From Actinomycetes bacterium (lineage in GTDB: Bacteria; Actinomycetota; Acidimicrobiia; Acidimicrobiales; Acidimicrobiaceae), in the NCBI GenBank assembly GCA_021805205.1, contig JAJZFV010000002.1, positions 62,001 through 126,000 of the forward strand: a stretch of 64,000 bases of DNA, written 5' to 3'. The position numbers were made by a program, and so were the translations under genes. Positions within the stretch are counted from its first letter, which is position 1, and every line of letters starts with the position of its first letter. Below the pieces are notes generated by a model. The model did not search any database and was not told the DNA's origin. It worked only from the letters and a program-made list of their open reading frames with translations. Positions 1-64,000 of the stretch are shown one piece after another.

Positions 1-1345
1 TTGGTTGCCCACACCCGACGGGAACACTTTGGCCATCTTTACCACAAGTACCCGGAACCATCGAAAAGTCGTCCGCTACAGCGTCGATACTTCTTAGCAC
101 CTCAGGACCGTTTCCAATCAAGTTTGCCTCACGAAGTGGGGCTGTAATCTCACCATTTTCTATCAAGTAGGCCTCAGTCATTCCGAAGACAAAGTCGCCA
201 GTAGCAGTGTTTACCTGACCTCCGCCTAGCTGCGCGATATAGATGCCATACTCGGTATCGGCGATTATCTCCTCTGGATTCGACTCACCAGCGGTCAAGT
301 AACTATTAGTCATCCTCACCATCGGAAGATGGGCATAACTTTGTCTTCTACCGTTGCCACTTGAAACCCTTGCCGCTCGATCGGATTGGTTTTGGTCCCA
401 CATGTAGTCGACCAGCACCCCATCTTTTATCAAGACATTGCTCTTAGCTGGATTTCCCTCGTCGTCGTAGGAATAGGTTCCCCACTGCTTACTAAAGGTT
501 CCGTCATCAAGCAGAGTAACTAGAGGTGATGCAACTTGCTCTCCAACTTTACCGGTATACACAGAGGAGTTTTTGGAGATATGGTCAGCCTCTAGGCCAT
601 GGCCACAGGCTTCATGAAAAAGCACCCCTCCCCCACGACCATTCAATACGACCGGAAGTTTGCCACTGGGTGCAGGGCGTGCCGACAATTTAGCGATAGC
701 TCTGCGGGCGGCCCTACCGGCAAGCTCTTCTAGGTCGACTTCTTCGAGTAGTTCAAATCCCATAGTTCGAGCTACCGTCTCGTAACCACCTTGCATACCG
801 GTATCGCCCACAGCTACGGTCGAAACCGATACCCTGGTTCTGATCTGCTCTTCTTCGACAAATGTCCCATTCGAATTTGCAACTAGAAAGCGCCTAAATG
901 AATCGCCGTAGGAGGCCCCAACCTGCCTGATAGATGCTCCCGCAGATCGAGCGGCGGCGTCTAGACGTAGTAGTAGTTCTACTTTTCGATCTTTCGATAT
1001 TGAGCTCCCCATTATCGATTCGATATCGACTGGCGCAAAAAGGCGAGGGGAAAGCGCGATCGTTGAGGACCCTGACGTGCTTCGTATTGCGACCGCTGAG
1101 GCAGCCTCAGCCGCACGAAGTAGCCCTCGCTCGCTTAGATCGGCCGTATGTGCAAAGCCGGTCGTATCGCCAAATCGAACTCGAATTCCTGCCCCCCTCG
1201 CCACTCCTGAGGACAACTCCTCGACATTTCCATCGTCGAGGGCAGCAGAAAACGTCGCCTTCTCTTCGACAAAAACTTCAGCGAAGTCACCTCCACTTAC
1301 CAAAGCAGCGCGTAAAACTCTCTCCACTACGTCTGCGTCGACCAT
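1..1345 (-). CDS. tldD: TldD-type metalloprotease, C-terminus outside window
   Basis: TldD/PmbA-family zinc metalloprotease; the TldD/TldE pair is known for proteolysis of peptides such as microcin precursors and CcdA. I translated the minus strand from ATG at 1345, which follows a GGAGG with good spacing. The zinc motif HEACGHGLEAD lies near residues 244-254, with the HExxxH metal ligands intact. The frame stays open to the window edge, where it reads TCGKDGQSVPVGVGQP, a hallmark of TldD near its C-terminal third. About 448 residues are visible, so only the last few tens are missing. No PmbA/TldE partner is visible; it would have to lie beyond position 1. It is divergent from the flippase-like gene at 1563. 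Family assignment is secure. Confidence 0.93.
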   Translation of the reverse strand, partial: MVDADVVERVLRAALVSGGDFAEVFVEEKATFSAALDDGNVEELSSGVARGAGIRVRFGDTTGFAHTADLSERGLLRAAEAASAVAIRSTSGSSTIALSPRLFAPVDIESIMGSSISKDRKVELLLRLDAAARSAGASIRQVGASYGDSFRRFLVANSNGTFVEEEQIRTRVSVSTVAVGDTGMQGGYETVARTMGFELLEEVDLEELAGRAARRAIAKLSARPAPSGKLPVVLNGRGGGVLFHEACGHGLEADHISKNSSVYTGKVGEQVASPLVTLLDDGTFSKQWGTYSYDDEGNPAKSNVLIKDGVLVDYMWDQNQSDRAARVSSGNGRRQSYAHLPMVRMTNSYLTAGESNPEEIIADTEYGIYIAQLGGGQVNTATGDFVFGMTEAYLIENGEITAPLREANLIGNGPEVLRSIDAVADDFSMVPGTCGKDGQSVPVGCGQP

Positions 1346-1376
1346 AAAATCCTCCGCTACCTTTGGGCATTTAAAT

Positions 1377-1406
1377 GTTGTTAACTGAACCTACTCGGTT
1401 AATAAC
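1377..1406. promoter_or_regulatory. inverted repeat between divergent genes
   Basis: GTTGTTAAC (1377-1385) and GTTAATAAC (1398-1406) form an imperfect inverted repeat (8 of 9 pairs) in the divergent intergenic region, about 30 bp before the tldD start. It could be an operator for tldD or for the gene at 1563. No regulator is linked to it, and chance is not excluded. Confidence 0.25.
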
Positions 1407-1562
1407 CCTACTTTTATCGAGTATGAGGCTATCAAAGACGCCGTCTTAATAGGCGTGAATCCCCACTTGGCGAGTTTGGAATATAATGAAGATCTGAGAA
1501 AGTTTTCCTAAGCTAGCAAGAACGGGCAATCTCACCAAACCACTAACCCTAAGGACAGCCAA

Positions 1563-2606
1563 ATGATGCAAAGAGAATTTGGTGTTTTCAGGGCTGGGTC
1601 AGTAAAGAATTTCGATCGCCACAAGGCCTTCAACTACCTACGAATCATCGTAACCGTAGTCACCTTCTTTATAATCGCTACCAAGGTTCATCTAGGTTGG
1701 ATAGGCCAGATTGGAAAGAGGGGCTTCGGTCTCCTCACTATCGCCTTCCTCGCCACCTTGGTCGGGATCGCACTTTCTGCCCAACGGTGGAGCGGTGCAC
1801 TTGATGTACTGAAGGTGAAGAATAAGTTCAGCGACCTTTTCAAACTGCAGCTGGTCGGCTTATTCGCAAGCAACTTTCTCCCCTCTACCGTCGGTGGAGA
1901 CATAGTTAGAGCCAGATGGCTCGGACGACGAAGCGATCAGGTGGCAGAGGGATTCGCTAGCGTTATTATTGAGAGGCTCACCGGATGGTTAGTACTTCCG
2001 TGCCTGGCATTGATTGGGATAGCCTTTGACCCGGCGATGCTCCACCTCGGTAAAGTCTCTGGGATCATAATCACCGTCGCAACGGCAACGCTTACGGCCC
2101 TCTTGATCCTCATTACCTTCACTATCTTCAAAAAGCAGGTAAAGCCGGGGGGTAGATTCAGAGCGCTATCGGCAGTTATCTCATCTTTAGAGGATGCAAT
2201 CAAGCAATTTAAAGAGGATCCGACATCTCTGGTAAAGCTAATTTCCTGGGCGATCGCATACCAACTGAGTATCGTAACGGCTGCCCTATTCGCCGCGTCT
2301 GCGATCCACATCGCCATTACGTGGCGAGAGCTTCTTGTAATGGTTCCAACTGTTGCCATGCTTCAGGTGCTTCCACTGACCATAGGAGGGATTGGGATCC
2401 GAGAGGGAGCATTGGTATTGATGCTGCAGCCTCTTGGAATCGCCACCACCCAAGCGATCGAATTCGGTCTCGTGGTCTACGGCATTAATGTTCTGGCATC
2501 TCTCTTAGGAGCTCCATCATTTGCAATGGGTGCTCCTCGCCTCGAAACGGTCGCATCCGCCAATGCCACCGCTGGATCTGACAATTCTCGATCTAGCGAA
2601 AGCTAG
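1563..2606 (+). CDS. flippase-like membrane protein (LPG synthase TM domain, UPF0104 family)
   Basis: Polytopic membrane protein of 347 residues with about eight hydrophobic segments. It has the features of the lysylphosphatidylglycerol-synthase transmembrane/YbhN/HpnL family: an internal FASNFLPSTVGGDIVRA motif near residues 100-116 and a PLTIGGIGIREGALV motif near residues 270-285. Members without a synthase domain are thought to move lipids or lipid-linked sugars across the membrane. The start ATG at 1563 follows AAGGAC; a second ATG lies directly behind it. It precedes the carotenoid genes by about 180 bp. A role in lipid or hopanoid transport is plausible, but the substrate cannot be read from the sequence. 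Confidence 0.8.
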   Translation: MMQREFGVFRAGSVKNFDRHKAFNYLRIIVTVVTFFIIATKVHLGWIGQIGKRGFGLLTIAFLATLVGIALSAQRWSGALDVLKVKNKFSDLFKLQLVGLFASNFLPSTVGGDIVRARWLGRRSDQVAEGFASVIIERLTGWLVLPCLALIGIAFDPAMLHLGKVSGIIITVATATLTALLILITFTIFKKQVKPGGRFRALSAVISSLEDAIKQFKEDPTSLVKLISWAIAYQLSIVTAALFAASAIHIAITWRELLVMVPTVAMLQVLPLTIGGIGIREGALVLMLQPLGIATTQAIEFGLVVYGINVLASLLGAPSFAMGAPRLETVASANATAGSDNSRSSES

Positions 2607-2784
2607 AATTCATGAGCAGATGATCACTTACGTCCAGCGGGGGCGAACTTCGACTGTCGTACCATCTAGCTGTATTACGTGCCACGAAATAATTTTGCGA
2701 TAAAAGTAGCTAAACAGTTGTAGGTTTTTGACGGTCTTGAGTTGCGAAAGCGCCTTGCGATGAAGTTTTTGAAAGGTCTCCGAC

Positions 2785-3858
2785 TTGACCAATGAGGTAA
2801 TTTTGAGCAGTGCACCCCGCGGCCTAGTTGATGCGGCCGATATTGTTGACGGAATTCTCAAAACTTTGATGACTTCGGAGCGTGGGCGATGGGCGCTAAT
2901 CGATGAGAATCTAGGATTACCATTCGACTCCCTCTTTGCAATGGTGATATCCGGTGGAAAGAGGATCAGGCCCGGTCTTTGCTATGCAGCCTTCATTGGT
3001 AGCGGTGGAGATCGAGACGACGAAACAGTCCAGCGAGTTATGACAGCTCTTGAGCTGCTTCACACCTTTGCCCTGCTCCACGACGACATCATGGATGGAT
3101 CATCGATGCGACGCGGCAATCTAACAGTTCACGAGGAGTTTGCGGCTTACCACTCAAAGTCAAACTATCGCGGGGAGTCTCGACGCTTCGGCGACGGAGT
3201 AGGGATACTAGCCGGAGATCTCGCCTTCGTATACGCCGACATAATGATAGAGGAAGCTCCAATAGAAGTAAGGAAGATCTACAGCGAACTTCGCCTCGAG
3301 GTAAATATTGGGCAGTACCTAGATCTCCTCGGAACAGCGCGCTGTGAGCCAACAGTTGATATGGCTCGAAAGATAAATATCTATAAATCCGGCAAGTACA
3401 CCATCGAACGCCCTATGCACGTTGGAGCAGTCCTTTGCGGCAAGGGTCAAGAAGAGTTAGATCAACTCTCCGACTTTGGCCTTCCGCTTGGCGAGGCATT
3501 CCAACTCCAAGACGACATTCTCGGAGTATTCGGAGATGATTCTCTAACTGGAAAGCCTGTAGGCGACGACCTTAGAGAAGGAAAGCCGACAGAGTTGGTA
3601 GCAGAGGCGATCAACCTACTCAACGGGAAAGAGCGAGTCAAATTCGCAGAGCTGTTTAGACAGTGCCAGGATTCTACGGATGCGATCGCAGAGGTAATGG
3701 CAATGATTGAGCACAGTGGCGCTAGAAGTCGAATCGAGCAGAGGATAGACCTGCTCATCAAGCAGTCTCTAAGGGCTCTAGACAATAGTTATCTCAACGA
3801 CGAAGGCAAAGAGTTATTGCACGAGATCGCTCTTTACATCGCACATCGGCAGAAATAA
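2785..3858 (+). CDS. crtE: geranylgeranyl diphosphate synthase
   Basis: Trans-prenyltransferase that builds C20 GGPP from IPP and allylic diphosphates for carotenoid synthesis. The first Asp-rich motif is HDDIMD at residues 99-104, and the second is QLQDDILGVFGD near residue 240. SGGKRIRPG near residue 57 is the IPP-binding region. The residue five before the first Asp is Phe95; bulky residues there are known to stop elongation at C15-C20, unlike the second prenyl synthase at 61222. The TTG start at 2785 is preceded by GAAAGG. It is the first gene of crtE-crtI-crtB, 31 bp before crtI. The symbol rests on both motif and context. Confidence 0.9.
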   Translation: MTNEVILSSAPRGLVDAADIVDGILKTLMTSERGRWALIDENLGLPFDSLFAMVISGGKRIRPGLCYAAFIGSGGDRDDETVQRVMTALELLHTFALLHDDIMDGSSMRRGNLTVHEEFAAYHSKSNYRGESRRFGDGVGILAGDLAFVYADIMIEEAPIEVRKIYSELRLEVNIGQYLDLLGTARCEPTVDMARKINIYKSGKYTIERPMHVGAVLCGKGQEELDQLSDFGLPLGEAFQLQDDILGVFGDDSLTGKPVGDDLREGKPTELVAEAINLLNGKERVKFAELFRQCQDSTDAIAEVMAMIEHSGARSRIEQRIDLLIKQSLRALDNSYLNDEGKELLHEIALYIAHRQK

Positions 3859-3889
3859 GACCCAATCTCATCAACTAAGGACATATGAA

Positions 3890-5428
3890 ATGGCGACCAA
3901 TAGTCCCAACCGTAACGCTCGCTCCATTGCGATCGTGGGAGGTGGCCTCGGAGGTCTCTCTGCAGCTGCCCATCTAGTTTCATCAGGCTATAGAATCACC
4001 ATCTTCGAGGCTGACTCCCACCTAGGAGGCAAGTCATCGCAATTCAAGTCGAATGGCTATACAATCGACGCTGGACCATCGGTGCTAACGATGCTGCCTA
4101 TCATCGAGACGGTCTTTTCAGCACTGGGTGAAAAGGCCTCAGATTACCTTGATCTCGTCAAACTAGATACCCTGTACAAGGCAAACTTTGCCAGCGGAAG
4201 CGACCCGTACGGCGAGGGAAGTATCTCAGTCCGCGCTAACCGAGACGAGATGATTGAAGAGATTCGTTCGATATCTGGCCCCAAGGATGCAGAGGCCTTC
4301 GTGCGGTTCTCGAATTATTTGAAAGACCTCTACGACGCCGAGTTTAATCAGTTCATAGATCGAAACTTCGATTCGCTTCTCGACTTCTTAAAGCCAATTT
4401 CGCCCACGATAAAACTTCTCAAACTTGGTGCCTTCAAAAAACTAAATTCAATTGTGAGCGACTACTTCACTGACCAGAGGCTTGTCAAACTATTTTCATT
4501 TCAATCTCTCTATGCCGGGGTCTCTCCATTCGAAGCACTAGGAATCTATGCGGTCATCACCTATATGGACACCATCGCCGGTGTCTACTTTCCTAAGGGC
4601 GGAATGGCTCAACTTCCTATCGCCATCGGTAAAGTTCTCACCGAAAGGGGAGTATCGATAAGGACAGGTACCAAGGTCACATCAATTCTTCGATCGAATG
4701 GTTTGTCCGGAGCAGTAACTGGGGTGCAGTTAGAAGACGGGGCGCGCGAATCCTTTGATGTTGTAATTTCGAATGCCGAGGCCGCGATAACGTACAAGCA
4801 ACTTCTTGGCTATCCCTCACCGCCGCGAAAGATCGCCAAAAACGAATATTCACCCTCAGCGCTTCTGATGCTGATGGGGTCTAAGGCTAAACCGGGGGCC
4901 GAAGTCGCCCACCACAATATCTTCTTTGGTGATTCTTGGAAAGAGGCCTTTGTTGAGCTCATCAACCAAGGCCGACAGATGACCAACGCTTCTACCTTGG
5001 TAACAATCCCTTCATTCTCTGATCCCAAACTTGCCAAGGGGGAGGGATCCTCCCTATACTGCCTTGAGCCGGTACCTAACTTAAGCGGAAAGATTGATTG
5101 GAAGAATGAGCGGGAAAACGCCGTCAACAACTTTAAGTCATCGCTTAGAAGAGCGAAGATTTTGAGCGACGACCCAAACGATATCGAGGCCGAACGAATC
5201 ATCGACCCGCTCGATTGGCAAGCGATGGGAATGGAGATGGGTACTCCATTTTCTATATCTCATAGATTCTTCCAGAGCGGTCCATTTCGCCCAGCAAATA
5301 GCGACAAGAAAGTCCCCGGCCTCTACTTTGCCAGCGCTTCGACAACCCCGGGAGTTGGCGTTCCAATGGTTCTAGTATCAGGCCGCCTTGCAGCCGAGCG
5401 GACTCGAATTTATCTTGGTGACAGATAG
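3890..5428 (+). CDS. crtI: phytoene desaturase
   Basis: FAD-dependent phytoene desaturase that introduces the double bonds converting phytoene to lycopene. The N-terminal dinucleotide fold reads IAIVGGGLGGLSAAAHL (about residues 13-29), followed by the Glu-containing FEADSHLGGK and a DAGPSVL stretch typical of CrtI. The C-terminal flavin-binding segment reads TPGVGVPMVLVSGRLAAER. At 512 residues the length is normal. The ATG at 3890 follows AAGGA at 8-nt spacing. Its stop is two bases from the crtB start, so the two are probably translationally coupled. The number of desaturation steps cannot be predicted from sequence. Confidence 0.9.
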   Translation: MATNSPNRNARSIAIVGGGLGGLSAAAHLVSSGYRITIFEADSHLGGKSSQFKSNGYTIDAGPSVLTMLPIIETVFSALGEKASDYLDLVKLDTLYKANFASGSDPYGEGSISVRANRDEMIEEIRSISGPKDAEAFVRFSNYLKDLYDAEFNQFIDRNFDSLLDFLKPISPTIKLLKLGAFKKLNSIVSDYFTDQRLVKLFSFQSLYAGVSPFEALGIYAVITYMDTIAGVYFPKGGMAQLPIAIGKVLTERGVSIRTGTKVTSILRSNGLSGAVTGVQLEDGARESFDVVISNAEAAITYKQLLGYPSPPRKIAKNEYSPSALLMLMGSKAKPGAEVAHHNIFFGDSWKEAFVELINQGRQMTNASTLVTIPSFSDPKLAKGEGSSLYCLEPVPNLSGKIDWKNERENAVNNFKSSLRRAKILSDDPNDIEAERIIDPLDWQAMGMEMGTPFSISHRFFQSGPFRPANSDKKVPGLYFASASTTPGVGVPMVLVSGRLAAERTRIYLGDR

Positions 5429-5430
5429 CG

Positions 5431-6291
5431 ATGAAAGACGAGAAGGACGCACTGGCGCTCTCTTACGAGCGCTGCAAGGAACTGAACAAGAGATTCGGGA
5501 AATCCTACTACTACTCGACCTACCTATTGCCTAAATCGAGTCGTAAGTACATCCACTCACTCTATGCCTTCTGCCGTTACGCCGACGATATAGTCGACGA
5601 CTTTGATCCAAGCGATCTTGCGTCTCGCAAAGAGAGACTCAAGAAGTTTAGTGACGACTTCTACCACGATTTGAAGGTCGGTCAATCTAGCGATCCAATT
5701 CTTAGAGCCGTTATACACACGGTGAAACTCTTTGACATAGAGGTCGAGCTATTTGACAAGTTTCTGCACTCGATGGAGATGGACTTTTCCAAAACTCGAT
5801 ACGAGACCTACGATGAACTACTGGGCTACATGGAGGGATCTGCAGCGGTAATTGGCGAGATGACGCTACCAGTTCTTGAACCTTCGTCAAAGTACGCCAG
5901 AGAACCAGCTCGTCAATTGGGCTTTGCATTTCAGCTGACTAACTTCATCCGCGACGTTGAAGAAGACCTGAAGCGAAACAGAATATATCTCCCCCTTTCC
6001 GACGTCGAAAAGTTCGACGCACTTGAAGATCTGTTACTCAATAAGAACTCCGAGAGGGTGAGGGATCTTATTTCATTTGAAATCGATAGGGCCAGGGAGC
6101 ACTACTTACAATCATTAGCTGGAGATTGCTACCTCCCTCCTCGATCAGCTGCGTGCGTTCAAGCAGCTAGAGACCTATATTCTGGGATCTTGCAAGAGGT
6201 AGAAAAGTCTAACTATCAGATATTTGGCCACAGGGCTACGGTATCGATGTACCGCAAGCTAAAGACTGCAGCACGTACCGTCGTTATCTAA
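5431..6291 (+). CDS. crtB: phytoene synthase
   Basis: Squalene/phytoene synthase family enzyme that condenses two GGPP molecules to phytoene, the first committed C40 step. The first Asp-rich motif CRYADDIVDD lies at residues 48-57. The second, NFIRDVEEDLKRNRIYLP, lies near residue 170 and is diagnostic for phytoene synthases. It is 286 residues long. It starts two bases after the crtI stop, using a ribosome site inside the end of crtI. It converges on rmuC with only 29 bp between the stops and no clear hairpin. Confidence 0.93.
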   Translation: MKDEKDALALSYERCKELNKRFGKSYYYSTYLLPKSSRKYIHSLYAFCRYADDIVDDFDPSDLASRKERLKKFSDDFYHDLKVGQSSDPILRAVIHTVKLFDIEVELFDKFLHSMEMDFSKTRYETYDELLGYMEGSAAVIGEMTLPVLEPSSKYAREPARQLGFAFQLTNFIRDVEEDLKRNRIYLPLSDVEKFDALEDLLLNKNSERVRDLISFEIDRAREHYLQSLAGDCYLPPRSAACVQAARDLYSGILQEVEKSNYQIFGHRATVSMYRKLKTAARTVVI

Positions 6292-6320
6292 CTGCCTTGG
6301 GGTGCAGGACTGGGTTGAAG

Positions 6321-7826
6321 TTATTCATCGACCGCTTCAATACCTGGTAGTTCGTCAAACGCGTCGAGAACACCTTCTATCGGCACCTCTTGAACATCGC
6401 GTAACCGCCGCTCAATAGCTCGGGTTCTAACAGAAGCAGCGCTTATGTTGTTACTCGCCTCCTCTAACTTCTTTTGAGTCTTATCAAGTAGTCCTCCGAA
6501 CTTCTCAAAATCAGTTTTGACCGCCCCTAGAAGCTTCCACACTTCACTCGATCGCTTTTCAATAGCGATCGTTCTAAAGCCCATCTGAAGGCTATTCAAA
6601 ATGGCCAAGATCGTAGTTGGACCAGTTACTATAACTTTACTTTCGCGCTGAAGTTGATCCCAAAGTCCGGGACGGCGTAGTACCTCGGCAAAGAGACCCT
6701 CGACCGGCACGAACATAATTGCAAAGTCGGTCGTAGATGGCGGGTTTATGTACTTCTCCGAGATGCTCTTTGCTTGGGCGCGAATAGCTACTTCCAATTG
6801 CCTAGCAGCACTGTTTACTATTTCTATCTCACCCAACTCTTGGGCGTCTACCAGACGTTGGTAGTCTTCGAGTGGGAACTTTGAGTCGATCGGAAGCCAT
6901 ACTACATCTCCTCCGTCATCTTTGCCCGGAAGCTTGATAGCAAAGTCCACCCGCTCTCCACTGTTTCTTTTGACCTGAACGCTTCTCTGATATTGAGATG
7001 GAGTTAGTATCTGCTCCAGCATCGTCTCAAGCTGAACCTCTCCCATAGTTCCACGAGTCTTTACATTGCTCAAGACTCTCTTTAGGTCGCCAACGCCAGA
7101 GGCGAGGGTTGCCATTTCACCGAGGCCCTTGTGAACCTGCTCGAGACGATCGCTTACTAGCTTGAACGACTCACCCAACCTCTGCTCCAGTGTCGACTGA
7201 AGCTTTTCATCGACCGTAACTCTCATCTCTTCGAGGCGGCGTCCGTTATCCTCTTGGAGTTTGCTCAACCTCGATTCGAGGGTTTCACGGATATCTTTTA
7301 GCATCTCTTGGTTGATCGCCGTTAGACTCTCGAGCTGCTTTGAAAAGGAGTCGAGCAGATTTTTATGCTGTATAGACATCTCGCTTACAGCCGAGAGAAC
7401 AGACTTCTGGCTCGATGACATTGCATTGCTTACCTCTCCTCGAAACAATTCAAAGTTATCAATTAGAGAGCGATTTACCTTTTCGAAGTCCTCCGAAAAC
7501 TCTCGATTTAGCTCTGCAAGGAGCTCCATCTGTTCATCATGTGAACTAGATAAGGTCTCCTTAACGTCGTGGCTCAAGTTCCTAAATAATGCATTTACCT
7601 CTTCACGTGTGGCCTTAGAGGCATTATTGGCCTCCTCGCGCCCTTGGGCGCTGTCCGCCCTAAGCGTTCGTTCCAATCGCTCCTGAGAGCTTCCCAATTG
7701 CCCTATCTCGCGCTTTACTAGTACTGCTATTCCACCCGATCTACCGCTGCGAATGACCAAAACCACAACGACAAGCAAAACCACAAGGTCTAGGAGACTC
7801 ACTCCGAAAACAAACGAGGTGTTCAT
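6321..7826 (-). CDS. rmuC: DNA recombination protein RmuC
   Basis: RmuC family, predicted nuclease-like proteins that limit recombination between inverted repeats in E. coli. An N-terminal membrane helix (about residues 8-27) is followed by a long coiled-coil-rich stretch to about residue 230. The conserved RmuC domain includes KTRGTMGEVQLETMLEQIL, VDFAIKLPG and WLPIDSKFPLEDYQRL. The length of 501 residues is normal. The ATG at 7826 follows GAGAG. It lies between the two carotenoid arms and is transcribed against crtB, with no evident functional link. Confidence 0.92.
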   Translation of the reverse strand: MNTSFVFGVSLLDLVVLLVVVVLVIRSGRSGGIAVLVKREIGQLGSSQERLERTLRADSAQGREEANNASKATREEVNALFRNLSHDVKETLSSSHDEQMELLAELNREFSEDFEKVNRSLIDNFELFRGEVSNAMSSSQKSVLSAVSEMSIQHKNLLDSFSKQLESLTAINQEMLKDIRETLESRLSKLQEDNGRRLEEMRVTVDEKLQSTLEQRLGESFKLVSDRLEQVHKGLGEMATLASGVGDLKRVLSNVKTRGTMGEVQLETMLEQILTPSQYQRSVQVKRNSGERVDFAIKLPGKDDGGDVVWLPIDSKFPLEDYQRLVDAQELGEIEIVNSAARQLEVAIRAQAKSISEKYINPPSTTDFAIMFVPVEGLFAEVLRRPGLWDQLQRESKVIVTGPTTILAILNSLQMGFRTIAIEKRSSEVWKLLGAVKTDFEKFGGLLDKTQKKLEEASNNISAASVRTRAIERRLRDVQEVPIEGVLDAFDELPGIEAVDE

Positions 7827-7962
7827 GGCACAATCTCTCTCAAAATAGATATCTACCGAATGTTAGCTCACGCCACTTTTTTTGAACGACACCACCCCTA
7901 GGTATGATTAACGCAAGCTTGCCGCACCAAAGGCCCTAGGCACCATCCATCGAAGTTCAAAA

Positions 7963-8622
7963 TCAAGCCTTTGGAGAGCGCTCAAGGTCAAAGGAGTCAA
8001 CGGATGTCGCAAATAGCGAAGGAACGCGCTTCGAGATTTGTGTCAAAACAAAAAATAGGATTAGGCCAAATACTATAAGTCCAACCACATTTGTTGCGAT
8101 GGTACCAGTGCTATGGTGCGCTGCGTCAAAAAACGGGTAAGGATACCAGTTGACGATGGCACCCCGGACAAATGTATAGACCATATAAAGGATTGGATAA
8201 ATCACCCAGAGAAGTGCCCTCTTGAATGTAATTGCAGGTTTAGGGGTATCAACAATGAAGTCGATAGCAACGTAGAGTGGCGCTATATGGTGGTAGAGAA
8301 AATTCACCAAAGCATCAGAGATACCAACGGATGGAGCATTCAGAAGAAGGTTGAAGATGATGCCAGTGATCAAGAGATAAGCCGTAGCCGCACCTCTAAA
8401 ACCTTGGAGATCTGCAATCGAACGCCCTCTAATAGCCCGATATCCCAGCAATCCAAAGACGACCCCCGCAAACAAGTTACTTTCATAGGTAAAGTAGCTA
8501 AGTGAGTCGACGATAGCTTGGTGCTTTGTAATTATTACGTACATTCGAATTACAAAGACTACGAAGATCGCCAAGCTCAAGGCGATACGTGCGATTGATA
8601 TGGTTATCCGCTTTGTGTTCAC
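7963..8622 (-). CDS. Pr6Pr family membrane protein
   Basis: Predicted six-helix membrane protein of 219 residues. It carries the family signature of Pr6Pr proteins: FTYESNLFAG near residue 45, a LYHHIAP segment near residue 114, and WVIYPILYMVYTFVRG followed by WYPYPFFD. Function is unknown; similar proteins occur singly in actinobacteria. The GTG start at 8622 has no Shine-Dalgarno, but TATATT lies six bases upstream, which fits a leaderless transcript (inference). Confidence 0.8.
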   Translation of the reverse strand: MNTKRITISIARIALSLAIFVVFVIRMYVIITKHQAIVDSLSYFTYESNLFAGVVFGLLGYRAIRGRSIADLQGFRGAATAYLLITGIIFNLLLNAPSVGISDALVNFLYHHIAPLYVAIDFIVDTPKPAITFKRALLWVIYPILYMVYTFVRGAIVNWYPYPFFDAAHHSTGTIATNVVGLIVFGLILFFVLTQISKRVPSLFATSVDSFDLERSPKA

Positions 8623-8876
8623 ACCATAAATATAGCCACAGCGCGCGCTTCAATGGAATCGAGCAAATGCGTACAAAACTAATAAATCTCGCTTGGCGTC
8701 CTCTGTTCAATTGGCAGCCGCGTCTGTTTTAGGCGAAGATATATTGTCGCAACCTCTTTGACAGAAGTTAGGTTCAATTGAGGTAGGACTCAATTTCAGA
8801 GCAAGGATTTGAACCTATTTAGGCTCTAGATCGAAGTGACGTGAACACATCTCCATTTTGCACGATTTGCTCGCTG
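8623..8876. other. intergenic, nothing recognised
   Basis: About 250 bp between the Pr6Pr gene and the orphan gene. I see no convincing ORF, RNA or hairpin. It presumably contains the promoter of the Pr6Pr gene. Confidence 0.5.
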
Positions 8877-9305
8877 CTAAAGCATATTGCCTGGCGGTGG
8901 ATAACCAAGGAGGTCGACTTCCCATGTTTTGATGGGCCAGCTACCGGGCGGATTGATACGATGGACGCGACCTTGATGGATATAGAACAACTCCCAACTT
9001 TCAACTCCTAATTCACTCTGGACACAAAGTGCCAGGTTTCGCCCTTCATCTTCGAGCAATGCTCGATTCCTTTCGTCGGTCATATCAGCAGATTCAAACG
9101 ATCTGTTCCACGACTTCAAAGAATCAAGGAGGGAAGGGCTCAGTAAGTTGCTCCATTGCAATGAAGCCGGCATATTTACGGGAGCTTCGCCAGACCATCT
9201 TCCCGCTTCAGGCGCAGTCGCAGTTATCTCCTCGCGCGTCGAGCATTTCCAGATACCGCTGGCCCCATAGTCCCAATCAATTAAGACTCGCCGTGGTTTA
9301 CCCAT
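8877..9305 (-). CDS. hypothetical protein, 142 residues
   Basis: Unrecognised soluble protein. From the ATG at 9305 it begins MGKPRRVLIDWDYGASGIW and ends in a Pro/Gly-rich tail. It is acidic and rich in Trp, with no membrane segment or known catalytic motif. The frame is open upstream to a GTG at 9398, directly after a stop, but that extension looks non-protein-like and the ATG gives a more natural N-terminus. The ribosome site is weak (GGAG at 13 nt). Codon use looks like a real gene. It may be a small orphan gene of the lineage. Confidence 0.55.
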   Translation of the reverse strand: MGKPRRVLIDWDYGASGIWKCSTREEITATAPEAGRWSGEAPVNMPASLQWSNLLSPSLLDSLKSWNRSFESADMTDERNRALLEDEGRNLALCVQSELGVESWELFYIHQGRVHRINPPGSWPIKTWEVDLLGYPPPGNML

Positions 9306-9687
9306 AGTCCAAGGTTGACTCCAAATTAAGAGATCCTCAAAGCACGAATCTCTCGTCGACGGGTAGATTTTCCAATATCGAGCGCAAAACGCCGCCACTT
9401 AGAAAGGCGCGAGAGAACTTAAATTTCTAGCGCTCACCAGGAAGCATGAGAGAAAGTTCACATCTCCGCCAGAAGTTCGCCAACGGCAGAAAAGTGAATT
9501 TAGCGAATCTACCAGAGCTCGAAAACACCGATCGCTTGGTTTGTTCACTTCATTTTTGGAGAGATTTAATCCGGTGATATATATCAAGCATTCGACACAC
9601 ATTGTTAAGTCGATTGCCGCGAGCTATACGACTCATTTCACCTGTTGCGTCAAAGCCTGCTTTTGGTAGGAGTAGAAGCTCTTTGCA
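9306..9687. other. intergenic, nothing recognised
   Basis: About 380 bp between the orphan gene and crtZ. The short frames here do not look like proteins, and I see no RNA gene or strong hairpin. It may hold remnants of a lost gene or the promoter of the orphan gene. Confidence 0.45.
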
Positions 9688-10200
9688 TTAGACCTCTTGA
9701 TAACTTCCCTTTGCTGACCAACCTGGGATGAGCTCGTCAACACCCATCTCTCGATTCAACGCTAAGACGCTAAGGGCTCTTGCCCTAACTGACTTTGGAA
9801 CCACGGGGAAGAGCATTCCAAAGGGTTCCTTGCCGTAGAGGTGGTGGATTTGATGGTCAAACTTCAACCTCTCGAGGAGAGCTACCTTGGGTACGCTAAA
9901 GAATCTCCCATGGATATAGACGTCATGTATGAAGGTGTAGACCATTCCATAGGCCGTAACACCGATTCCGACATATAGGAGAAACGACAGATTCCCATTG
10001 CTGGTGCCAATAGCCATCGCAATAATCGTGGCTGATGCGAATATAACGGGGTAGGCATCGTTAGCCTCGATCTTCTTCAACGTTACCGAGTGGTGGCTTC
10101 GGTGGAGCGCCCAACCGATTCCGTGCATAATCAGTCGGTGCGCCAAATACGCCACTGGTTCCATGATAAAAAATGTGGCTACTATCAGTAAAAATTTCAT
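9688..10200 (-). CDS. crtZ: beta-carotene hydroxylase (non-haem di-iron)
   Basis: Membrane di-iron hydroxylase of the CrtZ/fatty-acid hydroxylase type, which adds 3-hydroxyl groups to the beta-ionone rings to give zeaxanthin. The histidine boxes are present in order: HRLIMHG near residues 22-28, HRSHH near 34-38, HDVYIHGR near 92-99 and HQIHH near 115-119. It is 170 residues long with about four membrane helices. It lies 114 bp after crtYd on the same strand, so it probably ends the crtYc-crtYd-crtZ transcription unit. Confidence 0.9.
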   Translation of the reverse strand: MKFLLIVATFFIMEPVAYLAHRLIMHGIGWALHRSHHSVTLKKIEANDAYPVIFASATIIAMAIGTSNGNLSFLLYVGIGVTAYGMVYTFIHDVYIHGRFFSVPKVALLERLKFDHQIHHLYGKEPFGMLFPVVPKSVRARALSVLALNREMGVDELIPGWSAKGSYQEV

Positions 10201-10314
10201 ACGGCCGCTCCTCCACAGAGTTCAGGGCTACATAGACATCTTACTTCGGGGATCGCACTAAGAGTAACGCGCCTTCCTTTAGGAGATTCGATTGCAACCC
10301 AAGTGGCAGGTTAT

Positions 10315-10635
10315 TCAGACCTGATACCGCTGCTTTAACCTATTCCAAATCGTCATCGTCAACTGGATCATCGCAAAGCCATAGATAAAGTCCTCAATCG
10401 GGATCGAAAGCGGAAATCTAAAACCGGAAAAATGGTGGATTGAGTATATAACCACTGGCGATGACAACTTCGTAAGGTAGCCGTCAACCAATATTTGAAA
10501 GAAGAAGATAATTACAAGCGAAATCCAAAAGCTCAACTCCCGATACAACTTGCCTTTATCAAGAAGCAGCTCCAACGAGATTGCAAACATTGCCGCGATA
10601 ATCGAACCTACTGTATAGGCGTGCACTAAAGTCAA
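10315..10635 (-). CDS. crtYd: lycopene cyclase subunit CrtYd
   Basis: Second half of the heterodimeric actinobacterial lycopene cyclase, a small protein with three membrane helices that cyclises lycopene ends to beta-ionone rings. The FRFPLSIPIEDFIYGFAM stretch near residues 72-89 contains the conserved Pro-x-Glu-(Asp/Glu) catalytic motif of lycopene cyclase domains. Its start overlaps the crtYc stop by 4 nt, the usual coupling for these subunits. The order c then d matches other actinobacteria. Confidence 0.88.
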   Translation of the reverse strand: MTLVHAYTVGSIIAAMFAISLELLLDKGKLYRELSFWISLVIIFFFQILVDGYLTKLSSPVVIYSIHHFSGFRFPLSIPIEDFIYGFAMIQLTMTIWNRLKQRYQV

Positions 10636-10958
10636 GCCTCCTTTCGACCACGATTGAGCATCGAACGCACTGCCTCAAGCGTCAAAAGCGAACAAATTGG
10701 AATCACAACAAAGAAGACGACTTCTTCAATAGGAAGTCGTCCAAATAGATCTAGGCCGGTGGTGTACCGTTCCGAGTAGTGCCACCATCCCCACTCGATC
10801 GAAAAAAGGTCAAAGGCAGAAAAGGCTAAAGCGGTCGCGGCAACAGAGATAGCCAAGGCAAGCGGTCGCCGATATACCCGAGCGCGAAACACAAACTCCA
10901 GTGGAAGAGTGAGAATCAAACAGAGCCCCATCAAAATGAGGTAGGTGTAATGCATCAC
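10632..10958 (-). CDS. crtYc: lycopene cyclase subunit CrtYc
   Basis: First half of the heterodimeric lycopene cyclase, with three predicted membrane helices. It begins MMHYTYLILMGLCL and carries GRLPIEEVVFFVVIP near residues 74-88, again the Pro-x-Glu-Glu motif. GTG (10958) and ATG (10955) are alternative adjacent starts. It is divergent from the membrane protein at 11080, with about 120 bp of shared promoter space. Confidence 0.88.
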   Translation of the reverse strand: MMHYTYLILMGLCLILTLPLEFVFRARVYRRPLALAISVAATALAFSAFDLFSIEWGWWHYSERYTTGLDLFGRLPIEEVVFFVVIPICSLLTLEAVRSMLNRGRKEA

Positions 10959-11079
10959 GTAACCACAACCCTAAACCTTAGATCGAACCATGATGAGAAG
11001 CTTGTTGGCGAAAATCTGCACTATATCTATACTTTCATAAAGCTAATGGTGGCCGTCTGCTCCACTAACACTCTGCGAG

Positions 11080-12783
11080 ATGCAATTGAAGGTAAAAAAC
11101 AAGTTCCCCTTGTTCTACGAGTCGAAGCTATCTATCGTCGCATTTCTTGCAACTCTCATAGTTTCTACTTCTATCGCCTTCTTAGTTCCATTTGGAAATG
11201 ACACTGCAGCTCATCTTCATCTAACGGAGTTATTTCGATTGACCAACAGCCTTGCTCCTTATGACCCCTGGTGGTACTTCGGCAAGGTCGAATTCGTTGG
11301 ATATAGCCTTGCCTACTACCCTCTCGCTGCGATTACCAACGTTTACGCACCACCAATTATTGCCCTTTCTGCCACCTCGGCTATCGTTACTTGGGGTGTG
11401 TATCGCAAGTACAGTAACGGTAAACCTGCGAAGGCGAGGACTAAGGATCGCGCAAAGCTCTACGGATTTACATTCATCTGCTCTGTCAATCTTGCCGGGC
11501 TAATGCTAACCGGAGCGTACCCTTTTCTATCTTCACTACCTTTTTTCGCATTAGCGTCACTAATGCTTAATCGACGTAGAAACGCCCTATGTTACTCCTT
11601 TCTAATCGTGATCGGATCCCTGTTTTCGATTATCGCAACCCTGTGGATCGGAACTCTGGCTTTAGCAATTGCAATTACACGATTGATTTACAAAACCAGT
11701 ACAGCTAAAGCGAGCGCGAAATATCTCCTTACAAAGATCTCACCACTGATAGTCGTAGCCATCGCCGAGCTGCTGTCCACTCGAAACCTTTTCCCGAAGG
11801 GTAGCTATCCCTTTTACCTATCAGACCTCTTGGAGCTATCGATCTTTCTCGCATTGATTGCCCTCTATTCCTTGAGAAACTCAAGGATAGAAGTTGCAAT
11901 TGCAGCGGCCATATACTTCATAGGTGCCGTTGTAAATTTTGCCTTCGTCCAATCTTCCCTAGGTGGCAACATCGCTCGAATAGGAGAATTTGCCCCAACC
12001 ATAACCGCAGCGTTGGTACTACTGAAAAATCCATTCAGCGAGTCGCGCTATGCTTCGAGGGATTTAAATCAAACTCCTGCCCGTGCCATAGCGCGAGTCA
12101 AAGGGTCTGCAGAAGTAGTAAGTTGGTCAATCTTGGTAATAACTGCGCTCTGGAGCATCTTTTGGTTCGGTTCATTCACAAGTGAACCTCTGACCGACCC
12201 CGGAACCGCCTACCTCCAGAGCTCTTCGAATTGGATAAAACTCGCTTCTAAGCTACATAGCGTCTATGGAAACCAAAGGGTTGAGTACGTCGACACCGCT
12301 TTACATGAAGGTGCCTACTTTCTCCCTAAGTACCGAATTGCGATTGCCAGAGGTTGGTTCAGACAAAGTGATCAGCCTGACAATGCACTCTTCTACGCAT
12401 CGAAAAGCACCTTCTCGAAAGATTACAAGAGTTGGCTCTGTAGTTACGATATCGCGGCTGTAATTCTTCCACCTGGGCCCTATGACTACTCGTCTGAGCA
12501 AGAAGCGCATCTCGTAGTAGGTGGTGCTTCGTACCTGAAGCCATCCTCCACAATTGGGAGATTTCAGATCTTTAGCGTGACTGGTTGCTCCAGCCATACC
12601 AAAGTTGAGGTCTATCCAAATAGCTTTCAGGTGACGTCGGCCAAAGAGGATGTAAGCGGCACAATTCCAATTCACTTTGCGAGCCAACTTCATCCATCAG
12701 CCCCTGTGGTTATATCCGAACAAGCAGGCCTTGTAGCTGTTCATCATTCAATAAGCAGATCTGTGACAATTGCGTTTAAATAG
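11080..12783 (+). CDS. large polytopic membrane protein, possible GT-C-like enzyme
   Basis: A 567-residue protein with roughly ten membrane helices in the first 370 residues, then an extracytoplasmic C-terminal domain of about 190 residues. An early FGNDTAAHLHLTELFRL loop after the first helix resembles the Asp-containing first loop of GT-C glycosyltransferases and of 6-pyruvoyl-tetrahydropterin-synthase-related membrane proteins. That topology suggests a polyprenyl-sugar-dependent transferase or polymer export protein, but no specific family is certain. The start has a poor ribosome site, so the true N-terminus may differ slightly. It is divergent from crtYc, with no obvious carotenoid role. 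Confidence 0.65.
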   Translation: MQLKVKNKFPLFYESKLSIVAFLATLIVSTSIAFLVPFGNDTAAHLHLTELFRLTNSLAPYDPWWYFGKVEFVGYSLAYYPLAAITNVYAPPIIALSATSAIVTWGVYRKYSNGKPAKARTKDRAKLYGFTFICSVNLAGLMLTGAYPFLSSLPFFALASLMLNRRRNALCYSFLIVIGSLFSIIATLWIGTLALAIAITRLIYKTSTAKASAKYLLTKISPLIVVAIAELLSTRNLFPKGSYPFYLSDLLELSIFLALIALYSLRNSRIEVAIAAAIYFIGAVVNFAFVQSSLGGNIARIGEFAPTITAALVLLKNPFSESRYASRDLNQTPARAIARVKGSAEVVSWSILVITALWSIFWFGSFTSEPLTDPGTAYLQSSSNWIKLASKLHSVYGNQRVEYVDTALHEGAYFLPKYRIAIARGWFRQSDQPDNALFYASKSTFSKDYKSWLCSYDIAAVILPPGPYDYSSEQEAHLVVGGASYLKPSSTIGRFQIFSVTGCSSHTKVEVYPNSFQVTSAKEDVSGTIPIHFASQLHPSAPVVISEQAGLVAVHHSISRSVTIAFK

Positions 12784-12923
12784 CTCGGATGAAAGCTGTT
12801 CCAAATGGCAGGACCCCTTGGCTGTAGATCGCGTAGTAAACTCGTGATTGCGGTTCGAATTTGGCGCATGGTCTTTTTTCACGAAATAAACAGCGGGTCT
12901 GCTACGTAGTTATCAAGGTGACC

Positions 12924-12951
12924 TTGAGTCATGTGTGAATCGCCGTAGAAT
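12924..12951 (+). promoter_or_regulatory. candidate dxs promoter
   Basis: TTGAGT (12924-12929) and TAGAAT (12946-12951) with a 16-bp spacer, about 63 bp before the dxs ATG. This resembles a housekeeping sigma-factor promoter and is read by eye only. Confidence 0.4.
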
Positions 12952-13014
12952 TTATGGAGGCGACAATCATTTGATGATCCAGGCAGATGCTCGCAAAGTG
13001 TACGGAGAAAATTA

Positions 13015-14937
13015 ATGTCCATCCTTGACAAAGTAAACTCACCGGACGACCTGCGTAAACTAAGTGGTAGCGAACTGGATCAACTATCTACTGAAATTCG
13101 TGAATTTATCGTTGACCATGTAAGTCTCACCGGCGGCCATCTTGGATCGAATCTCGGTGCGGTCGAGATGACTTTGGCGCTCCATCTTTCCTTTAAGTCC
13201 CCCAAGGATATTCTTCTATTTGACACCGGCCATCAGGCCTACGTCCACAAAATACTGACCGGGCGTAAAAATCTTTTTGATTCACTTCGCCAAGAAGGCG
13301 GCCTCTCGGGCTACCCATCGCGACGCGAGTCTGAGCACGACTGGATTGAAAATTCACATGCATCGACAGCTCTAAGTTACGCCTACGGCCTGGCAACTTC
13401 ACTCGAACTAAAGCGCGGTCCCTATGTTGGGACCGCAGAATTTCAAACTAGCAGTGAGGGTGAGCGGTACGTGGTTGCCGTAGTCGGTGATGGGGCCTTA
13501 ACTGGTGGCCTCGCTTACGAGGCTCTCAACAACCTCGGTCATTCGGACAAAAAAGTCATAATCATATGGAACGACAATGGCCGATCCTACGCCCCCACGA
13601 TCTCACGACTCTCATCATCGCTTACCAAAATTCGCCTAAACCCGGCCTACATGCAGGCGAGAGAACGAATAAGAAACATCCTCCACGATATGCCAAAGGT
13701 CGGGTCCCTAGCGTCTACCGGAATAATTGGGGTTACGACCGCACTACGTGAGGCGATCGAACCGAGGGTGTTCTTTGAGGCACTTGGGGTTCGATATACC
13801 GGACCAATCGATGGCCACGATATCGAGGCAATGCGATACGCCTTCAATGGCGCAAAAGAATGGGAAAACGCGATAGTAGTCCACATCAAAACCGAAAAGG
13901 GTCACGGATACGAACCAGCAATCCTGGACGAAATCCAGTGCCTCCACGACCTCAAATTACGCAATAACGCCTTTGACTCAGCCAAGAGAAGATCCTTCAC
14001 TGAGACCTTCAGTGAAAATTTGGTTCGCATCGGCTCTGAACGAGAAGAGATCGTTGCAATAACCGCAGCGATGCCCGGTCCTACGGGGCTTCTAGATTTT
14101 CAAAGCAAATTTCCCGACCGCTTCTTCGATGTCGGAATTGCAGAGGGGCATGCAGTCACATCAGCCGCAGGCATGGCAATGGGCGGCCTTCGTCCAGTGG
14201 TAGCGATCTACTCGACTTTTATGAACAGAGCTTACGACCAAGTCAACTTCGATGTTGCTCTGCATAACTTACCAGTACTTTTCGTTCTAGACCGAGCTGG
14301 GGTCACTGGAGACGATGGAGCAAGTCATAACGGGACGATGGACATCGTCGAGATGATGGCAGTTCCAAATATGACCCTCTTTGCACCGGCCACAACAAGC
14401 GACCTCGCGGTGTCGCTCGAAGAGGCGCTCAAACTACCCTCTCCTGCAACAATTAGGTTTCCGAAGACGCCCGGACCGATCTCACTTGACGGAATGCCGC
14501 TGTCTTCCAACGGAAGACTAAGAGGAAAGGTTCTGCGACATGGAAACTCTTCTATTGCAATCGTGGCTGTCGGTAAAATGGCCGAGTTTGCCTTAGACGC
14601 AGCAAACTACCTCGGCAACGAAAAGATAATCGATGTCACGGTTGTAGATCCTCAAATTCTCAAACCGATTCCGGAAGAGATATTGACATACCTCTCAACC
14701 TATAAGCATGTTCTCACGGTCGAAGATGGTTTCGTTCCCGGTGGATACGGGTCCCACCTTGACCACACTCTCTGCTCTAGATACCAGGAAACATCACCAA
14801 AGGTAATCCAACTAGGTATCCCTATCGAGTTCCTATCCCACGCGAAGGTCGACGCCATTCACAAAACGCTGGAGATCGATGCTTTTGGAATCGCACAACA
14901 CGTACGTAGCTACGTTCTAGACAACGACTTAGTCTAA
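13015..14937 (+). CDS. dxs: 1-deoxy-D-xylulose-5-phosphate synthase
   Basis: Thiamine-diphosphate enzyme joining pyruvate and glyceraldehyde-3-phosphate, the first step of the MEP pathway to IPP/DMAPP. GGHLGSNLGAVEMTLALH near residue 41 and DTGHQAYVHKILTGR near residue 74 are typical. The ThDP motif is VGDGALTGGLAYEALNN near residues 159-175, followed by NDNGRSYAPT. The transketolase pyrimidine domain and C-terminal domain follow, giving a normal 640 residues. The ATG follows GGAGAA. It supplies the precursors for the nearby crt genes and for the prenyl synthase at 61222. Confidence 0.96.
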   Translation: MSILDKVNSPDDLRKLSGSELDQLSTEIREFIVDHVSLTGGHLGSNLGAVEMTLALHLSFKSPKDILLFDTGHQAYVHKILTGRKNLFDSLRQEGGLSGYPSRRESEHDWIENSHASTALSYAYGLATSLELKRGPYVGTAEFQTSSEGERYVVAVVGDGALTGGLAYEALNNLGHSDKKVIIIWNDNGRSYAPTISRLSSSLTKIRLNPAYMQARERIRNILHDMPKVGSLASTGIIGVTTALREAIEPRVFFEALGVRYTGPIDGHDIEAMRYAFNGAKEWENAIVVHIKTEKGHGYEPAILDEIQCLHDLKLRNNAFDSAKRRSFTETFSENLVRIGSEREEIVAITAAMPGPTGLLDFQSKFPDRFFDVGIAEGHAVTSAAGMAMGGLRPVVAIYSTFMNRAYDQVNFDVALHNLPVLFVLDRAGVTGDDGASHNGTMDIVEMMAVPNMTLFAPATTSDLAVSLEEALKLPSPATIRFPKTPGPISLDGMPLSSNGRLRGKVLRHGNSSIAIVAVGKMAEFALDAANYLGNEKIIDVTVVDPQILKPIPEEILTYLSTYKHVLTVEDGFVPGGYGSHLDHTLCSRYQETSPKVIQLGIPIEFLSHAKVDAIHKTLEIDAFGIAQHVRSYVLDNDLV

Positions 14938-14990
14938 GTAAACCGCTAAGAGAGCGATCGTTCTGCAGGTAAGGCTACTTCAACTGCAGC

Positions 14991-15692
14991 TTAGAAAAGT
15001 GTGCTCGATTCTACGGGTGCAATTGCACTTGGCGACTTAAATGACGGCGAACCAACTCGCCTGTCAACCTCATAGTAGAAAAGTTCGCAATCTTCAGTAT
15101 CACTTTTAGCCTGATCTAAGACTTCCGCAACAGTTTCGGGGCGACTAATAGAATCATCTAACCAGCTGACTACGAGATCGTCGGAGAGCGCCAAAGGCAT
15201 TCTGTCGTGAATTTCACGGATGTATTGATTTGCCTCAGTTGTAACAAGGACGACTCCAATCTCTCCAGTCACTCGATCGACAAGCTCTATCCCTGCGACC
15301 GATGCTAGGGGCCCTCCGTCAAGGTGAACGAAAAACGGGCGTTTGGGCGGTGCAGTTGTCTTCCACTCAAAGTATCCATTGACAGGAACCACAACTCGCG
15401 AAGTCAAAACGCGGCGAGAAAAAGTCGGCTTCTCAAGCACAGTTTCCACCCTGGCATTCAATAGCGACTTTCGAGCACCCTCTTTGCCGAGGTTGATATA
15501 GGTCCCAAAGGTTTCAACGACAACGCTAACTTCTTTGTCACTTCGCTTCAAAGCTAAGAGTGATTCAGATGGGGCGAGGTTGAAGTTCTCAAACCTTTCA
15601 TCGGCAAAGCTTTGATTATCAGCGATCTTCAAATAAGAGTACTTCGATACTACGTCTTGTAGTGAAATTGTCTGAGTGAACCGACCACACAT
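14991..15692 (-). CDS. SOS response-associated peptidase (SRAP/HMCES family)
   Basis: SRAP-domain protein (YedK/HMCES), known to form a covalent thiazolidine link to abasic sites in single-stranded DNA through the N-terminal Cys2. The protein starts MCGRFTQ, so Cys2 becomes terminal after Met removal. FNLAPSES near residue 37, VNGYFEWK near residue 108 and the conserved His in EIHDRMPLAL near residue 166 complete the active site. The length of 233 residues is typical. It converges with dxs across 53 bp. It acts in DNA damage tolerance. Confidence 0.93.
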   Translation of the reverse strand: MCGRFTQTISLQDVVSKYSYLKIADNQSFADERFENFNLAPSESLLALKRSDKEVSVVVETFGTYINLGKEGARKSLLNARVETVLEKPTFSRRVLTSRVVVPVNGYFEWKTTAPPKRPFFVHLDGGPLASVAGIELVDRVTGEIGVVLVTTEANQYIREIHDRMPLALSDDLVVSWLDDSISRPETVAEVLDQAKSDTEDCELFYYEVDRRVGSPSFKSPSAIAPVESSTLF

Positions 15693-15801
15693 CTTGTAGA
15701 CCTCTCATCCAATTCACCTTTTGAATAAATAGTAATTTTAATCGGGAACTAAATCAACATCAGGAATAGCTTGGCTCTGCCGATAAGTTGATAGTTGTAT
15801 G

Positions 15802-15822
15802 TTGCAAACAAATTGTTTGCAA
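15802..15822. promoter_or_regulatory. palindromic operator upstream of MFS exporter
   Basis: TTGCAAACA (15802-15810), AAT, TGTTTGCAA (15814-15822) is a perfect 9-bp inverted repeat. It is centred about 50 bp before the exporter start and probably overlaps its promoter. It has the size and symmetry of a TetR- or MarR-family site. No regulator gene is adjacent, so the repressor must act in trans. Confidence 0.55.
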
Positions 15823-15860
15823 AGTTTCTATGAAAACTTCAACATAGGTGTCGGTATCAA

Positions 15861-17438
15861 ATGAGCGATAGTAAAGAAACCTACGGCGCGGCACCCCTCT
15901 CCCATAGGCAGATCCTAATTGCACTCAGTGGTCTAATGCTTGGGATGCTGCTTGCCGCACTTGACCAAACCATCGTGGCTACGGCACTACCCACCATCGT
16001 CGGAGATCTCGGCGGCCTGAAACATCTCAGCTGGGTAGTAACCGCGTACCTGCTTTCGTCGACCGCTGTTACTCCCTTGTACGGGAAACTATCCGACCTA
16101 TTTGGTCGCAAAAAGCTATTTCAATTTGCAATCGTCGTATTTTTGATAGGTTCAGCACTAGCTGGTCTCAGTCAAAACATGGGCGAGCTAATTGCATTTC
16201 GAGCTCTTCAGGGTATAGGAGGCGGCGGCCTGTTCGCCATGGTTCTCTCGATAATCGGAGACATAGTCCCTCCACGAGAGCGCGGAAAGTACCAAGGGTA
16301 CCTTGGTGCCGTATTTGCTTCGGCTAGCGTCTTTGGTCCACTCGCCGGAGGGTTTCTAACCGACCAGATCTCGTGGCGTTGGATCTTCTACGTCAACCTT
16401 CCCGTGGGAATCTTTGCATTGATCGTCACCTCTGCGGTTCTGAAACTTCCCGTGAAGCACGTCGACCACAAGATCGACTTCCTCGGATCCGCCCTAATCA
16501 CCGCTGCAGTAACTTCCGCACTGTTGGTGACGGTTTGGGGAGGCGTGACCTATGCTTGGACCTCGCCAACGATCATTACGCTCGAGATACTAGCCGTTGC
16601 TTTAGTCGCGCTCTTCATATTCGTAGAGACCAAAGCATCAGAGCCGATCCTTCCACTTCGTCTATTTAGAGACAGGGTATTCTCAGTCTCATCCACACTC
16701 GGATTCATAAGCGGCTTTTCTCTCTTCGGAGCTGTAATTTTCCTTCCCGAATATATGCAAGTTGTAAGAGGTGTATCGGCAACTAAGTCAGGACTGATGC
16801 TGATTCCATTGACCATAGGAATCGTCTTCGGGTCAGTTGGCTCGGGTCAGATCATAACTCGAATAGGCAAATATAAAGTTTTTCCTGTTGTGGGCTCTAT
16901 AGTCCTCACGATCGGCTTCTACCTCCTATCGCTAATCGCCATTAATACCGCCTACTGGAAAGAGGCGATCTACATGGCGGCCACCGGAATTGGGCTGGGC
17001 CTCACCATACAAGTGATCGTCCTAGCCACTCAAAACAGCGTTGACTTCAAAGATATGGGCACCGCTACCTCTGCAGTAACCTTCTTCAGGACTATGGGCG
17101 GAGCAATTGGGACGAGCTTCTTTGGAAACATCCTAGTCAACCGCCTCACATTCAACTTAGGTCGGCTCGGTGCTGGAAAGAGTGCTTCAGGTGCAGCGGC
17201 ATCACTCATGGGTGGAACGCCTCAGGCTCTAGATAAACTCCCGCCCGCAATACACCTAGGTCTCCTCGAAGCATTCGTAAGGAGTCTTCACGTCGTATTT
17301 CTCTTTGCGATTCCGTTCGCTGCCGTAGCGATTATTTTTGCAATAATTCTTCCCGAAAAACCACTGCGATCCGTCGCAGCAATCGCAGGCGGAAGCAAGG
17401 CGGAAGAGGAAGATATACCTCTCTTCGTTGCGGAGTAG
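15861..17438 (+). CDS. MFS drug exporter, DHA2 (EmrB/QacA) family
   Basis: Proton-driven multidrug exporter with 14 predicted membrane helices (525 residues). The DHA2 motif in helix 1, LAALDQTIVATALPTIVGDLGG (partial, residues 32-52), is diagnostic. The antiporter motif A region reads GKLSDLFGRKKLF near residue 75. A motif-C-like Gly/Pro-rich helix, GAVFASASVFGPLAGGFLTD, begins near residue 150. It is followed after 75 bp by a second MFS gene, suggesting a two-gene export operon under the palindrome at 15802. The drug substrate is unknown. Confidence 0.92.
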   Translation: MSDSKETYGAAPLSHRQILIALSGLMLGMLLAALDQTIVATALPTIVGDLGGLKHLSWVVTAYLLSSTAVTPLYGKLSDLFGRKKLFQFAIVVFLIGSALAGLSQNMGELIAFRALQGIGGGGLFAMVLSIIGDIVPPRERGKYQGYLGAVFASASVFGPLAGGFLTDQISWRWIFYVNLPVGIFALIVTSAVLKLPVKHVDHKIDFLGSALITAAVTSALLVTVWGGVTYAWTSPTIITLEILAVALVALFIFVETKASEPILPLRLFRDRVFSVSSTLGFISGFSLFGAVIFLPEYMQVVRGVSATKSGLMLIPLTIGIVFGSVGSGQIITRIGKYKVFPVVGSIVLTIGFYLLSLIAINTAYWKEAIYMAATGIGLGLTIQVIVLATQNSVDFKDMGTATSAVTFFRTMGGAIGTSFFGNILVNRLTFNLGRLGAGKSASGAAASLMGGTPQALDKLPPAIHLGLLEAFVRSLHVVFLFAIPFAAVAIIFAIILPEKPLRSVAAIAGGSKAEEEDIPLFVAE

Positions 17439-17513
17439 ACGGGGCGAGCAAGTAAATACGCGAAATTGAAGGTCCGGCAATTAAGGGTCTGGAATTAAAT
17501 ACAAGGTACGAGT

Positions 17514-18791
17514 ATGAAGACATTTAGAAGAGACAGTGACGAGCAGAGTGAGGCAGGAAAAGAGAGAATAAAGAGGAGCGCGATATCGTCGCTAAAGCAG
17601 AGAAACTACCGCCTCTACTTCATTGGGCAAATAATTTCTAACGCTGGAACTTGGATGCAAATGGTAGCACAATCTTGGCTAGTTTTACAGCTCTCCAAGT
17701 CTGGCAGCATCCTCGGAATCGTCTCAGCGGTTCAATTCTTACCGATGCTATTCTTCGGCCCCCTCGCAGGAGTGTATACCGATCGCTACAACAAGAGGAA
17801 GCTCCTGATACTTACTCAAAGCCTCTTCGGAATAGTGGCCCTCATACTAGGGATTCTTGACCTCTCAGGGGCAGTCGCTCTTTGGATGATCTTCGTTTCG
17901 GCCGCCTTAATGGGGATAATAAATACCATAGATATGCCGTCGCGCCAAGCTTTCGTAATTGAATTGGTGGGTCGAGAGGATCTGCAAAATGCCGTATCTT
18001 TGAATACGGTTGTCATGAACGGAGCCAGGGTAGTCGGGCCTTCAATCGCCGGAGGAATTATCTACGCATTCGGTGTAGGCCCCAACTTCATACTCAATGC
18101 AATCAGCTACATAGCTGTGATTATCGTACTTCTGAAGTTAGACATGTCCAAGCTCCGCCCAGCCACCAGGGTTGCCGCCAAGAAGGGCCAACTCCGCGAG
18201 GGATTCAGATACGTTCGCTCCCATAGCGAATTGGCGATTCCACTACTCATGATGGTCATCGTTGGAACCCTCGCCTATGAATTTCAGATATCGATACCCC
18301 TCCTAGCTACAACGACATTCCATAAAGGAGCTGGGTCGTACGCAATTCTGACGGCTTCTCTCGGATTCGGCGCCGTTATAGGTGGGTTTCTCTCAGCAAA
18401 GTACGCCAAGGTATCACAGAGGCTACTAAACATTGCTGCCGGTATCTTCGGGGTGATGATGCTCGGAATGGCAGGAGCGCCTAGTTACAACCTAGAGCTC
18501 TTGATAACCGCAGCTACCGGAGCTATATCGATTCTCTTTCTCAGCACCGCGAATACCCTTCTTCAAATAACGGCTCGCGAAGAGATGCGAGGTCGGGTGA
18601 TGGCCCTATATGGTGTTGCATTTTTGGGTTCGACACCAGTTGGTGCTCCTTTGATTGGATTTATCTCTCAGCACTTCGGCGGAAGAATTGGGATCCTTGT
18701 TGGAGGAGTCGCAACTCTTATTGCAGCAGGTTTTGGAACATACCGCGTAAGTCGCAATAAAGCGGCTGCGCTCGAGACGGTTCAAGGCTAG
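17514..18791 (+). CDS. MFS transporter, EntS/MFS_3 type
   Basis: Twelve-helix major facilitator (425 residues) of the enterobactin-exporter-like type. NYRLYFIGQIISNAGTWMQMVAQSWLVLQLS near residues 31-60 (quoted in parts: NYRLYFIGQ, GTWMQMVAQSWL) is typical of this family. GPLAGVYTDRYNKRKLL near residues 83-99 is motif A. A charged, soluble N-terminal tail of about 25 residues precedes helix 1. It probably forms one transcription unit with the DHA2 exporter; substrate unknown. Confidence 0.88.
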   Translation: MKTFRRDSDEQSEAGKERIKRSAISSLKQRNYRLYFIGQIISNAGTWMQMVAQSWLVLQLSKSGSILGIVSAVQFLPMLFFGPLAGVYTDRYNKRKLLILTQSLFGIVALILGILDLSGAVALWMIFVSAALMGIINTIDMPSRQAFVIELVGREDLQNAVSLNTVVMNGARVVGPSIAGGIIYAFGVGPNFILNAISYIAVIIVLLKLDMSKLRPATRVAAKKGQLREGFRYVRSHSELAIPLLMMVIVGTLAYEFQISIPLLATTTFHKGAGSYAILTASLGFGAVIGGFLSAKYAKVSQRLLNIAAGIFGVMMLGMAGAPSYNLELLITAATGAISILFLSTANTLLQITAREEMRGRVMALYGVAFLGSTPVGAPLIGFISQHFGGRIGILVGGVATLIAAGFGTYRVSRNKAAALETVQG

Positions 18792-19056
18792 GGATTTAGT
18801 CCTTTGTGGAAAGGGGTTGCCCCCAGAGCTGGCTCCTTTGAATTCATTCGGGTTTCAAAGTCGAATACCGCCATGAGACAATTGCCACATTGAGCCACTT
18901 TCGTCAGTTCCATGCCTTCGACCTTTGCAATATCTGGTGCAAAGTTTTCAACTTTCCACCGCAAGCTAAAAGCGTCTCAACAATTGCAACTTTCACCGCA
19001 AGATTGTTTTTCCGATTCGACTCTTTGGCAGCTTGGTTACCTTTGAATCAAGTTGA
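18792..19056. other. intergenic with a short imperfect direct repeat
   Basis: No gene recognised. It contains CAACTTTCCACCGCAAG (18949-18965) and CAACTTTCACCGCAAG (18987-19002), an imperfect direct repeat differing by one base insertion. It could be an operator pair or slippage remnant; there is no further support. Confidence 0.35.
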
Positions 19057-19347
19057 GCTGAAAATTCATTCACCTGTAAGGTAGTTATTAATTACCGAAT
19101 CAAAGATCGCAAGGTCACTGTCATCGCACTAAAAGATAATTGTCTGAGCGAAACCCTGAAGCTATTTCTCTGCGATCACGCGATGCCGCTATCCATCCTG
19201 AGCCAGCTCAAGTGGGATCAGCTAGTTGTCCTTTCTAACTTCGGCAACGAGAGAGCGGATATTATTTTGCGAAAAAACAAGATCCCAACTTTCTATCACT
19301 GCGGCGATGAGTGTCGTTTGCACAAAAATAAATCAATAGAGCCTTGA
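19057..19347 (+). pseudogene. protein-like ORF without canonical start, remnant or leader peptide
   Basis: A 97-codon open frame (upstream stop at 19054-19056, stop TGA 19345-19347) that reads like protein: after ATT at 19087 it gives NYRIKDRKVTVIALKDN and ends CGDECRLHKNKSIEP. No ATG, GTG or TTG occurs until the ATG near codon 43. An ATT at 19087 is preceded by AAGG at a plausible distance. It may be a decayed gene fragment, or a real gene or leader using ATT. The Cys/His-rich end could bind metal. I do not recognise the family. Confidence 0.3.
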
Positions 19348-19473
19348 TCGCCGTAGATTAGAACACCTCAGCCTCTATTGCTCTAACTCAACGCAAAAAA
19401 ACCTTCGGGTACTTTGCAGTAAGCCCGCACGCAATCGTTGCCTTTCGGCACAACTCTACTGAGAAGCAATAGA
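19334..19473 (+). promoter_or_regulatory. possible attenuator-like leader of the APC permease
   Basis: Three segments can pair in two exclusive ways. CAATAGAG (19334-19341) complements CTCTATTG (19373-19380). TCTATTGCT (19374-19382) complements AGCAATAGA (19465-19473). The first segment overlaps the stop of the frame ending at 19347, so translation there could switch the fold. This is pattern reading only; the leader lies about 190 nt before the permease start. Confidence 0.3.
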
Positions 19474-19497
19474 TCAACTTGATTTCAGGAAAAAAAG

Positions 19498-19531
19498 ATT
19501 CACTTCAAAAATAACCTCCAATGAAGTGAAT
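19498..19531. promoter_or_regulatory. inverted repeat before the APC permease
   Basis: ATTCACTTCA (19498-19507) and TGAAGTGAAT (19522-19531) form a perfect 10-bp inverted repeat with a 14-nt spacer, about 130 bp before the permease start. There is no U-tract after it, so an operator is more likely than a terminator. Confidence 0.45.
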
Positions 19532-19663
19532 TGTAATGACAATGATCGGTAACGCATTGAATGTCAAAAATGTTAATACTTACAACTTGATAGTACGACT
19601 GTGCGGCGGTGGTGGTATTTTCTACGGAAGGGGAGATGCAAGAAAATAACACAAGGGGGAAAT

Positions 19664-21304
19664 ATGAGCATCAAAAATCCCTTGCCGGTTAAGTTGAAGA
19701 AGGACATGTCCAGACTCGACCTAACCATGGCAGGACTAGGGGCCATTATTGGCTCAGGCTGGCTCTTTGGAGTCCTCTACGCAGCTAATGACGCAGGCCC
19801 CGCTGCTGTAATCGCCTGGCTTATCGGCGGCGTAGCAGTTGCACTTATTGCTTTGGTGTACGCAGAGCTATCCGGCATGTTGCCACAGTCAGGAGGAATC
19901 GCACGATATCCTCACTTCACCCATGGATCCCTAACCGGCTTCATGATGGGATGGGCAGCATTCATCGCATACACAACAGTGCCGGCAATTGAAGCTGAGG
20001 CAGTTATCCAATATTCGGAGCACTACATCAACTTCTTTGCCAACAGCAAGATAAACAGCTTTATAGCGGAAGCTATATTGATGGTACTCTTCTGGGGCAT
20101 CAACGCATACGGTGTAAAGGCGTTCGCAAAGACGAACACCATCGTGACCTTTATCAAGTTCATAATGCCTACCGGCACTATTCTGGTCTTCCTGTTTGCA
20201 GCAGGCCACTGGGGCAACTATTCGCTCCATATGGCCCCAGCAGCAAAGGCGCCGGGCGGATTTGCTCCTTATGGAGTAGCCGGAATCTTGAAGGCAGTCG
20301 GACTCTCCGGTATCGTCTTTTCGTTCCTTGGTTTTCGCCAAGCAGTTGACCTAGCGGCCGAGGCCAAGGATCCACAGCGTGACGTACCAAGAGCAATCCT
20401 TACCGCAGTGGGAATCGCAATCGTTCTTTACACCATGTTGCAGGTTGTGTTTATCGCAGGCGTAGCACCCGCATCTTTGGCAAAAGGTTGGGCGTCGCTC
20501 AGCTTCACAGGACCTTTCGCCCAAGTTGCAAGCGCACTCGGTCTCGGCTGGTTGGCAACGCTGCTTTATGCTGATGCAGTTCTTTCGCCAGCAGGTACCG
20601 GCAATGTTTACCTCGCCTCGACTGCACGAGTGCTCTATGCGCTAGGAAACAACAAGTACCTTCCAGCACCTTTTCGCAAGCTGAATGCCCGTACGGCAGT
20701 GCCAACGGTTGGCTTGCTCGTTACTCTCATCTTCGGAATCGCTGCACTTGCTCCGTTCCCTACGTGGAGTAGCTTGGTCGGCGTCATCTCGTCAGCGACG
20801 GTTCTTACCTATATGATTGGGCCTATCAGCCTCAATGTACTCAGGAAGACCCATCCGGAAGCGAATCGCCCATTCAAGCTAGCTGGAATGAATGTAGTAG
20901 CTCCATTGGCATTCGTCATCGGTACGCTAATCATCTACTGGACCGGTTGGTCGATCGACTGGAAGCTCATCGTTGCAGTCCTTGGTGGAAGCGTTATCTA
21001 TGTCCTTGCCTCTTCCGGCAAGAATACTACGTTGAACCGAGTTGACGCGGCTTCCCTGAAGAGCGCTACATGGCTGATCGTATATCTCCTCGCGATGCTC
21101 GCCATGACCTACTTCGGATCAGCAACCTTTGGCTCGCCGTTCAACCATGGAAAGGGCCTAATCCACTACCCGCTCGACTTAGTCGTAGTCGTTGTAATGG
21201 CGCTGGTATTCTACTACTGGGGTGTCGCCTCAGGACGCAAGACCGAAGACGGCGTAGAGGCACTTCGCCAAGTCGCCGAGGATCAACTCTCCTCTGGCCT
21301 TTAG
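19664..21304 (+). CDS. APC family amino acid permease
   Basis: Amino acid-polyamine-organocation transporter of 546 residues with about 12-14 helices. Helix 1 carries AGLGAIIGSGWLFGVLYAANDAGP, quoted as GAIIGSGWLFG near residue 25, the unwound-helix motif that binds the substrate backbone. SFLGFRQAVDLAAEAKDP near residue 204 is the helix 6 region typical of this family. I chose ATG at 19664, which follows AGGGGG, rather than an upstream start at 19601 that would add a basic non-membrane tail. It is followed by two strong hairpins. Substrate unknown. Confidence 0.9.
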   Translation: MSIKNPLPVKLKKDMSRLDLTMAGLGAIIGSGWLFGVLYAANDAGPAAVIAWLIGGVAVALIALVYAELSGMLPQSGGIARYPHFTHGSLTGFMMGWAAFIAYTTVPAIEAEAVIQYSEHYINFFANSKINSFIAEAILMVLFWGINAYGVKAFAKTNTIVTFIKFIMPTGTILVFLFAAGHWGNYSLHMAPAAKAPGGFAPYGVAGILKAVGLSGIVFSFLGFRQAVDLAAEAKDPQRDVPRAILTAVGIAIVLYTMLQVVFIAGVAPASLAKGWASLSFTGPFAQVASALGLGWLATLLYADAVLSPAGTGNVYLASTARVLYALGNNKYLPAPFRKLNARTAVPTVGLLVTLIFGIAALAPFPTWSSLVGVISSATVLTYMIGPISLNVLRKTHPEANRPFKLAGMNVVAPLAFVIGTLIIYWTGWSIDWKLIVAVLGGSVIYVLASSGKNTTLNRVDAASLKSATWLIVYLLAMLAMTYFGSATFGSPFNHGKGLIHYPLDLVVVVVMALVFYYWGVASGRKTEDGVEALRQVAEDQLSSGL

Positions 21305-21315
21305 CCCGAATGAAG

Positions 21316-21353
21316 TTGCGAGAGGCGTTCTTAACTTCGAACGCCTCTCGCAA
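21316..21353 (+). terminator. hairpin terminator after the permease
   Basis: Perfect 15-bp stem (21316-21330 with 21339-21353, starting TTGCGAGAGG) and an 8-nt loop, 12 bp after the permease stop. The downstream sequence is A/C-rich, not a T-run, so it may act as the first half of a tandem terminator. Confidence 0.65.
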
Positions 21354-21369
21354 AACAACCACAAGTGTT

Positions 21370-21420
21370 CTATAAACAAAGAACCCTCGGCAAGTTTCGC
21401 CGAGGGTTCTTTGTTTATAG
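21370..21420. terminator. 22-bp perfect hairpin, bidirectional terminator
   Basis: Positions 21370-21391 pair perfectly with 21399-21420 around a 7-nt loop. The GC-rich core (GAACCCTCGGC) is flanked by A/T-rich arms that supply a T-rich 3' side on both strands. It can stop the permease transcript on + and the tRNA-Ala transcript on -. Confidence 0.8.
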
Positions 21421-21498
21421 TTTGACTGTACCATCACTTACCGAAAAGACCCATCGCCACAGAGAGACGTCGCAAGAGGTTATGTTCGGGACAAGTAG

Positions 21499-21571
21499 TG
21501 GAGGTGAGCGGACTCGAACCGCCGACTTCTACGATGCGAACGTAGCGCTCTTCCAGCTGAGCTACACCCCC
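21499..21571 (-). tRNA. tRNA-Ala (anticodon CGC)
   Basis: The minus strand folds as a complete cloverleaf. The acceptor GGGGGTG pairs with CACCTCC (one G-U). The D arm is GCTC/GAGC, the anticodon stem CTACG/CGTAG encloses loop TTCGCAT with anticodon CGC, and the T arm contains GGTTCGAGTCC. CGC reads GCG, alanine. The 3' CCA is not encoded. Confidence 0.93.
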
Positions 21572-21702
21572 GCCTGGAACCATAAGTCTAGCGCCTAACC
21601 ACTCCTGAAATGCCCCATCCGAACACTGAGAATTTACAACAACGTCGACATTTTGGAGGCACCGTCGCAACCATATGTTGTTCTGTTGAAAAGCTTCAAA
21701 GA

Positions 21703-22254
21703 TTAACGATAATTTGCAACCCGGGCATCAGTAAACGAACCGTAGTACGAGTCATTATCTACTTGGATTTGGGGTTGGATGAACTGGCCCCTTCTCAAAT
21801 TATTAACAGATGCTCCTTGAACCGACCTACCTCGCACTGAGCTTTCGCGCAATCCAGCTGTGACGAATAGCGCCAGTACGTAGCCACCCAGCAGAGATAG
21901 GGAGATTAGCGAGAGCAGAGCTAATGCACTAACAATCAATGAAACCACTGTTGTCATGACAAATGTTGCGACCAGAAGACCGAGGATCTGTCTGCGACGA
22001 TGAATAGAAGTAGAAGGAACCGAGAAGGAACGAACACTTTGACTTTGGGCCATCTTGACCCTCTCTTTTGACTTGGTTGCGGTAACGGTTGTGCCATTCG
22101 ATGTAATTGCAAGAGTAGTCCTAGTGCGTTCAAGAACCAGAAGTTGATTTCTAAAGCGATTGACCGACAGCTCTATCGTTCCAGTCACATACCGATAGAC
22201 GCCTACCGAAGCGATTAGAAACGCCCAAACAGCTAGAACAATTACAACAGCCAT
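21703..22254 (-). CDS. hypothetical membrane protein
   Basis: Unrecognised protein of 183 residues from ATG at 22254. One N-terminal helix (about residues 2-20) is followed by a basic cytoplasmic linker of about 85 residues, then two adjacent helices (about 90-140) and a hydrophilic tail. An upstream start at 22305 is possible, but the ATG at 22254 has GAGAGG before it. Its upstream flank is where repeat copy 1 begins, 28 bp from the longer start. No catalytic motif is visible. Confidence 0.6.
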   Translation of the reverse strand: MAVVIVLAVWAFLIASVGVYRYVTGTIELSVNRFRNQLLVLERTRTTLAITSNGTTVTATKSKERVKMAQSQSVRSFSVPSTSIHRRRQILGLLVATFVMTTVVSLIVSALALLSLISLSLLGGYVLALFVTAGLRESSVRGRSVQGASVNNLRRGQFIQPQIQVDNDSYYGSFTDARVANYR

Positions 22255-22368
22255 ATCGAGCCTCTCGCCATCCAACGCGGGAATTACACACTTGTATTTT
22301 AGCACGTGATTATAAGAAGGGCCGAAAAAAAAATTGCTTCAAAAAGAAGGAAAAGTTTTCAAGTGATG

Positions 22369-22397
22369 TTGAGCGAAAGTCGATGCTCTCGTATAAG
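22369..22397 (+). promoter_or_regulatory. promoter of MarR gene, copy 1
   Basis: TTGAGC (22369-22374), a 17-bp spacer, and TATAAG (22392-22397). It lies inside the repeat, so each copy can be transcribed independently of its flanks. Confidence 0.6.
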
Positions 22398-22408
22398 GAA
22401 TTTGAAAT

Positions 22409-22423
22409 CTCCATCATCTGGAG
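22409..22423. promoter_or_regulatory. candidate autoregulatory operator, copy 1
   Basis: CTCCA-TCATC-TGGAG is a perfect 5-bp inverted repeat 11 bp after the -10 element, at or just past the expected transcription start. This is where MarR proteins usually bind for autorepression. Confidence 0.4.
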
Positions 22424-22462
22424 CATCAAGCAATCAGCGAGAAGGCACGGAGGCTTTCTATC

Positions 22463-22966
22463 ATGAAGTTACATCAAGTACCAACGGGGCAAGAGATTGT
22501 CACTTGGAGGGCTTTCCTACGGGCAAATCTGCTCCTAGAGGCGTACCTGGATGCCGGTCTTCAAAGTGAAATTGGAGTAACCCACAGTGGCTTTTTAGTC
22601 ATGACTCTCTTGTATGAAGAGGGTGAAGAAGGGTTGTCGATGACCGACATCGCAGCACTAACTCAATTTTCAAGGAGTCGACTATCTCATCTGATATCGC
22701 GCCTTGAAGAAGATAAGTATGTCGCTCGACGTTCTTCAACCTTCGACCGCAGAAGTCAAATTGCACTGCTAACACTAGCTGGCAAAAAGACGGTAGAGAT
22801 TGCAACCCCCTACTACCACTCAATCCTTAGAGATCTCTTCTTTGATCGCATGACTAGTCAAGAACTAAATACCATTCAAAAGTTCATGGTCTCAATCGTA
22901 AACAACACTGGCAAGATGGTAAATGAGCTAGATCGAGATCGTCCCACACGTGAGATCGCCATATAA
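22463..22966 (+). CDS. MarR family transcriptional regulator, copy 1
   Basis: A 167-residue winged-helix regulator. GLSMTDIAALTQFSRSRLSHLISRLEEDKYVARR (about 57-90, quoted in parts: LSMTDIAALTQFS, SRLSHLISRLEEDKYV) is the helix-turn-helix. FDRRSQIALLTLAGKK is the wing, with the family Asp-Arg-Arg. Flanking helices form the dimer interface. MarR proteins repress transporters or stress genes and respond to phenolic or oxidative signals. The ATG at 22463 follows GGAGG. The gene is alone in its unit, with no divergent target gene. The protein is identical to copy 2. Confidence 0.92.
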   Translation: MKLHQVPTGQEIVTWRAFLRANLLLEAYLDAGLQSEIGVTHSGFLVMTLLYEEGEEGLSMTDIAALTQFSRSRLSHLISRLEEDKYVARRSSTFDRRSQIALLTLAGKKTVEIATPYYHSILRDLFFDRMTSQELNTIQKFMVSIVNNTGKMVNELDRDRPTREIAI

Positions 22967-23175
22967 CTGTATATACAACTACCTAGATAAGAACTACCTC
23001 TGAATTGAAGGGTATCGAAGCAGATACCGATTAGTCGAGTAGACCTACGACAGCTACCTGTTAGCTCCCAAGGGCTTGTTCGGTAGCGGTAGAAACAGTA
23101 GACAGAAATCTAGCAGCAGCAGATACTTCGAATCGGTAGAGAAAGCCGATACAAGACATAGCGCTGTGATTAGTG
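22967..23175 (+). other. long 3' UTR of MarR unit, possible structured RNA
   Basis: About 210 nt between the MarR stop and the terminator with no ORF. It contains small stems such as GGTATC/GATACC and ATCGG/CCGAT. It is identical in copy 2. It could be a 3'-derived small RNA or merely a spacer. Confidence 0.3.
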
Positions 23176-23218
23176 ACAACACAGGTAGTGGGGCTATAAG
23201 CCCCACTACCTGTGTTGT
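23176..23218 (+). terminator. terminator of MarR cassette, copy 1 (loop ATA)
   Basis: Perfect 20-bp stem (23176-23195 with 23199-23218) around loop ATA, followed by TTTTG. In copy 2 the same stem encloses TAT, the reverse complement of this loop. Confidence 0.85.
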
Positions 23219-23434
23219 TTTGAAATAGGGGCTGAATGATGGGTTAGGGGGAGGGAAAATCAAAAGATTTTTATTATCTTTAATGTAAATATTCGATCAA
23301 TAAATCGTTAATTCTCTGCAAGTCAACGCAACCAAAAGGAACTTTGAAATATAGCATGTAGCTCACGGCGCGCTCGGCGTCGAGCGCTGCGTACATCCCC
23401 TCTGTGTTGATTATGTGCACGCTAACAAAATTGT

Positions 23435-24154
23435 ATGAGCAAAGAAGAGTCACTAGTGATCGATAATTCCTCTCGGCCAAAGATACTTTTTGTCGAAGAT
23501 GACGTGGAACTTTCGGCATCTGTGGTGCAATTCCTATCCGAAAATGAGTTCCAAGTTGCAAGCGCATACAACTACAACGATGCACTAGCAATCTTGAAAA
23601 GTACAAAAGTAGCGGCTGCGATAGTGGATGTCATGCTTCCATCGAACAGCGGCTTAGAACTGTGCTCCTACATCACAGAAAGCTTTCCTGCGGTACCAGT
23701 GATAATCGTCACCGCTCTTTCTAGCGAACAGGATCGTCTCTCGGGATTTGAAGCAGGTTCTGACGACTATCTGGTCAAGCCATTCCTACTATCGGAGTTA
23801 CTAGCTCGAGTTCGAGTGTTAGTGAGGCGGAATCGACAATCAGATGCACCATCTAATTTGACATTTGCAATGATTGAGATAGATGCCGAACAAAATCTTG
23901 CATTCGCAGACGGCAAAGAGGTGAAACTTACCCTCCGAGAGATTCAGATTGCCATAGCACTCATCAAAAGAGCTGGAATTGTCATATCGAGGGCGACCTT
24001 GATCGCTGAAATATGGGACAACGACGAAAACATCTCGACAAACAACGTTGATCAATACATTCGTCGTCTGCGGACCAAGCTATTTACCCCAAAAGGCGGA
24101 TGCGAAATTGAAACAATCCACGGAATAGGGTACCGTCTAAAAGAGAGCAAGTGA
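23435..24154 (+). CDS. response regulator, OmpR/PhoB family
   Basis: Two-component response regulator of 239 residues. The receiver domain (about 15-128) has acidic pair Glu21/Asp22, phospho-acceptor Asp65 in IVDVMLPS, and Lys115 in DYLVKPF. The C-terminal winged helix (about 140-237) has LTLREIQIAIAL, NNVDQYIRRLRTKL and a final IHGIGYRL, the OmpR signature. The ATG has no clear Shine-Dalgarno; a GTG seven codons later is an alternative. It is followed after 14 bp by its histidine kinase. The pair is bracketed by the MarR repeats. The signal is unknown. Confidence 0.92.
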   Translation: MSKEESLVIDNSSRPKILFVEDDVELSASVVQFLSENEFQVASAYNYNDALAILKSTKVAAAIVDVMLPSNSGLELCSYITESFPAVPVIIVTALSSEQDRLSGFEAGSDDYLVKPFLLSELLARVRVLVRRNRQSDAPSNLTFAMIEIDAEQNLAFADGKEVKLTLREIQIAIALIKRAGIVISRATLIAEIWDNDENISTNNVDQYIRRLRTKLFTPKGGCEIETIHGIGYRLKESK

Positions 24155-24168
24155 ATTAGAGTCTTCAG

Positions 24169-25581
24169 ATGACCATCAGATCAAGAATCGCACTTATCTT
24201 CGCGCTTATGGCGGTGGTCTTCTTCGCCGTCGCAGGTACTTTGCTATATCGCAGCAACGATAATGCGATCATGAATACCCTCAAAAATGATCTAAGTAGA
24301 TCTAGCGCTCGAATCATTGACCAACTTGATTCGAAGGTAATCCGGCTAAGGCCTTTGGTTGATGGGCCAGTTTTGGTACGAGAACAGGAGTTTATTCAGA
24401 TCTTCGATTCAGCTAATCACTTGCGTTACACCACACAGGGGGCCGGAGGAGCACCATCTATATCTTTGGCCACCGTCGAAAGCGCAAAGATAAATACGCC
24501 AAGTTACGTCACCTTTCGACGATCAGAGAACGATAGGTTCCTGATTCTTGTAATCCGAGACGACGCCACAAATAACGTGATAGCAGTTGGCGGAAGTATC
24601 GACCAGCTGATAGATTCCCGTTCAAATATTCTGCTCGATATCCTCATTGGGCTCCCCCTAACCGCAGTATTGGCTTTCTTGGCCGGTTACTACTTGGCCG
24701 GACGCGCCCTTGCACCCGTCGACAAACTCCGGCGCGAAGCCGAAGAGCTGAAAGAGCTCGGCGAAGGAGAGCTCCTTACGATACCAAAGACCAGAGACGA
24801 GATTGCTGATCTGGCCCAAACCCTAAATTCGATGATCATCGATATTCGAAAGTCAATTGCAGAACAAAAGATCTTCATAGCTTCAGCTAGCCACGAGTTA
24901 CGGACCCCTTTAGCAAGAGTATCGGCCGACCTTGAGCTAGCACTTCTTGAGGGACGATCCTTAGAGGAGATTGAGACTCTGATTCGAAAAGCCGACCGCA
25001 ATATTAGAAAGCTAGTAGTGGTCTGCAACTCTCTGCTCACCATAGCAAAGCGGGAGAGAGACGAGGTCAACTTCAACCTCTCGCTTTGCAGCCTAGATGA
25101 ATTTATATCTGAGACTGTTGAGGGACTTCGCCGTGATGCCGATGCTAAGTCAGTCAATCTTGTCCTTGACATTACCTGCAAGCCGTTAGTCGCTATAGAT
25201 CCGTATCATCTGTCCAGAGCTCTCGAAAACATTGTGGAGAATGCATTGAGATACTCGCCGCCCGATTCATTCCTTACAGTAAGCCTCTCACTCCTAGATA
25301 CAAATCAAGTACAGATAGATGTAGTTGATCAGGGTCCAGGATTCCCTATCGACTTCATCAGCGAAGCTCTCCGACCATTTTCTAGAAGTGACAAGACCAC
25401 ACTCGATGGATTCGACCGATCTTCATCGGGAGGGGCCGGTCTTGGACTATCAATCGCAAATATGATCACCGAAATGCACCGAGGAAGGATCAAGATTTCG
25501 AATAATTCCGGGGGAGGAGCACGGGTCTCGATTATCCTTCCCCGCTTCGAGGGGGCAAAAGAGCTAAGCCCAACCCGATAG
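24169..25581 (+). CDS. sensor histidine kinase
   Basis: Membrane histidine kinase of 470 residues: helix about 7-27, extracytoplasmic sensor about 28-153, second helix about 154-177, HAMP linker to about 232. The phospho-accepting His242 sits in SASHELRTPLARV. The ATPase domain has the N box ENIVENALRYSPP, G1 DQGPGFP and G2 GGAGLGLSIAN. It is co-transcribed with the response regulator upstream. The sensor domain has no recognised ligand fold. Confidence 0.92.
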   Translation: MTIRSRIALIFALMAVVFFAVAGTLLYRSNDNAIMNTLKNDLSRSSARIIDQLDSKVIRLRPLVDGPVLVREQEFIQIFDSANHLRYTTQGAGGAPSISLATVESAKINTPSYVTFRRSENDRFLILVIRDDATNNVIAVGGSIDQLIDSRSNILLDILIGLPLTAVLAFLAGYYLAGRALAPVDKLRREAEELKELGEGELLTIPKTRDEIADLAQTLNSMIIDIRKSIAEQKIFIASASHELRTPLARVSADLELALLEGRSLEEIETLIRKADRNIRKLVVVCNSLLTIAKRERDEVNFNLSLCSLDEFISETVEGLRRDADAKSVNLVLDITCKPLVAIDPYHLSRALENIVENALRYSPPDSFLTVSLSLLDTNQVQIDVVDQGPGFPIDFISEALRPFSRSDKTTLDGFDRSSSGGAGLGLSIANMITEMHRGRIKISNNSGGGARVSIILPRFEGAKELSPTR

Positions 25582-25646
25582 ATACAGATAAACCGTTAGC
25601 CGCAATTGATCACTCGCCCTCTACAAACATTGGATCTGCGCTACCT

Positions 25647-25679
25647 CCTCCTTTATCAATCCTCCAATCAAAAAGGAGG
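25647..25679 (+). terminator. possible weak terminator after the kinase
   Basis: CCTCCTTT (25647-25654) pairs with AAAGGAGG (25672-25679) across a 17-nt loop, in the 272-bp gap between the kinase and the LCP gene. The T-run lies about 10 nt after the stem, so function is uncertain. Confidence 0.3.
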
Positions 25680-25853
25680 CAATCTAGAATTTTTCCACAT
25701 CAAAAAATTCCAACGAATACCACTCTGAAGTGGGATAATCCGGCCTCATCCAACAGCCTCGCCCCTAAATTTTCTCCGTTCGGTTAGGATTAAATAAGTC
25801 AAATAGGCTCAACATCACCCCAAACTATTGAGCAGATCAGGAGGAGCAGGTAA

Positions 25854-27437
25854 TTGGCGGATCTTGGTGGAGCAAAAAACCCGGTCCACGGTCACAGCTC
25901 CAAAAGGAGACGAACAACCGGACAAGTACGTCTTAGGAGAACTGTATTCATCGTCGGGACATTAGTCCTGGTGCTAGTTTTAGGCGCCTTGGGTTCGTAC
26001 GTCTACGGGCAATACCTATTTTCCACGGTTAAAAAGGTAAACGTATCGTCTGAGGCAACTCAGGTCGCTGGACAACCGCTTAATATCCTGATCATCGGCA
26101 ATAACACAAGAACTGGACTAAGCCCCGCCGAAGCTGCCGCCTTTGGCTCGGCTGCTCAGGTAGGTGGCGGGCGTGCTGACGTATCAATGATCGCTCACTT
26201 TGACCCCAAAACAAAAAATGTCACTCTCGTATCAATTCCGAGAGACCTCTTCATGCCGATACCTGGTACCAAAAAACTCCAACGAGTGGATGCAGCTCTG
26301 AATCCCACAGCTAGAACTGGAACTGCAGAAGATCCAAATCGCCTCGTCAGGACAATCGAATACGACCTTGGAATTCCCATTCAGCACTACGTCGAATTAA
26401 ACTTTGACTCATTCCAAGGAATTGTCAACGCCCTTGGTGGAGTAAAGATGTACTTTCCAACTCCCGTGAAGGATGCATACTCTGGACTCAACATAACTAC
26501 GACAGGTTGCATCAATCTCAATGGTTACCAGGCACTTCAAGTGGTAAGGGCTCGCCACCTTCAGTACCAACGTCCAAATGGAACCTGGGGCTACGATGGC
26601 TTGGGTGACCTATCACGGACTCGTCGAGACCACATCTTCCTTCAAGTTCTGGCATCTAAAGTGAAGGCATCAGGGATCTCGAACCCGGTAAAGGACCTCA
26701 ACCTCCTCAAGAGCGTCCTACCATTTCTTACCATAGATAGTCAATTTACCGAATCTGAGATGCTCTCTCTAATTCTCACTTATCGTCACGCCAATCCCGA
26801 GGCGACTCCGACTGGCACCCTTCCGGTAGCCTTCGGCCCAGCTTCCGGATACGTCTTCGACGGTGTCAACTACAACTCGATCGTACTCCCACAAGAGCCA
26901 GCTGATACATCAATGCTCAAGAGCCTCATAGGGCTTACTCAACCCAAAATCTCTCCCGCCTCCATTAACGTGACCGTAGTCAATGGATCGCACTCCTATA
27001 GTTCTGGCTCAACTATCGAATCTGGTCTGAAGGGGCTTGGTTTCAACGTCAAGGGGGCACCCTCCGTAGCTCCAAACGCCAATCCTGTCGAATCAGTTAT
27101 CTACTACACCCCAGGAAATCTTGCCAAGGCAGAGGCCCTTAAGAACACCTTGACGGGCGAGGTAATTATGGGTCAGGTACCCTCTACGGGATACTCCACT
27201 CCCCTAGAACTTCTCGTCGGCGACCAGTTAGCTATCGCCGTTGCACCAGTATCGACACCTTCTACCACCCAAGTGGCTACGACCCAGCAAGCCACGAGTA
27301 GTACAACGGCGGCGGGAAAATCTTCGTCGGTCACGCCATCGACTACACCAACGACGATCGTTAGCATAACTGGCGCCACACAAGTAAACGTTTCCCAGCA
27401 ACCCCAGCCTTGGGATCCAAGGGCTTGTCCCGCTTAG
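25854..27437 (+). CDS. LytR-CpsA-Psr (LCP) family protein
   Basis: LCP protein, a membrane-anchored enzyme family that attaches lipid-linked glycopolymers to peptidoglycan. A basic N-terminus, one helix (about 25-50) and the LCP domain (about 75-255) are visible. The domain includes ILIIGNNTR, GRADVSMIAHFDP with the conserved Arg-x-Asp, VSIPRDLFMPIPG and VRARHLQYQ. A LytR_C-type domain (about 365-440) follows, then a Ser/Thr/Pro-rich tail. The TTG start follows AGGAGG at 9 nt. Lying beside the two-component system, it may belong to an envelope-stress response (inference). Confidence 0.92.
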   Translation: MADLGGAKNPVHGHSSKRRRTTGQVRLRRTVFIVGTLVLVLVLGALGSYVYGQYLFSTVKKVNVSSEATQVAGQPLNILIIGNNTRTGLSPAEAAAFGSAAQVGGGRADVSMIAHFDPKTKNVTLVSIPRDLFMPIPGTKKLQRVDAALNPTARTGTAEDPNRLVRTIEYDLGIPIQHYVELNFDSFQGIVNALGGVKMYFPTPVKDAYSGLNITTTGCINLNGYQALQVVRARHLQYQRPNGTWGYDGLGDLSRTRRDHIFLQVLASKVKASGISNPVKDLNLLKSVLPFLTIDSQFTESEMLSLILTYRHANPEATPTGTLPVAFGPASGYVFDGVNYNSIVLPQEPADTSMLKSLIGLTQPKISPASINVTVVNGSHSYSSGSTIESGLKGLGFNVKGAPSVAPNANPVESVIYYTPGNLAKAEALKNTLTGEVIMGQVPSTGYSTPLELLVGDQLAIAVAPVSTPSTTQVATTQQATSSTTAAGKSSSVTPSTTPTTIVSITGATQVNVSQQPQPWDPRACPA

Positions 27438-27681
27438 TTCCTATTCAGATCGGCCAACGTAGAGTCACGGCACAAAAAAGGGGCGGTAGAGCAGGGGTAA
27501 CGATGTTTTGCCGCCAAACCTTCGCACAAAGCAATTACTCTCCCCAAATTCAACTCAAGAATAAATTCACCCATACTCCTAGTGAGGTGGCGAAACCATG
27601 CCCATACCGACCCGCCGCGGAGAAGTGAGCTCTTCAAACATGCCTTTGCTACTTCTTCACCAGCTACCTCACGCATCGACC
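27438..27681. other. intergenic before repeat copy 2
   Basis: About 245 bp between the LCP stop and repeat copy 2. No convincing gene, tRNA or terminator. It may be the remnant of sequence that once followed prmC or the LCP gene. Confidence 0.45.
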
Positions 27682-27717
27682 ATTGCTTCAAAAAGAAGGA
27701 AAAGTTTTCAAGTGATG

Positions 27718-27746
27718 TTGAGCGAAAGTCGATGCTCTCGTATAAG
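27718..27746 (+). promoter_or_regulatory. promoter of MarR gene, copy 2
   Basis: TTGAGC (27718-27723) and TATAAG (27741-27746), 17-bp spacer; identical to copy 1. Confidence 0.6.
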
Positions 27747-27757
27747 GAATTTGAAAT

Positions 27758-27772
27758 CTCCATCATCTGGAG
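27758..27772. promoter_or_regulatory. candidate operator, copy 2
   Basis: CTCCA-TCATC-TGGAG inverted repeat just after the promoter, identical to copy 1. If it is a MarR site, both copies repress each other. Confidence 0.4.
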
Positions 27773-27811
27773 CATCAAGCAATCAGCGAGAAGGCACGGA
27801 GGCTTTCTATC

Positions 27812-28315
27812 ATGAAGTTACATCAAGTACCAACGGGGCAAGAGATTGTCACTTGGAGGGCTTTCCTACGGGCAAATCTGCTCCTAGAGGCGTACCTGGA
27901 TGCCGGTCTTCAAAGTGAAATTGGAGTAACCCACAGTGGCTTTTTAGTCATGACTCTCTTGTATGAAGAGGGTGAAGAAGGGTTGTCGATGACCGACATC
28001 GCAGCACTAACTCAATTTTCAAGGAGTCGACTATCTCATCTGATATCGCGCCTTGAAGAAGATAAGTATGTCGCTCGACGTTCTTCAACCTTCGACCGCA
28101 GAAGTCAAATTGCACTGCTAACACTAGCTGGCAAAAAGACGGTAGAGATTGCAACCCCCTACTACCACTCAATCCTTAGAGATCTCTTCTTTGATCGCAT
28201 GACTAGTCAAGAACTAAATACCATTCAAAAGTTCATGGTCTCAATCGTAAACAACACTGGCAAGATGGTAAATGAGCTAGATCGAGATCGTCCCACACGT
28301 GAGATCGCCATATAA
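27812..28315 (+). CDS. MarR family transcriptional regulator, copy 2
   Basis: A 167-residue protein identical to the one at 22463, with the same helix-turn-helix and wing. No substitution, silent or otherwise, separates the two genes by eye. Doubling may raise dosage, or one copy may be functionally redundant. It is convergent with prmC and ends in its own strong terminator. Confidence 0.92.
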   Translation: MKLHQVPTGQEIVTWRAFLRANLLLEAYLDAGLQSEIGVTHSGFLVMTLLYEEGEEGLSMTDIAALTQFSRSRLSHLISRLEEDKYVARRSSTFDRRSQIALLTLAGKKTVEIATPYYHSILRDLFFDRMTSQELNTIQKFMVSIVNNTGKMVNELDRDRPTREIAI

Positions 28316-28524
28316 CTGTATATACAACTACCTAGATAAGAACTACCTCTGAATTGAAGGGTATCGAAGCAGATACCGATTAGTCGAGTAGACCTACGAC
28401 AGCTACCTGTTAGCTCCCAAGGGCTTGTTCGGTAGCGGTAGAAACAGTAGACAGAAATCTAGCAGCAGCAGATACTTCGAATCGGTAGAGAAAGCCGATA
28501 CAAGACATAGCGCTGTGATTAGTG

Positions 28525-28567
28525 ACAACACAGGTAGTGGGGCTTATAGCCCCACTACCTGTGTTGT
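28525..28567. terminator. terminator of MarR cassette, copy 2 (loop TAT)
   Basis: Perfect 20-bp stem (28525-28544 with 28548-28567) around loop TAT. It can also serve the prmC transcript, which arrives from the other strand. Confidence 0.85.
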
Positions 28568-28609
28568 TTTGAAATAGGGGCTGAATGATGGGTTAGGGGG
28601 AGGGAGAAT

Positions 28610-29467
28610 TTAACGATTCAACTTTGCGCAGACAACATAACGATCCTGCGACGCAAAGTCCCGGACCACCGAAACATCGCCAAAGCCGACACCTCTAGCA
28701 ATCTCTGAAACGACCTTACCCTGGTCGAATCCTATTTCAAAGTAGATCGTTCCGTCCTCCGATAGATAGTCAGAAGCTTGATCTAAGATCAAGCGGTAGG
28801 GCTCAACTCCGTCTTCACCGCCATCAAGAGCAGTTACCGGCTCCATGGCCAGTTCTAATTGCAACCCTTTTATATCGCTACTTCTTATGTAGGGAGGGTT
28901 AGAGACGATCAGATCGTAGCTAACTTTCGGGACCCTATCAAACCAGTTACTCTCTATAACTTCCACTTCACAATTGATAATTTCTATGTTGCGACGTAAG
29001 TTCTCCCTTGTCAACGTACATGAAACCTCAGATAAGTCCGCGAGTACAACGTGTGATGCAAAGTTGGTAGCAGCTAGTGCTAACCCGATGGCGCCAGTCC
29101 CACACCCCAAGTCAAGAATCCGAATGTCTCTTTTTTTATCCCTACCAAGGTCAGAAATAATTATCTCTACCAAACCCTCGGTCTCAGGTCTAGGGATAAG
29201 AGCCCTGGGATCACAGATCAAGTCAAGGCCAGCAAATGGCCAATGGCCAATCAAATATTGGAGTGGCTCGCCGGATAATCTTCGCTCTGCCCACTCATCC
29301 AACGATTCGATCAAATAACTTTCTAAAGACTGGTCAATAGGTAGGTCGGTTAAAAGGCGATGAATCTGGAAACCACGACGACCGAGCAACTCTTCTACTG
29401 CCCACCGTACTTCATTTTCGCTCGCAAAACCGATTCGATACCGTTCGATGATCTCTGCGTAGCGCAT
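28610..29467 (-). CDS. prmC: release factor glutamine methyltransferase
   Basis: SAM-dependent enzyme that N5-methylates the Gln of the GGQ motif in release factors. The SAM site ILDLGCGTGAIGLALA is near residue 112, and the catalytic motif SNPPYI is near residue 187. The N-terminal helical domain that docks on the release factor is present. I prefer ATG at 29467, preceded by AAGGA at 7 nt, over the ATG at 29488. It follows its substrate gene prfA on the same strand, a classic pairing. Confidence 0.94.
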   Translation of the reverse strand: MRYAEIIERYRIGFASENEVRWAVEELLGRRGFQIHRLLTDLPIDQSLESYLIESLDEWAERRLSGEPLQYLIGHWPFAGLDLICDPRALIPRPETEGLVEIIISDLGRDKKRDIRILDLGCGTGAIGLALAATNFASHVVLADLSEVSCTLTRENLRRNIEIINCEVEVIESNWFDRVPKVSYDLIVSNPPYIRSSDIKGLQLELAMEPVTALDGGEDGVEPYRLILDQASDYLSEDGTIYFEIGFDQGKVVSEIARGVGFGDVSVVRDFASQDRYVVCAKLNR

Positions 29468-29521
29468 CCATTCTTCCTTACATGTCATCGATCAAGGCTG
29501 TGGAGGGACAGACCTAGGGCC

Positions 29522-30640
29522 TCAGTCGTCTTCTCCGCCAAGCTGCCGTGCCCTCTCATCTAGAAGTAGTGCGTCACTAATCTCGTCCAACTCCCCAAAC
29601 AGCACCCTATCGAGTTTGTAGATCGTCAGTCCGATACGGTGATCTGTTATACGGTTCTCTTTAAAGTTGTAGGTGCGAATCTTTTCGCTTCGTCCGCCGC
29701 CTCCGACTTGGCTACGCCTAGCACTCGACATAGCTTCTTCTTGCTTGTCTTGCTCCATCTTCAATAGCCGTGCCCGTAGTACTTGAAGGGCTTTAGCACG
29801 GTTTTGGATTTGACTCTTCTCGTCCTGCATCGCGACTACCAGTCCACTGGGGATGTGGGTAATTCGAACCGCAGAGTCTGTGGTATTGACAGACTGCCCT
29901 CCAGGCCCGGTCGAACGATAGACGTCAATGCGAAGGTCGTTGGGGTCGATGTGAACGTCAACTTCGTCTGCTTCGGGAAGAACGGTCACTGTGGCCGAAG
30001 AGGTATGGATCCGCCCTTGTGATTCAGTGACAGGGACCCGCTGAACTCGATGCGGTCCACCTTCGTGCTTTAGACGCCTCCAGGCGTCTTCACCCTTGAC
30101 AAGTAGAGTAGCTTCGTTGTAGCCACCGCGCTCAGATGGATCGGCTCCTAGAACCTCGTTCTTCCAACCCATGCGATCGGCGTAACGGATATACATCTCG
30201 AAGAGGTCCTTAGCGAAGAGGTTAGCCTCTTCGCCCCCTTCTGCTCCGCGAATCTCCAAGATGACATTCTTTCCGTCATTTTCGTCCCGAGGAAGAAGAA
30301 GAACCTCCAACTCCTCGTTTAGCTTGGTTCGACGCTCCTCCAAACGAGCGATCTCTTCACGGAGTTCGGCGATCTCATCGTCACTATCTGCCATCTCGAT
30401 TAGCTCATTTGCGGAGGCGATATCACCTTCAACCGACTTGATATCAGTAGCGCAATTTACGATAGCCTCCAACTCCTTATGGCGCCGGGAAAGCTCCTTA
30501 AAGCGCTTCTGGTCGGAGTAGACAGATGGGTCGGCTAACTCCTCCACCACCGCGTCGTACTCCGTACGCAAGGTATCTAGCTTTTCAATAAACTCCAACT
30601 TCAACAACTCCAATATCTTGCTTGCTTCGCCACTCGTCAT
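29522..30640 (-). CDS. prfA: peptide chain release factor 1
   Basis: RF1, which ends translation at UAA and UAG. GPGGQSVNTTDSAVRITHIP carries the GGQ peptidyl-hydrolysis motif. The codon-recognition loop region reads RVPVTESQGRIHTS and includes the Pro-x-Thr element of RF1. The annotated ATG at 30640 lies 56 bp inside the preceding gene; a TTG start about 14 codons in would remove most of this overlap. Either way, translation is probably coupled to the upstream gene. About 360-372 residues is normal. Confidence 0.95.
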   Translation of the reverse strand: MTSGEASKILELLKLEFIEKLDTLRTEYDAVVEELADPSVYSDQKRFKELSRRHKELEAIVNCATDIKSVEGDIASANELIEMADSDDEIAELREEIARLEERRTKLNEELEVLLLPRDENDGKNVILEIRGAEGGEEANLFAKDLFEMYIRYADRMGWKNEVLGADPSERGGYNEATLLVKGEDAWRRLKHEGGPHRVQRVPVTESQGRIHTSSATVTVLPEADEVDVHIDPNDLRIDVYRSTGPGGQSVNTTDSAVRITHIPSGLVVAMQDEKSQIQNRAKALQVLRARLLKMEQDKQEEAMSSARRSQVGGGGRSEKIRTYNFKENRITDHRIGLTIYKLDRVLFGELDEISDALLLDERARQLGGEDD

Positions 30641-31862
30641 CGATCGCCAGGATACGTATCGAAAAATTAAGGCGACTAAAAAGATCCTTTATACGTTCAA
30701 ACTTCAATAGCCCCGGGGTTGCTATCAAAGTAACATCACGAACCGCACCCATTTGAGATTTGAAGCTCGAAACAATCTCTCCCACTTTGACCGCGACTGA
30801 AATATCGAGGCTCATTGAAGCAAAGAGGAGGTCGATGCCTTCGCTACTTCGCCGCAGTGCAAAGACTAATGGATCTCCCGAGTGGCCATAGAAACCGCTC
30901 GTCGCCTTCTTTAAGTCATTGAAAGGGTCGGTTCCCCCATATCCACTCCGATAGTAGTCACCTAGTTGAAAAGCGGTGGCCTCAAATCCTGCACTACTAG
31001 CTTCTCGTACTTCACTAGGGCTAGATCGACTTATGGAGATTCCATTTCGTATGACTCTGTCCATCAATGAGCGCGACCACATAGCGGTATATATCTCGTA
31101 GTATCTCTTGTCCCCTCGGCACTTCATTAGACTCAGCCGCAAATTAGAGAGGAGACTCTCTAGAGCGCGTCCCTCGTGCGACAACTCCAAAAACTCCGAC
31201 TCGGCAAATGAGCTCCCCGTGAGTATCTCACCGTTACTAAGAACCTTGCCGTAAGGAATGCCGTCGACTTCGAGAAAGGCATCTCCGAAGCGACTTCTAA
31301 GTTCACCGAGATATGGATCCCTGCTGATACCAAGATTGTCAACCAGGCCGCGTATTCTCCCCAGGAAATTGTCAGATTCTTCCACAACTAAAGGGAAGTT
31401 GCCGACGGAAATCTCTTTGACGTCGTCGCTACCGAGCAGCTCCAAAAAGATAGTCTCGACTCCAAAGGCCGCGAGCTGAGCCGATAGAGCACTCGCTAGA
31501 AGCTGTCGTCGCTCTATAGGTTGCACCTTGGAATCAGATAGAAAGGCGACTGACTTCGAATCTACAATTCCAGATAGAACTGAATTTGGTTCATCTTCAA
31601 CTTCAATCCTTGGACGGGTCAGCTTCTTTCCAAGGTAGACACAGATGACCTTCTCGACGTTACGCCCCTTTGAGAGCAGCGCCAATATTGAGGTTGCGTC
31701 GAACCTCCATGACTCGTCAACTACGAGATATGCTGACTCCTCGGCCAACGCAAAAAAATCTACCCCAGCCGAAGTGGGGTAGATTTCAGAGAAGGTATCG
31801 CCTCGTGCTTCTGCAAGTCGACCGATAACTTTTGCCATGAAATCGGGTGGGAGTGAAACCAT
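30585..31862 (-). CDS. unrecognised 425-residue protein in the rpmE-prfA interval
   Basis: I do not recognise this protein. It is soluble, acidic and Ser/Leu-rich, with no membrane segment, no nucleotide-binding loop and no metal motif. The N-terminal part (about 1-150) has alternating hydrophobic strands as in an alpha/beta fold; a central part contains SFAESEFLELSHEGRALESL. The end reads ILAIDDEWRSKQDIGVVEVGVY (partly quoted). Its 3' end overlaps prfA by up to 56 bp and rpmE lies 49 bp upstream, so it is embedded in the operon. Most actinobacteria have nothing here. A translation-related role would be guesswork. Confidence 0.7.
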   Translation of the reverse strand: MVSLPPDFMAKVIGRLAEARGDTFSEIYPTSAGVDFFALAEESAYLVVDESWRFDATSILALLSKGRNVEKVICVYLGKKLTRPRIEVEDEPNSVLSGIVDSKSVAFLSDSKVQPIERRQLLASALSAQLAAFGVETIFLELLGSDDVKEISVGNFPLVVEESDNFLGRIRGLVDNLGISRDPYLGELRSRFGDAFLEVDGIPYGKVLSNGEILTGSSFAESEFLELSHEGRALESLLSNLRLSLMKCRGDKRYYEIYTAMWSRSLMDRVIRNGISISRSSPSEVREASSAGFEATAFQLGDYYRSGYGGTDPFNDLKKATSGFYGHSGDPLVFALRRSSEGIDLLFASMSLDISVAVKVGEIVSSFKSQMGAVRDVTLIATPGLLKFERIKDLFSRLNFSIRILAIDDEWRSKQDIGVVEVGVY

Positions 31863-31911
31863 ACGACGGCCGTTATCTGTCTGTAGAAGCGCAGGGTGTA
31901 ATTGTTAATTC

Positions 31912-32127
31912 TTAAGCTGAGGTCGTCTTGCGAACGCCGTAACGACGTTGGAATCTTTCGACGCGACCGCCTGTATCGACTAGCTTTTGCTTGCCGGTAT
32001 AAAACGGATGGCACTCATTGCAGAGTTCAACGTGGACCGAAGCCTTGGTTGACTTGGTGGTAAAGGTATTGCCACATGAGCAAACTACCTGAGATATTAC
32101 ATAATTTGGGTGAATTTCCGGTTTCAT
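31912..32127 (-). CDS. rpmE: 50S ribosomal protein L31
   Basis: Ribosomal protein L31, zinc-containing (C+) form, 71 residues. It starts [10 protein letters not shown], and the zinc ligands are Cys16, Cys18, Cys36 and Cys39 (CSCG and [13 protein letters not shown]). It forms a bridge between the ribosomal subunits. It sits downstream of rho, as in most actinobacteria. Confidence 0.97.
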
Positions 32128-32227
32128 AGCCTTAAAGAGTATAGTTCGTTACCAATATTTTCGAGCAACCATCTCCAAGCGAGGGTCGCGTTGATCCAAC
32201 AAGGTTGGAGGCAGTACCAGTACTGCC

Positions 32228-34183
32228 TTAGAGACTTGGACTCTTCGCTATCTCTTGCAAAAAGTCAGCGTTTGACTTTGTCGACTTGATCTTATCAATC
32301 AACAATTCAAGCCCGGGAGCGCTTGACCCCTCTTGGGCCAAGGCGTTCAAGACGCGTCTCAACTTCCAAACCTGATTTAATTGATCACGCTGGAAAAGAA
32401 GCTCTTCGTGACGGGTCGAACTCGAAATTACGTCAATAGCAGGGTAGAGTCTACGCTCTGCGAGCTTGCGGTCGAGCCGAAGCTCCATATTACCTGTACC
32501 CTTGAACTCTTCGAAGATAACTTCATCCATTCGGGATCCGGTTTCAACAAGGGCGGTGGCTAAGATCGTAAGGGATCCCCCCTCTTCTACGTTGCGAGCA
32601 GCACCGAAGAACTTCTTAGGGGGATATATCGCTCCCGAGTCAACACCGCCTGACATAATTCGACCGGTAGCTGGTAGTGCTAGGTTATACGCACGGGTCA
32701 GCCTGGTTATACCGTCGAGCATGATTACGACGTCGCGCCCAACTTCCACCATGCGCTTCGCCTTTTCAATCGCCAATTCGACTACTGCTACGTGTTCTTC
32801 ACTAGGACGATCAAAGGTGGAGGCGACAACTTCGCCGCGTACTGAACGTCTGATGTCTGTAACTTCTTCGGGGCGCTCGTCCACTAGAAGCACCATCAAA
32901 TAAACTTCAGGGTTATTGGCTTCTATGCAGTGTGCAATATCCTTCAAAATCGTTGTCTTACCTGCTTTAGGCGGAGATACGATTAGACCTCTCTGTCCCT
33001 TTCCAATAGGAGAGACCAAGTCAATAATACGCGCTGTAGTGTTTGCGGTATCGTTCCTCGACTCCAATTGAAGCTTCTCATCTGGGAAGAGGGGGGTAAG
33101 TTCGTCGAATCTTGGGCGAGCCCTAGCAGCCTCAGGGTCAAGGGAGTTGATGCGATCAACACGGACTACCGCAGCGTACTTTTCAGAACCCATCGCACCT
33201 CGTGCGCCGCCCTCGACTATGTCACCCTTGCGGAGTTGGAATTTACGGACCAGGTTGGCCGAGACGTAGACGTCTTTCGGAGAGGGAAGGAATCCATTGG
33301 CACGGATAAAACCAAAACCTTCATCTCTAAGATCAAATAGACCACCGAATTCGATGAGTTCTGCGTTTGATACCTCAGCCTGACGGTTGTCGGATTGACC
33401 CTCTCTGGGATCTCTGCGTCCATCACGCTGATTCCTTCGCTTGTCACGGCGGCGCGAACTCTGGTCAGAATTATCCCGATCGCCTTCATGACGCGCTTCG
33501 CTTCGATCGGCTCCGTTGGTGGTCGCTTCTCGACGCCCATCACCCGGTACCTCAATAGCCGCTACTCGTTCTGCGGTCTCGGCCTTTGCCTCTTCAGCCG
33601 GAGCACTCCGCGGAGTTTGACTCTCTTTAGCTTCGACCTCAACTACGATTGGAGGCAAGAGCGCAACTGGTTCGAACTTTACCTGAGAAACCTCACCGTT
33701 CCAAGCAGGTGCCGACTCAGATCCTTCATCGTCACGTCGAAGCTGTCGCTTAGATCTGATAAGTCGCTTTTCCCCACGAGACTCCTCGCTTTGGGGTTGG
33801 CCACCACTATCCGAGGTGGCCTCGCCGCCTAATCCAGCTTCAACTAGGTCAACCTTGGTCGCTAAGTTGGCCTCACTAGAGTTTGAAAAGAGCGGGAGAC
33901 TTTCGGCACCATCAGAGGTAGCCGCCACCTCACCCCCTCTTCGGCGCCGACCGCGCGAACGGGGCTCTTGTTCCCCTCCAGGCGAACCACCTTCGGCATT
34001 TGAGGTGGTCTCAGCCCCTGCCTCGCCCTTGGAAGCGTCAAACTTGCCGATTATAAGATCCACCAGTTCAGCCTTGCGGGGTCTAGTGGGGAGAGGAATT
34101 CCGAGAGAGTTGAGAATAAGGATTAGTTCGTCGTTACGCTTCTTCTCAAGAAGACTTCTATCTGTATTTGCAACAGTGGTCAA
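32228..34183 (-). CDS. rho: transcription termination factor Rho
   Basis: Hexameric RNA-dependent ATPase that ends transcription. It has a Rho N domain (about 10-48) and then a long, charged, low-complexity insertion (about 50-270), typical of actinobacterial Rho. The RNA-binding cold-shock fold contains [20 protein letters not shown], and the ATPase has Walker [14 protein letters not shown] and Walker [14 protein letters not shown] at 34183 follows AGAGG. The 651-residue length reflects the insertion. The insertion probably binds extra RNA. Confidence 0.96.
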
Positions 34184-34704
34184 TTAGAGGACCTCTACTT
34201 TGTCTTTCACGCCGCGTACATCGCAAAATTTCATACAATTAACCAAAATCACGGCTGTGGCTTGCTTAAGAAAACTATTACCAGGGATTCAACGGGTGAT
34301 TTTTTCGAGAGAGGGTATTTCTCAGCTTCATCCTTGCGGACTTACTTCTCCCGAGTGGAAGAATCCTGTAACTACGAATATAACAGCGTTTCCGAGAAAA
34401 GACACATCTAGAGAAATTAATTTGACCCATTGCCTCCAATATCTTCTTTTTTAGAGCAAATATCGGCTTTATTCGTCAACTAGCTGAAATTGCATTTACA
34501 ATGATCACTGACTTTCAGGTGTAACTTTGGCCAAGCATATGAATTTATTTATCTGATAAGTATCCAGATAGGAACTTCAATTCGTTCTTCTTTATGGCTG
34601 AAAATAGCTATTAAGCGGGATAGCCGTATCTCATGACAACTTAATATAACCAACTATCAACGAGACGACCCCACTTCAAGGAGGACGCTAATGAACGATC
34701 CGAT
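34184..34704. other. 521-bp intergenic region where thrB is usually found
   Basis: No gene recognised. Many actinobacteria carry thrB (homoserine kinase) between thrC and rho. Here there is only A/T-rich sequence, probably the rho promoter and leader. The 84-codon frame on + at 34200 lacks protein character. Confidence 0.5.
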
Positions 34705-35775
34705 TTAAATTCCCACCGACTCCGAAATCGCTTCAATCGTAGCGTCGATAGCAGTTGGTACCTCGATCTGCGAGATTGCAGTATCTGGGTCTTTTAGGCC
34801 ATGACCGGTCAGGACACATACCACAGTCGAACCAGCAGCCACCTCACTCTTCAATAGCCCTGCGACTGATGCAGCCGAGGCCGGCTCACAGAAGACCGAC
34901 TCCTTTTGGGCGAGGAGGCGATATGCAGCAAGGATCTCTTCGTCGGTTGCTGAGGTAATCGATCCGCCAGAGCTATCACGTGCCTCCAGGGCGCTCTCCC
35001 AAGAGGCTGGCTTTCCGATACGAATCGCAGTTGCAATTGTATCGGGATCATCTACCGGATGACCGAGAACTATTGGCGCAGCTCCTGCGGCCTGAACCCC
35101 ACACATCTTTGGTAGATTATCGCTCAATCCAGATTTGTAATACTCGTTATATCCCCTCCAGTAGGCGGTGATATTGCCGGCATTCCCAACTGGAATGAAG
35201 TGGTAATCAGGAGCAAAGCCCAATTGGTCAACGATCTCAAATGCTCCAGTCTTTTGACCCTCAATGCGGTGGGGATTTATCGAATTCACAACTGTAACCG
35301 GCTTGGTTTCGCCGAGTTCACGAACTATATCTAGAGCCTTATCGAAGTTCCCCTTTATCTGAACTACCTTGGCCCCGTAGATAAGCGCTTGCGCCAATTT
35401 ACCAAGCGCAATGTAGCCGGCCGGAATCAGAACCAGACAGCTCATCCCAGCTTTGGCGGCATATGCCGCAGCTGCAGCTGAAGTATTTCCAGTTGAAGCA
35501 CATACGACTGCCTTAGAGCCATCTTCGAGCGCTTTTGTAATTGCCATGGTCATTCCACGGTCTTTGAAAGATCCGGTGGGATTGGCACCCTCGTACTTGA
35601 GATATACGTTAGCCCCCGTAAGCTGTGATAGGTGGGGCGCTGGAATAAGCGGAGTCCTTCCTTCAAGAAGCGTCACTACCTTGGACCCCTTGGTATAGGG
35701 AAGGAAATCCTGATACTCGAGGATTAAACCACGCCAATTAAGTCGCTCACCTAAGCCACTCATACCTGCCACCAT
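34705..35775 (-). CDS. thrC: threonine synthase
   Basis: PLP enzyme converting O-phosphohomoserine to threonine. The PLP lysine is in [14 protein letters not shown] near residue 71, and the phosphate-binding glycine loop is [14 protein letters not shown] near residue 197. The 356-residue length and N-terminal GRTPLIPAP fit the actinobacterial short form. ATG at 35775 follows AGGAG at 8 nt. It is 39 bp after hom, in the same operon. Confidence 0.95.
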
Positions 35776-35814
35776 CTCTAAAAGCTCCTACTTGGCAAAG
35801 ATAAAAATCAGAAT

Positions 35815-37107
35815 CTATTTGGCGTCAAATACCCTAATGAAACCCGCAACTCGCTTTACGGTCTCCAACTCACCTAACTCTTCAAGGGTACTATGGAGTG
35901 CCGACTCCGGGGCGGTGTGAGTAATAAAGACCAGTCGAGCCTCATCTCCCTTGCCCTCTTGCTCCATGGAGTAGATCGAGACCAGATTGCGACCAAAGAT
36001 CGAAGCGACTTGTGCCAGCACTCCTGGTCGGTCCTCTACATCTAATGCGACGTAGAAGCTATTTGAAGTAGTGGCAATATCAACTATCGCCGCTGAATCT
36101 CGACTCAGTTGACGTTCTGTGACTCCATAAGAGAGGTTATGGGCCGCATCTATTATGTCGCCAAGAACAGCACTTGCCGTAGGAGAGCCACCGGCGCCCC
36201 GACCGTAAAACATTAACTCACCTACCGCATCGCCGGTTACAAAAACTGCGTTAAAGGAGTCTCTTACAAGTGCCAACGGATGGCTAATTGGAACCAAGCT
36301 TGGATGAACTCGAACTGAGATGGTCTCGCTACCGCCAGAGTGTTCGTCAAGTTCACATATTGCCAAGAGCTTTATCTCGAATCCATGGCGCTTTGCAAAG
36401 GCTATGTCGTCACTTGTTATCTTGGTAATGCCTTCACGGTAGACATCTTCGAAGCGTACTAGCTTTCCAAAAGCTACCGTGGCGAGGATTGCAGCCTTAG
36501 CTCGTGCATCGTCGCCTTCAACGTCGGCGCTCGGATCAGCCTCAGCGTAGCCAAGATCGGTAGCAATTCTCAAAGCCTCTTCGTACGAAGCACCACTATC
36601 TGACATTGAAGATAGAATGAAGTTAGTAGTGCCATTTACGATTCCAGCTATACGTCGAACCCTCTCTCCTACCAGAGAGACCCTTAAGGAGCGAATCAGC
36701 GGAATACCTCCCGCTACCGCAGCTTCAAAAAAGATGTCCTTTCGAGAATCGTCGGCTAATTTGGTCAACTCCGCGCCGGCGACTGCTAAAAGAGCTTTGT
36801 TGGCTGTCACTACTGACTTGCCAGAGACTATTGCAGTTTCAATGAGGTGTCGAGCCGGATCTATACCACCCATCACCTCCACGATGATGTCGATCTCCGG
36901 ATCGGTTACTACCTCATTTGGATCGTCAGTGAGAATTTTTCGATCCACCCATTCGCCTCGGTCACGCGTGAGGTCGCGAACCGCAATTCTACAAACCTGC
37001 AACTCTTCGCCGGTTTGAGCCTTTATCTGCAAACCACCGGTTGAAATCAGTCGCACCAACTCGCTTCCGACATTGCCACAACCTAGAAGGCCGATACGAA
37101 CTGGAAT
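35815..37107 (-). CDS. hom: homoserine dehydrogenase, probable ATT start
   Basis: NAD(P)-dependent reduction of aspartate semialdehyde to homoserine, feeding threonine and methionine. The Rossmann motif GLLGCGNVGSELV is encoded only if translation starts upstream of the first TTG (37059). The frame is closed by TAG at 37108-37110. The sole start that keeps the motif is ATT at 37105-37107, which follows a GGCGGTGA ribosome site at ideal spacing. The result is 430 residues, the usual length. The catalytic region (GIVNGTTNFILSSM) and a C-terminal ACT domain (DRPGVLAQVASIFG) are present. A sequencing error or an amber mutation after the GTG at 37116 is the alternative. Confidence 0.9.
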   Translation of the reverse strand: MPVRIGLLGCGNVGSELVRLISTGGLQIKAQTGEELQVCRIAVRDLTRDRGEWVDRKILTDDPNEVVTDPEIDIIVEVMGGIDPARHLIETAIVSGKSVVTANKALLAVAGAELTKLADDSRKDIFFEAAVAGGIPLIRSLRVSLVGERVRRIAGIVNGTTNFILSSMSDSGASYEEALRIATDLGYAEADPSADVEGDDARAKAAILATVAFGKLVRFEDVYREGITKITSDDIAFAKRHGFEIKLLAICELDEHSGGSETISVRVHPSLVPISHPLALVRDSFNAVFVTGDAVGELMFYGRGAGGSPTASAVLGDIIDAAHNLSYGVTERQLSRDSAAIVDIATTSNSFYVALDVEDRPGVLAQVASIFGRNLVSIYSMEQEGKGDEARLVFITHTAPESALHSTLEELGELETVKRVAGFIRVFDAK

Positions 37108-37112
37108 CTAAC

Positions 37113-37120
37113 TCACCGCC
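37113..37120 (-). promoter_or_regulatory. ribosome-binding site that decides the hom start
   Basis: On the minus strand GGCGGTGA matches the anti-Shine-Dalgarno complement in seven of eight positions. GGCGG is followed after 8 nt by ATT (37105-37107). No such site precedes the TTG at 37059. Confidence 0.55.
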
Positions 37121-37264
37121 TAATAAATGACACTCAACGAAACAGAGACGACTTACAGAAGTCCAAACTTCGTCCCCGAAATACTGCCTACTTATATCGT
37201 ATCGCCTAAGGTGCAAAAGACATTAAACATCCGACTTTTAGCCCTGATTCAACCAAATTGATCT

Positions 37265-38542
37265 TTAATAGACCTCAAGCCTCAAAAGGTCGTCGTAGTT
37301 TTCTCCTCTAATCGCTAAACGGTGACCACTTGAATTTACGAAGACTACCGGCGGACGGGGAACTCGATTGTAGTTTGAGGCCATGGAGTAGCCATATGCA
37401 CCCGTCACTGGGGTAGCGATCACATCACCGACTACAACATCACCGGGCAAAAAAGCATCTTTAATTATCACATCGCCACTTTCGCAGTGCTTCCCGACGA
37501 TCCTAAAGTTCTTATCGCGATCCGAGGCGACGGCGCGAGGCAAAAAGGCCTCGTATCCAGAGTCGTAGATGACAGGTCTAGGGTTATCGCTCATTCCCCC
37601 ATCGACGGCGAGGTAAGTACGAACACCCTCAACCTCTTTCAAAGTGCCAACCGTATAGAAAGTCAACGCAGACGATGCAACGATCGCCCTACCAGGCTCA
37701 ACAATAACCTCATAGTCGAAGTCGAGAGCCAGTTCGTCAAGTGTAGCGGTGAGAGTCTTGGCCCATATATCGAAGTCACCGCTCTCTTCGTAGTTGAGGT
37801 AAGCAACTCCGATTCCGCCACCTAGGTTTATTACTCGAGGGCGGTAGTCTCGCAGTAGTGGCGCCAAGGCTTCTACCTCTTTTCGAAACGATTCAAGTAG
37901 AAAGATCTGGGAACCAATGTGGGCGTGAATCCCCATAAATTTGAGATTCTCCGCCTCCAAGATGGTCTCGATCGCCCTATTGGCAGCCCCACTAGAGACC
38001 GAGAATCCAAACTTGGAGTCCTCTTGGCCGGTCATGATATATTCATGGGTGTGAGCTTCGACTCCGGGAGTAACCCGAACCAGAACCGGAACCGACTGCT
38101 TCGAACCTACTGTAGTTTCGATAAGCCTCTCGATTTCGTTGAATGAGTCGACCACAATTAGTCCGACTCCATAGGAGATGGCATCCCCAAGTTCAGACGA
38201 AGACTTATTGTTTCCATGGAATATGAGACGGCTACCGGGAAAACCAGCTGCCCTAGCCACCGCTAATTCGCCACCAGAAGCGACGTCTAACAGTATGTCG
38301 AACTCTTTCAGGATATTAAGCAGAGCCACGGAGAGAAATGCCTTGGAGGCATATGCGACCTTCCATCTCGCAGCACCCACTAAACGGCGTACCTTATCTA
38401 CAATATCGTCGGTGTCGTATACAAAAAGAGGTGTGCCATAGGCCTGCACAAGCTCTTCAAAACCGACGTTGTGAAGCTCCAACTTTCCTTCACTGTTCGT
38501 AGCGGCACCTAACGGAAGTAGGTGTGGGCTAAGCGGATTCAA
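37265..38542 (-). CDS. lysA: diaminopimelate decarboxylase
   Basis: PLP enzyme that decarboxylates meso-diaminopimelate to lysine. The PLP lysine sits in VAYASKAF near residue 62. The glycine-rich phosphate site is NLGGGIGVAY near residue 240, and the C-terminal catalytic Cys-Glu pair is in KHCESGDV near residue 350. TTG start at 38542; 425 residues is normal. It lies between argS and hom, as in mycobacteria. Its presence shows that the cell makes meso-DAP. Confidence 0.95.
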   Translation of the reverse strand: MNPLSPHLLPLGAATNSEGKLELHNVGFEELVQAYGTPLFVYDTDDIVDKVRRLVGAARWKVAYASKAFLSVALLNILKEFDILLDVASGGELAVARAAGFPGSRLIFHGNNKSSSELGDAISYGVGLIVVDSFNEIERLIETTVGSKQSVPVLVRVTPGVEAHTHEYIMTGQEDSKFGFSVSSGAANRAIETILEAENLKFMGIHAHIGSQIFLLESFRKEVEALAPLLRDYRPRVINLGGGIGVAYLNYEESGDFDIWAKTLTATLDELALDFDYEVIVEPGRAIVASSALTFYTVGTLKEVEGVRTYLAVDGGMSDNPRPVIYDSGYEAFLPRAVASDRDKNFRIVGKHCESGDVIIKDAFLPGDVVVGDVIATPVTGAYGYSMASNYNRVPRPPVVFVNSSGHRLAIRGENYDDLLRLEVY

Positions 38543-38591
38543 CGGACACTTCTTTCAACTCCGATATATTACAAGCACAAATTGCCATCTT

Positions 38592-40205
38592 CTACATCTG
38601 CTCCGGCGCCGTAACTCCGACGAGAGAAAGGCCTACCCGCAGTGCTACTTGACATCCTCGAACCAAGATAATTCGAGCCGCAACCACTTCGCTGGAGGCT
38701 CCGAGGATTGAACAGTCGTGATAGAAGCCATGAAAGGCGGAGGCGAATTCTTTTAGCCAGCCTACGATCTTGTAGGGTGCCCTTTCTCTAGCCGCAAATT
38801 CAACTGTCTCATCCAATCGAGCCATAACCTTTAATAATTCGATCTCTCGTGGGTGCTCCAAGAGGGCCATGTTGACCCCTGCCAGAGTGGGGTCTTCAAT
38901 TCCTCTTTCGATACGCATACGTTCCACCGCTGCCATGCGGGCGTGGGCATATTGAATGTAGTAGACGGGATTATCCATGGACTTAGATCGAACACTTTCA
39001 AGGTCGACCGTTGTCGCTCGGTCAATGGAGGTTGACAGCGAAAGTAGTCTCATGGCGCTTGGGCCAATCTCATCTGTAACCTCACCAAGATCAACGACGT
39101 TGCCCTTACGCTTGGAAAACTTAACTACTTCATCGTCGCGGACCAGAGAAACCATCTGGCCTAAAAGTATCTCAAGGCGATCGCTTTCCACCCCAAGGGC
39201 CAACATCGCCCCTTTGAGGCTAGGGACCTGGCCCTGATGGTCAGCTCCAAAGATATCGATCGCATAGTCAAAGCCACGCATCACAAGTTTGTTGTAGTGG
39301 TATGCGATATCGCCAGCTAAGTAAGTTAAGTCGCCGTTCTCCTTGGTGAGGTAGCGGTCGCGGCTATCTCCAAATTCGGTTGCGCGAAAGACCTTTTTCC
39401 CATCTATGACATCTATGACGCCAGCCTCTTCCATCACAGAAATCACTTCTGCTACGAGTCCGGACTCTTCAATTGAAGCTTGGCTGTACCAGTTGTCAAA
39501 TTCAATTTCAAGCTTGGCGAGGCTCTCTTTGATGAAGACGAGAATCTGCTCCGCAGCCCATCTGCCTGCCTCAGTGATGTCGTCGGTACCCTTATAGGTT
39601 TTAGCAAGATCGGCGACGTACGAACCTGAATAACCGCCCTCTGGCACCTCTTCACCATTTCGAAGCGCGACTATAGATCCGCCAAGTGCCCTTATTTGAC
39701 CACCTGTATCGTTGACGTAGTATTCGGTAGAGACCTGAAAATTAACGAATCTCAGAAGGCGTCCAAGTGAATCACCGTACGATGCCCACCAACCATTTCC
39801 AAGGTGTAGAGGACCAGTGGGGTTAGCAGAGACGAACTCCAAGAGTAGACGTGCGCCCTTTCCTACGTCTACTCTTCCATAACCACTCTCGCCTAGCTCT
39901 AATGCAAGGCGTATCTCGTCGTGTAGCCAATCTCGGTTGAGTTTAAAGTTGATAAATCCTGGGCCAGCCACAGATATCGATTCGATATTTGGATCTTGTG
40001 CCCCCTCTATTTCATTCAAGAGTGAATCAGCAAATACTCGAGGGTTCATAGAGGCAGCTTTTGCTCCAATCAGTGCCGCATTGGTTGCGAAGTCACCAAA
40101 CTCTGGACGTGCTGGTTCAGTTATATCGAAGCTGAGGTCCAAATAACCAAGTCGTTCGGCGGCGCTACCTACTACCGAGTGCAAGTGCTTCTTTATCTGC
40201 AACAC
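38592..40205 (-). CDS. argS: arginyl-tRNA synthetase
   Basis: Class I aminoacyl-tRNA synthetase. The N-terminal Add1 domain (about 1-85) is followed by the HIGH-equivalent SANPTGPLHLGNGW near residues 110-123 and the KMSKS-equivalent VKFSKRKGN near residue 356. The C-terminal DALR anticodon domain contains YYIQYAHARM. GTG start at 40205 after AGGAA. It is the first gene of the minus-strand cluster and lies opposite the tRNA-Arg gene. Confidence 0.95.
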   Translation of the reverse strand: MLQIKKHLHSVVGSAAERLGYLDLSFDITEPARPEFGDFATNAALIGAKAASMNPRVFADSLLNEIEGAQDPNIESISVAGPGFINFKLNRDWLHDEIRLALELGESGYGRVDVGKGARLLLEFVSANPTGPLHLGNGWWASYGDSLGRLLRFVNFQVSTEYYVNDTGGQIRALGGSIVALRNGEEVPEGGYSGSYVADLAKTYKGTDDITEAGRWAAEQILVFIKESLAKLEIEFDNWYSQASIEESGLVAEVISVMEEAGVIDVIDGKKVFRATEFGDSRDRYLTKENGDLTYLAGDIAYHYNKLVMRGFDYAIDIFGADHQGQVPSLKGAMLALGVESDRLEILLGQMVSLVRDDEVVKFSKRKGNVVDLGEVTDEIGPSAMRLLSLSTSIDRATTVDLESVRSKSMDNPVYYIQYAHARMAAVERMRIERGIEDPTLAGVNMALLEHPREIELLKVMARLDETVEFAARERAPYKIVGWLKEFASAFHGFYHDCSILGASSEVVAARIILVRGCQVALRVGLSLVGVTAPEQM

Positions 40206-40337
40206 CTTTTCATATTCCTTTCGCCCAGTCTTTACATCCTACCTGATATTTCTCTTCCAACTTTTTACCAGCGACCCAGCGACTTATGAAAAAGGTACTT
40301 CTTCACTTGCTTCTCGAAACTAGATTGTTATTATCGT

Positions 40338-40409
<72 letters not shown>

Positions 40410-40635
40410 CAAGTAACAGGCTCAAAAAGATTGGACATTCAAAAGAAAATACCTCTTGGCGTGATGTGAAGACTTTTAACTTTGAGTAGCTAAAAGCGGC
40501 AATATTCCCAACTACTTAGAGGTAGCAGTGAGAATTGCGATTCGAATTCACGCTACATTGGCATTATTTTCAGGAAACGTTAAATACCAGCGATAGGCTT
40601 AAGGGCAAGTTTTGTCTAGAGGACGTCTTTAAATA
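40410..40635. other. intergenic before murE
   Basis: About 225 bp with no gene recognised; presumably holds the murE promoter. Confidence 0.45.
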
Positions 40636-42153
40636 GTGAAAATTACACTAACCCAATTGGCGAAGAGACTCCCCGAGTCATACGTGGTGGGTCCTGACGT
40701 CACCATCGTCGGAGTCACCCACGACTCGCGCAAGGTCGAAGACGGATTTGCATACGCTGCCATGACTGGATCGCATTCAAACGGTTACGACTTTATAAAG
40801 CCAGCGGTCAACCTTGGGGCAAACGCAATAATTTGTTCTGAGCCAAAGCTGATCTCTCCCGAGGTCCAAAGTAAAGTTTCACTCCTAGTAGTCCCGTCGG
40901 TTAGACAAACTTTGGGTCTGATAGCGTGCGAGGTCTACGACCACCCCAGTTCTAGACTGTCACTGGTAGGCGTCACCGGAACCAATGGCAAGACCACTAC
41001 CTCATTCTTACTAGATGCAGCCTTGTCACACGCGGAGCTCGCAACAGGGGTAATCGGAACAATTGAAGTCAGAAGCGCCAACAATAGGGTCGGTTCCACG
41101 TTCACAACTCCCGAAGGGCCAGACCTACAGTACCTTCTCAACGAAATGGCAAATGGCGGAGCTGACGTTGTTTCAATGGAGGTCTCTTCACATGGCCTCG
41201 ACCAATATCGAGTTGACGGTACTTTTTTCAAAATAGGAATCTTTACCAACCTGTCACCCGAACACCTCGACTACCACGGGACGATGGAACAGTACTTCTA
41301 CGCCAAGTCAAAACTCTTCGATCAAAACCGCTGTGGCAAAGCTATTATCAACGTCGACGACCCATGGGGTAGACGTTTGAGCAATATCGTTTCGATTCCT
41401 GTAACTACATTCGGCCACGCCAAGGACGCTGATTACCGCATCGAGAGAGTGGACGTTGACCTTTCCCAAACTACTTTTACTCTCAGCCACGAAGGTAAGA
41501 GCTACCAAATTTCAACCAAAATAATTGGCGCAATAAACGCCTATAACGCAGCAGCCGCCTTTATCGCGGCACTTGATTTGGGTGTTAGCGCCGAAGATGC
41601 CACTAAAGGCATCGAGGAGTGCGAATCGGTTGATGGACGCTTCCAAATAGTTCGTGCAGGACAGCCTGGTATGGTCGTAGTAGATTACGCCCATACCCCT
41701 GACTCAATTGCAAACCTAATCAACACGGTGAGATCCCTGATAGCTCCAGGAGGCAAGGTTTACGCAATTGGAGGAGCGAGGGGCGGTCGTGACCGCTTTA
41801 AACGACCGAGTTTAGGTGCAAGTCTATCCATGGCAGATGTGGCTATATTGACTACCGACAATCCTGGCGATGAAGATCCTGAAGCAATAGCAATGCAGCT
41901 ATTTCTTGGAACTCTCGATTCGCATAACTGCGACGTTAGGGTAATAATCGACCGCGCCGAAGCAATTGCGTTCGCAGTCCAAAATGCTACCGAAGATGAC
42001 GCCGTCGTAATTGTTGGGCGTGGCCACGAAACTACAATCCGAATCGGTTCCACCATCGTTCACCTTGATGACCGAGAAGAGGTAGCAAAGGCAGCAGCAA
42101 AATTTACTACCGCTCAAAGCGTAGCGACCACCTTTGAGAGTCTGGCGATATAG
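40636..42153 (+). CDS. murE: UDP-MurNAc-tripeptide synthetase
   Basis: Mur ligase adding the third amino acid to the peptidoglycan stem. ATP loop VGVTGTNGKTT at 111-121, carbamylated Lys224 in FYAKSKLF, and C-terminal substrate region GRGHE near 455. The residue-3 motif reads Asp408-Asn409-Pro410-Gly411. DAP-adding enzymes have Arg at the fourth position, and Lys-adding enzymes Ala or Asn, so specificity is not obvious; the nearby lysA shows that DAP is available. GTG start at 40636. It stands apart from any visible division cluster and overlaps the next gene by one base. Confidence 0.93.
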   Translation: MKITLTQLAKRLPESYVVGPDVTIVGVTHDSRKVEDGFAYAAMTGSHSNGYDFIKPAVNLGANAIICSEPKLISPEVQSKVSLLVVPSVRQTLGLIACEVYDHPSSRLSLVGVTGTNGKTTTSFLLDAALSHAELATGVIGTIEVRSANNRVGSTFTTPEGPDLQYLLNEMANGGADVVSMEVSSHGLDQYRVDGTFFKIGIFTNLSPEHLDYHGTMEQYFYAKSKLFDQNRCGKAIINVDDPWGRRLSNIVSIPVTTFGHAKDADYRIERVDVDLSQTTFTLSHEGKSYQISTKIIGAINAYNAAAAFIAALDLGVSAEDATKGIEECESVDGRFQIVRAGQPGMVVVDYAHTPDSIANLINTVRSLIAPGGKVYAIGGARGGRDRFKRPSLGASLSMADVAILTTDNPGDEDPEAIAMQLFLGTLDSHNCDVRVIIDRAEAIAFAVQNATEDDAVVIVGRGHETTIRIGSTIVHLDDREEVAKAAAKFTTAQSVATTFESLAI

Positions 42154-43028
42154 TGGGCCAAGATTCCGCCATTTCAGTCGTAGTCACCTGCTACAACGGC
42201 GCCGCGACGATCGCTGAGACTATTAACTCAATTTTAGATCAAAGAAGTGAGCCACTAGAAATCATCGCCGTCGACGACGGATCCACCGATGCATCGGTGG
42301 AAATACTTCAAGGATACGGAGACGAAATTCGTCTCATTGTTCGGGAAAACGGCGGACCGTCGCGCGCGCGAAATACTGGAATCGCCGCGGCTCAAGGCAG
42401 CTGGATCTGCTTCTGTGACGGAGATGATCTTTGGCATCCCGATAAGTTGAGTCGCCAGATCGAAGCTTCCCATAAAAACCCCGAGATAAAGATTTTTGCC
42501 ACATCTTGGCGGCGCAGATCAGAGGAGCTATCATCCGATGATACCGGAAACCACATTGTGAAACGAACCGACCTTATAAGGTTGAATCAATTTCAAACTT
42601 CAACAGTCATGATCGAGGCGTCAATATTCCAAGAAGTAGGTGGCTTTGACCCAAATGTTGACGTAGCCGAAGATTGGGAGATGTGGATTCGCGCTTGTCA
42701 GTTATCCGATGTCTTGATTGATGAATCTCCCCTAGTTATGTATCGCGACTCTCCAAAAGGCGTCTCCAAAGACCTCACTACCCTATTTGAAAAGTGCACT
42801 TCCGTAATGGCAAACGCCTACGACTCAGGCGGCTTGTCGCTAAATCAACGCGATGAACTGCTCGCTTGGCATCGCCAGCGTATTCTCATTGGTCAGATAT
42901 TAACTAAGAATATCGGCCCAGCGATAAAGATGACGGCCGAGACACTGAGAGACTCTGGACCGACCAACAACGCCAAGGCGCTACTTCGATACACGATTCC
43001 ATTTTTACGTTCACGTGCAAAGAAGTAG
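42153..43028 (+). CDS. family 2 glycosyltransferase
   Basis: GT-A fold glycosyltransferase of 291 residues. ISVVVTCYNGAATIAETINS starts at residue 7, and the nucleotide-sugar motif DDGSTD is near residue 41. The metal-binding region CDGDDLWHPDKL is near residue 88, and a later AEDWEMWIR near residue 170 is a typical catalytic-base segment. Its GTG start shares one base with the murE stop, so it is translationally coupled. No membrane helix is visible. It may glycosylate a cell-envelope polymer; acceptor unknown. Confidence 0.88.
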   Translation: MGQDSAISVVVTCYNGAATIAETINSILDQRSEPLEIIAVDDGSTDASVEILQGYGDEIRLIVRENGGPSRARNTGIAAAQGSWICFCDGDDLWHPDKLSRQIEASHKNPEIKIFATSWRRRSEELSSDDTGNHIVKRTDLIRLNQFQTSTVMIEASIFQEVGGFDPNVDVAEDWEMWIRACQLSDVLIDESPLVMYRDSPKGVSKDLTTLFEKCTSVMANAYDSGGLSLNQRDELLAWHRQRILIGQILTKNIGPAIKMTAETLRDSGPTNNAKALLRYTIPFLRSRAKK

Positions 43029-43145
43029 AAGAAACTCCACTTCAGATATCTATTCTTTGTCGATCCCCGGTCTAATTCCGCATTTACGCAAGACCATCTT
43101 TAGTGGACCGCCACTAACCCAACGCCCAACACTTAACTAAATTAT

Positions 43146-43814
43146 CTAATTGTCGCTATCGCTGGAGGAGTCCCCAGCATCAGATGGCCCCGATGACAAC
43201 GCTTCTTGTCGCTCCTTACGCTTTCGTCTGACAATTAGAAGGATGATGCCCAAGATGATGATAGCCATCAAAATATAACCGGCCACGCTAGAATACGATT
43301 GGACCTTCTTGAAGCTCGCACCTGCTAGGTAGCCCGCAAGTGTAAAACCGACTGCCCAACTAACACCGCCTAGAACATTGAAGATTAGAAATGTAGGGTA
43401 GTGCATTCCACCCATGCCGGCCAAACCTGGGACAAAAGCCCTAAGAGCAGCTGCGAACCTTCCGAGAAAGACTCCGAAGCCTCCTCTCCTTGAGATGAAA
43501 GACTCTGCCAATGAAACATGATCGGGCTTTAAGAATCGTCGTCCCAACTTCGAACCCAAAATCCGCCTACCGTAGACCCTCCCTACAAAGTAGCCAACGG
43601 TATCGCCCAAGATTGCACCAACAATAGCTGCACTAATGGCTAACGCCAGAGAGATCCGATGCTCATAGGCGAGTACCCCGCCAATAATCACAGCCGTCTC
43701 ACCTGGGAATACGAATCCAAGAAATACAGAAGACTCGAGCGCCGGAAAGAGGAAGATGAGGAATGCAGCGGTCCATCCACTTAGAGACAGCAGGTTGTTT
43801 GTGATAAACGACAT
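43146..43814 (-). CDS. DedA family membrane protein
   Basis: DedA/VTT-domain protein of 222 residues with about five helices. Typical elements are FPGETAVIIGGVLA near residue 36, GDTVGYFVGRVYGRR near residue 69, GRFAAALRAFVPGLAGMG near residue 117 and an SWAVGFTLAGYLAG segment. Several members flip undecaprenyl phosphate or phosphatidylethanolamine. The charged C-terminal tail ends in an Asp/Ser run. It is on its own, downstream of the oxidase operon terminator. Confidence 0.9.
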   Translation of the reverse strand: MSFITNNLLSLSGWTAAFLIFLFPALESSVFLGFVFPGETAVIIGGVLAYEHRISLALAISAAIVGAILGDTVGYFVGRVYGRRILGSKLGRRFLKPDHVSLAESFISRRGGFGVFLGRFAAALRAFVPGLAGMGGMHYPTFLIFNVLGGVSWAVGFTLAGYLAGASFKKVQSYSSVAGYILMAIIILGIILLIVRRKRKERQEALSSGPSDAGDSSSDSDN

Positions 43815-43852
43815 AGCTAGATACTACATCTTTTATCTGACCTTTAAATGAA

Positions 43853-43881
43853 TAGCGAGGTGGCCGAAAGCCACCTCGCTA
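43853..43881 (-). terminator. terminator of the respiratory operon
   Basis: TAGCGAGGTGGC (43853-43864) pairs perfectly with 43870-43881 around CGAAA, 25 bp after the ctaF stop. On the minus strand it is followed by TTCATTT. Confidence 0.75.
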
Positions 43882-43905
43882 CGTGTTGAAACTTTAGAAT
43901 CGACC

Positions 43906-44298
43906 CTAGATTACGCCGCCTCGGCGACTCTCAAGGGTAACCGAAGTTGCAGCAAAGATCAAAAGGGCTCCGCCAATTACCAGCATCCATTCACCGAATA
44001 CCAGAGAGAGACCCGACATGAATGCGCCCATTCCTAAAACAAACGGCCAGATAGTATTGCCGGGGAAAGCTCCGATAGCGCCCTTGCTTTCAGCAACAGT
44101 AGCGGTCTCCGAATCCTCTGGACGCGGATCCATCCGCCGCTTCCACCAGCCAAAGTAGAGGGCGGGCATAATTCCCAAACCGGCAGTGCCGAAGAGCATC
44201 GTTGCTCCGCCGTAGTCCTTAGCCCAGAAGAAGTAGACGGTCATCACCAAAAGGACGAAGACACCGATACCCATGTAAATACGATATTCAACCTTCAT
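43906..44298 (-). CDS. ctaF: cytochrome c oxidase subunit IV
   Basis: Actinobacterial-type subunit IV of the aa3 oxidase (130 residues). Two N-terminal helices, a cytoplasmic loop with YFGWWKRRMDPRPED near residues 48-62, then two C-terminal helices. It begins directly after the ctaD stop (TAG-ATG), the last gene of the seven-gene operon. Confidence 0.88.
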   Translation of the reverse strand: MKVEYRIYMGIGVFVLLVMTVYFFWAKDYGGATMLFGTAGLGIMPALYFGWWKRRMDPRPEDSETATVAESKGAIGAFPGNTIWPFVLGMGAFMSGLSLVFGEWMLVIGGALLIFAATSVTLESRRGGVI

Positions 44299-45999
44299 CT
44301 ACTTCTTCACCTCGTGATCGCGCACTTCAAGACCGTGACTCTTGTAGTCAGCGTGCTCTGGATGGTTTGCATCCCAAAGAGGCCTTGCCGAACGAATTGG
44401 TGGGAGGGACACGAAGTTGTGGTGAGGCGGAGGCGATGAGGTAGCCCACTCTAGGGTATGGCCATCCCATGGATTATCTCCAGCCGCAACTGGCTTCTTC
44501 CACGATATCCACATGTTGATTAGCCAAACCACGAACGAGGCACCAGTCAAGAATGCACCGACGGTAGAGAGCTGATTGAGGAACGTCACATGATCAGAGA
44601 CCAGGTAGACAGGAACTCGACGCGGCATACCTCTAAGTCCGATGAGATATTGTGGGAAGAAGGTCAAGCTAAATCCAACGAAAGCCATCAAAAATTGCAG
44701 CTTACCTAAGCTCTCGCGATACATTCTTCCGGTCAACTTGGGATACCAGTAAAAGAACCCAGCGAACCCACCGAAGACAGCGGTTCCTGCGAGAACCTGG
44801 TGGAAGTGGGCTACGACAAAGTAAGTGTCGTGGACGGCAAAGTCGATCGGAGGTGCCGCCAACATTACCCCGGTCACCCCACCCATTACGAATGTGAAGA
44901 GGAACCCGATAACAAAGAGCATCGGGGTCTTAAATTCAATGTCTCCACCCCACATCGTCGCTATCCAGGTAAAGACCTTCACACCTGTAGGCACAGCAAT
45001 CAAAAGCGAAAGTGCAGAGAAGAACGGAAGCAGCACAGTTCCGGTTGTAAACATGTGGTGAGCCCAAACGCCAGTTGAGAGGCCAGCTATCGCCAAAGTC
45101 GCAAAGACTAGTCCCTTGTAACCGAAGATCGGTTTGCGAGAGAAGACTGGAATAACCTCTGAGACGATTCCGAAGTACGGGAGGGCCAGGATGTACACCT
45201 CGGGGTGGCCGAAGAACCAAAAGAGGTTTTGCCACATCACAGGAGATCCCCCGCCAGAAACCGTAAAGAAGTGGGCTCCAAAGTGCCTATCGGCATAGAG
45301 CATGATCATTGCTGCGGTCAAAATAGGAAATGCGATCAAGATCAGCATGCCCGTAACGATCATATTCCAAGTAAAGATTGGAAGACGGAACATCGTCAAA
45401 CCAGGCGCGCGGAGATAGAACGCTGTAGTTATCAGATTCACCGCAGTGAAGATACCAGAGAATCCAGTCAACGCTATCGCGACGATCCACAGGTCCGGTC
45501 CGGCTCCAGGAGAGTTGGAATAACTGGAGAGCGGAGCATATGAAACCCACCCAAAGGCTGCTGCACCACCAGAGGTGAAGAAGCCAGAGAGCATGGTTAT
45601 ACCACCGGTTACGAACAACCAGTAAGACAGTGCGTTTAATCGTGGGAATGCCATATCCGGCGCACCGATTTGAAGTGGCAAGATGTAATTAGCAAAACCA
45701 CCAAAGGCAAACGGTCCCGCAAATAGGTACAACATCATCGAACCGTGAATGGTGAAAAGTTCGTTGTAGGTCTGTTGCGATACCAAGTGGTTATTTGGCC
45801 CTGTCAACTGAGCCCTTATAATCATCGCCATTGCACCGGCGATAAGCATGAAGATTAACGAAGTGTACATGTACGACTTCCCGATTACCTTATGATCGGT
45901 AGAGGTCAGCCAAAGATAGATTCCTCTTGGCCCACCATGATCGTGTTCGTGGCCACCCTCGTCGTGAGAGAGGTCACTTCTCTCCTCTGCTATGGTCAT
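44299..45999 (-). CDS. ctaD: cytochrome c oxidase subunit I
   Basis: Catalytic haem-copper subunit reducing O2 and pumping protons (566 residues, 12 helices). FTIHGSMMLYLF holds the low-spin haem a ligand; FFGHPEVYILALPYFG supplies a CuB His and the cross-linked Tyr, and GVWAHHMFTTG the other CuB histidines. VHDTYFVVAHFHQVL has the haem a3 and second haem a ligands. The Glu of HPEVY and the D-channel region mark an A-type oxidase. An acidic His-rich N-terminus precedes helix 1. ATG overlaps the ctaC stop by one base. Confidence 0.96.
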   Translation of the reverse strand: MTIAEERSDLSHDEGGHEHDHGGPRGIYLWLTSTDHKVIGKSYMYTSLIFMLIAGAMAMIIRAQLTGPNNHLVSQQTYNELFTIHGSMMLYLFAGPFAFGGFANYILPLQIGAPDMAFPRLNALSYWLFVTGGITMLSGFFTSGGAAAFGWVSYAPLSSYSNSPGAGPDLWIVAIALTGFSGIFTAVNLITTAFYLRAPGLTMFRLPIFTWNMIVTGMLILIAFPILTAAMIMLYADRHFGAHFFTVSGGGSPVMWQNLFWFFGHPEVYILALPYFGIVSEVIPVFSRKPIFGYKGLVFATLAIAGLSTGVWAHHMFTTGTVLLPFFSALSLLIAVPTGVKVFTWIATMWGGDIEFKTPMLFVIGFLFTFVMGGVTGVMLAAPPIDFAVHDTYFVVAHFHQVLAGTAVFGGFAGFFYWYPKLTGRMYRESLGKLQFLMAFVGFSLTFFPQYLIGLRGMPRRVPVYLVSDHVTFLNQLSTVGAFLTGASFVVWLINMWISWKKPVAAGDNPWDGHTLEWATSSPPPHHNFVSLPPIRSARPLWDANHPEHADYKSHGLEVRDHEVKK

Positions 46000-46742
46000 T
46001 ATGCCGCCTTCTGTTGTGTTAGCCAGCTCTGAAATTGTGTAGGTGTTACAACACGCACGCTAAATAGCATCTCTCCGTGATATAAACCACAGAGCGCACT
46101 ACACCGTCCAACATAGGTACCGGTGTTTGTCGGCGTGAAGTCGAAGTAGTTAGTTACACCCGGAAGGGCATAGCGAGAAAAGTTGAAGGCCGGGATGTAG
46201 AACCCATGGACCACATCTTGCGACACCAGAGTGACCTTCGTAGTCTCATTCGCCGGAAGTACCAACTGAGGATAGTTTGCCCCTTGAGAGACGATGGAAA
46301 CACCGTTCGAGTATGTGAAGCGCCATCCCCACTGGAATGCCGTTATATCTACCGATACGTTGGGGTTAGACGACACTTGAGTGATTTTGTTCTCGGATCG
46401 AACTGTAAAGACAAACAACCCGATAACGATAAGAACTGGGATCACGGTGTAGATAACTTCCACCGGTAGATTCGAGTGACGCTGTGCGGGAATACGATTA
46501 GTCCCCTTACGCCGTCTGAATCTAACCAGAACATAGAAGAGTCCGAGGAAGGTAATTCCTGCGACTACAATCCCAGTTATCATGAAGCCCTGATAAAGAG
46601 ATGCTTCAGATTGCCCTTGAGTTGTAGCTCCCTTGTATCCACCAAAAGTGCTGGAACACGAGGAGAGTACAATGGCCAAGGCCGCCAGGGCTAGCCCTTT
46701 GCGCCCTCTATGCCTCTCTTTTACGAAATTAAAAATGCTCAT
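45999..46742 (-). CDS. ctaC: cytochrome c oxidase subunit II (lipoprotein)
   Basis: CuA-bearing subunit that accepts electrons from cytochrome c. A signal peptide ends in the lipobox LSSC, so the mature protein starts at a lipid-modified Cys. Two helices follow, then a cupredoxin domain with the CuA motif CSALCGLYHGEM near residue 218 and a His near residue 180 (QDVVHGFY). I chose ATG at 46742; TTG at 46754 is an in-frame alternative. It sits between qcrB and ctaD. Confidence 0.94.
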   Translation of the reverse strand: MSIFNFVKERHRGRKGLALAALAIVLSSCSSTFGGYKGATTQGQSEASLYQGFMITGIVVAGITFLGLFYVLVRFRRRKGTNRIPAQRHSNLPVEVIYTVIPVLIVIGLFVFTVRSENKITQVSSNPNVSVDITAFQWGWRFTYSNGVSIVSQGANYPQLVLPANETTKVTLVSQDVVHGFYIPAFNFSRYALPGVTNYFDFTPTNTGTYVGRCSALCGLYHGEMLFSVRVVTPTQFQSWLTQQKAA

Positions 46743-46775
46743 AGTAGAGTCCAATCACTTGCAGAGCTGTGGGCA

Positions 46776-48410
46776 CTAGTCATCCAGATCACCCTGTTGC
46801 TCCTGTTCGTTGCTACGACCATTCGGCGCAGAACCGCGCGGTGACCTTGGAATCTGATAGACACCGGTACCACCCGAAGGAAGCGGACCGAGATCAACGT
46901 CGACCGAAACATTGTTGATAACTGTCGATACGGCTGAAACTGCACTTGGCATCACATACTCTTCGGTACCATCTAGGACATTGTGGTATTTGACCTCTTC
47001 AGGCAACTCTTCGATGACTTCCTCATGAGAGATGCTACGTGGAGCAGACTCAGAGGTAGAGAAGGCTCCTTCCTCGCTTCGCGAGATAATAAGTGCCCTC
47101 TTGCGCCTTCCAATGCCAGGAACCTCCGAGGCCTCTACCGATAGCTTGTAAGCGATGTAGGCAGCTGCCGGCGGAACCACGAAGAGAAGAATTCGAAATG
47201 CCCACAGAACAAAGTTCAACGACAATGAGAAAGAGTTGGCTAAAACGTCGGTCGAGCTAGCGAAGAAGAGTACCACGTAGAAGGCTAGAATCCCGACTCC
47301 CAAAGAGGTACGCCACGGCACGTCACGGGGATTGTCGAGCAAGTTGTGCTCTAAGTTATCCTTAGTTATCTTCTTCTCAATGAAGGGCCATGCTCCCAAC
47401 AATGTGAATGTAATTCCAGGCAAGAGAACTGCTGGGAAGAAGACATTGGGAATCATGTGACCGAAAGCCTGAATCTCCCAGCTTGGCATCAACCTCAATG
47501 CCCCGTCGAGCCAACCCATGTACCAGTCGGGTTGTACTGCGTACGAGACCCTGTAGGGAACGTACTGTCCGTAAAGCCAGATTGGGTTGATTTGAACCAA
47601 TCCACCAAGAATCGCTATGACCGCCGCAGTCACGAAGAAGAAGCCACCCGCTTGGAATGCGTAAGCTGGCCACATCGCCACGCCAACTACATTTCGGTCA
47701 GTCTTGCCCTTACCCTTGAACTGGGTGTGCTTTTGGTGCCACATGATCGCCAAGTGCGCACTTAGAAGGCCAACGATCAATGCCGGAATAATCAAGATGT
47801 GGAGGCTGTAGAAGCGGGGAATGATCGAATTACCTGGGAAGTTTCCTCCGAAGAGAAGGAAGGCAAGGTAGCTACCGACCACCGGAACCGACAACACGAT
47901 CGAGAAGGCGATTCGGATACCGGTACCGGAGATCAAATCGTCCGGAAGCGAATATCCAAGGAATCCATTTACAATGGCGAGAACCAGAAGGCCAGTGCCA
48001 ACTAGCCAGTTGATCTCGCGTGGCTTACGGAACGCTCCAGTAAAGAAGACACGGCAAACGTGAACAACGATGGCAGCGATGAATACGTTTGCAGCCCAGT
48101 GGTGCATTTGCCGCATAACTAGACCGGCACGAACCGAAAACGAAATGTTGAGGGTCGAGGCAAAAGCCTCCGAAACCTTTGTCCCCCTAAGCGGAGCATA
48201 CGCTCCGTTATAGATCACATCTTTGGAACTCGGTACGAAAAACAGGGTGAGAAATACTCCAGTGAAGAGGAGTATTACAAATGAATACATCGCTATCTCA
48301 CCCAACATGAACGACCAGTGGTCAGGGAAGATCTTATTCAACGACTTTCGCGTGAACTTAGCAATTCCTAGCCGCTCGTCAAACCAGTCGGTTGCTTGAG
48401 TAACTATCAT
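46776..48410 (-). CDS. qcrB: menaquinol-cytochrome c reductase cytochrome b subunit
   Basis: Cytochrome b of the bc1 complex, oxidising menaquinol. Helix B and D histidines for the two haems are in LVMRQMHHWAANVFIAAIVVHVCRVF (quoted: RQMHHWAAN) and HILIIPALIVGLLSAHLAIMWHQ (quoted: GLLSAHLAIMWHQ). The Qo motif appears as PDWYMGW. A C-terminal extension of about 120 residues is typical of actinobacterial QcrB. ATG at 48410 overlaps the qcrA stop (ATGA), so I prefer it to the TTG at 48422. Confidence 0.95.
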   Translation of the reverse strand: MIVTQATDWFDERLGIAKFTRKSLNKIFPDHWSFMLGEIAMYSFVILLFTGVFLTLFFVPSSKDVIYNGAYAPLRGTKVSEAFASTLNISFSVRAGLVMRQMHHWAANVFIAAIVVHVCRVFFTGAFRKPREINWLVGTGLLVLAIVNGFLGYSLPDDLISGTGIRIAFSIVLSVPVVGSYLAFLLFGGNFPGNSIIPRFYSLHILIIPALIVGLLSAHLAIMWHQKHTQFKGKGKTDRNVVGVAMWPAYAFQAGGFFFVTAAVIAILGGLVQINPIWLYGQYVPYRVSYAVQPDWYMGWLDGALRLMPSWEIQAFGHMIPNVFFPAVLLPGITFTLLGAWPFIEKKITKDNLEHNLLDNPRDVPWRTSLGVGILAFYVVLFFASSTDVLANSFSLSLNFVLWAFRILLFVVPPAAAYIAYKLSVEASEVPGIGRRKRALIISRSEEGAFSTSESAPRSISHEEVIEELPEEVKYHNVLDGTEEYVMPSAVSAVSTVINNVSVDVDLGPLPSGGTGVYQIPRSPRGSAPNGRSNEQEQQGDLDD

Positions 48411-49288
48411 CCGCGCTCCCAATATCCTGGGCCTACTGGCTCGAGGTAGCCAGATTGTGCCCTTAGGTTTCCATTTGCATCAAAGTAGATCGGCAACTGA
48501 GGTAGAGGTCTCGGGGCAGGACCAAACACTTGAGTTGCGCCTGTTAGAACGTCAAATAGGCTCTGGTGACAAGGGCATAGTAGCTGCTGTGTCAACTCTT
48601 GATACAGTCCGACCGGACACCCAGCGTGAGTACATATCTTGGAGAATGCGAGGTAACCCTGAGGTCCCCACGTCTCGCGTCCCGGCCTCGTTGTCCAATT
48701 TTCATTGGCAACCCGTACTAGAATCGTTTGAGAGATGGCACCACCGACGTCGTAGCTCGGAAAGACGGTAAGAACTCCACCGACCTCAAGAGTTGAAGTC
48801 GTAACCACTCGACCATCTGGCCCAACTATTAGAGCATCCTTCTTCCACGGAGTAGTAGTAAGCGCCTTCTTTGGAACAGGTCCAAGGGAGCGAAGAAATG
48901 GGAAGAGATTGATAGCTCCAAAGAGACCAATCGATGCTCCGAGCATCTTCCCAAGGAACGATCGCCGACCTAGCTGCTTTTGACCTCTATCGAGGCTTGC
49001 AAGCATCGCCTGCCTCTCGACGATCTCAGACTTCAGAACTTCGCGCTCTTGAACGAATGGCCCTTGAGGTACTAGGTACTTACCCCATGCAACCATGCCA
49101 ATACCGATACCGCCTAAGGTCACAAAAAGAAGAATTCCCTCAACTTGAGGTTGACCTCCAACCCAATAGGTAACTGCCAGGCCAATTGTCGCCAGAACCG
49201 AAAGAAGGAAGCAGATTCCTACAAAAACTTCAGCTCCCTTACCCTTCGGAGCTGCGTCTACTGCTGCAGATTCGTGAAGCTGCGTCAC
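48407..49288 (-). CDS. qcrA: Rieske iron-sulfur subunit of bc1 complex
   Basis: Actinobacterial Rieske protein with three N-terminal helices and a Tat-type RRSFLG before the third. The 2Fe-2S ligands are in CTHAGC and CPCHQS near residues 219-241, including the disulfide cysteines. I prefer the GTG at 49288, which overlaps the qcrC stop as GTGA and has GGAGG at 9 nt. The longer TTG start at 49309 adds seven residues inside qcrC. Confidence 0.95.
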   Translation of the reverse strand: MTQLHESAAVDAAPKGKGAEVFVGICFLLSVLATIGLAVTYWVGGQPQVEGILLFVTLGGIGIGMVAWGKYLVPQGPFVQEREVLKSEIVERQAMLASLDRGQKQLGRRSFLGKMLGASIGLFGAINLFPFLRSLGPVPKKALTTTPWKKDALIVGPDGRVVTTSTLEVGGVLTVFPSYDVGGAISQTILVRVANENWTTRPGRETWGPQGYLAFSKICTHAGCPVGLYQELTQQLLCPCHQSLFDVLTGATQVFGPAPRPLPQLPIYFDANGNLRAQSGYLEPVGPGYWERG

Positions 49289-50160
49289 TTGGCTTTTCCT
49301 CCAATCCAAAGGCCTGCGAGCATCAACAGACCGAGTCCAACCAAGATTCCGACGAATCCTTCGGTGACAGGGCCAACGTGACCCAATGCAATTCCACCTT
49401 GATCGGTGGGCTTTTGAAGATATGTGACGTACTTAGCAATATCAGCTACCTGCTGGTTGGTGAGGGTATTAGGGCCAAAGCGAGGCATGTTTCCAGGGCC
49501 GCTTCGAATCGCTTCGGCGATCTGCGTTGGCGTAGCACTGAGAAGAGTAGGCGCATAGACCCCTGAAGCAAGTGCATCGCCAGCACCAGTAATTGTGTGG
49601 CAAGCCGCGCAGTTGGTTGCGAATAGTTCAGATCCGCTTGCCTCATTTGCCAAATTGAGATTTACATTCGGAATCGCGGGACCACCGCTTGCAAGCGAAG
49701 TCACATAGGCGTCGATCGCCAAAGTTTCGCTCCGAGTAAACCTAGGTGGCTTTTGAACCGCCTGAACGGTTGGATCAGCAAGTGGCATTCGCCCAGTAGA
49801 GACCCAGAAGTCAATGGTGGCGGCGCCAAGACCCTGTAGGTTTGGAGCACGACTGGAACCCTGAGCCTCGTTTCCGTGGCAGCTAGCGCAATTCTCAACG
49901 AAGAGGCTCTTTCCGAACGGAATAGTAGAAGGGTTGAGGTTTACGTTAGTGATTACATTGTGGCCATTGCTCTGTGGATTTGAACCATAGATGTAAGAGC
50001 CAGTGTAACCATAGTTGTTCAAAGCGGAAGGATTATTCGACTGGGCATAACTCGCCGTTGGGGCGAACGCCAAGAAGGCGGCACCGACAGTAATTGTTCC
50101 AACCGCGATCGGCAAAAGGCTAGCTCTACGCGCCTTTGCAGAGCGTTTGAATATAGACAT
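49285..50160 (-). CDS. qcrC: di-haem cytochrome c subunit of bc1 complex
   Basis: Replaces both cytochrome c1 and soluble cytochrome c in actinobacteria. A signal-type N-terminal helix (about 16-38) is followed by haem motifs CASCH at 91-95 and CAACH at 184-188. Axial Met candidates are in GRMPLAD and NMPRFGP. A C-terminal anchor helix (about 268-288) is present. 291 residues. AGGAG precedes the ATG. It hands electrons directly to CuA of CtaC within the supercomplex. Confidence 0.95.
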   Translation of the reverse strand: MSIFKRSAKARRASLLPIAVGTITVGAAFLAFAPTASYAQSNNPSALNNYGYTGSYIYGSNPQSNGHNVITNVNLNPSTIPFGKSLFVENCASCHGNEAQGSSRAPNLQGLGAATIDFWVSTGRMPLADPTVQAVQKPPRFTRSETLAIDAYVTSLASGGPAIPNVNLNLANEASGSELFATNCAACHTITGAGDALASGVYAPTLLSATPTQIAEAIRSGPGNMPRFGPNTLTNQQVADIAKYVTYLQKPTDQGGIALGHVGPVTEGFVGILVGLGLLMLAGLWIGGKAK

Positions 50161-50169
50161 CCAAATCTC

Positions 50170-50778
50170 CTAGTGCGTGAGGAAGAGAACGCTGTAGAGT
50201 GCGATCCATACAACGTCAACGAAGTGCCAATAATAACTAAGTGACTGGATGACCGGTAGTTCACCAGGGTCGTTGGTTCGACCCGCAAGGCGAACGATCA
50301 AGAACAACATTCCCACGAGACCCAAGATGACGTGGAGACCGTGAAGGCCAGTCATTATGAAAAATAGGGAGCCGAAGGCGTTGGTAGAGGCAGAAAAGGC
50401 AACGTGGGTCCATTCGACTACCTGATTAGCTACGAAAGACCCACCCATGGTAAGTGTAAGAACTATCCAACGAATAGCCGACTTACGCCTTCCGTGCTCC
50501 GCCTCGAAGACCGCTTTTTGCATCGTTACCGAAGACATCACGAGGATAAGAGTGAAGATACCTGACTGCAGAACATCTAACTTAATTCCGGCAGGGGGCC
50601 AAGGACCCTTGGCTCCAGACCGTAGCGTAAAGTATGCTGCGAAGAGCCCAGAGAAGAACATCAACTCCGATGACAACCAGACCATCGTGCCCACGCCAAG
50701 CATGGACGGCCGATTGAACCGAATCGGTTCGCTCTCTTGACTGTTGTGCGAAACAATAGTCTGAGACATATACCCCAT
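50170..50778 (-). CDS. ctaE: cytochrome c oxidase subunit III
   Basis: Subunit III of the aa3 oxidase (202 residues, five helices in the short actinobacterial form). WLSSELMFFSGLFAAYFTLR near residue 34 has the conserved Glu, and TGLHGLHVILGL and SYYWHFVDVVWIALY near the end are family signatures. It is the first gene of ctaE-qcrCAB-ctaCDF, so the operon promoter should lie in 50779-50947. Confidence 0.94.
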   Translation of the reverse strand: MGYMSQTIVSHNSQESEPIRFNRPSMLGVGTMVWLSSELMFFSGLFAAYFTLRSGAKGPWPPAGIKLDVLQSGIFTLILVMSSVTMQKAVFEAEHGRRKSAIRWIVLTLTMGGSFVANQVVEWTHVAFSASTNAFGSLFFIMTGLHGLHVILGLVGMLFLIVRLAGRTNDPGELPVIQSLSYYWHFVDVVWIALYSVLFLTH

Positions 50779-50947
50779 TCTTACCCGTTCAAACCTACAT
50801 TGAAGGTCAAGCTCGCCGATTCAAGTTTTCGAGAGAAACCTCTCTCAACTGTAACGAATCGTCGCGCCCAACAATATGCAATACCTTAATGTCTATCAAA
50901 AGAACGACAAAATTGCATATCGACCGTTTCAGAGGCTCAATCAACCA

Positions 50948-53086
50948 CTAGTGGTATATTCCCCAAGAATCTAGAGTCTGAACCTCATCACTTTCAACGA
51001 TAATACTCAAACGCTTCGTAGCACGTGTCACGGCGGTAAAAAATGCCGCCTTTCTGGTTCGATTTGAAGCAACTAATCGAGATGGATTAGCAACGATTAC
51101 GCCATCGAATTCGAGTCCCTTAGATTGATCAAACACTCTGACATCGACTTTAATGTCACTCAACTCCCGCAATGCCTCACCGATCGACTCATAAATGAGA
51201 CTTTCGTCGCATTCAGAATGGTTTGGAATTACTACGCCGATAAGACCAATTTTTAACTCTTGGGCCATGACCACGATTGCGTCAATAACACATTGTGTCA
51301 CGGTTGTATCACAATTTATGATAATGGGCTCTACCCCAGTTGATCGTATCGCGCGAGTCGGCATCAGCCCCATGGCAGTCGGATCGTACAGGCGATTAGC
51401 AACTTCAAGGATCTCGCTAGGGGTACGATAGTTGATACTAAGTTGCTCGTATCTCCACTCTTTTATCGATATTGCAATAGGTTCTACTATCTCAGACCAA
51501 CTTCCCACCGAATAGGGTGCCGTGCTTTGAGCAAGATCTCCCACCAACGTCACCGAAGAAGACAGAGTCCTGCGCCCAATCATCCTCGATTGCATATAAG
51601 AGAGCTCCTGTGCTTCGTCAACTACTATGTGGCCGTACTTAGCCGGCAACGCTTGTCTCTTGCTGAAAGGGCCAAGGTAGACCAACGCCTCGTCAAGAAG
51701 GGGCAGGTCAGCGTCGCTCAAATACCCCTGGAGATAGGTTCGATTAAGAACTGAAATCTCATCGGCCGTTAAGATGTCACGTGCAGCTAGCTTTGTCAGC
51801 GCAGAGTGAGAATAAAGGTCGTCAAGGAGCTCTTCTGGCGAAAGTCGGGGCCATATGCGATTTACTGCCTTTATAAACGCAGGATCAGACCTTATCTCTC
51901 GAGCGATCTCTGCCACTTGGTCTACCTCATCCTGATCAAGTTCGGGAGCTTGATCAGGAACACCCTTCTCCTTCTCGTCGATATCGAGAGATGCATAGTA
52001 TTCACTCTTTTTTATGTAATCGGTTGCAAGCTCGTTGGATAGGAACATCTCAACGATTCGAACCCGCTCGTTATGAGTTCCAGAACGCCTCTTTGCTCTT
52101 CTAACTGCCGTCGCAGAGAGCTCTTTGGTGATTAAGACTGTCACTGAACCGATGTTGATCTCGATTGGACTTCCTAAAGGCCTCTGGCGATCGAGAACGG
52201 CTTTTTCGATAAAGCGCACCATTCTACGATCTGCCTTGATCGTAGACTCAGCCTCTTCGGCGAATCGTAGTTCGCGATCTAGCTCAACCATCCTTGAGAT
52301 CGTGGTCAATTCGACGCCACTTTCGCCAAGTGAGGGGAGGACCCTTTCGATATATTTCAAAAAGATCGGATTTGGAGCTATCACCAAAACCCTTTGGCTC
52401 TCTAGGCGAGCACGGTGGGTATAGAGGAGGTAAGCAGCGCGGTGAAGGGCTACAGCCGTCTTTCCAGTACCTGGCCCTCCTTGAACAGCCAAGACTCCGG
52501 AGAGTGGAGATCGGATGATCTTGTCTTGCTCTCCCTGAATCGTTGCGACTATATCGCCCATCTGTCCGCTACGCGCCTTATCGATCGCGCTATAGAGAGC
52601 TCCTGGGCCTACCAAGTCATTTCCTGTGTCGCTCCCACCTGACAGGGGCTCATCTTCAATCGAGACTAAATCTTCACCATCGAGTTGAAAGTGGCGCCTC
52701 AAAGTTAAACCCATTGGATTTAGGGCTGTAGCCCTATAGAACGGTTCCGCTACCGGAGCCCTCCAGTCAACCACCAAAGGCTCCATTGAGTCATCTGCGA
52801 CTGCTATGCGACCGAGATAGAAACGATCACCATTACTCATCGGACCAACTTCGTGATCGATGCGCCCGAAGCAAAGCGCTAAATCACCGAAGTCCAAGTG
52901 GTTAAGGCGCTCGAGGGTGGTATTTACCACTATGTCGCGTTCGGCACGAGCTTGGTGTGTTCCGCCTTTTTCTTGATAGTACATCTCCTGCAGGTTGCTC
53001 GAGAGGCTACTACGCAATTTGCGTACCTGCTCATAGGCGGCCTTGATATATTTGCTCTCAGACTCTAACTCTGGATGATTATCCAA
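50948..53086 (-). CDS. helD: HelD-type UvrD-like helicase (RNA polymerase recycling factor)
   Basis: Superfamily 1 ATPase of 712 residues. HelD proteins bind RNA polymerase and release it from DNA; the actinobacterial form can confer rifampicin tolerance. A coiled-coil N-terminus (about 1-60) that reaches into the polymerase channel is followed by FYLGRIAV and VVDWRAPVAEPFY. Walker A is GGPGTGKTAVALHRAAYLL, and motif II reads VVDEAQELS. Later motifs include INYRTPSEI and VTRATKRLSI. TTG start after GGAG. Confidence 0.88.
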   Translation of the reverse strand: MDNHPELESESKYIKAAYEQVRKLRSSLSSNLQEMYYQEKGGTHQARAERDIVVNTTLERLNHLDFGDLALCFGRIDHEVGPMSNGDRFYLGRIAVADDSMEPLVVDWRAPVAEPFYRATALNPMGLTLRRHFQLDGEDLVSIEDEPLSGGSDTGNDLVGPGALYSAIDKARSGQMGDIVATIQGEQDKIIRSPLSGVLAVQGGPGTGKTAVALHRAAYLLYTHRARLESQRVLVIAPNPIFLKYIERVLPSLGESGVELTTISRMVELDRELRFAEEAESTIKADRRMVRFIEKAVLDRQRPLGSPIEINIGSVTVLITKELSATAVRRAKRRSGTHNERVRIVEMFLSNELATDYIKKSEYYASLDIDEKEKGVPDQAPELDQDEVDQVAEIAREIRSDPAFIKAVNRIWPRLSPEELLDDLYSHSALTKLAARDILTADEISVLNRTYLQGYLSDADLPLLDEALVYLGPFSKRQALPAKYGHIVVDEAQELSYMQSRMIGRRTLSSSVTLVGDLAQSTAPYSVGSWSEIVEPIAISIKEWRYEQLSINYRTPSEILEVANRLYDPTAMGLMPTRAIRSTGVEPIIINCDTTVTQCVIDAIVVMAQELKIGLIGVVIPNHSECDESLIYESIGEALRELSDIKVDVRVFDQSKGLEFDGVIVANPSRLVASNRTRKAAFFTAVTRATKRLSIIVESDEVQTLDSWGIYH

Positions 53087-53249
53087 AAGTTCTCCATTTC
53101 AACCCTGCTATCTTCCAAACACTTGGAAAAAAACGCGCAATAAAGGCTAATCGTTATTTTGACTATCAAAGATGTGCCTAAGTCAACAACTTGCAAGATC
53201 CCCACTTTCATCGTTGTTACCTTTTTAGATACCTAAGATGTAGCTAGTT

Positions 53250-54284
53250 ATGAAAAATTCTCCATTTATATCCGCCCTGACTACGGGTGAAAACTCCACA
53301 ACCCCCGTCTGGTTCATGCGTCAAGCCGGACGTAGTCTGCCCGAATACCGCGCAACCAAAGGTACAACCAATATCCTCGATGCAATATCTGAACCAGAAC
53401 TAGCCGCAAAGATAACGCTACAACCGGTTGAGAGATATGGAGTAGATGCCGCAGTCCTCTATAGCGATATCATCGTTCCAGTAAATTCAATCGGCTTTGG
53501 AGTCGAGATAGAGGCAGGGGTCGGTCCAGTTACGAAAGATCCCTACCGATCAGTGCAAGACCTTTCGCGCCTCGAGGGCTTCGATGCGGTCTCTTCTACG
53601 CCGTATGTACTAGAGACAATTAAAATCCTAAAGTCGCAGCTAGAAGTTCCCCTAATTGGCTTTGCTGGAGCACCATTCACCGTAGCTAGCTACCTAATCG
53701 AGGGACGTCCAACCAGAACCTTTGAAGCCACAAAGGCGATGATGCACGGCGATAGCAACACCTTCAAGCGCTTAATGGAACGACTGGCAGAGATTACCTG
53801 GTTGTCGCTTCAAGGACAGATAGAAGCTGGCGTTGATGCAGTTCAAATCTTTGACTCATGGATTGGAAACCTGTCTGCCTTCGAATACGGCACCTTCGTA
53901 GCGCCGCACACCCAATACGTTGTAGAAAAGGTAAAGCAACTATCGGTTCCGATAATCCACTTTGGAACGAATACAACCCATCTACTCGGGGAATTCGCCA
54001 AAATAGCGACAGATGGAGTAAGTCTCGACCACCGTAGTTCCATCGCCGCATCGGTGGAGACTTTGGGTAAAGATAGAGCGATACAGGGAAACCTCGATCC
54101 AATTCTTTGCCTAACAACGGAAGAGGTAATGCTCCAAGAGGCGAGGCGAGTTCTCTCGGAATCGCGTTCTGCGAAAAAATATGTCTTCAACCTTGGCCAC
54201 GGAGTTCTTCCACAGACCAATCCAACGATGCTTGAAAAATTAGTCGAATTTGTCCACAAAAATGGAGCCGAACTACGGCAATAA
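53250..54284 (+). CDS. hemE: uroporphyrinogen decarboxylase
   Basis: Converts uroporphyrinogen III to coproporphyrinogen III in haem synthesis. The N-terminal PVWFMRQAGRSLPEYR is the family signature, with the substrate-binding Arg residues. The catalytic Asp lies in YSDIIVP near residue 70; GFAGAPFTVASYLIEG and NLGHGVLPQT are further signatures. 344 residues. It is followed by hemY after 37 bp. Haem is needed for the Qcr/Cta complex encoded nearby. Confidence 0.96.
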   Translation: MKNSPFISALTTGENSTTPVWFMRQAGRSLPEYRATKGTTNILDAISEPELAAKITLQPVERYGVDAAVLYSDIIVPVNSIGFGVEIEAGVGPVTKDPYRSVQDLSRLEGFDAVSSTPYVLETIKILKSQLEVPLIGFAGAPFTVASYLIEGRPTRTFEATKAMMHGDSNTFKRLMERLAEITWLSLQGQIEAGVDAVQIFDSWIGNLSAFEYGTFVAPHTQYVVEKVKQLSVPIIHFGTNTTHLLGEFAKIATDGVSLDHRSSIAASVETLGKDRAIQGNLDPILCLTTEEVMLQEARRVLSESRSAKKYVFNLGHGVLPQTNPTMLEKLVEFVHKNGAELRQ

Positions 54285-54321
54285 GTAAAGTTTTCAAAGA
54301 CACAAAGAGGTTTAGAAAGCT

Positions 54322-55710
54322 ATGGCGATAGCAATAGTTGGCGGCGGCCTAACGGGATTAGCAAGTGCCGTATTTCTAGTTAAAAATGGCGTTCCGTCGT
54401 CAGAGATCGTTATATTTGAGAGGGACAATCGACTAGGTGGCAAAGTCGAAACAGCTGTATTTGGAGAGCGACCAGTCGATTTAGGACCAGATGCCTTCTT
54501 GACTCGAACTGACGATGCTCCCGGATTTGCTAGTCAAATTGGGATTGGTGATCGAATAATTCGACCCTCTGTCTTTAGCGCGTCGATCTACGCAAACCAC
54601 CGTCTCCACAAAGTTCCCTCCGGAATAATGCTCGGGGTTCCAGTAAATTTCAAAGAGTTCCTTTCCAGCGCGTCCATGATATCGATTCCAGGAAAGATAC
54701 GAGCGGCCGCCGACTTTATTTTGCCCAAGTCTCAACTAGGCGACGACTACACCGTCTCAGATCTGGTTGGGAATCGTTTCGGTCGTGAGGTTGAAGAGAT
54801 GTTGGTAGAGCCAATGCTCGGCGGCATAAATGCAGGATCGACCAAAGATCTCGGGATTGAAGCGGTGGCCCCGATGATTAAGAGTGCCTACAAGAAGTCC
54901 CAAAGTCGATCACTCGCTAGAAACCTCGTAGCTGCGACCCCAAAGTCGAATTCATCAACTTCGCCTCAAGTCCCCTTTGGCTCATTCGCAAATGGATTAT
55001 CTGAACTAATCGAAGCGTCGATCAGATACTTAGATGGTGTGACCATTCATGTAGGAGTCGACGTGGCAGAGATCATTCACGATAATCTGGGTGTTCGTAT
55101 TCAAACCTCGAACGGCGATGAGCATCACTTCGACCGCGTTATCGTCGCTTCACCATCGTTTACCGCCCACCAAGTACTCCAAAACATTTCGCCTAACACC
55201 AAGGAAGGTTTGCGCAGCATCGACTTCGCATCTGTTGGAGTTGTCCTGCTTCGATACCGAAGAGATTTAATTAAAGGCCCATTAACCGGCAGCGGAGTTT
55301 TAGTGCCAAAGTCAAATAACTTTTTGATGACCGCTACAACCTATGCCTCACGCAAGTGGAGCCACATAGCAAGCGACGACTTTGAGATCTTTAAAGTCTC
55401 AGTAGGTCGTTATCGCGATAGGCGCTTCGTCGAAATGAGCGACGACGAGATAGTTGAAACTGTATCACGCGAGCTTGAGATGGTCCTCAAGATTAACGGA
55501 TCGCCCGACTTGACTTCGATAAGGCGATGGGACAGAGCCCTTCCTCAATTTCGACCCTACCACCGGGAAATGGTCGGCTCCATAAGAAGGAGCATTGAGG
55601 ATAACCACATGGTGGCAATTGCTGGTGCAAGCTATGACGGAGTCGGCATACCCTCTTGCATATCATCTGCTCGAAGCGCTGCTGACCGTACTCTCAGTTG
55701 GAGCAACTAA
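54322..55710 (+). CDS. hemY: coproporphyrinogen III/protoporphyrinogen oxidase (HemY type)
   Basis: FAD-dependent oxidase of 462 residues. In actinobacteria this type (CgoX) oxidises coproporphyrinogen III to coproporphyrin III. The flavin fold reads IAIVGGGLTGLASAVFL at the N-terminus, followed by FERDNRLGGKVET and DLGPDAFLTR. The C-terminus has AGASYDGVGIPSCISSAR. The ferrochelatase and HemQ genes that often follow are not here; disA converges with a 4-bp overlap of stops. Confidence 0.92.
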   Translation: MAIAIVGGGLTGLASAVFLVKNGVPSSEIVIFERDNRLGGKVETAVFGERPVDLGPDAFLTRTDDAPGFASQIGIGDRIIRPSVFSASIYANHRLHKVPSGIMLGVPVNFKEFLSSASMISIPGKIRAAADFILPKSQLGDDYTVSDLVGNRFGREVEEMLVEPMLGGINAGSTKDLGIEAVAPMIKSAYKKSQSRSLARNLVAATPKSNSSTSPQVPFGSFANGLSELIEASIRYLDGVTIHVGVDVAEIIHDNLGVRIQTSNGDEHHFDRVIVASPSFTAHQVLQNISPNTKEGLRSIDFASVGVVLLRYRRDLIKGPLTGSGVLVPKSNNFLMTATTYASRKWSHIASDDFEIFKVSVGRYRDRRFVEMSDDEIVETVSRELEMVLKINGSPDLTSIRRWDRALPQFRPYHREMVGSIRRSIEDNHMVAIAGASYDGVGIPSCISSARSAADRTLSWSN

Positions 55711-56813
55711 TTTCGAACCGAAACTAGCGATCTGAAGTGTTGAGCTACGACCCTCGCCCATGTAGGGTTCACGCCATGAATTGCAGATAGGTCATTCTCA
55801 CTGGCATCGAGAAGCGAAATGTCACTCGGAAGGCCATTGAGGATCGCCGTCTTTACGTTCACAGGAACGTCCTGCATCCGCGCTAGCTCTCGCATCCCTC
55901 GTCCTGGCAGGCCCTCTCCCTCGGATTGATTTTGACGGCTTGATCCTCCACCGTCGATCCTCTTCCATACTGCAGAGCAAAGAGGAATCTCTAAAAGTGC
56001 CTTACCAACACGCTCCATTATCAAAAGATCTTCGGTCTCAAGACTTCCAAGAAATTCGATTACTTGGTCGGCTTCCATGATTGAGCATGCACCCATATAG
56101 TCTTCGACCATGGAACGGTACTCCAATTCAAAGCCACTGGTCAGCTCATTTAGCTGCAACGAAACTAAGCGGCCATCGCTTCCTAGTTCCACCAACGACG
56201 CCTCTATCTCTTCGGAGATCCTTCGAACCATCTCAAATCTTTGCAAAACCAAAACCACATCACGAAAGTTAACTGCTCCAGCAGCCTCCAAATTATCGAG
56301 TCTATTTATCACTTCTTCTAGACGATTTTTGTACCTCTCGAGTGTCGCTAAAGCTTGATTTGACTTCGATAACAGAGCAGTAATTGCACTCAATGACCGC
56401 CTCAATTCGCCTTTGTAGACCGTTATAACACTCTGCTCTTCAGAAACTGAAAGCACTGGCAAACGAAGAGACCTAGCAACACGCTCAGCCGTACGGTGGC
56501 GCGTTCCAGTTTCAGAGGTGGGAACTTTTGGATCTGGCATCAGATGGACATTGGCCCTAGCTATTCTTCGGCCATCAGACGAAAGAATTATCGCACCATC
56601 CATCTTCGCAAGCTCGTAAAGGCGCTGTGGCGAGTACTCGGTATCAAGCAAGAAGCCGCCGGTACAGATGGACAACACCTCAGGACCATCGCCGACTACG
56701 ACAAGAGCGCCCATACGAGCCTGCAATATTCTGTCTAGGCCACTTCGCAGTGGCGCACCGGGCGCTACGAGGGAGAGAGTTGTGGAGATTTCTGAACCAC
56801 GGCGAGAAAACAT
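55707..56813 (-). CDS. disA: DNA integrity scanning diadenylate cyclase DisA
   Basis: Makes cyclic di-AMP and scans DNA for branched structures. The DAC domain has MDGAIILS near residue 70 and GTRHRTAERVARSL near residue 101, the two catalytic motifs (DGA and RHR). A helical linker follows, and a C-terminal helix-hairpin-helix region (LSAIHGVNPTWARVVAQHF) binds DNA. 368 residues. It starts 9 bp after the radA stop; RadA is known to regulate DisA. Confidence 0.95.
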   Translation of the reverse strand: MFSRRGSEISTTLSLVAPGAPLRSGLDRILQARMGALVVVGDGPEVLSICTGGFLLDTEYSPQRLYELAKMDGAIILSSDGRRIARANVHLMPDPKVPTSETGTRHRTAERVARSLRLPVLSVSEEQSVITVYKGELRRSLSAITALLSKSNQALATLERYKNRLEEVINRLDNLEAAGAVNFRDVVLVLQRFEMVRRISEEIEASLVELGSDGRLVSLQLNELTSGFELEYRSMVEDYMGACSIMEADQVIEFLGSLETEDLLIMERVGKALLEIPLCSAVWKRIDGGGSSRQNQSEGEGLPGRGMRELARMQDVPVNVKTAILNGLPSDISLLDASENDLSAIHGVNPTWARVVAQHFRSLVSVRN

Positions 56814-56822
56814 AACTAGAGC

Positions 56823-58184
56823 CTAGACGAGATCGTCGTTAGACTTTATCAAATGACCTGCCAAAAGCGCTTCGCTCACAGTCCTAACATCGGCTAAACC
56901 ACGCAGCGGCACGTCGTCTAGATCGCCTAGCTTTGGACCTACGACAGTTGTAAAGCCGTAACGAAGCAACTCTGAGAATCTCTCGTATGCCAAACCAACC
57001 CGACGAACTTCACCAGTTAACCCGACCTCTCCGAATAGTCCTACTTCTCGTGGTATCGGTCGCTTGTATATCGCTGATGTTATTGCAGCAGCAATTGCTA
57101 GATCTGCTGCTGGATCGTCAACTGAGATCCCTCCAGCTACTGAGACAAAGATATCAAACTTCTCGGAGCGTAATTTTATGTAGTGGTCCAAAACTCCAAT
57201 TATCATTCCACCTCGAACAGAACCGATTCCATTGAATATTCTCCTCGGGCTCTCCTTCCCCGTTGGCACTACGAGGGTTTGAATCTCCACTAATCTGACA
57301 CGCAGACCGTCTCGTATCGCAGTTACCGCTGAACCATAGGCTCCGGAACGCCGATCGATTAATGCAGAAACCACAAAATCCTGGTCCGCGATCATCCCAC
57401 CCTCGGTCATCTTCAGGTATCCAACTTCGGAAACTCTACCGAATCGATTCTTGAGAGATCTGAGAGAACGAGAGGAGCCACTCCTTTCACCCTCGAGGAC
57501 GTAAACTGCGTCCACTAGGTGTTCAAGTTGCTTCGGTCCAGCTATTGAGCCATCTTTTGTTACATGTGAAAGTATCACTACCGGTGTCCTAGTGCGACGT
57601 GCGAAGGCCGACAGCAGCGAGGAACACTGGCGAACTTGATTTATCGACCCTGGAGGTGAATCGATGGAAGTGTCGGCTATCGCTTGTATCGAATCAACAA
57701 CTACCATGGAGTACTTTGACTTTGTAGAGACGACCTTCTCGATACTCGAAGTCGCAATCACCTCCAACCCATCGGTCTCAAGGCCGCAACGAACTACCCT
57801 AGCGGCAACTTGCTCTTTCGACTCTTCACCAGTTACGTAGAGAACTCGCCCTCCACTTGCTACAGCATCCTTTGCCAAAAGCAGAGCGAGCGTCGATTTT
57901 CCGATTCCTGGCTCACCTCCAACAAGCAAAGTTGAACCAGCTACAATTCCACCATCTATAGCCCGAGCCACCTCCGGATCCGACAAGATAACAGGTGGCG
58001 AATCGAAGGTCGCGACTATCTCATCGACAGGCTGAGAAAAATCGGCCTTCGATGAGTCGAGGTAGTCATCTGCCACCTCGACGATCATATTCCAACTCTC
58101 ACAGTTGGAACATTGGCCCATCCAAGTTGGAAATGTGGCGTCACAAACGCTACAAATGTAGGAGTTACCCTTCTTCTTCGCCAT
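56823..58184 (-). CDS. radA: DNA repair protein RadA
   Basis: RecA-like branch-migration helicase. An N-terminal C4 zinc finger (CSVCDATFPTWMGQCSNC) is followed by Walker A GGEPGIGKSTLALLLA and the RadA-specific LKNRFGRVSEVG motif. A C-terminal Lon-like domain follows. I chose ATG at 58184, with AAGG at 7 nt, over TTG at 58187. It forms an operon with disA. Confidence 0.96.
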   Translation of the reverse strand: MAKKKGNSYICSVCDATFPTWMGQCSNCESWNMIVEVADDYLDSSKADFSQPVDEIVATFDSPPVILSDPEVARAIDGGIVAGSTLLVGGEPGIGKSTLALLLAKDAVASGGRVLYVTGEESKEQVAARVVRCGLETDGLEVIATSSIEKVVSTKSKYSMVVVDSIQAIADTSIDSPPGSINQVRQCSSLLSAFARRTRTPVVILSHVTKDGSIAGPKQLEHLVDAVYVLEGERSGSSRSLRSLKNRFGRVSEVGYLKMTEGGMIADQDFVVSALIDRRSGAYGSAVTAIRDGLRVRLVEIQTLVVPTGKESPRRIFNGIGSVRGGMIIGVLDHYIKLRSEKFDIFVSVAGGISVDDPAADLAIAAAITSAIYKRPIPREVGLFGEVGLTGEVRRVGLAYERFSELLRYGFTTVVGPKLGDLDDVPLRGLADVRTVSEALLAGHLIKSNDDLV

Positions 58185-58244
58185 CAAATTACCTTTTCAC
58201 GCCACAAAATATCAAGTTGAGGTTATCAAAATGGTGTGTAAATA

Positions 58245-58276
58245 AGATCGGCGAACCAAAAGAGGTTCGCCGATCT
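58245..58276 (-). terminator. terminator of clpC
   Basis: AGATCGGCGAACC (58245-58257) pairs perfectly with 58264-58276 across a 6-nt loop. On the minus strand it is followed by TTATTT. It lies about 55 bp after the clpC stop. Confidence 0.75.
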
Positions 58277-58329
58277 AACCATTCGAATTATTGAATACTC
58301 CACTTACCTCGTTGAGGTTGTTCGGAGTA

Positions 58330-60828
58330 CTAGTTGTCTTGACCCGTTCCAGATCCCGTCAACTCGATCTCAGGTGGTTCAAAGCCCTCTACCTTACGGA
58401 AGACAACCTCACCATCCTCAATATCGACGACTACAGTATCCCCAACATTGAACTCCTTCCAAAGGAGCTTCTCAGATAGTGGATCTTCGATCAGACGCTG
58501 AAGCGCACGACGTAGTGGTCGAGCACCGAGAGTTGGATCATAACCCTTCTCTCCCACAAAGTGCTTGGCTGCAAGTGTCAAGACGAGTTCGATTCCCATG
58601 GTCTCGAGCTGCCCTTGAACTCGAGCAACCATCAAGTCCACGATCTCGGTAACCTCTGCTTGAGTTAACTCGTGGAAGACAATCACATCATCGATTCTGT
58701 TGAGGAATTCAGGCTTGAAGTGAGCCCGCAGGGCGTCGTTCACCCTTCTCTTCATCATCTCATATGTTACGTCTTCGCTCGACTTAGAGAAACCAACGCT
58801 TGATTTGCGTAGATCTGCGGTTCCAAGGTTGGAGGTCATGATCAGAACTGTGTTCTTGAAGTCAACGGTACGACCTTGAGAGTCAGTTAGGCGACCATCC
58901 TCGAGGATTTGCAATAGAGCATTGAATACGTCAGGGTGGGCCTTTTCCACTTCGTCAAAGAGGACTACCGAGAATGGCTTACGCCTTACCGCCTCGGTCA
59001 ATTGACCACCCTCGTCATATCCGACGTACCCAGGAGGAGAACCGACGAGACGCGACACAGTGTGCTTCTCCATGTACTCGCTCATGTCAAGCTGGATCAG
59101 CGCATCTTGATCACCAAAGAGGAACTCAGCCAAGGTCTTGGCAAGCTCGGTCTTTCCAACTCCAGTTGGCCCAAGGAAGATGAAGGAACCACTTGGACGC
59201 TTTGGATCCTTAAGACCCGCTCGAGTACGACGAATCGCCTTCGACAGGGCCCTAATAGCCTCGTTTTGACCTATAACTCGCTTGTGGAGTTCGTCCTCCA
59301 TGCGCAAGAGCTTTGCGGTCTCCTCTTCAGTCAACTTGTAGACAGGGATCCCGGTCCAATTGGAAAGAACTTCAGCGATCACATCTTCGTCTACGACGTC
59401 GAAGAGATCCTTACCGGAGGCCTTCCACTCGCTTTCGAGGGCGGCCTTCGCCTCCAGTCGTTCCTTCTCGCGATTCGCAATCTTCTTAGCGTCTTCAAAG
59501 TTTTGACGCTCGATCGCAGCTTCTTTATCCCGACGCAGATTCGTAATCTCATCTTCTATAGTCTTTAGCTCAGGCGGCATCGACATGCGACGTATCCTTA
59601 GACGGCTACCCGCCTCGTCAATAAGGTCAATGGCCTTATCAGGGAGGAACCGGTCTGCGATATACCTATCCGCTAGATTCGCAGCTGCGACGATAGCTTG
59701 ATCGGTGATGGTGACGTTATGGTGTGACTCATACTTGTCACGAAGCCCCTTGAGGATCTCGATCGTGTGCTCAAGTGCAGGCTCTCCAACCTTAATTGGT
59801 TGGAACCTTCGCTCTAGTGCAGCGTCCTTCTCAAGGTGCTTACGGTACTCATCTAGAGTTGTGGCACCGATTGTCTGCAACTCTCCACGAGCTAACATCG
59901 GCTTAAGGATCGATGCCGCATCGATTGCGCCCTCAGCAGCACCTGCACCCACAAGAGTGTGGAGTTCGTCGATGAAGAGGATAATATCGCGACGGGTCTT
60001 GATCTCCTTTAGAACCTTTTTGAGGCGCTCTTCGAAGTCACCCCTGTAACGGCTTCCCGCTACCAAAGAGCCAAGATCTAAGGTATAGAGCTGCTTTCCA
60101 CGTAAGGTGTCTGGAACGTCATTTGCAATGATCTTTTGAGCTAGACCCTCAACGATTGCAGTCTTGCCTACCCCCGGTTCTCCAATTAAAACTGGATTGT
60201 TCTTTGTTCGACGAGAGAGAACTTGCATCACGCGTTCGATCTCGTTATCGCGACCGACCACAGGATCAAGCTCTTTGTCTCGCGCCATTTGTGTCAAGTT
60301 TCGGCCGAATTGATCAAGGACTGGCGAACCAGCATTGTTTTCGGTCTGAGCTGATTGGCCCCCTACACTTGCTCCTGCTGTATCACGATTTTGATACCCT
60401 GAAAGAATTTGGATGACCTGTTGACGAACGCGCGATAGGTCAGCTCCAAGTGAGATTAGAACGCGAGCAGCTACACCCTCTCCTTCGCGGACGAGGCCTA
60501 GAAGCATATGCTCAGTACCGATGTAGTTATGACCTAGCTGTAGCGCCTCTCTCAACGAGAGCTCAAGAACTTTCTTGGCCCTAGGCGTGAAGGGAGGAGA
60601 GCCAGCCGCTGGAGTTGTTGCAGGTCCAATTAGCTCGTCAACCTTCTCTCGAACCGCTTCGAGAGAAATTCCTAACGACTCCAAAGCCTTTGCGGCTACA
60701 CCTTCACCCTCGTGGATAAGGCCGAGCAGGATATGCTCGGTTCCGATGAAGTTATGATTGAGAAGGCGCGCCTCTTCCTGAGCGAGTACAAGCACTCGTC
60801 GGGCCCTATCGGTGAATCTTTCAAACAA
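58330..60828 (-). CDS. clpC: ATP-dependent Clp protease ATPase subunit ClpC
   Basis: Hsp100 unfoldase that feeds ClpP. Two N-terminal Clp repeats (about 1-145) bind adaptors. The first AAA+ domain has [13 protein letters not shown] and [12 protein letters not shown], and a UVR-type coiled middle domain follows ([15 protein letters not shown]). The second AAA+ domain has [15 protein letters not shown] and [21 protein letters not shown]. 832 residues. The TTG start follows GGAGG. It is a single-gene unit. Confidence 0.97.
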
Positions 60829-61221
60829 GACTTTGCCTCCTCACTACGGCAGATAGAACACTCTTAATTGTAATTTCCATTTCTACGAATCGCATATCAG
60901 ACCAGTTCATTTACCTTTCAGTAACCTAAACAAATTCGGACCTGATTTACTTCCAAGTTGTCTCGGATAACAACTAATGAGAGTCGATCGCCCCCTATGC
61001 CTCTATTGAACCACAAAAACCTGAGATTTACCTCTATATCGGACAAACTCTACTGTAAGTTGAAGTCAGAACAATATTTAGGAAAGATTCAAGCACCAGC
61101 GCCATCTAACTCAGGGTGGATCGACCTCAAAATGTGTCATTTGTCGCACAAACGGGTCTTTATGCTTTTTTTTACTTGGTAGTTACAAAGTTAGCTCCAC
61201 ATTGAAATAGCCTATTAGATA
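60829..61221. other. intergenic, divergent promoter region
   Basis: About 390 bp between clpC and the prenyl synthase, A/T-rich, with no ORF of protein character. It should hold both promoters. I see no CIRCE-like or other known heat-shock operator. Confidence 0.5.
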
Positions 61222-62223
61222 GTGCAACTTTTTACAGACTCACCAATACAAGAGATCGATCAGTACTTAGAGCGCCTTGAGGTGCTGCTAAGACAAGCTG
61301 TCGCATCGGATGACGTTCGCCTCTCAGAGGTTGCATCGCACTTGATAAAGGCGGGCGGTAAGCGAATTCGTCCTAGCTTGACAATTACGGCTGCACGTTC
61401 GGCTGGAGTAGCCATCGATGACCGAATTCTCATGGCTGCAGTGGCAGTTGAGCTAGTCCATTTAGCTTCACTGTACCATGACGATGTTATGGACGAAGCC
61501 ACAACAAGACGTAATGTACCCAGCGTAAATAGCAGATGGGGAAATTTGGTCGCCATAGTAGCGGGTGACTTCCTGCTCGCTAGAGCAGCAGCGATAGCAG
61601 CTGACCTTGGCCAAGACGTTGCAAAGCTACTCGCCACTACTTTGGCTCATCTTTGCGAGGGACAAATACTTGAAGTCAATGCGACATTTGACGTAAGCCG
61701 AACCATCCCAAGTTATAACGAAGCTATAGCCGGAAAGACGGCTAGCTTGATGGCGACAGCTTGCCGAATTGGTGCGCTAAGCGCTGGAGTCTCAAACGAC
61801 CAACTTGACAAGCTCGAGAGAATTGGCTTTTTGTTTGGCATGGTCTATCAGATCCGCGACGACGTGCTAGATATAATTGGCACCGAAAAAGAGTTGGGCA
61901 AACTTCCGGGTCAAGACCTCATCGAGGGTGTGTATACCCTGCCCACAATCATTGCGATTCAAGCTCAAGGCATTGAATCAGAGATAGCAGCTCGCCTTAG
62001 TGACGTTGCTCACAACGAAAACGATCTAACCATTGCAAGGAAGTTGATCGTTGGCTCCGGCTCCATAGAAGAGTCGATTCAGATTGCTCAACGCTACTGC
62101 GATGAGGCCGCTTCGATATCGAAAGAATTTGGAAATCCTACTGCGGACTACCTCGGTTCGATGGCAGATTCACTACTTTCCACAATTACCGATATCGCTC
62201 GAGAGAGAGTAAAGTCCGCCTAA
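61222..62223 (+). CDS. long-chain polyprenyl diphosphate synthase
   Basis: Second trans-prenyltransferase (333 residues), probably making the menaquinone side chain. AGGKRIRPSL is near residue 44, first Asp motif HDDVMD at 86-91 and second QIRDDVLDIIG near residue 212. The residue five before the first Asp is Ala82; small residues there are known to let the chain grow beyond C20, in contrast to Phe95 in crtE. GTG start. GrcC/IspB/HepT are alternative names, and chain length is not fixed by sequence. Confidence 0.88.
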   Translation: MQLFTDSPIQEIDQYLERLEVLLRQAVASDDVRLSEVASHLIKAGGKRIRPSLTITAARSAGVAIDDRILMAAVAVELVHLASLYHDDVMDEATTRRNVPSVNSRWGNLVAIVAGDFLLARAAAIAADLGQDVAKLLATTLAHLCEGQILEVNATFDVSRTIPSYNEAIAGKTASLMATACRIGALSAGVSNDQLDKLERIGFLFGMVYQIRDDVLDIIGTEKELGKLPGQDLIEGVYTLPTIIAIQAQGIESEIAARLSDVAHNENDLTIARKLIVGSGSIEESIQIAQRYCDEAASISKEFGNPTADYLGSMADSLLSTITDIARERVKSA

Positions 62224-62272
62224 CTTCCCGACATCAGTGACAAATAGTCGTAGCTGGCGAATTTTGGATACT

Positions 62273-62755
62273 TTAGGCTGCTTCCAACTCCTTGGAATCG
62301 GCTCCAGAAAACATAAACTTATTGAAGATAAAAAATTTGCCTATCCAGAGTATTCCAAAGGCAAAGAGTGACGCCAAGTTCACAGCGAGAGCCGCACCGA
62401 GGTGGGAAAAGTTGTGACTCTTTGCAAATCGGTCCGCAAATGCAACCGTGACCATGGAGACTGCTAGACCCAGAAAGGCTAGAGCCCAGAATGGAAATAC
62501 TTCCTTCCAGAAATGCGACTTTCCACTCTTTCCCCACGCCCAATTTCTATTCATATAGTACGCCGGAACTGCGGAAACTCCGGTAGCTATTACGTTTGAA
62601 GATGTAGCGCTGAATTTACGAAAGACCCCGTAGAGGATAAAGAGCGTAACTTGGGCCACAGCAACTGAAACTCCGGAGGTAACGACGTAACGGAAAGCCT
62701 TAACATACTTACCATCAGCGCGGAATTCATTTAGTAAACTCTGATTTTCTGACAA
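62273..62755 (-). CDS. GtrA family membrane protein
   Basis: Four-helix protein of 160 residues of the GtrA/DPMS family, thought to flip or support lipid-linked sugars in envelope glycosylation. The first helix begins FRYVVTSGVSVAVAQV, the second carries the family AVPAYYMNRNWAWGKS motif near residue 65, and two C-terminal helices follow. TTG start with GGAGATAGG upstream. It converges with the prenyl synthase across 49 bp. No partner glycosyltransferase is adjacent. Confidence 0.88.
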   Translation of the reverse strand: MSENQSLLNEFRADGKYVKAFRYVVTSGVSVAVAQVTLFILYGVFRKFSATSSNVIATGVSAVPAYYMNRNWAWGKSGKSHFWKEVFPFWALAFLGLAVSMVTVAFADRFAKSHNFSHLGAALAVNLASLFAFGILWIGKFFIFNKFMFSGADSKELEAA

Positions 62756-62970
62756 ACCTATCTCCGGCCTTCAGTTTAAGCTAACCTCTCAATGCTATCC
62801 GAAGTTATCGGAAATTCCGACGATCTGCTAAAGCAATCAATTTAGCTGCGCGATTGGCCTTTCATCGGAGCCAATCAAAATTGAAATTCACGCAGCCTCG
62901 ATTGAATTGAACAGATCGCCACTTACAATTTCTCAAGGAGAGTTACGTCAGAACGTAGCTAAATGGATAT

Positions 62971-63831
62971 ATGACTGAAAGCCTAGAAAACCTAATTTCG
63001 ATCCTCGACCTAGAGCAGATTGAGGTGAACATCTTTAGGGGATACACTCCGGATGAAAAGCGAATCAGAGTATTTGGAGGCCAGGTAGCAGCTCAGGCGC
63101 TGATAGCTGCAGGAAGAACGGTAGACGGACTGTCAGTGCACTCGCTTCATGCCTACTTCTTGCGCCCTGGAGACACCAAAATTCCTATCGTCTACGTAGT
63201 CGATAGGATTCGTGATGGTAAGTCATTTGCAACTCGAAGAGTCGTCGCATACCAACACGGAGAAGCAATTTTCAACCTCTCCGCCTCCTTCCACAAAGAA
63301 GAGGTTGGAATAGACCATCAAATCAAAATGCCAGATGTTCCTCCACCCACCTCGCTTCCCACCTTCAAGGAGAAGATGGCCCCATTTGCCAGGAGAATGG
63401 GGGACTGGTATTCAAGGCCCAGACCTCTCGATCAGCGCTATGTTACCGAACCTAATATGTTCAAAACAGATTTACCGAGAGAACCCCTTCAGCGGGTTTG
63501 GGTTCGAGCAGATGGCACCCTCCCCGACGACCCCCTACTTCACGCCTGTGTCATTGCTTACGCCTCAGACATGACACTTTTGGATTCTGTGATGCTTCCG
63601 CACCAGATCTCATGGGACCAACCTGGGATCATGGTAGCCAGTTTGGACCACGCAATGTGGTTTCATCGCCCCTTTCGCGCCGATGAATGGTTCTTATACG
63701 ACCAGCAGAGCACAAACGCCTTTGGGGCACGAGGACTCGCCCGTGGCGAGATCTACTCCGAGGATGGAACTCTTTTAGTCTCGGTTGTGCAAGAGGGCCT
63801 CATCCGAATTACCGATCGCAATGCAATGTAA
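62971..63831 (+). CDS. tesB: acyl-CoA thioesterase II
   Basis: Double hot-dog thioesterase that hydrolyses acyl-CoA to free acid. RVFGGQVAAQALIAAGRTV near residues 33-51 and LHAYFLRPGDTKIPIVY near residue 61 are TesB signatures. The catalytic Asp-Thr/Ser-Gln set fits ASDMTLLDSV near residue 198 and the Gln near the C-terminus. 286 residues is normal. ATG at 62971. It is followed by a strong terminator shared with the converging citrate synthase. Confidence 0.93.
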   Translation: MTESLENLISILDLEQIEVNIFRGYTPDEKRIRVFGGQVAAQALIAAGRTVDGLSVHSLHAYFLRPGDTKIPIVYVVDRIRDGKSFATRRVVAYQHGEAIFNLSASFHKEEVGIDHQIKMPDVPPPTSLPTFKEKMAPFARRMGDWYSRPRPLDQRYVTEPNMFKTDLPREPLQRVWVRADGTLPDDPLLHACVIAYASDMTLLDSVMLPHQISWDQPGIMVASLDHAMWFHRPFRADEWFLYDQQSTNAFGARGLARGEIYSEDGTLLVSVVQEGLIRITDRNAM

Positions 63832-63839
63832 TTAATGCA

Positions 63840-63877
63840 AAAAGGGCGACACCAAGCAATTAGGGTGTCGCCCTTTT
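63840..63877. terminator. bidirectional terminator between tesB and citrate synthase
   Basis: AAAAGGGCGACACC (63840-63853) pairs with GGTGTCGCCCTTTT (63864-63877) around a 10-nt loop. A-run on one side and T-run on the other, so it works for both converging genes. Confidence 0.85.
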
Positions 63878-63898
63878 AGTTGCAGACCGTTGAAGTTA

Positions 63899-64000
63899 CT
63901 ACCTCTGATCCATCGATACGTACTTACGCTCTCCCTCACCGGTATATAGCTGTCGAGGGCGGACGATCTTGAGATCTTGATCTAGCAGCTCAGACCAGTG
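63899..64000 (-). CDS. gltA: citrate synthase, C-terminal end only
   Basis: The minus strand from the window edge reads HWSELLDQDLKIVRPRQLY, then TGEGERKYVSMDQR and stop TAG at 63899. RPRQLYTG followed by a basic-aromatic tail is the conserved end of type II citrate synthase, which forms citrate from acetyl-CoA and oxaloacetate. Only 33 residues are visible, so the call rests on this motif alone. Confidence 0.8.
   Translation of the reverse strand, partial: HWSELLDQDLKIVRPRQLYTGEGERKYVSMDQR

Follow-up and report, generated by a model that had tools for sequence, protein, structure and literature searches.

How did two nearly identical copies of a regulatory unit come to flank a group of signaling and cell-envelope genes in this genome, and what keeps the copies alike? 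The original prediction, made from the 64,000-nt window (the whole stretch of DNA analyzed here), offered two readings, recent spread of a regulatory cassette or gene conversion. Comparison with related genomes leads us to conclude that the pair very probably reflects one old duplication homogenized in concert, and that the unit is not a mobile cassette and has not spread recently.

A duplicated MarR transcription unit

Base-by-base comparison of positions 22333-23256 (R1) and 27682-28605 (R2), both on the forward strand, confirms two direct copies of 924 nt with a spacing of 5349 nt. The sole mismatch is a stretch of three nucleotides, ATA at 23196-23198 in R1 and TAT at 28545-28547 in R2, and identity stops sharply at both sides. 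Identity over this length cannot arise by chance, and a scan of the 64-kb window revealed no second direct repeat of at least 40 nt. R1 lies between a SepX/GlpR-like gene on the reverse strand (21703-22305, a weak family match) and a forward-strand gene for an OmpR-type response regulator (RR, 23435-24154). The latter is followed, also on the forward strand, by a sensor histidine kinase gene with HAMP-HisKA-HATPase architecture (HK, 24169-25581) and a LytR-CpsA-Psr family cell-envelope gene (LCP, 25854-27437), beyond which lies R2. The right flank consists of prmC and prfA, with prmC (28610-29488, reverse strand) convergent with R2 and ending 4 bp past it. A 51-nt self-complementary stretch (21371-21421; L038 7371-7421), which is 90% identical to its own reverse complement, is present just upstream of a tRNA near the SepX-like gene.

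Within each unit, on the forward strand, a conserved upstream block, CTTCAAAAAGA-N4-AAAGTTTTCAAG (22337-22363 in R1 and 27686-27712 in R2), precedes the promoter-like sequence TTGAGC-17-TATAAG (22369-22397 and 27718-27746) and a palindrome, TCTCCA-N5-TGGAG, at the predicted transcription start (22408-22423 and 27757-27772). The marR gene follows (22463-22966 and, with identical sequence, 27812-28315), encoding 167 amino acids with no cysteine. Downstream are a 3′ UTR and a terminator palindrome with a 20-bp stem (23176-23218 and 28525-28567). The coordinates and anatomy of the repeats, including the marR reading frame, the start-site palindrome, the terminator stem and the 4-bp gap to prmC, thus agree with those originally described, and only the 3′ UTR, predicted to span 210 nt, proves to be 209 nt long.

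Both copies occupy equivalent places in a second species

The unit was searched for at the DNA level in the genome that carries it, in 60 relatives and in 397 sampled genomes of the order. The unit is present exactly twice in the 2.62-Mb, 55-contig assembly from which the window derives (contig 40) and nowhere else in it. The unit is carried by three of 12 congeneric genomes, namely the window's own (G000), G001 (ZJ1.bin81) and G008 (ZJ1.bin61), and it is absent from the other nine. No DNA match was found outside the genus in the 397-genome sample, and the best proteins from beyond the genus share 37-44% identity. Collections of viral contigs and phages yielded no unit at meaningful similarity, and plasmids only MarR proteins of about 30% identity.

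G008 carries both copies, 5790 nt apart, with order, orientation and neighbors as in the window: tRNA-SepX-R1-RR-HK-LCP-R2-(3-kb insert)-prmC, the SepX-like gene to the left of R1 being retained. The left edge of the repeat coincides within 4 nt in G000 and G008, where the unique flanks cannot be aligned, and this shared edge points to a single ancestral duplication. The right edges differ, the repeat being 924 nt in G000 and 759 nt in G008.

Sharp, conserved left ends and a self-contained promoter-gene-terminator arrangement are what a self-spreading cassette with defined ends would exhibit, one of the two readings originally offered. However, such an element should appear at varied sites, and the search of the genome and its relatives returned two copies only, at places that are equivalent in both species. 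The absence from nine congeners, from the order-wide sample and from the mobile collections argues in the same direction. As had been noted originally, repeat comparison detects no terminal inverted repeat at the ends of R1 or R2, and their flanks hold no convincing target duplication; nor does a transposase accompany the units. On the genomes and collections searched, we therefore reject a transposon or mobile cassette, to which we assign almost no probability. Recent spread is likewise not supported, given the syntenic pair in a congener at a dS of about 0.92.

The junction next to prmC differs among the relatives. In G008, the 3-kb insert between R2 and prmC (L035 14142-17157) holds an AAA-ATPase-like gene recognized by eye only, and in G001 the region after prmC (L072 9549-12280) encodes long, repetitive, secreted-type proteins. 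On the basis of these two observations, the junction may be an insertion hot spot.

The copies are identical within genomes and diverged between them

The two marR copies have no differences in 504 nt within G000, and likewise none within G008 (dS of 0 in each). Between G000 and G008, however, marR has a dS of 0.92, corresponding to 64.5 synonymous differences in 122 sites, with 7.5 nonsynonymous differences. The 3′ UTR behaves similarly, in that it cannot be aligned between the species but is identical between the copies in G000, the terminator loop aside, and nearly so in G008. Because this noncoding segment is alike within a genome and unalignable between species, homogenization must act at the DNA level and is not explained by selection on the protein. 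Paralogues within a genome are thus closer than syntenic orthologues at synonymous and noncoding sites alike, and the syntenic placement of both copies in G008 makes the duplication older than the species split. Gene conversion, the other reading originally offered, is well supported by this pattern. It had also been suggested that ancient, diverged copies in related genomes would speak against the original interpretation; the copies do predate the species split, yet between themselves they show no such divergence.

In a tree built from marR DNA, copies from the same genome group together, although the distinct sequences are too few to yield support values. The marR pS between species (0.47-0.53) is at the low end relative to the compared ORFs, whose medians are 0.67-0.72 in a list that includes shadow ORFs, and the MarR protein is among the most conserved of these ORFs, shadow ORFs again being counted. 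The G008 copies differ at six positions, which fall within the initial 65 nt or the final 95 nt of the 759-nt repeat and never in coding sequence, a distribution that fits edges escaping conversion but that short-read assembly would preserve as well. One of the six changes affects the −10 hexamer, which is TACAGG in one G008 copy and TATAGG in the other (L035 7661 and 13451), such that the two promoters may differ in strength.

Copies that are identical within genomes and diverged between them would also be produced if each lineage had recently duplicated the unit on its own, with the copy at prmC being copied twice to an equal place upstream of the response regulator gene. The unequal right edges are compatible with such separate events. 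Nonetheless, this scenario requires that the same place, the same orientation and the same left breakpoint (within 4 nt) were arrived at on two occasions, although there is neither a transposase nor a target duplication, nor any third copy, and we regard it as improbable.

Assembly as a source of identity

Identical repeats that exceed read length are a classic assembly problem, and at least G001 and G008 (ZJ1 NODE contigs) appear to have been assembled from short metagenomic reads. Bubble collapsing during assembly can remove internal differences while sparing those near unique flanks, which is the pattern seen, since the remaining differences lie near the edges. The data might then represent one real locus, or diverged copies forced to one consensus, and the contig of G001 is clearly a collapse or a ring. 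However, two independent assemblies hold both copies inside contigs of 395 kb and 421 kb with different unique flanks, and those of G000 and G008 each retain copy-specific differences. Real divergence of a few percent between R1 and R2 could be masked by assembly, but not divergence of the roughly 15% seen between species, which would not collapse. We therefore consider an artifact very improbable. Both copies are assembled in two species only, G000 and G008, with G001 being ambiguous.

An inverted terminator loop distinguishes R1 from R2

The three mismatched bases, originally reported as such, coincide exactly with the loop of the terminator hairpin, and the loops of R1 and R2 are reverse complements of each other. 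Indeed, the entire 43-nt segment at 23176-23218 is the exact reverse complement of 28525-28567, with the stem unchanged. A single inversion of the loop, instead of three separate substitutions, therefore accounts for the difference. The two hairpins are predicted to be equally stable (−39.9 kcal/mol, z about −8.5 to −8.9).

Loop inversion by replication template switching has been documented in bacterial hairpins, including those of Actinobacteria (PMC8794818). The common feature is that a perfect hairpin has its loop alone swapped for the reverse complement, whereas the documented inversions distinguish rRNA lineages and the present one distinguishes two paralogous terminators on one chromosome. 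Template switching at the hairpin may be the source of the ATA/TAT flip, which would be the sole difference between R1 and R2 remaining since the last homogenization in G000. If so, the flip marks a site where mutation reappears after homogenization.

A probably autoregulated unit

Judged by its Pfam matches (MarR_2, E=2e-10, 40.9 bits with a cut-off of 27; MarR, 30.4 bits with a cut-off of 24.6), the 167-amino-acid product is a MarR-family regulator. The nearest solved sequences are PDB 3zpl (E 5e-21) and 3zmd (4e-16), which correspond to the MarR regulators SCO3205 and AbsC, respectively (PMC3737563). The winged-helix MarR domain is common to all three, and a palindrome lies upstream of the regulator's own gene both here and in SCO3205 (PMC3737563). 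Unlike these two systems, the marR described here has no established match to the TTnAAnnnTCAA operator, is not paired divergently with a target gene, and is duplicated. Its protein is 96-99% identical between species, compared with 55-62% for the flanking prmC product and 71-77% for the response regulator.

The predicted promoter is present in sequence and spacing, with TTGAGC (22369-22374) and TATAAG (22392-22397) separated by 17 nt, but it matches the consensus weakly and was not called by a promoter consensus scan. The block is nonetheless conserved in the relatives. All three species keep the right half of the start-site palindrome, and G000 and G001 keep the left half as well; the palindrome is likely to be an autoregulatory MarR operator, through which MarR would repress its own promoter. 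The upstream block CTTCAAAAAGA-N4-AAAGTTTTCAAG is a possible operator or UP element. This block was found only at the copies of the unit in G000, G001 and G008, so that it leads to no other targets. The strict operator TCTCCA-N5-TGGAG has three sites in G000, two of them inside the units, with no excess over reversed-pattern controls, and neither search identified MarR target genes. A search of Rfam matched the 3′ UTR to no known RNA, the single match being the neighboring tRNA. We conclude that each repeat is a self-contained MarR-family transcription unit that is probably autoregulated.

Origin of the flanking arrangement

G002, a relative that carries no copy of the unit, encodes a single MarR of about 53% amino acid identity that is convergent with prmC, and therefore the place of R2 beside prmC is probably ancestral. 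This value stands out from the conservation of the protein among species that carry the unit and would reflect either an abrupt rate change or a replacement. In G001 the sole copy sits on a contig of 5950 nt, arranged as LCP-R-RR-HK. The ends of this contig (L036, positions 1-126 and 5816-5941) are perfect direct repeats of 126 nt, and at one end a tail of 9 further nt follows. The SepX-like neighbor was not found in G001, and the G001 contig bearing prmC has no unit in the 3 kb before its end. The 5950-nt contig looks like a collapsed two-copy repeat, as two identical copies collapsed by the assembler are expected to give just such a permutation. The same order is predicted by a genuine ring or tandem array, although the 9-nt tail does not fit a clean ring.

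These observations bear on a Campbell-type origin, in which a circle carrying R-RR-HK-LCP entered by a single crossover at a resident marR beside prmC and so left flanking direct repeats. The R-[RR-HK-LCP]-R topology agrees with such an event, as do the single MarR convergent with prmC in G002, where the LCP gene lies elsewhere, and the matching ends of the circularly permuted G001 contig. On the other hand, the gene upstream of MarR in G002 is a different one and the SepX-like gene of G002 lies on a separate contig, so one insertion alone does not account for the change; the contig tail again does not fit a clean circle; and the permuted order is just as well accounted for by collapse of a repeat. 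We consider this origin unlikely, but it deserves more weight than the other alternatives. It addresses only how the arrangement arose and is compatible with later gene conversion. Under it, recombination between R1 and R2 remains able to remove the block or to amplify it.

A more speculative extension, to which we attach a low probability, is that the MarR units serve as recombination bookends. Conversion would keep them identical and crossover would excise or tandemly amplify RR-HK-LCP, with the ring-like G001 contig as one such product. If this were true, the envelope block would be in reversible copy-number variation.

Probable concerted evolution of a transcription-factor unit

Returning to the reading that we prefer, the unit would have undergone a single duplication, before at least two species of the genus separated, with its copies flanking the RR-HK-LCP block. 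Gene conversion, the most likely homogenizing mechanism given the comparisons above and presumably RecA-dependent, would then keep overwriting one copy by the other, and such overwriting makes the two copies of one genome identical, whereas copies from different genomes diverge. The two identical copies might constitute a dosage pair.

Gene conversion between duplicated genes has been measured for tufA and tufB in Salmonella (PMC5485169), and a broad survey found 26 long-lasting, recurrent prokaryotic cases (PMC6053082) by the same reasoning from synteny and synonymous likeness as is used here. As in those systems, the present copies are identical at synonymous sites, syntenic in relatives and diverged between species. 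Components of complexes or pathways make up most of the surveyed cases, and the main text of the survey mentions neither MarR nor any transcriptional regulator (PMC6053082). The present case differs from tufA/tufB and the surveyed cases in that the gene encodes a MarR transcription factor, and in that the homogenized tract includes the promoter, palindrome, 3′ UTR and terminator; it is documented in a single genus. It thus represents a further case of an established process, with a self-contained transcription-factor unit, complete with promoter and terminator, as an unusual substrate.

Long-lasting concerted evolution of bacterial protein genes is rare, a broad survey having counted 26 recurrent cases (PMC6053082). 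The pair described here illustrates that a duplication inferred to be recent from one genome can be old, and it raises the question of whether the dosage of the regulator is selected for or whether conversion simply outruns divergence.
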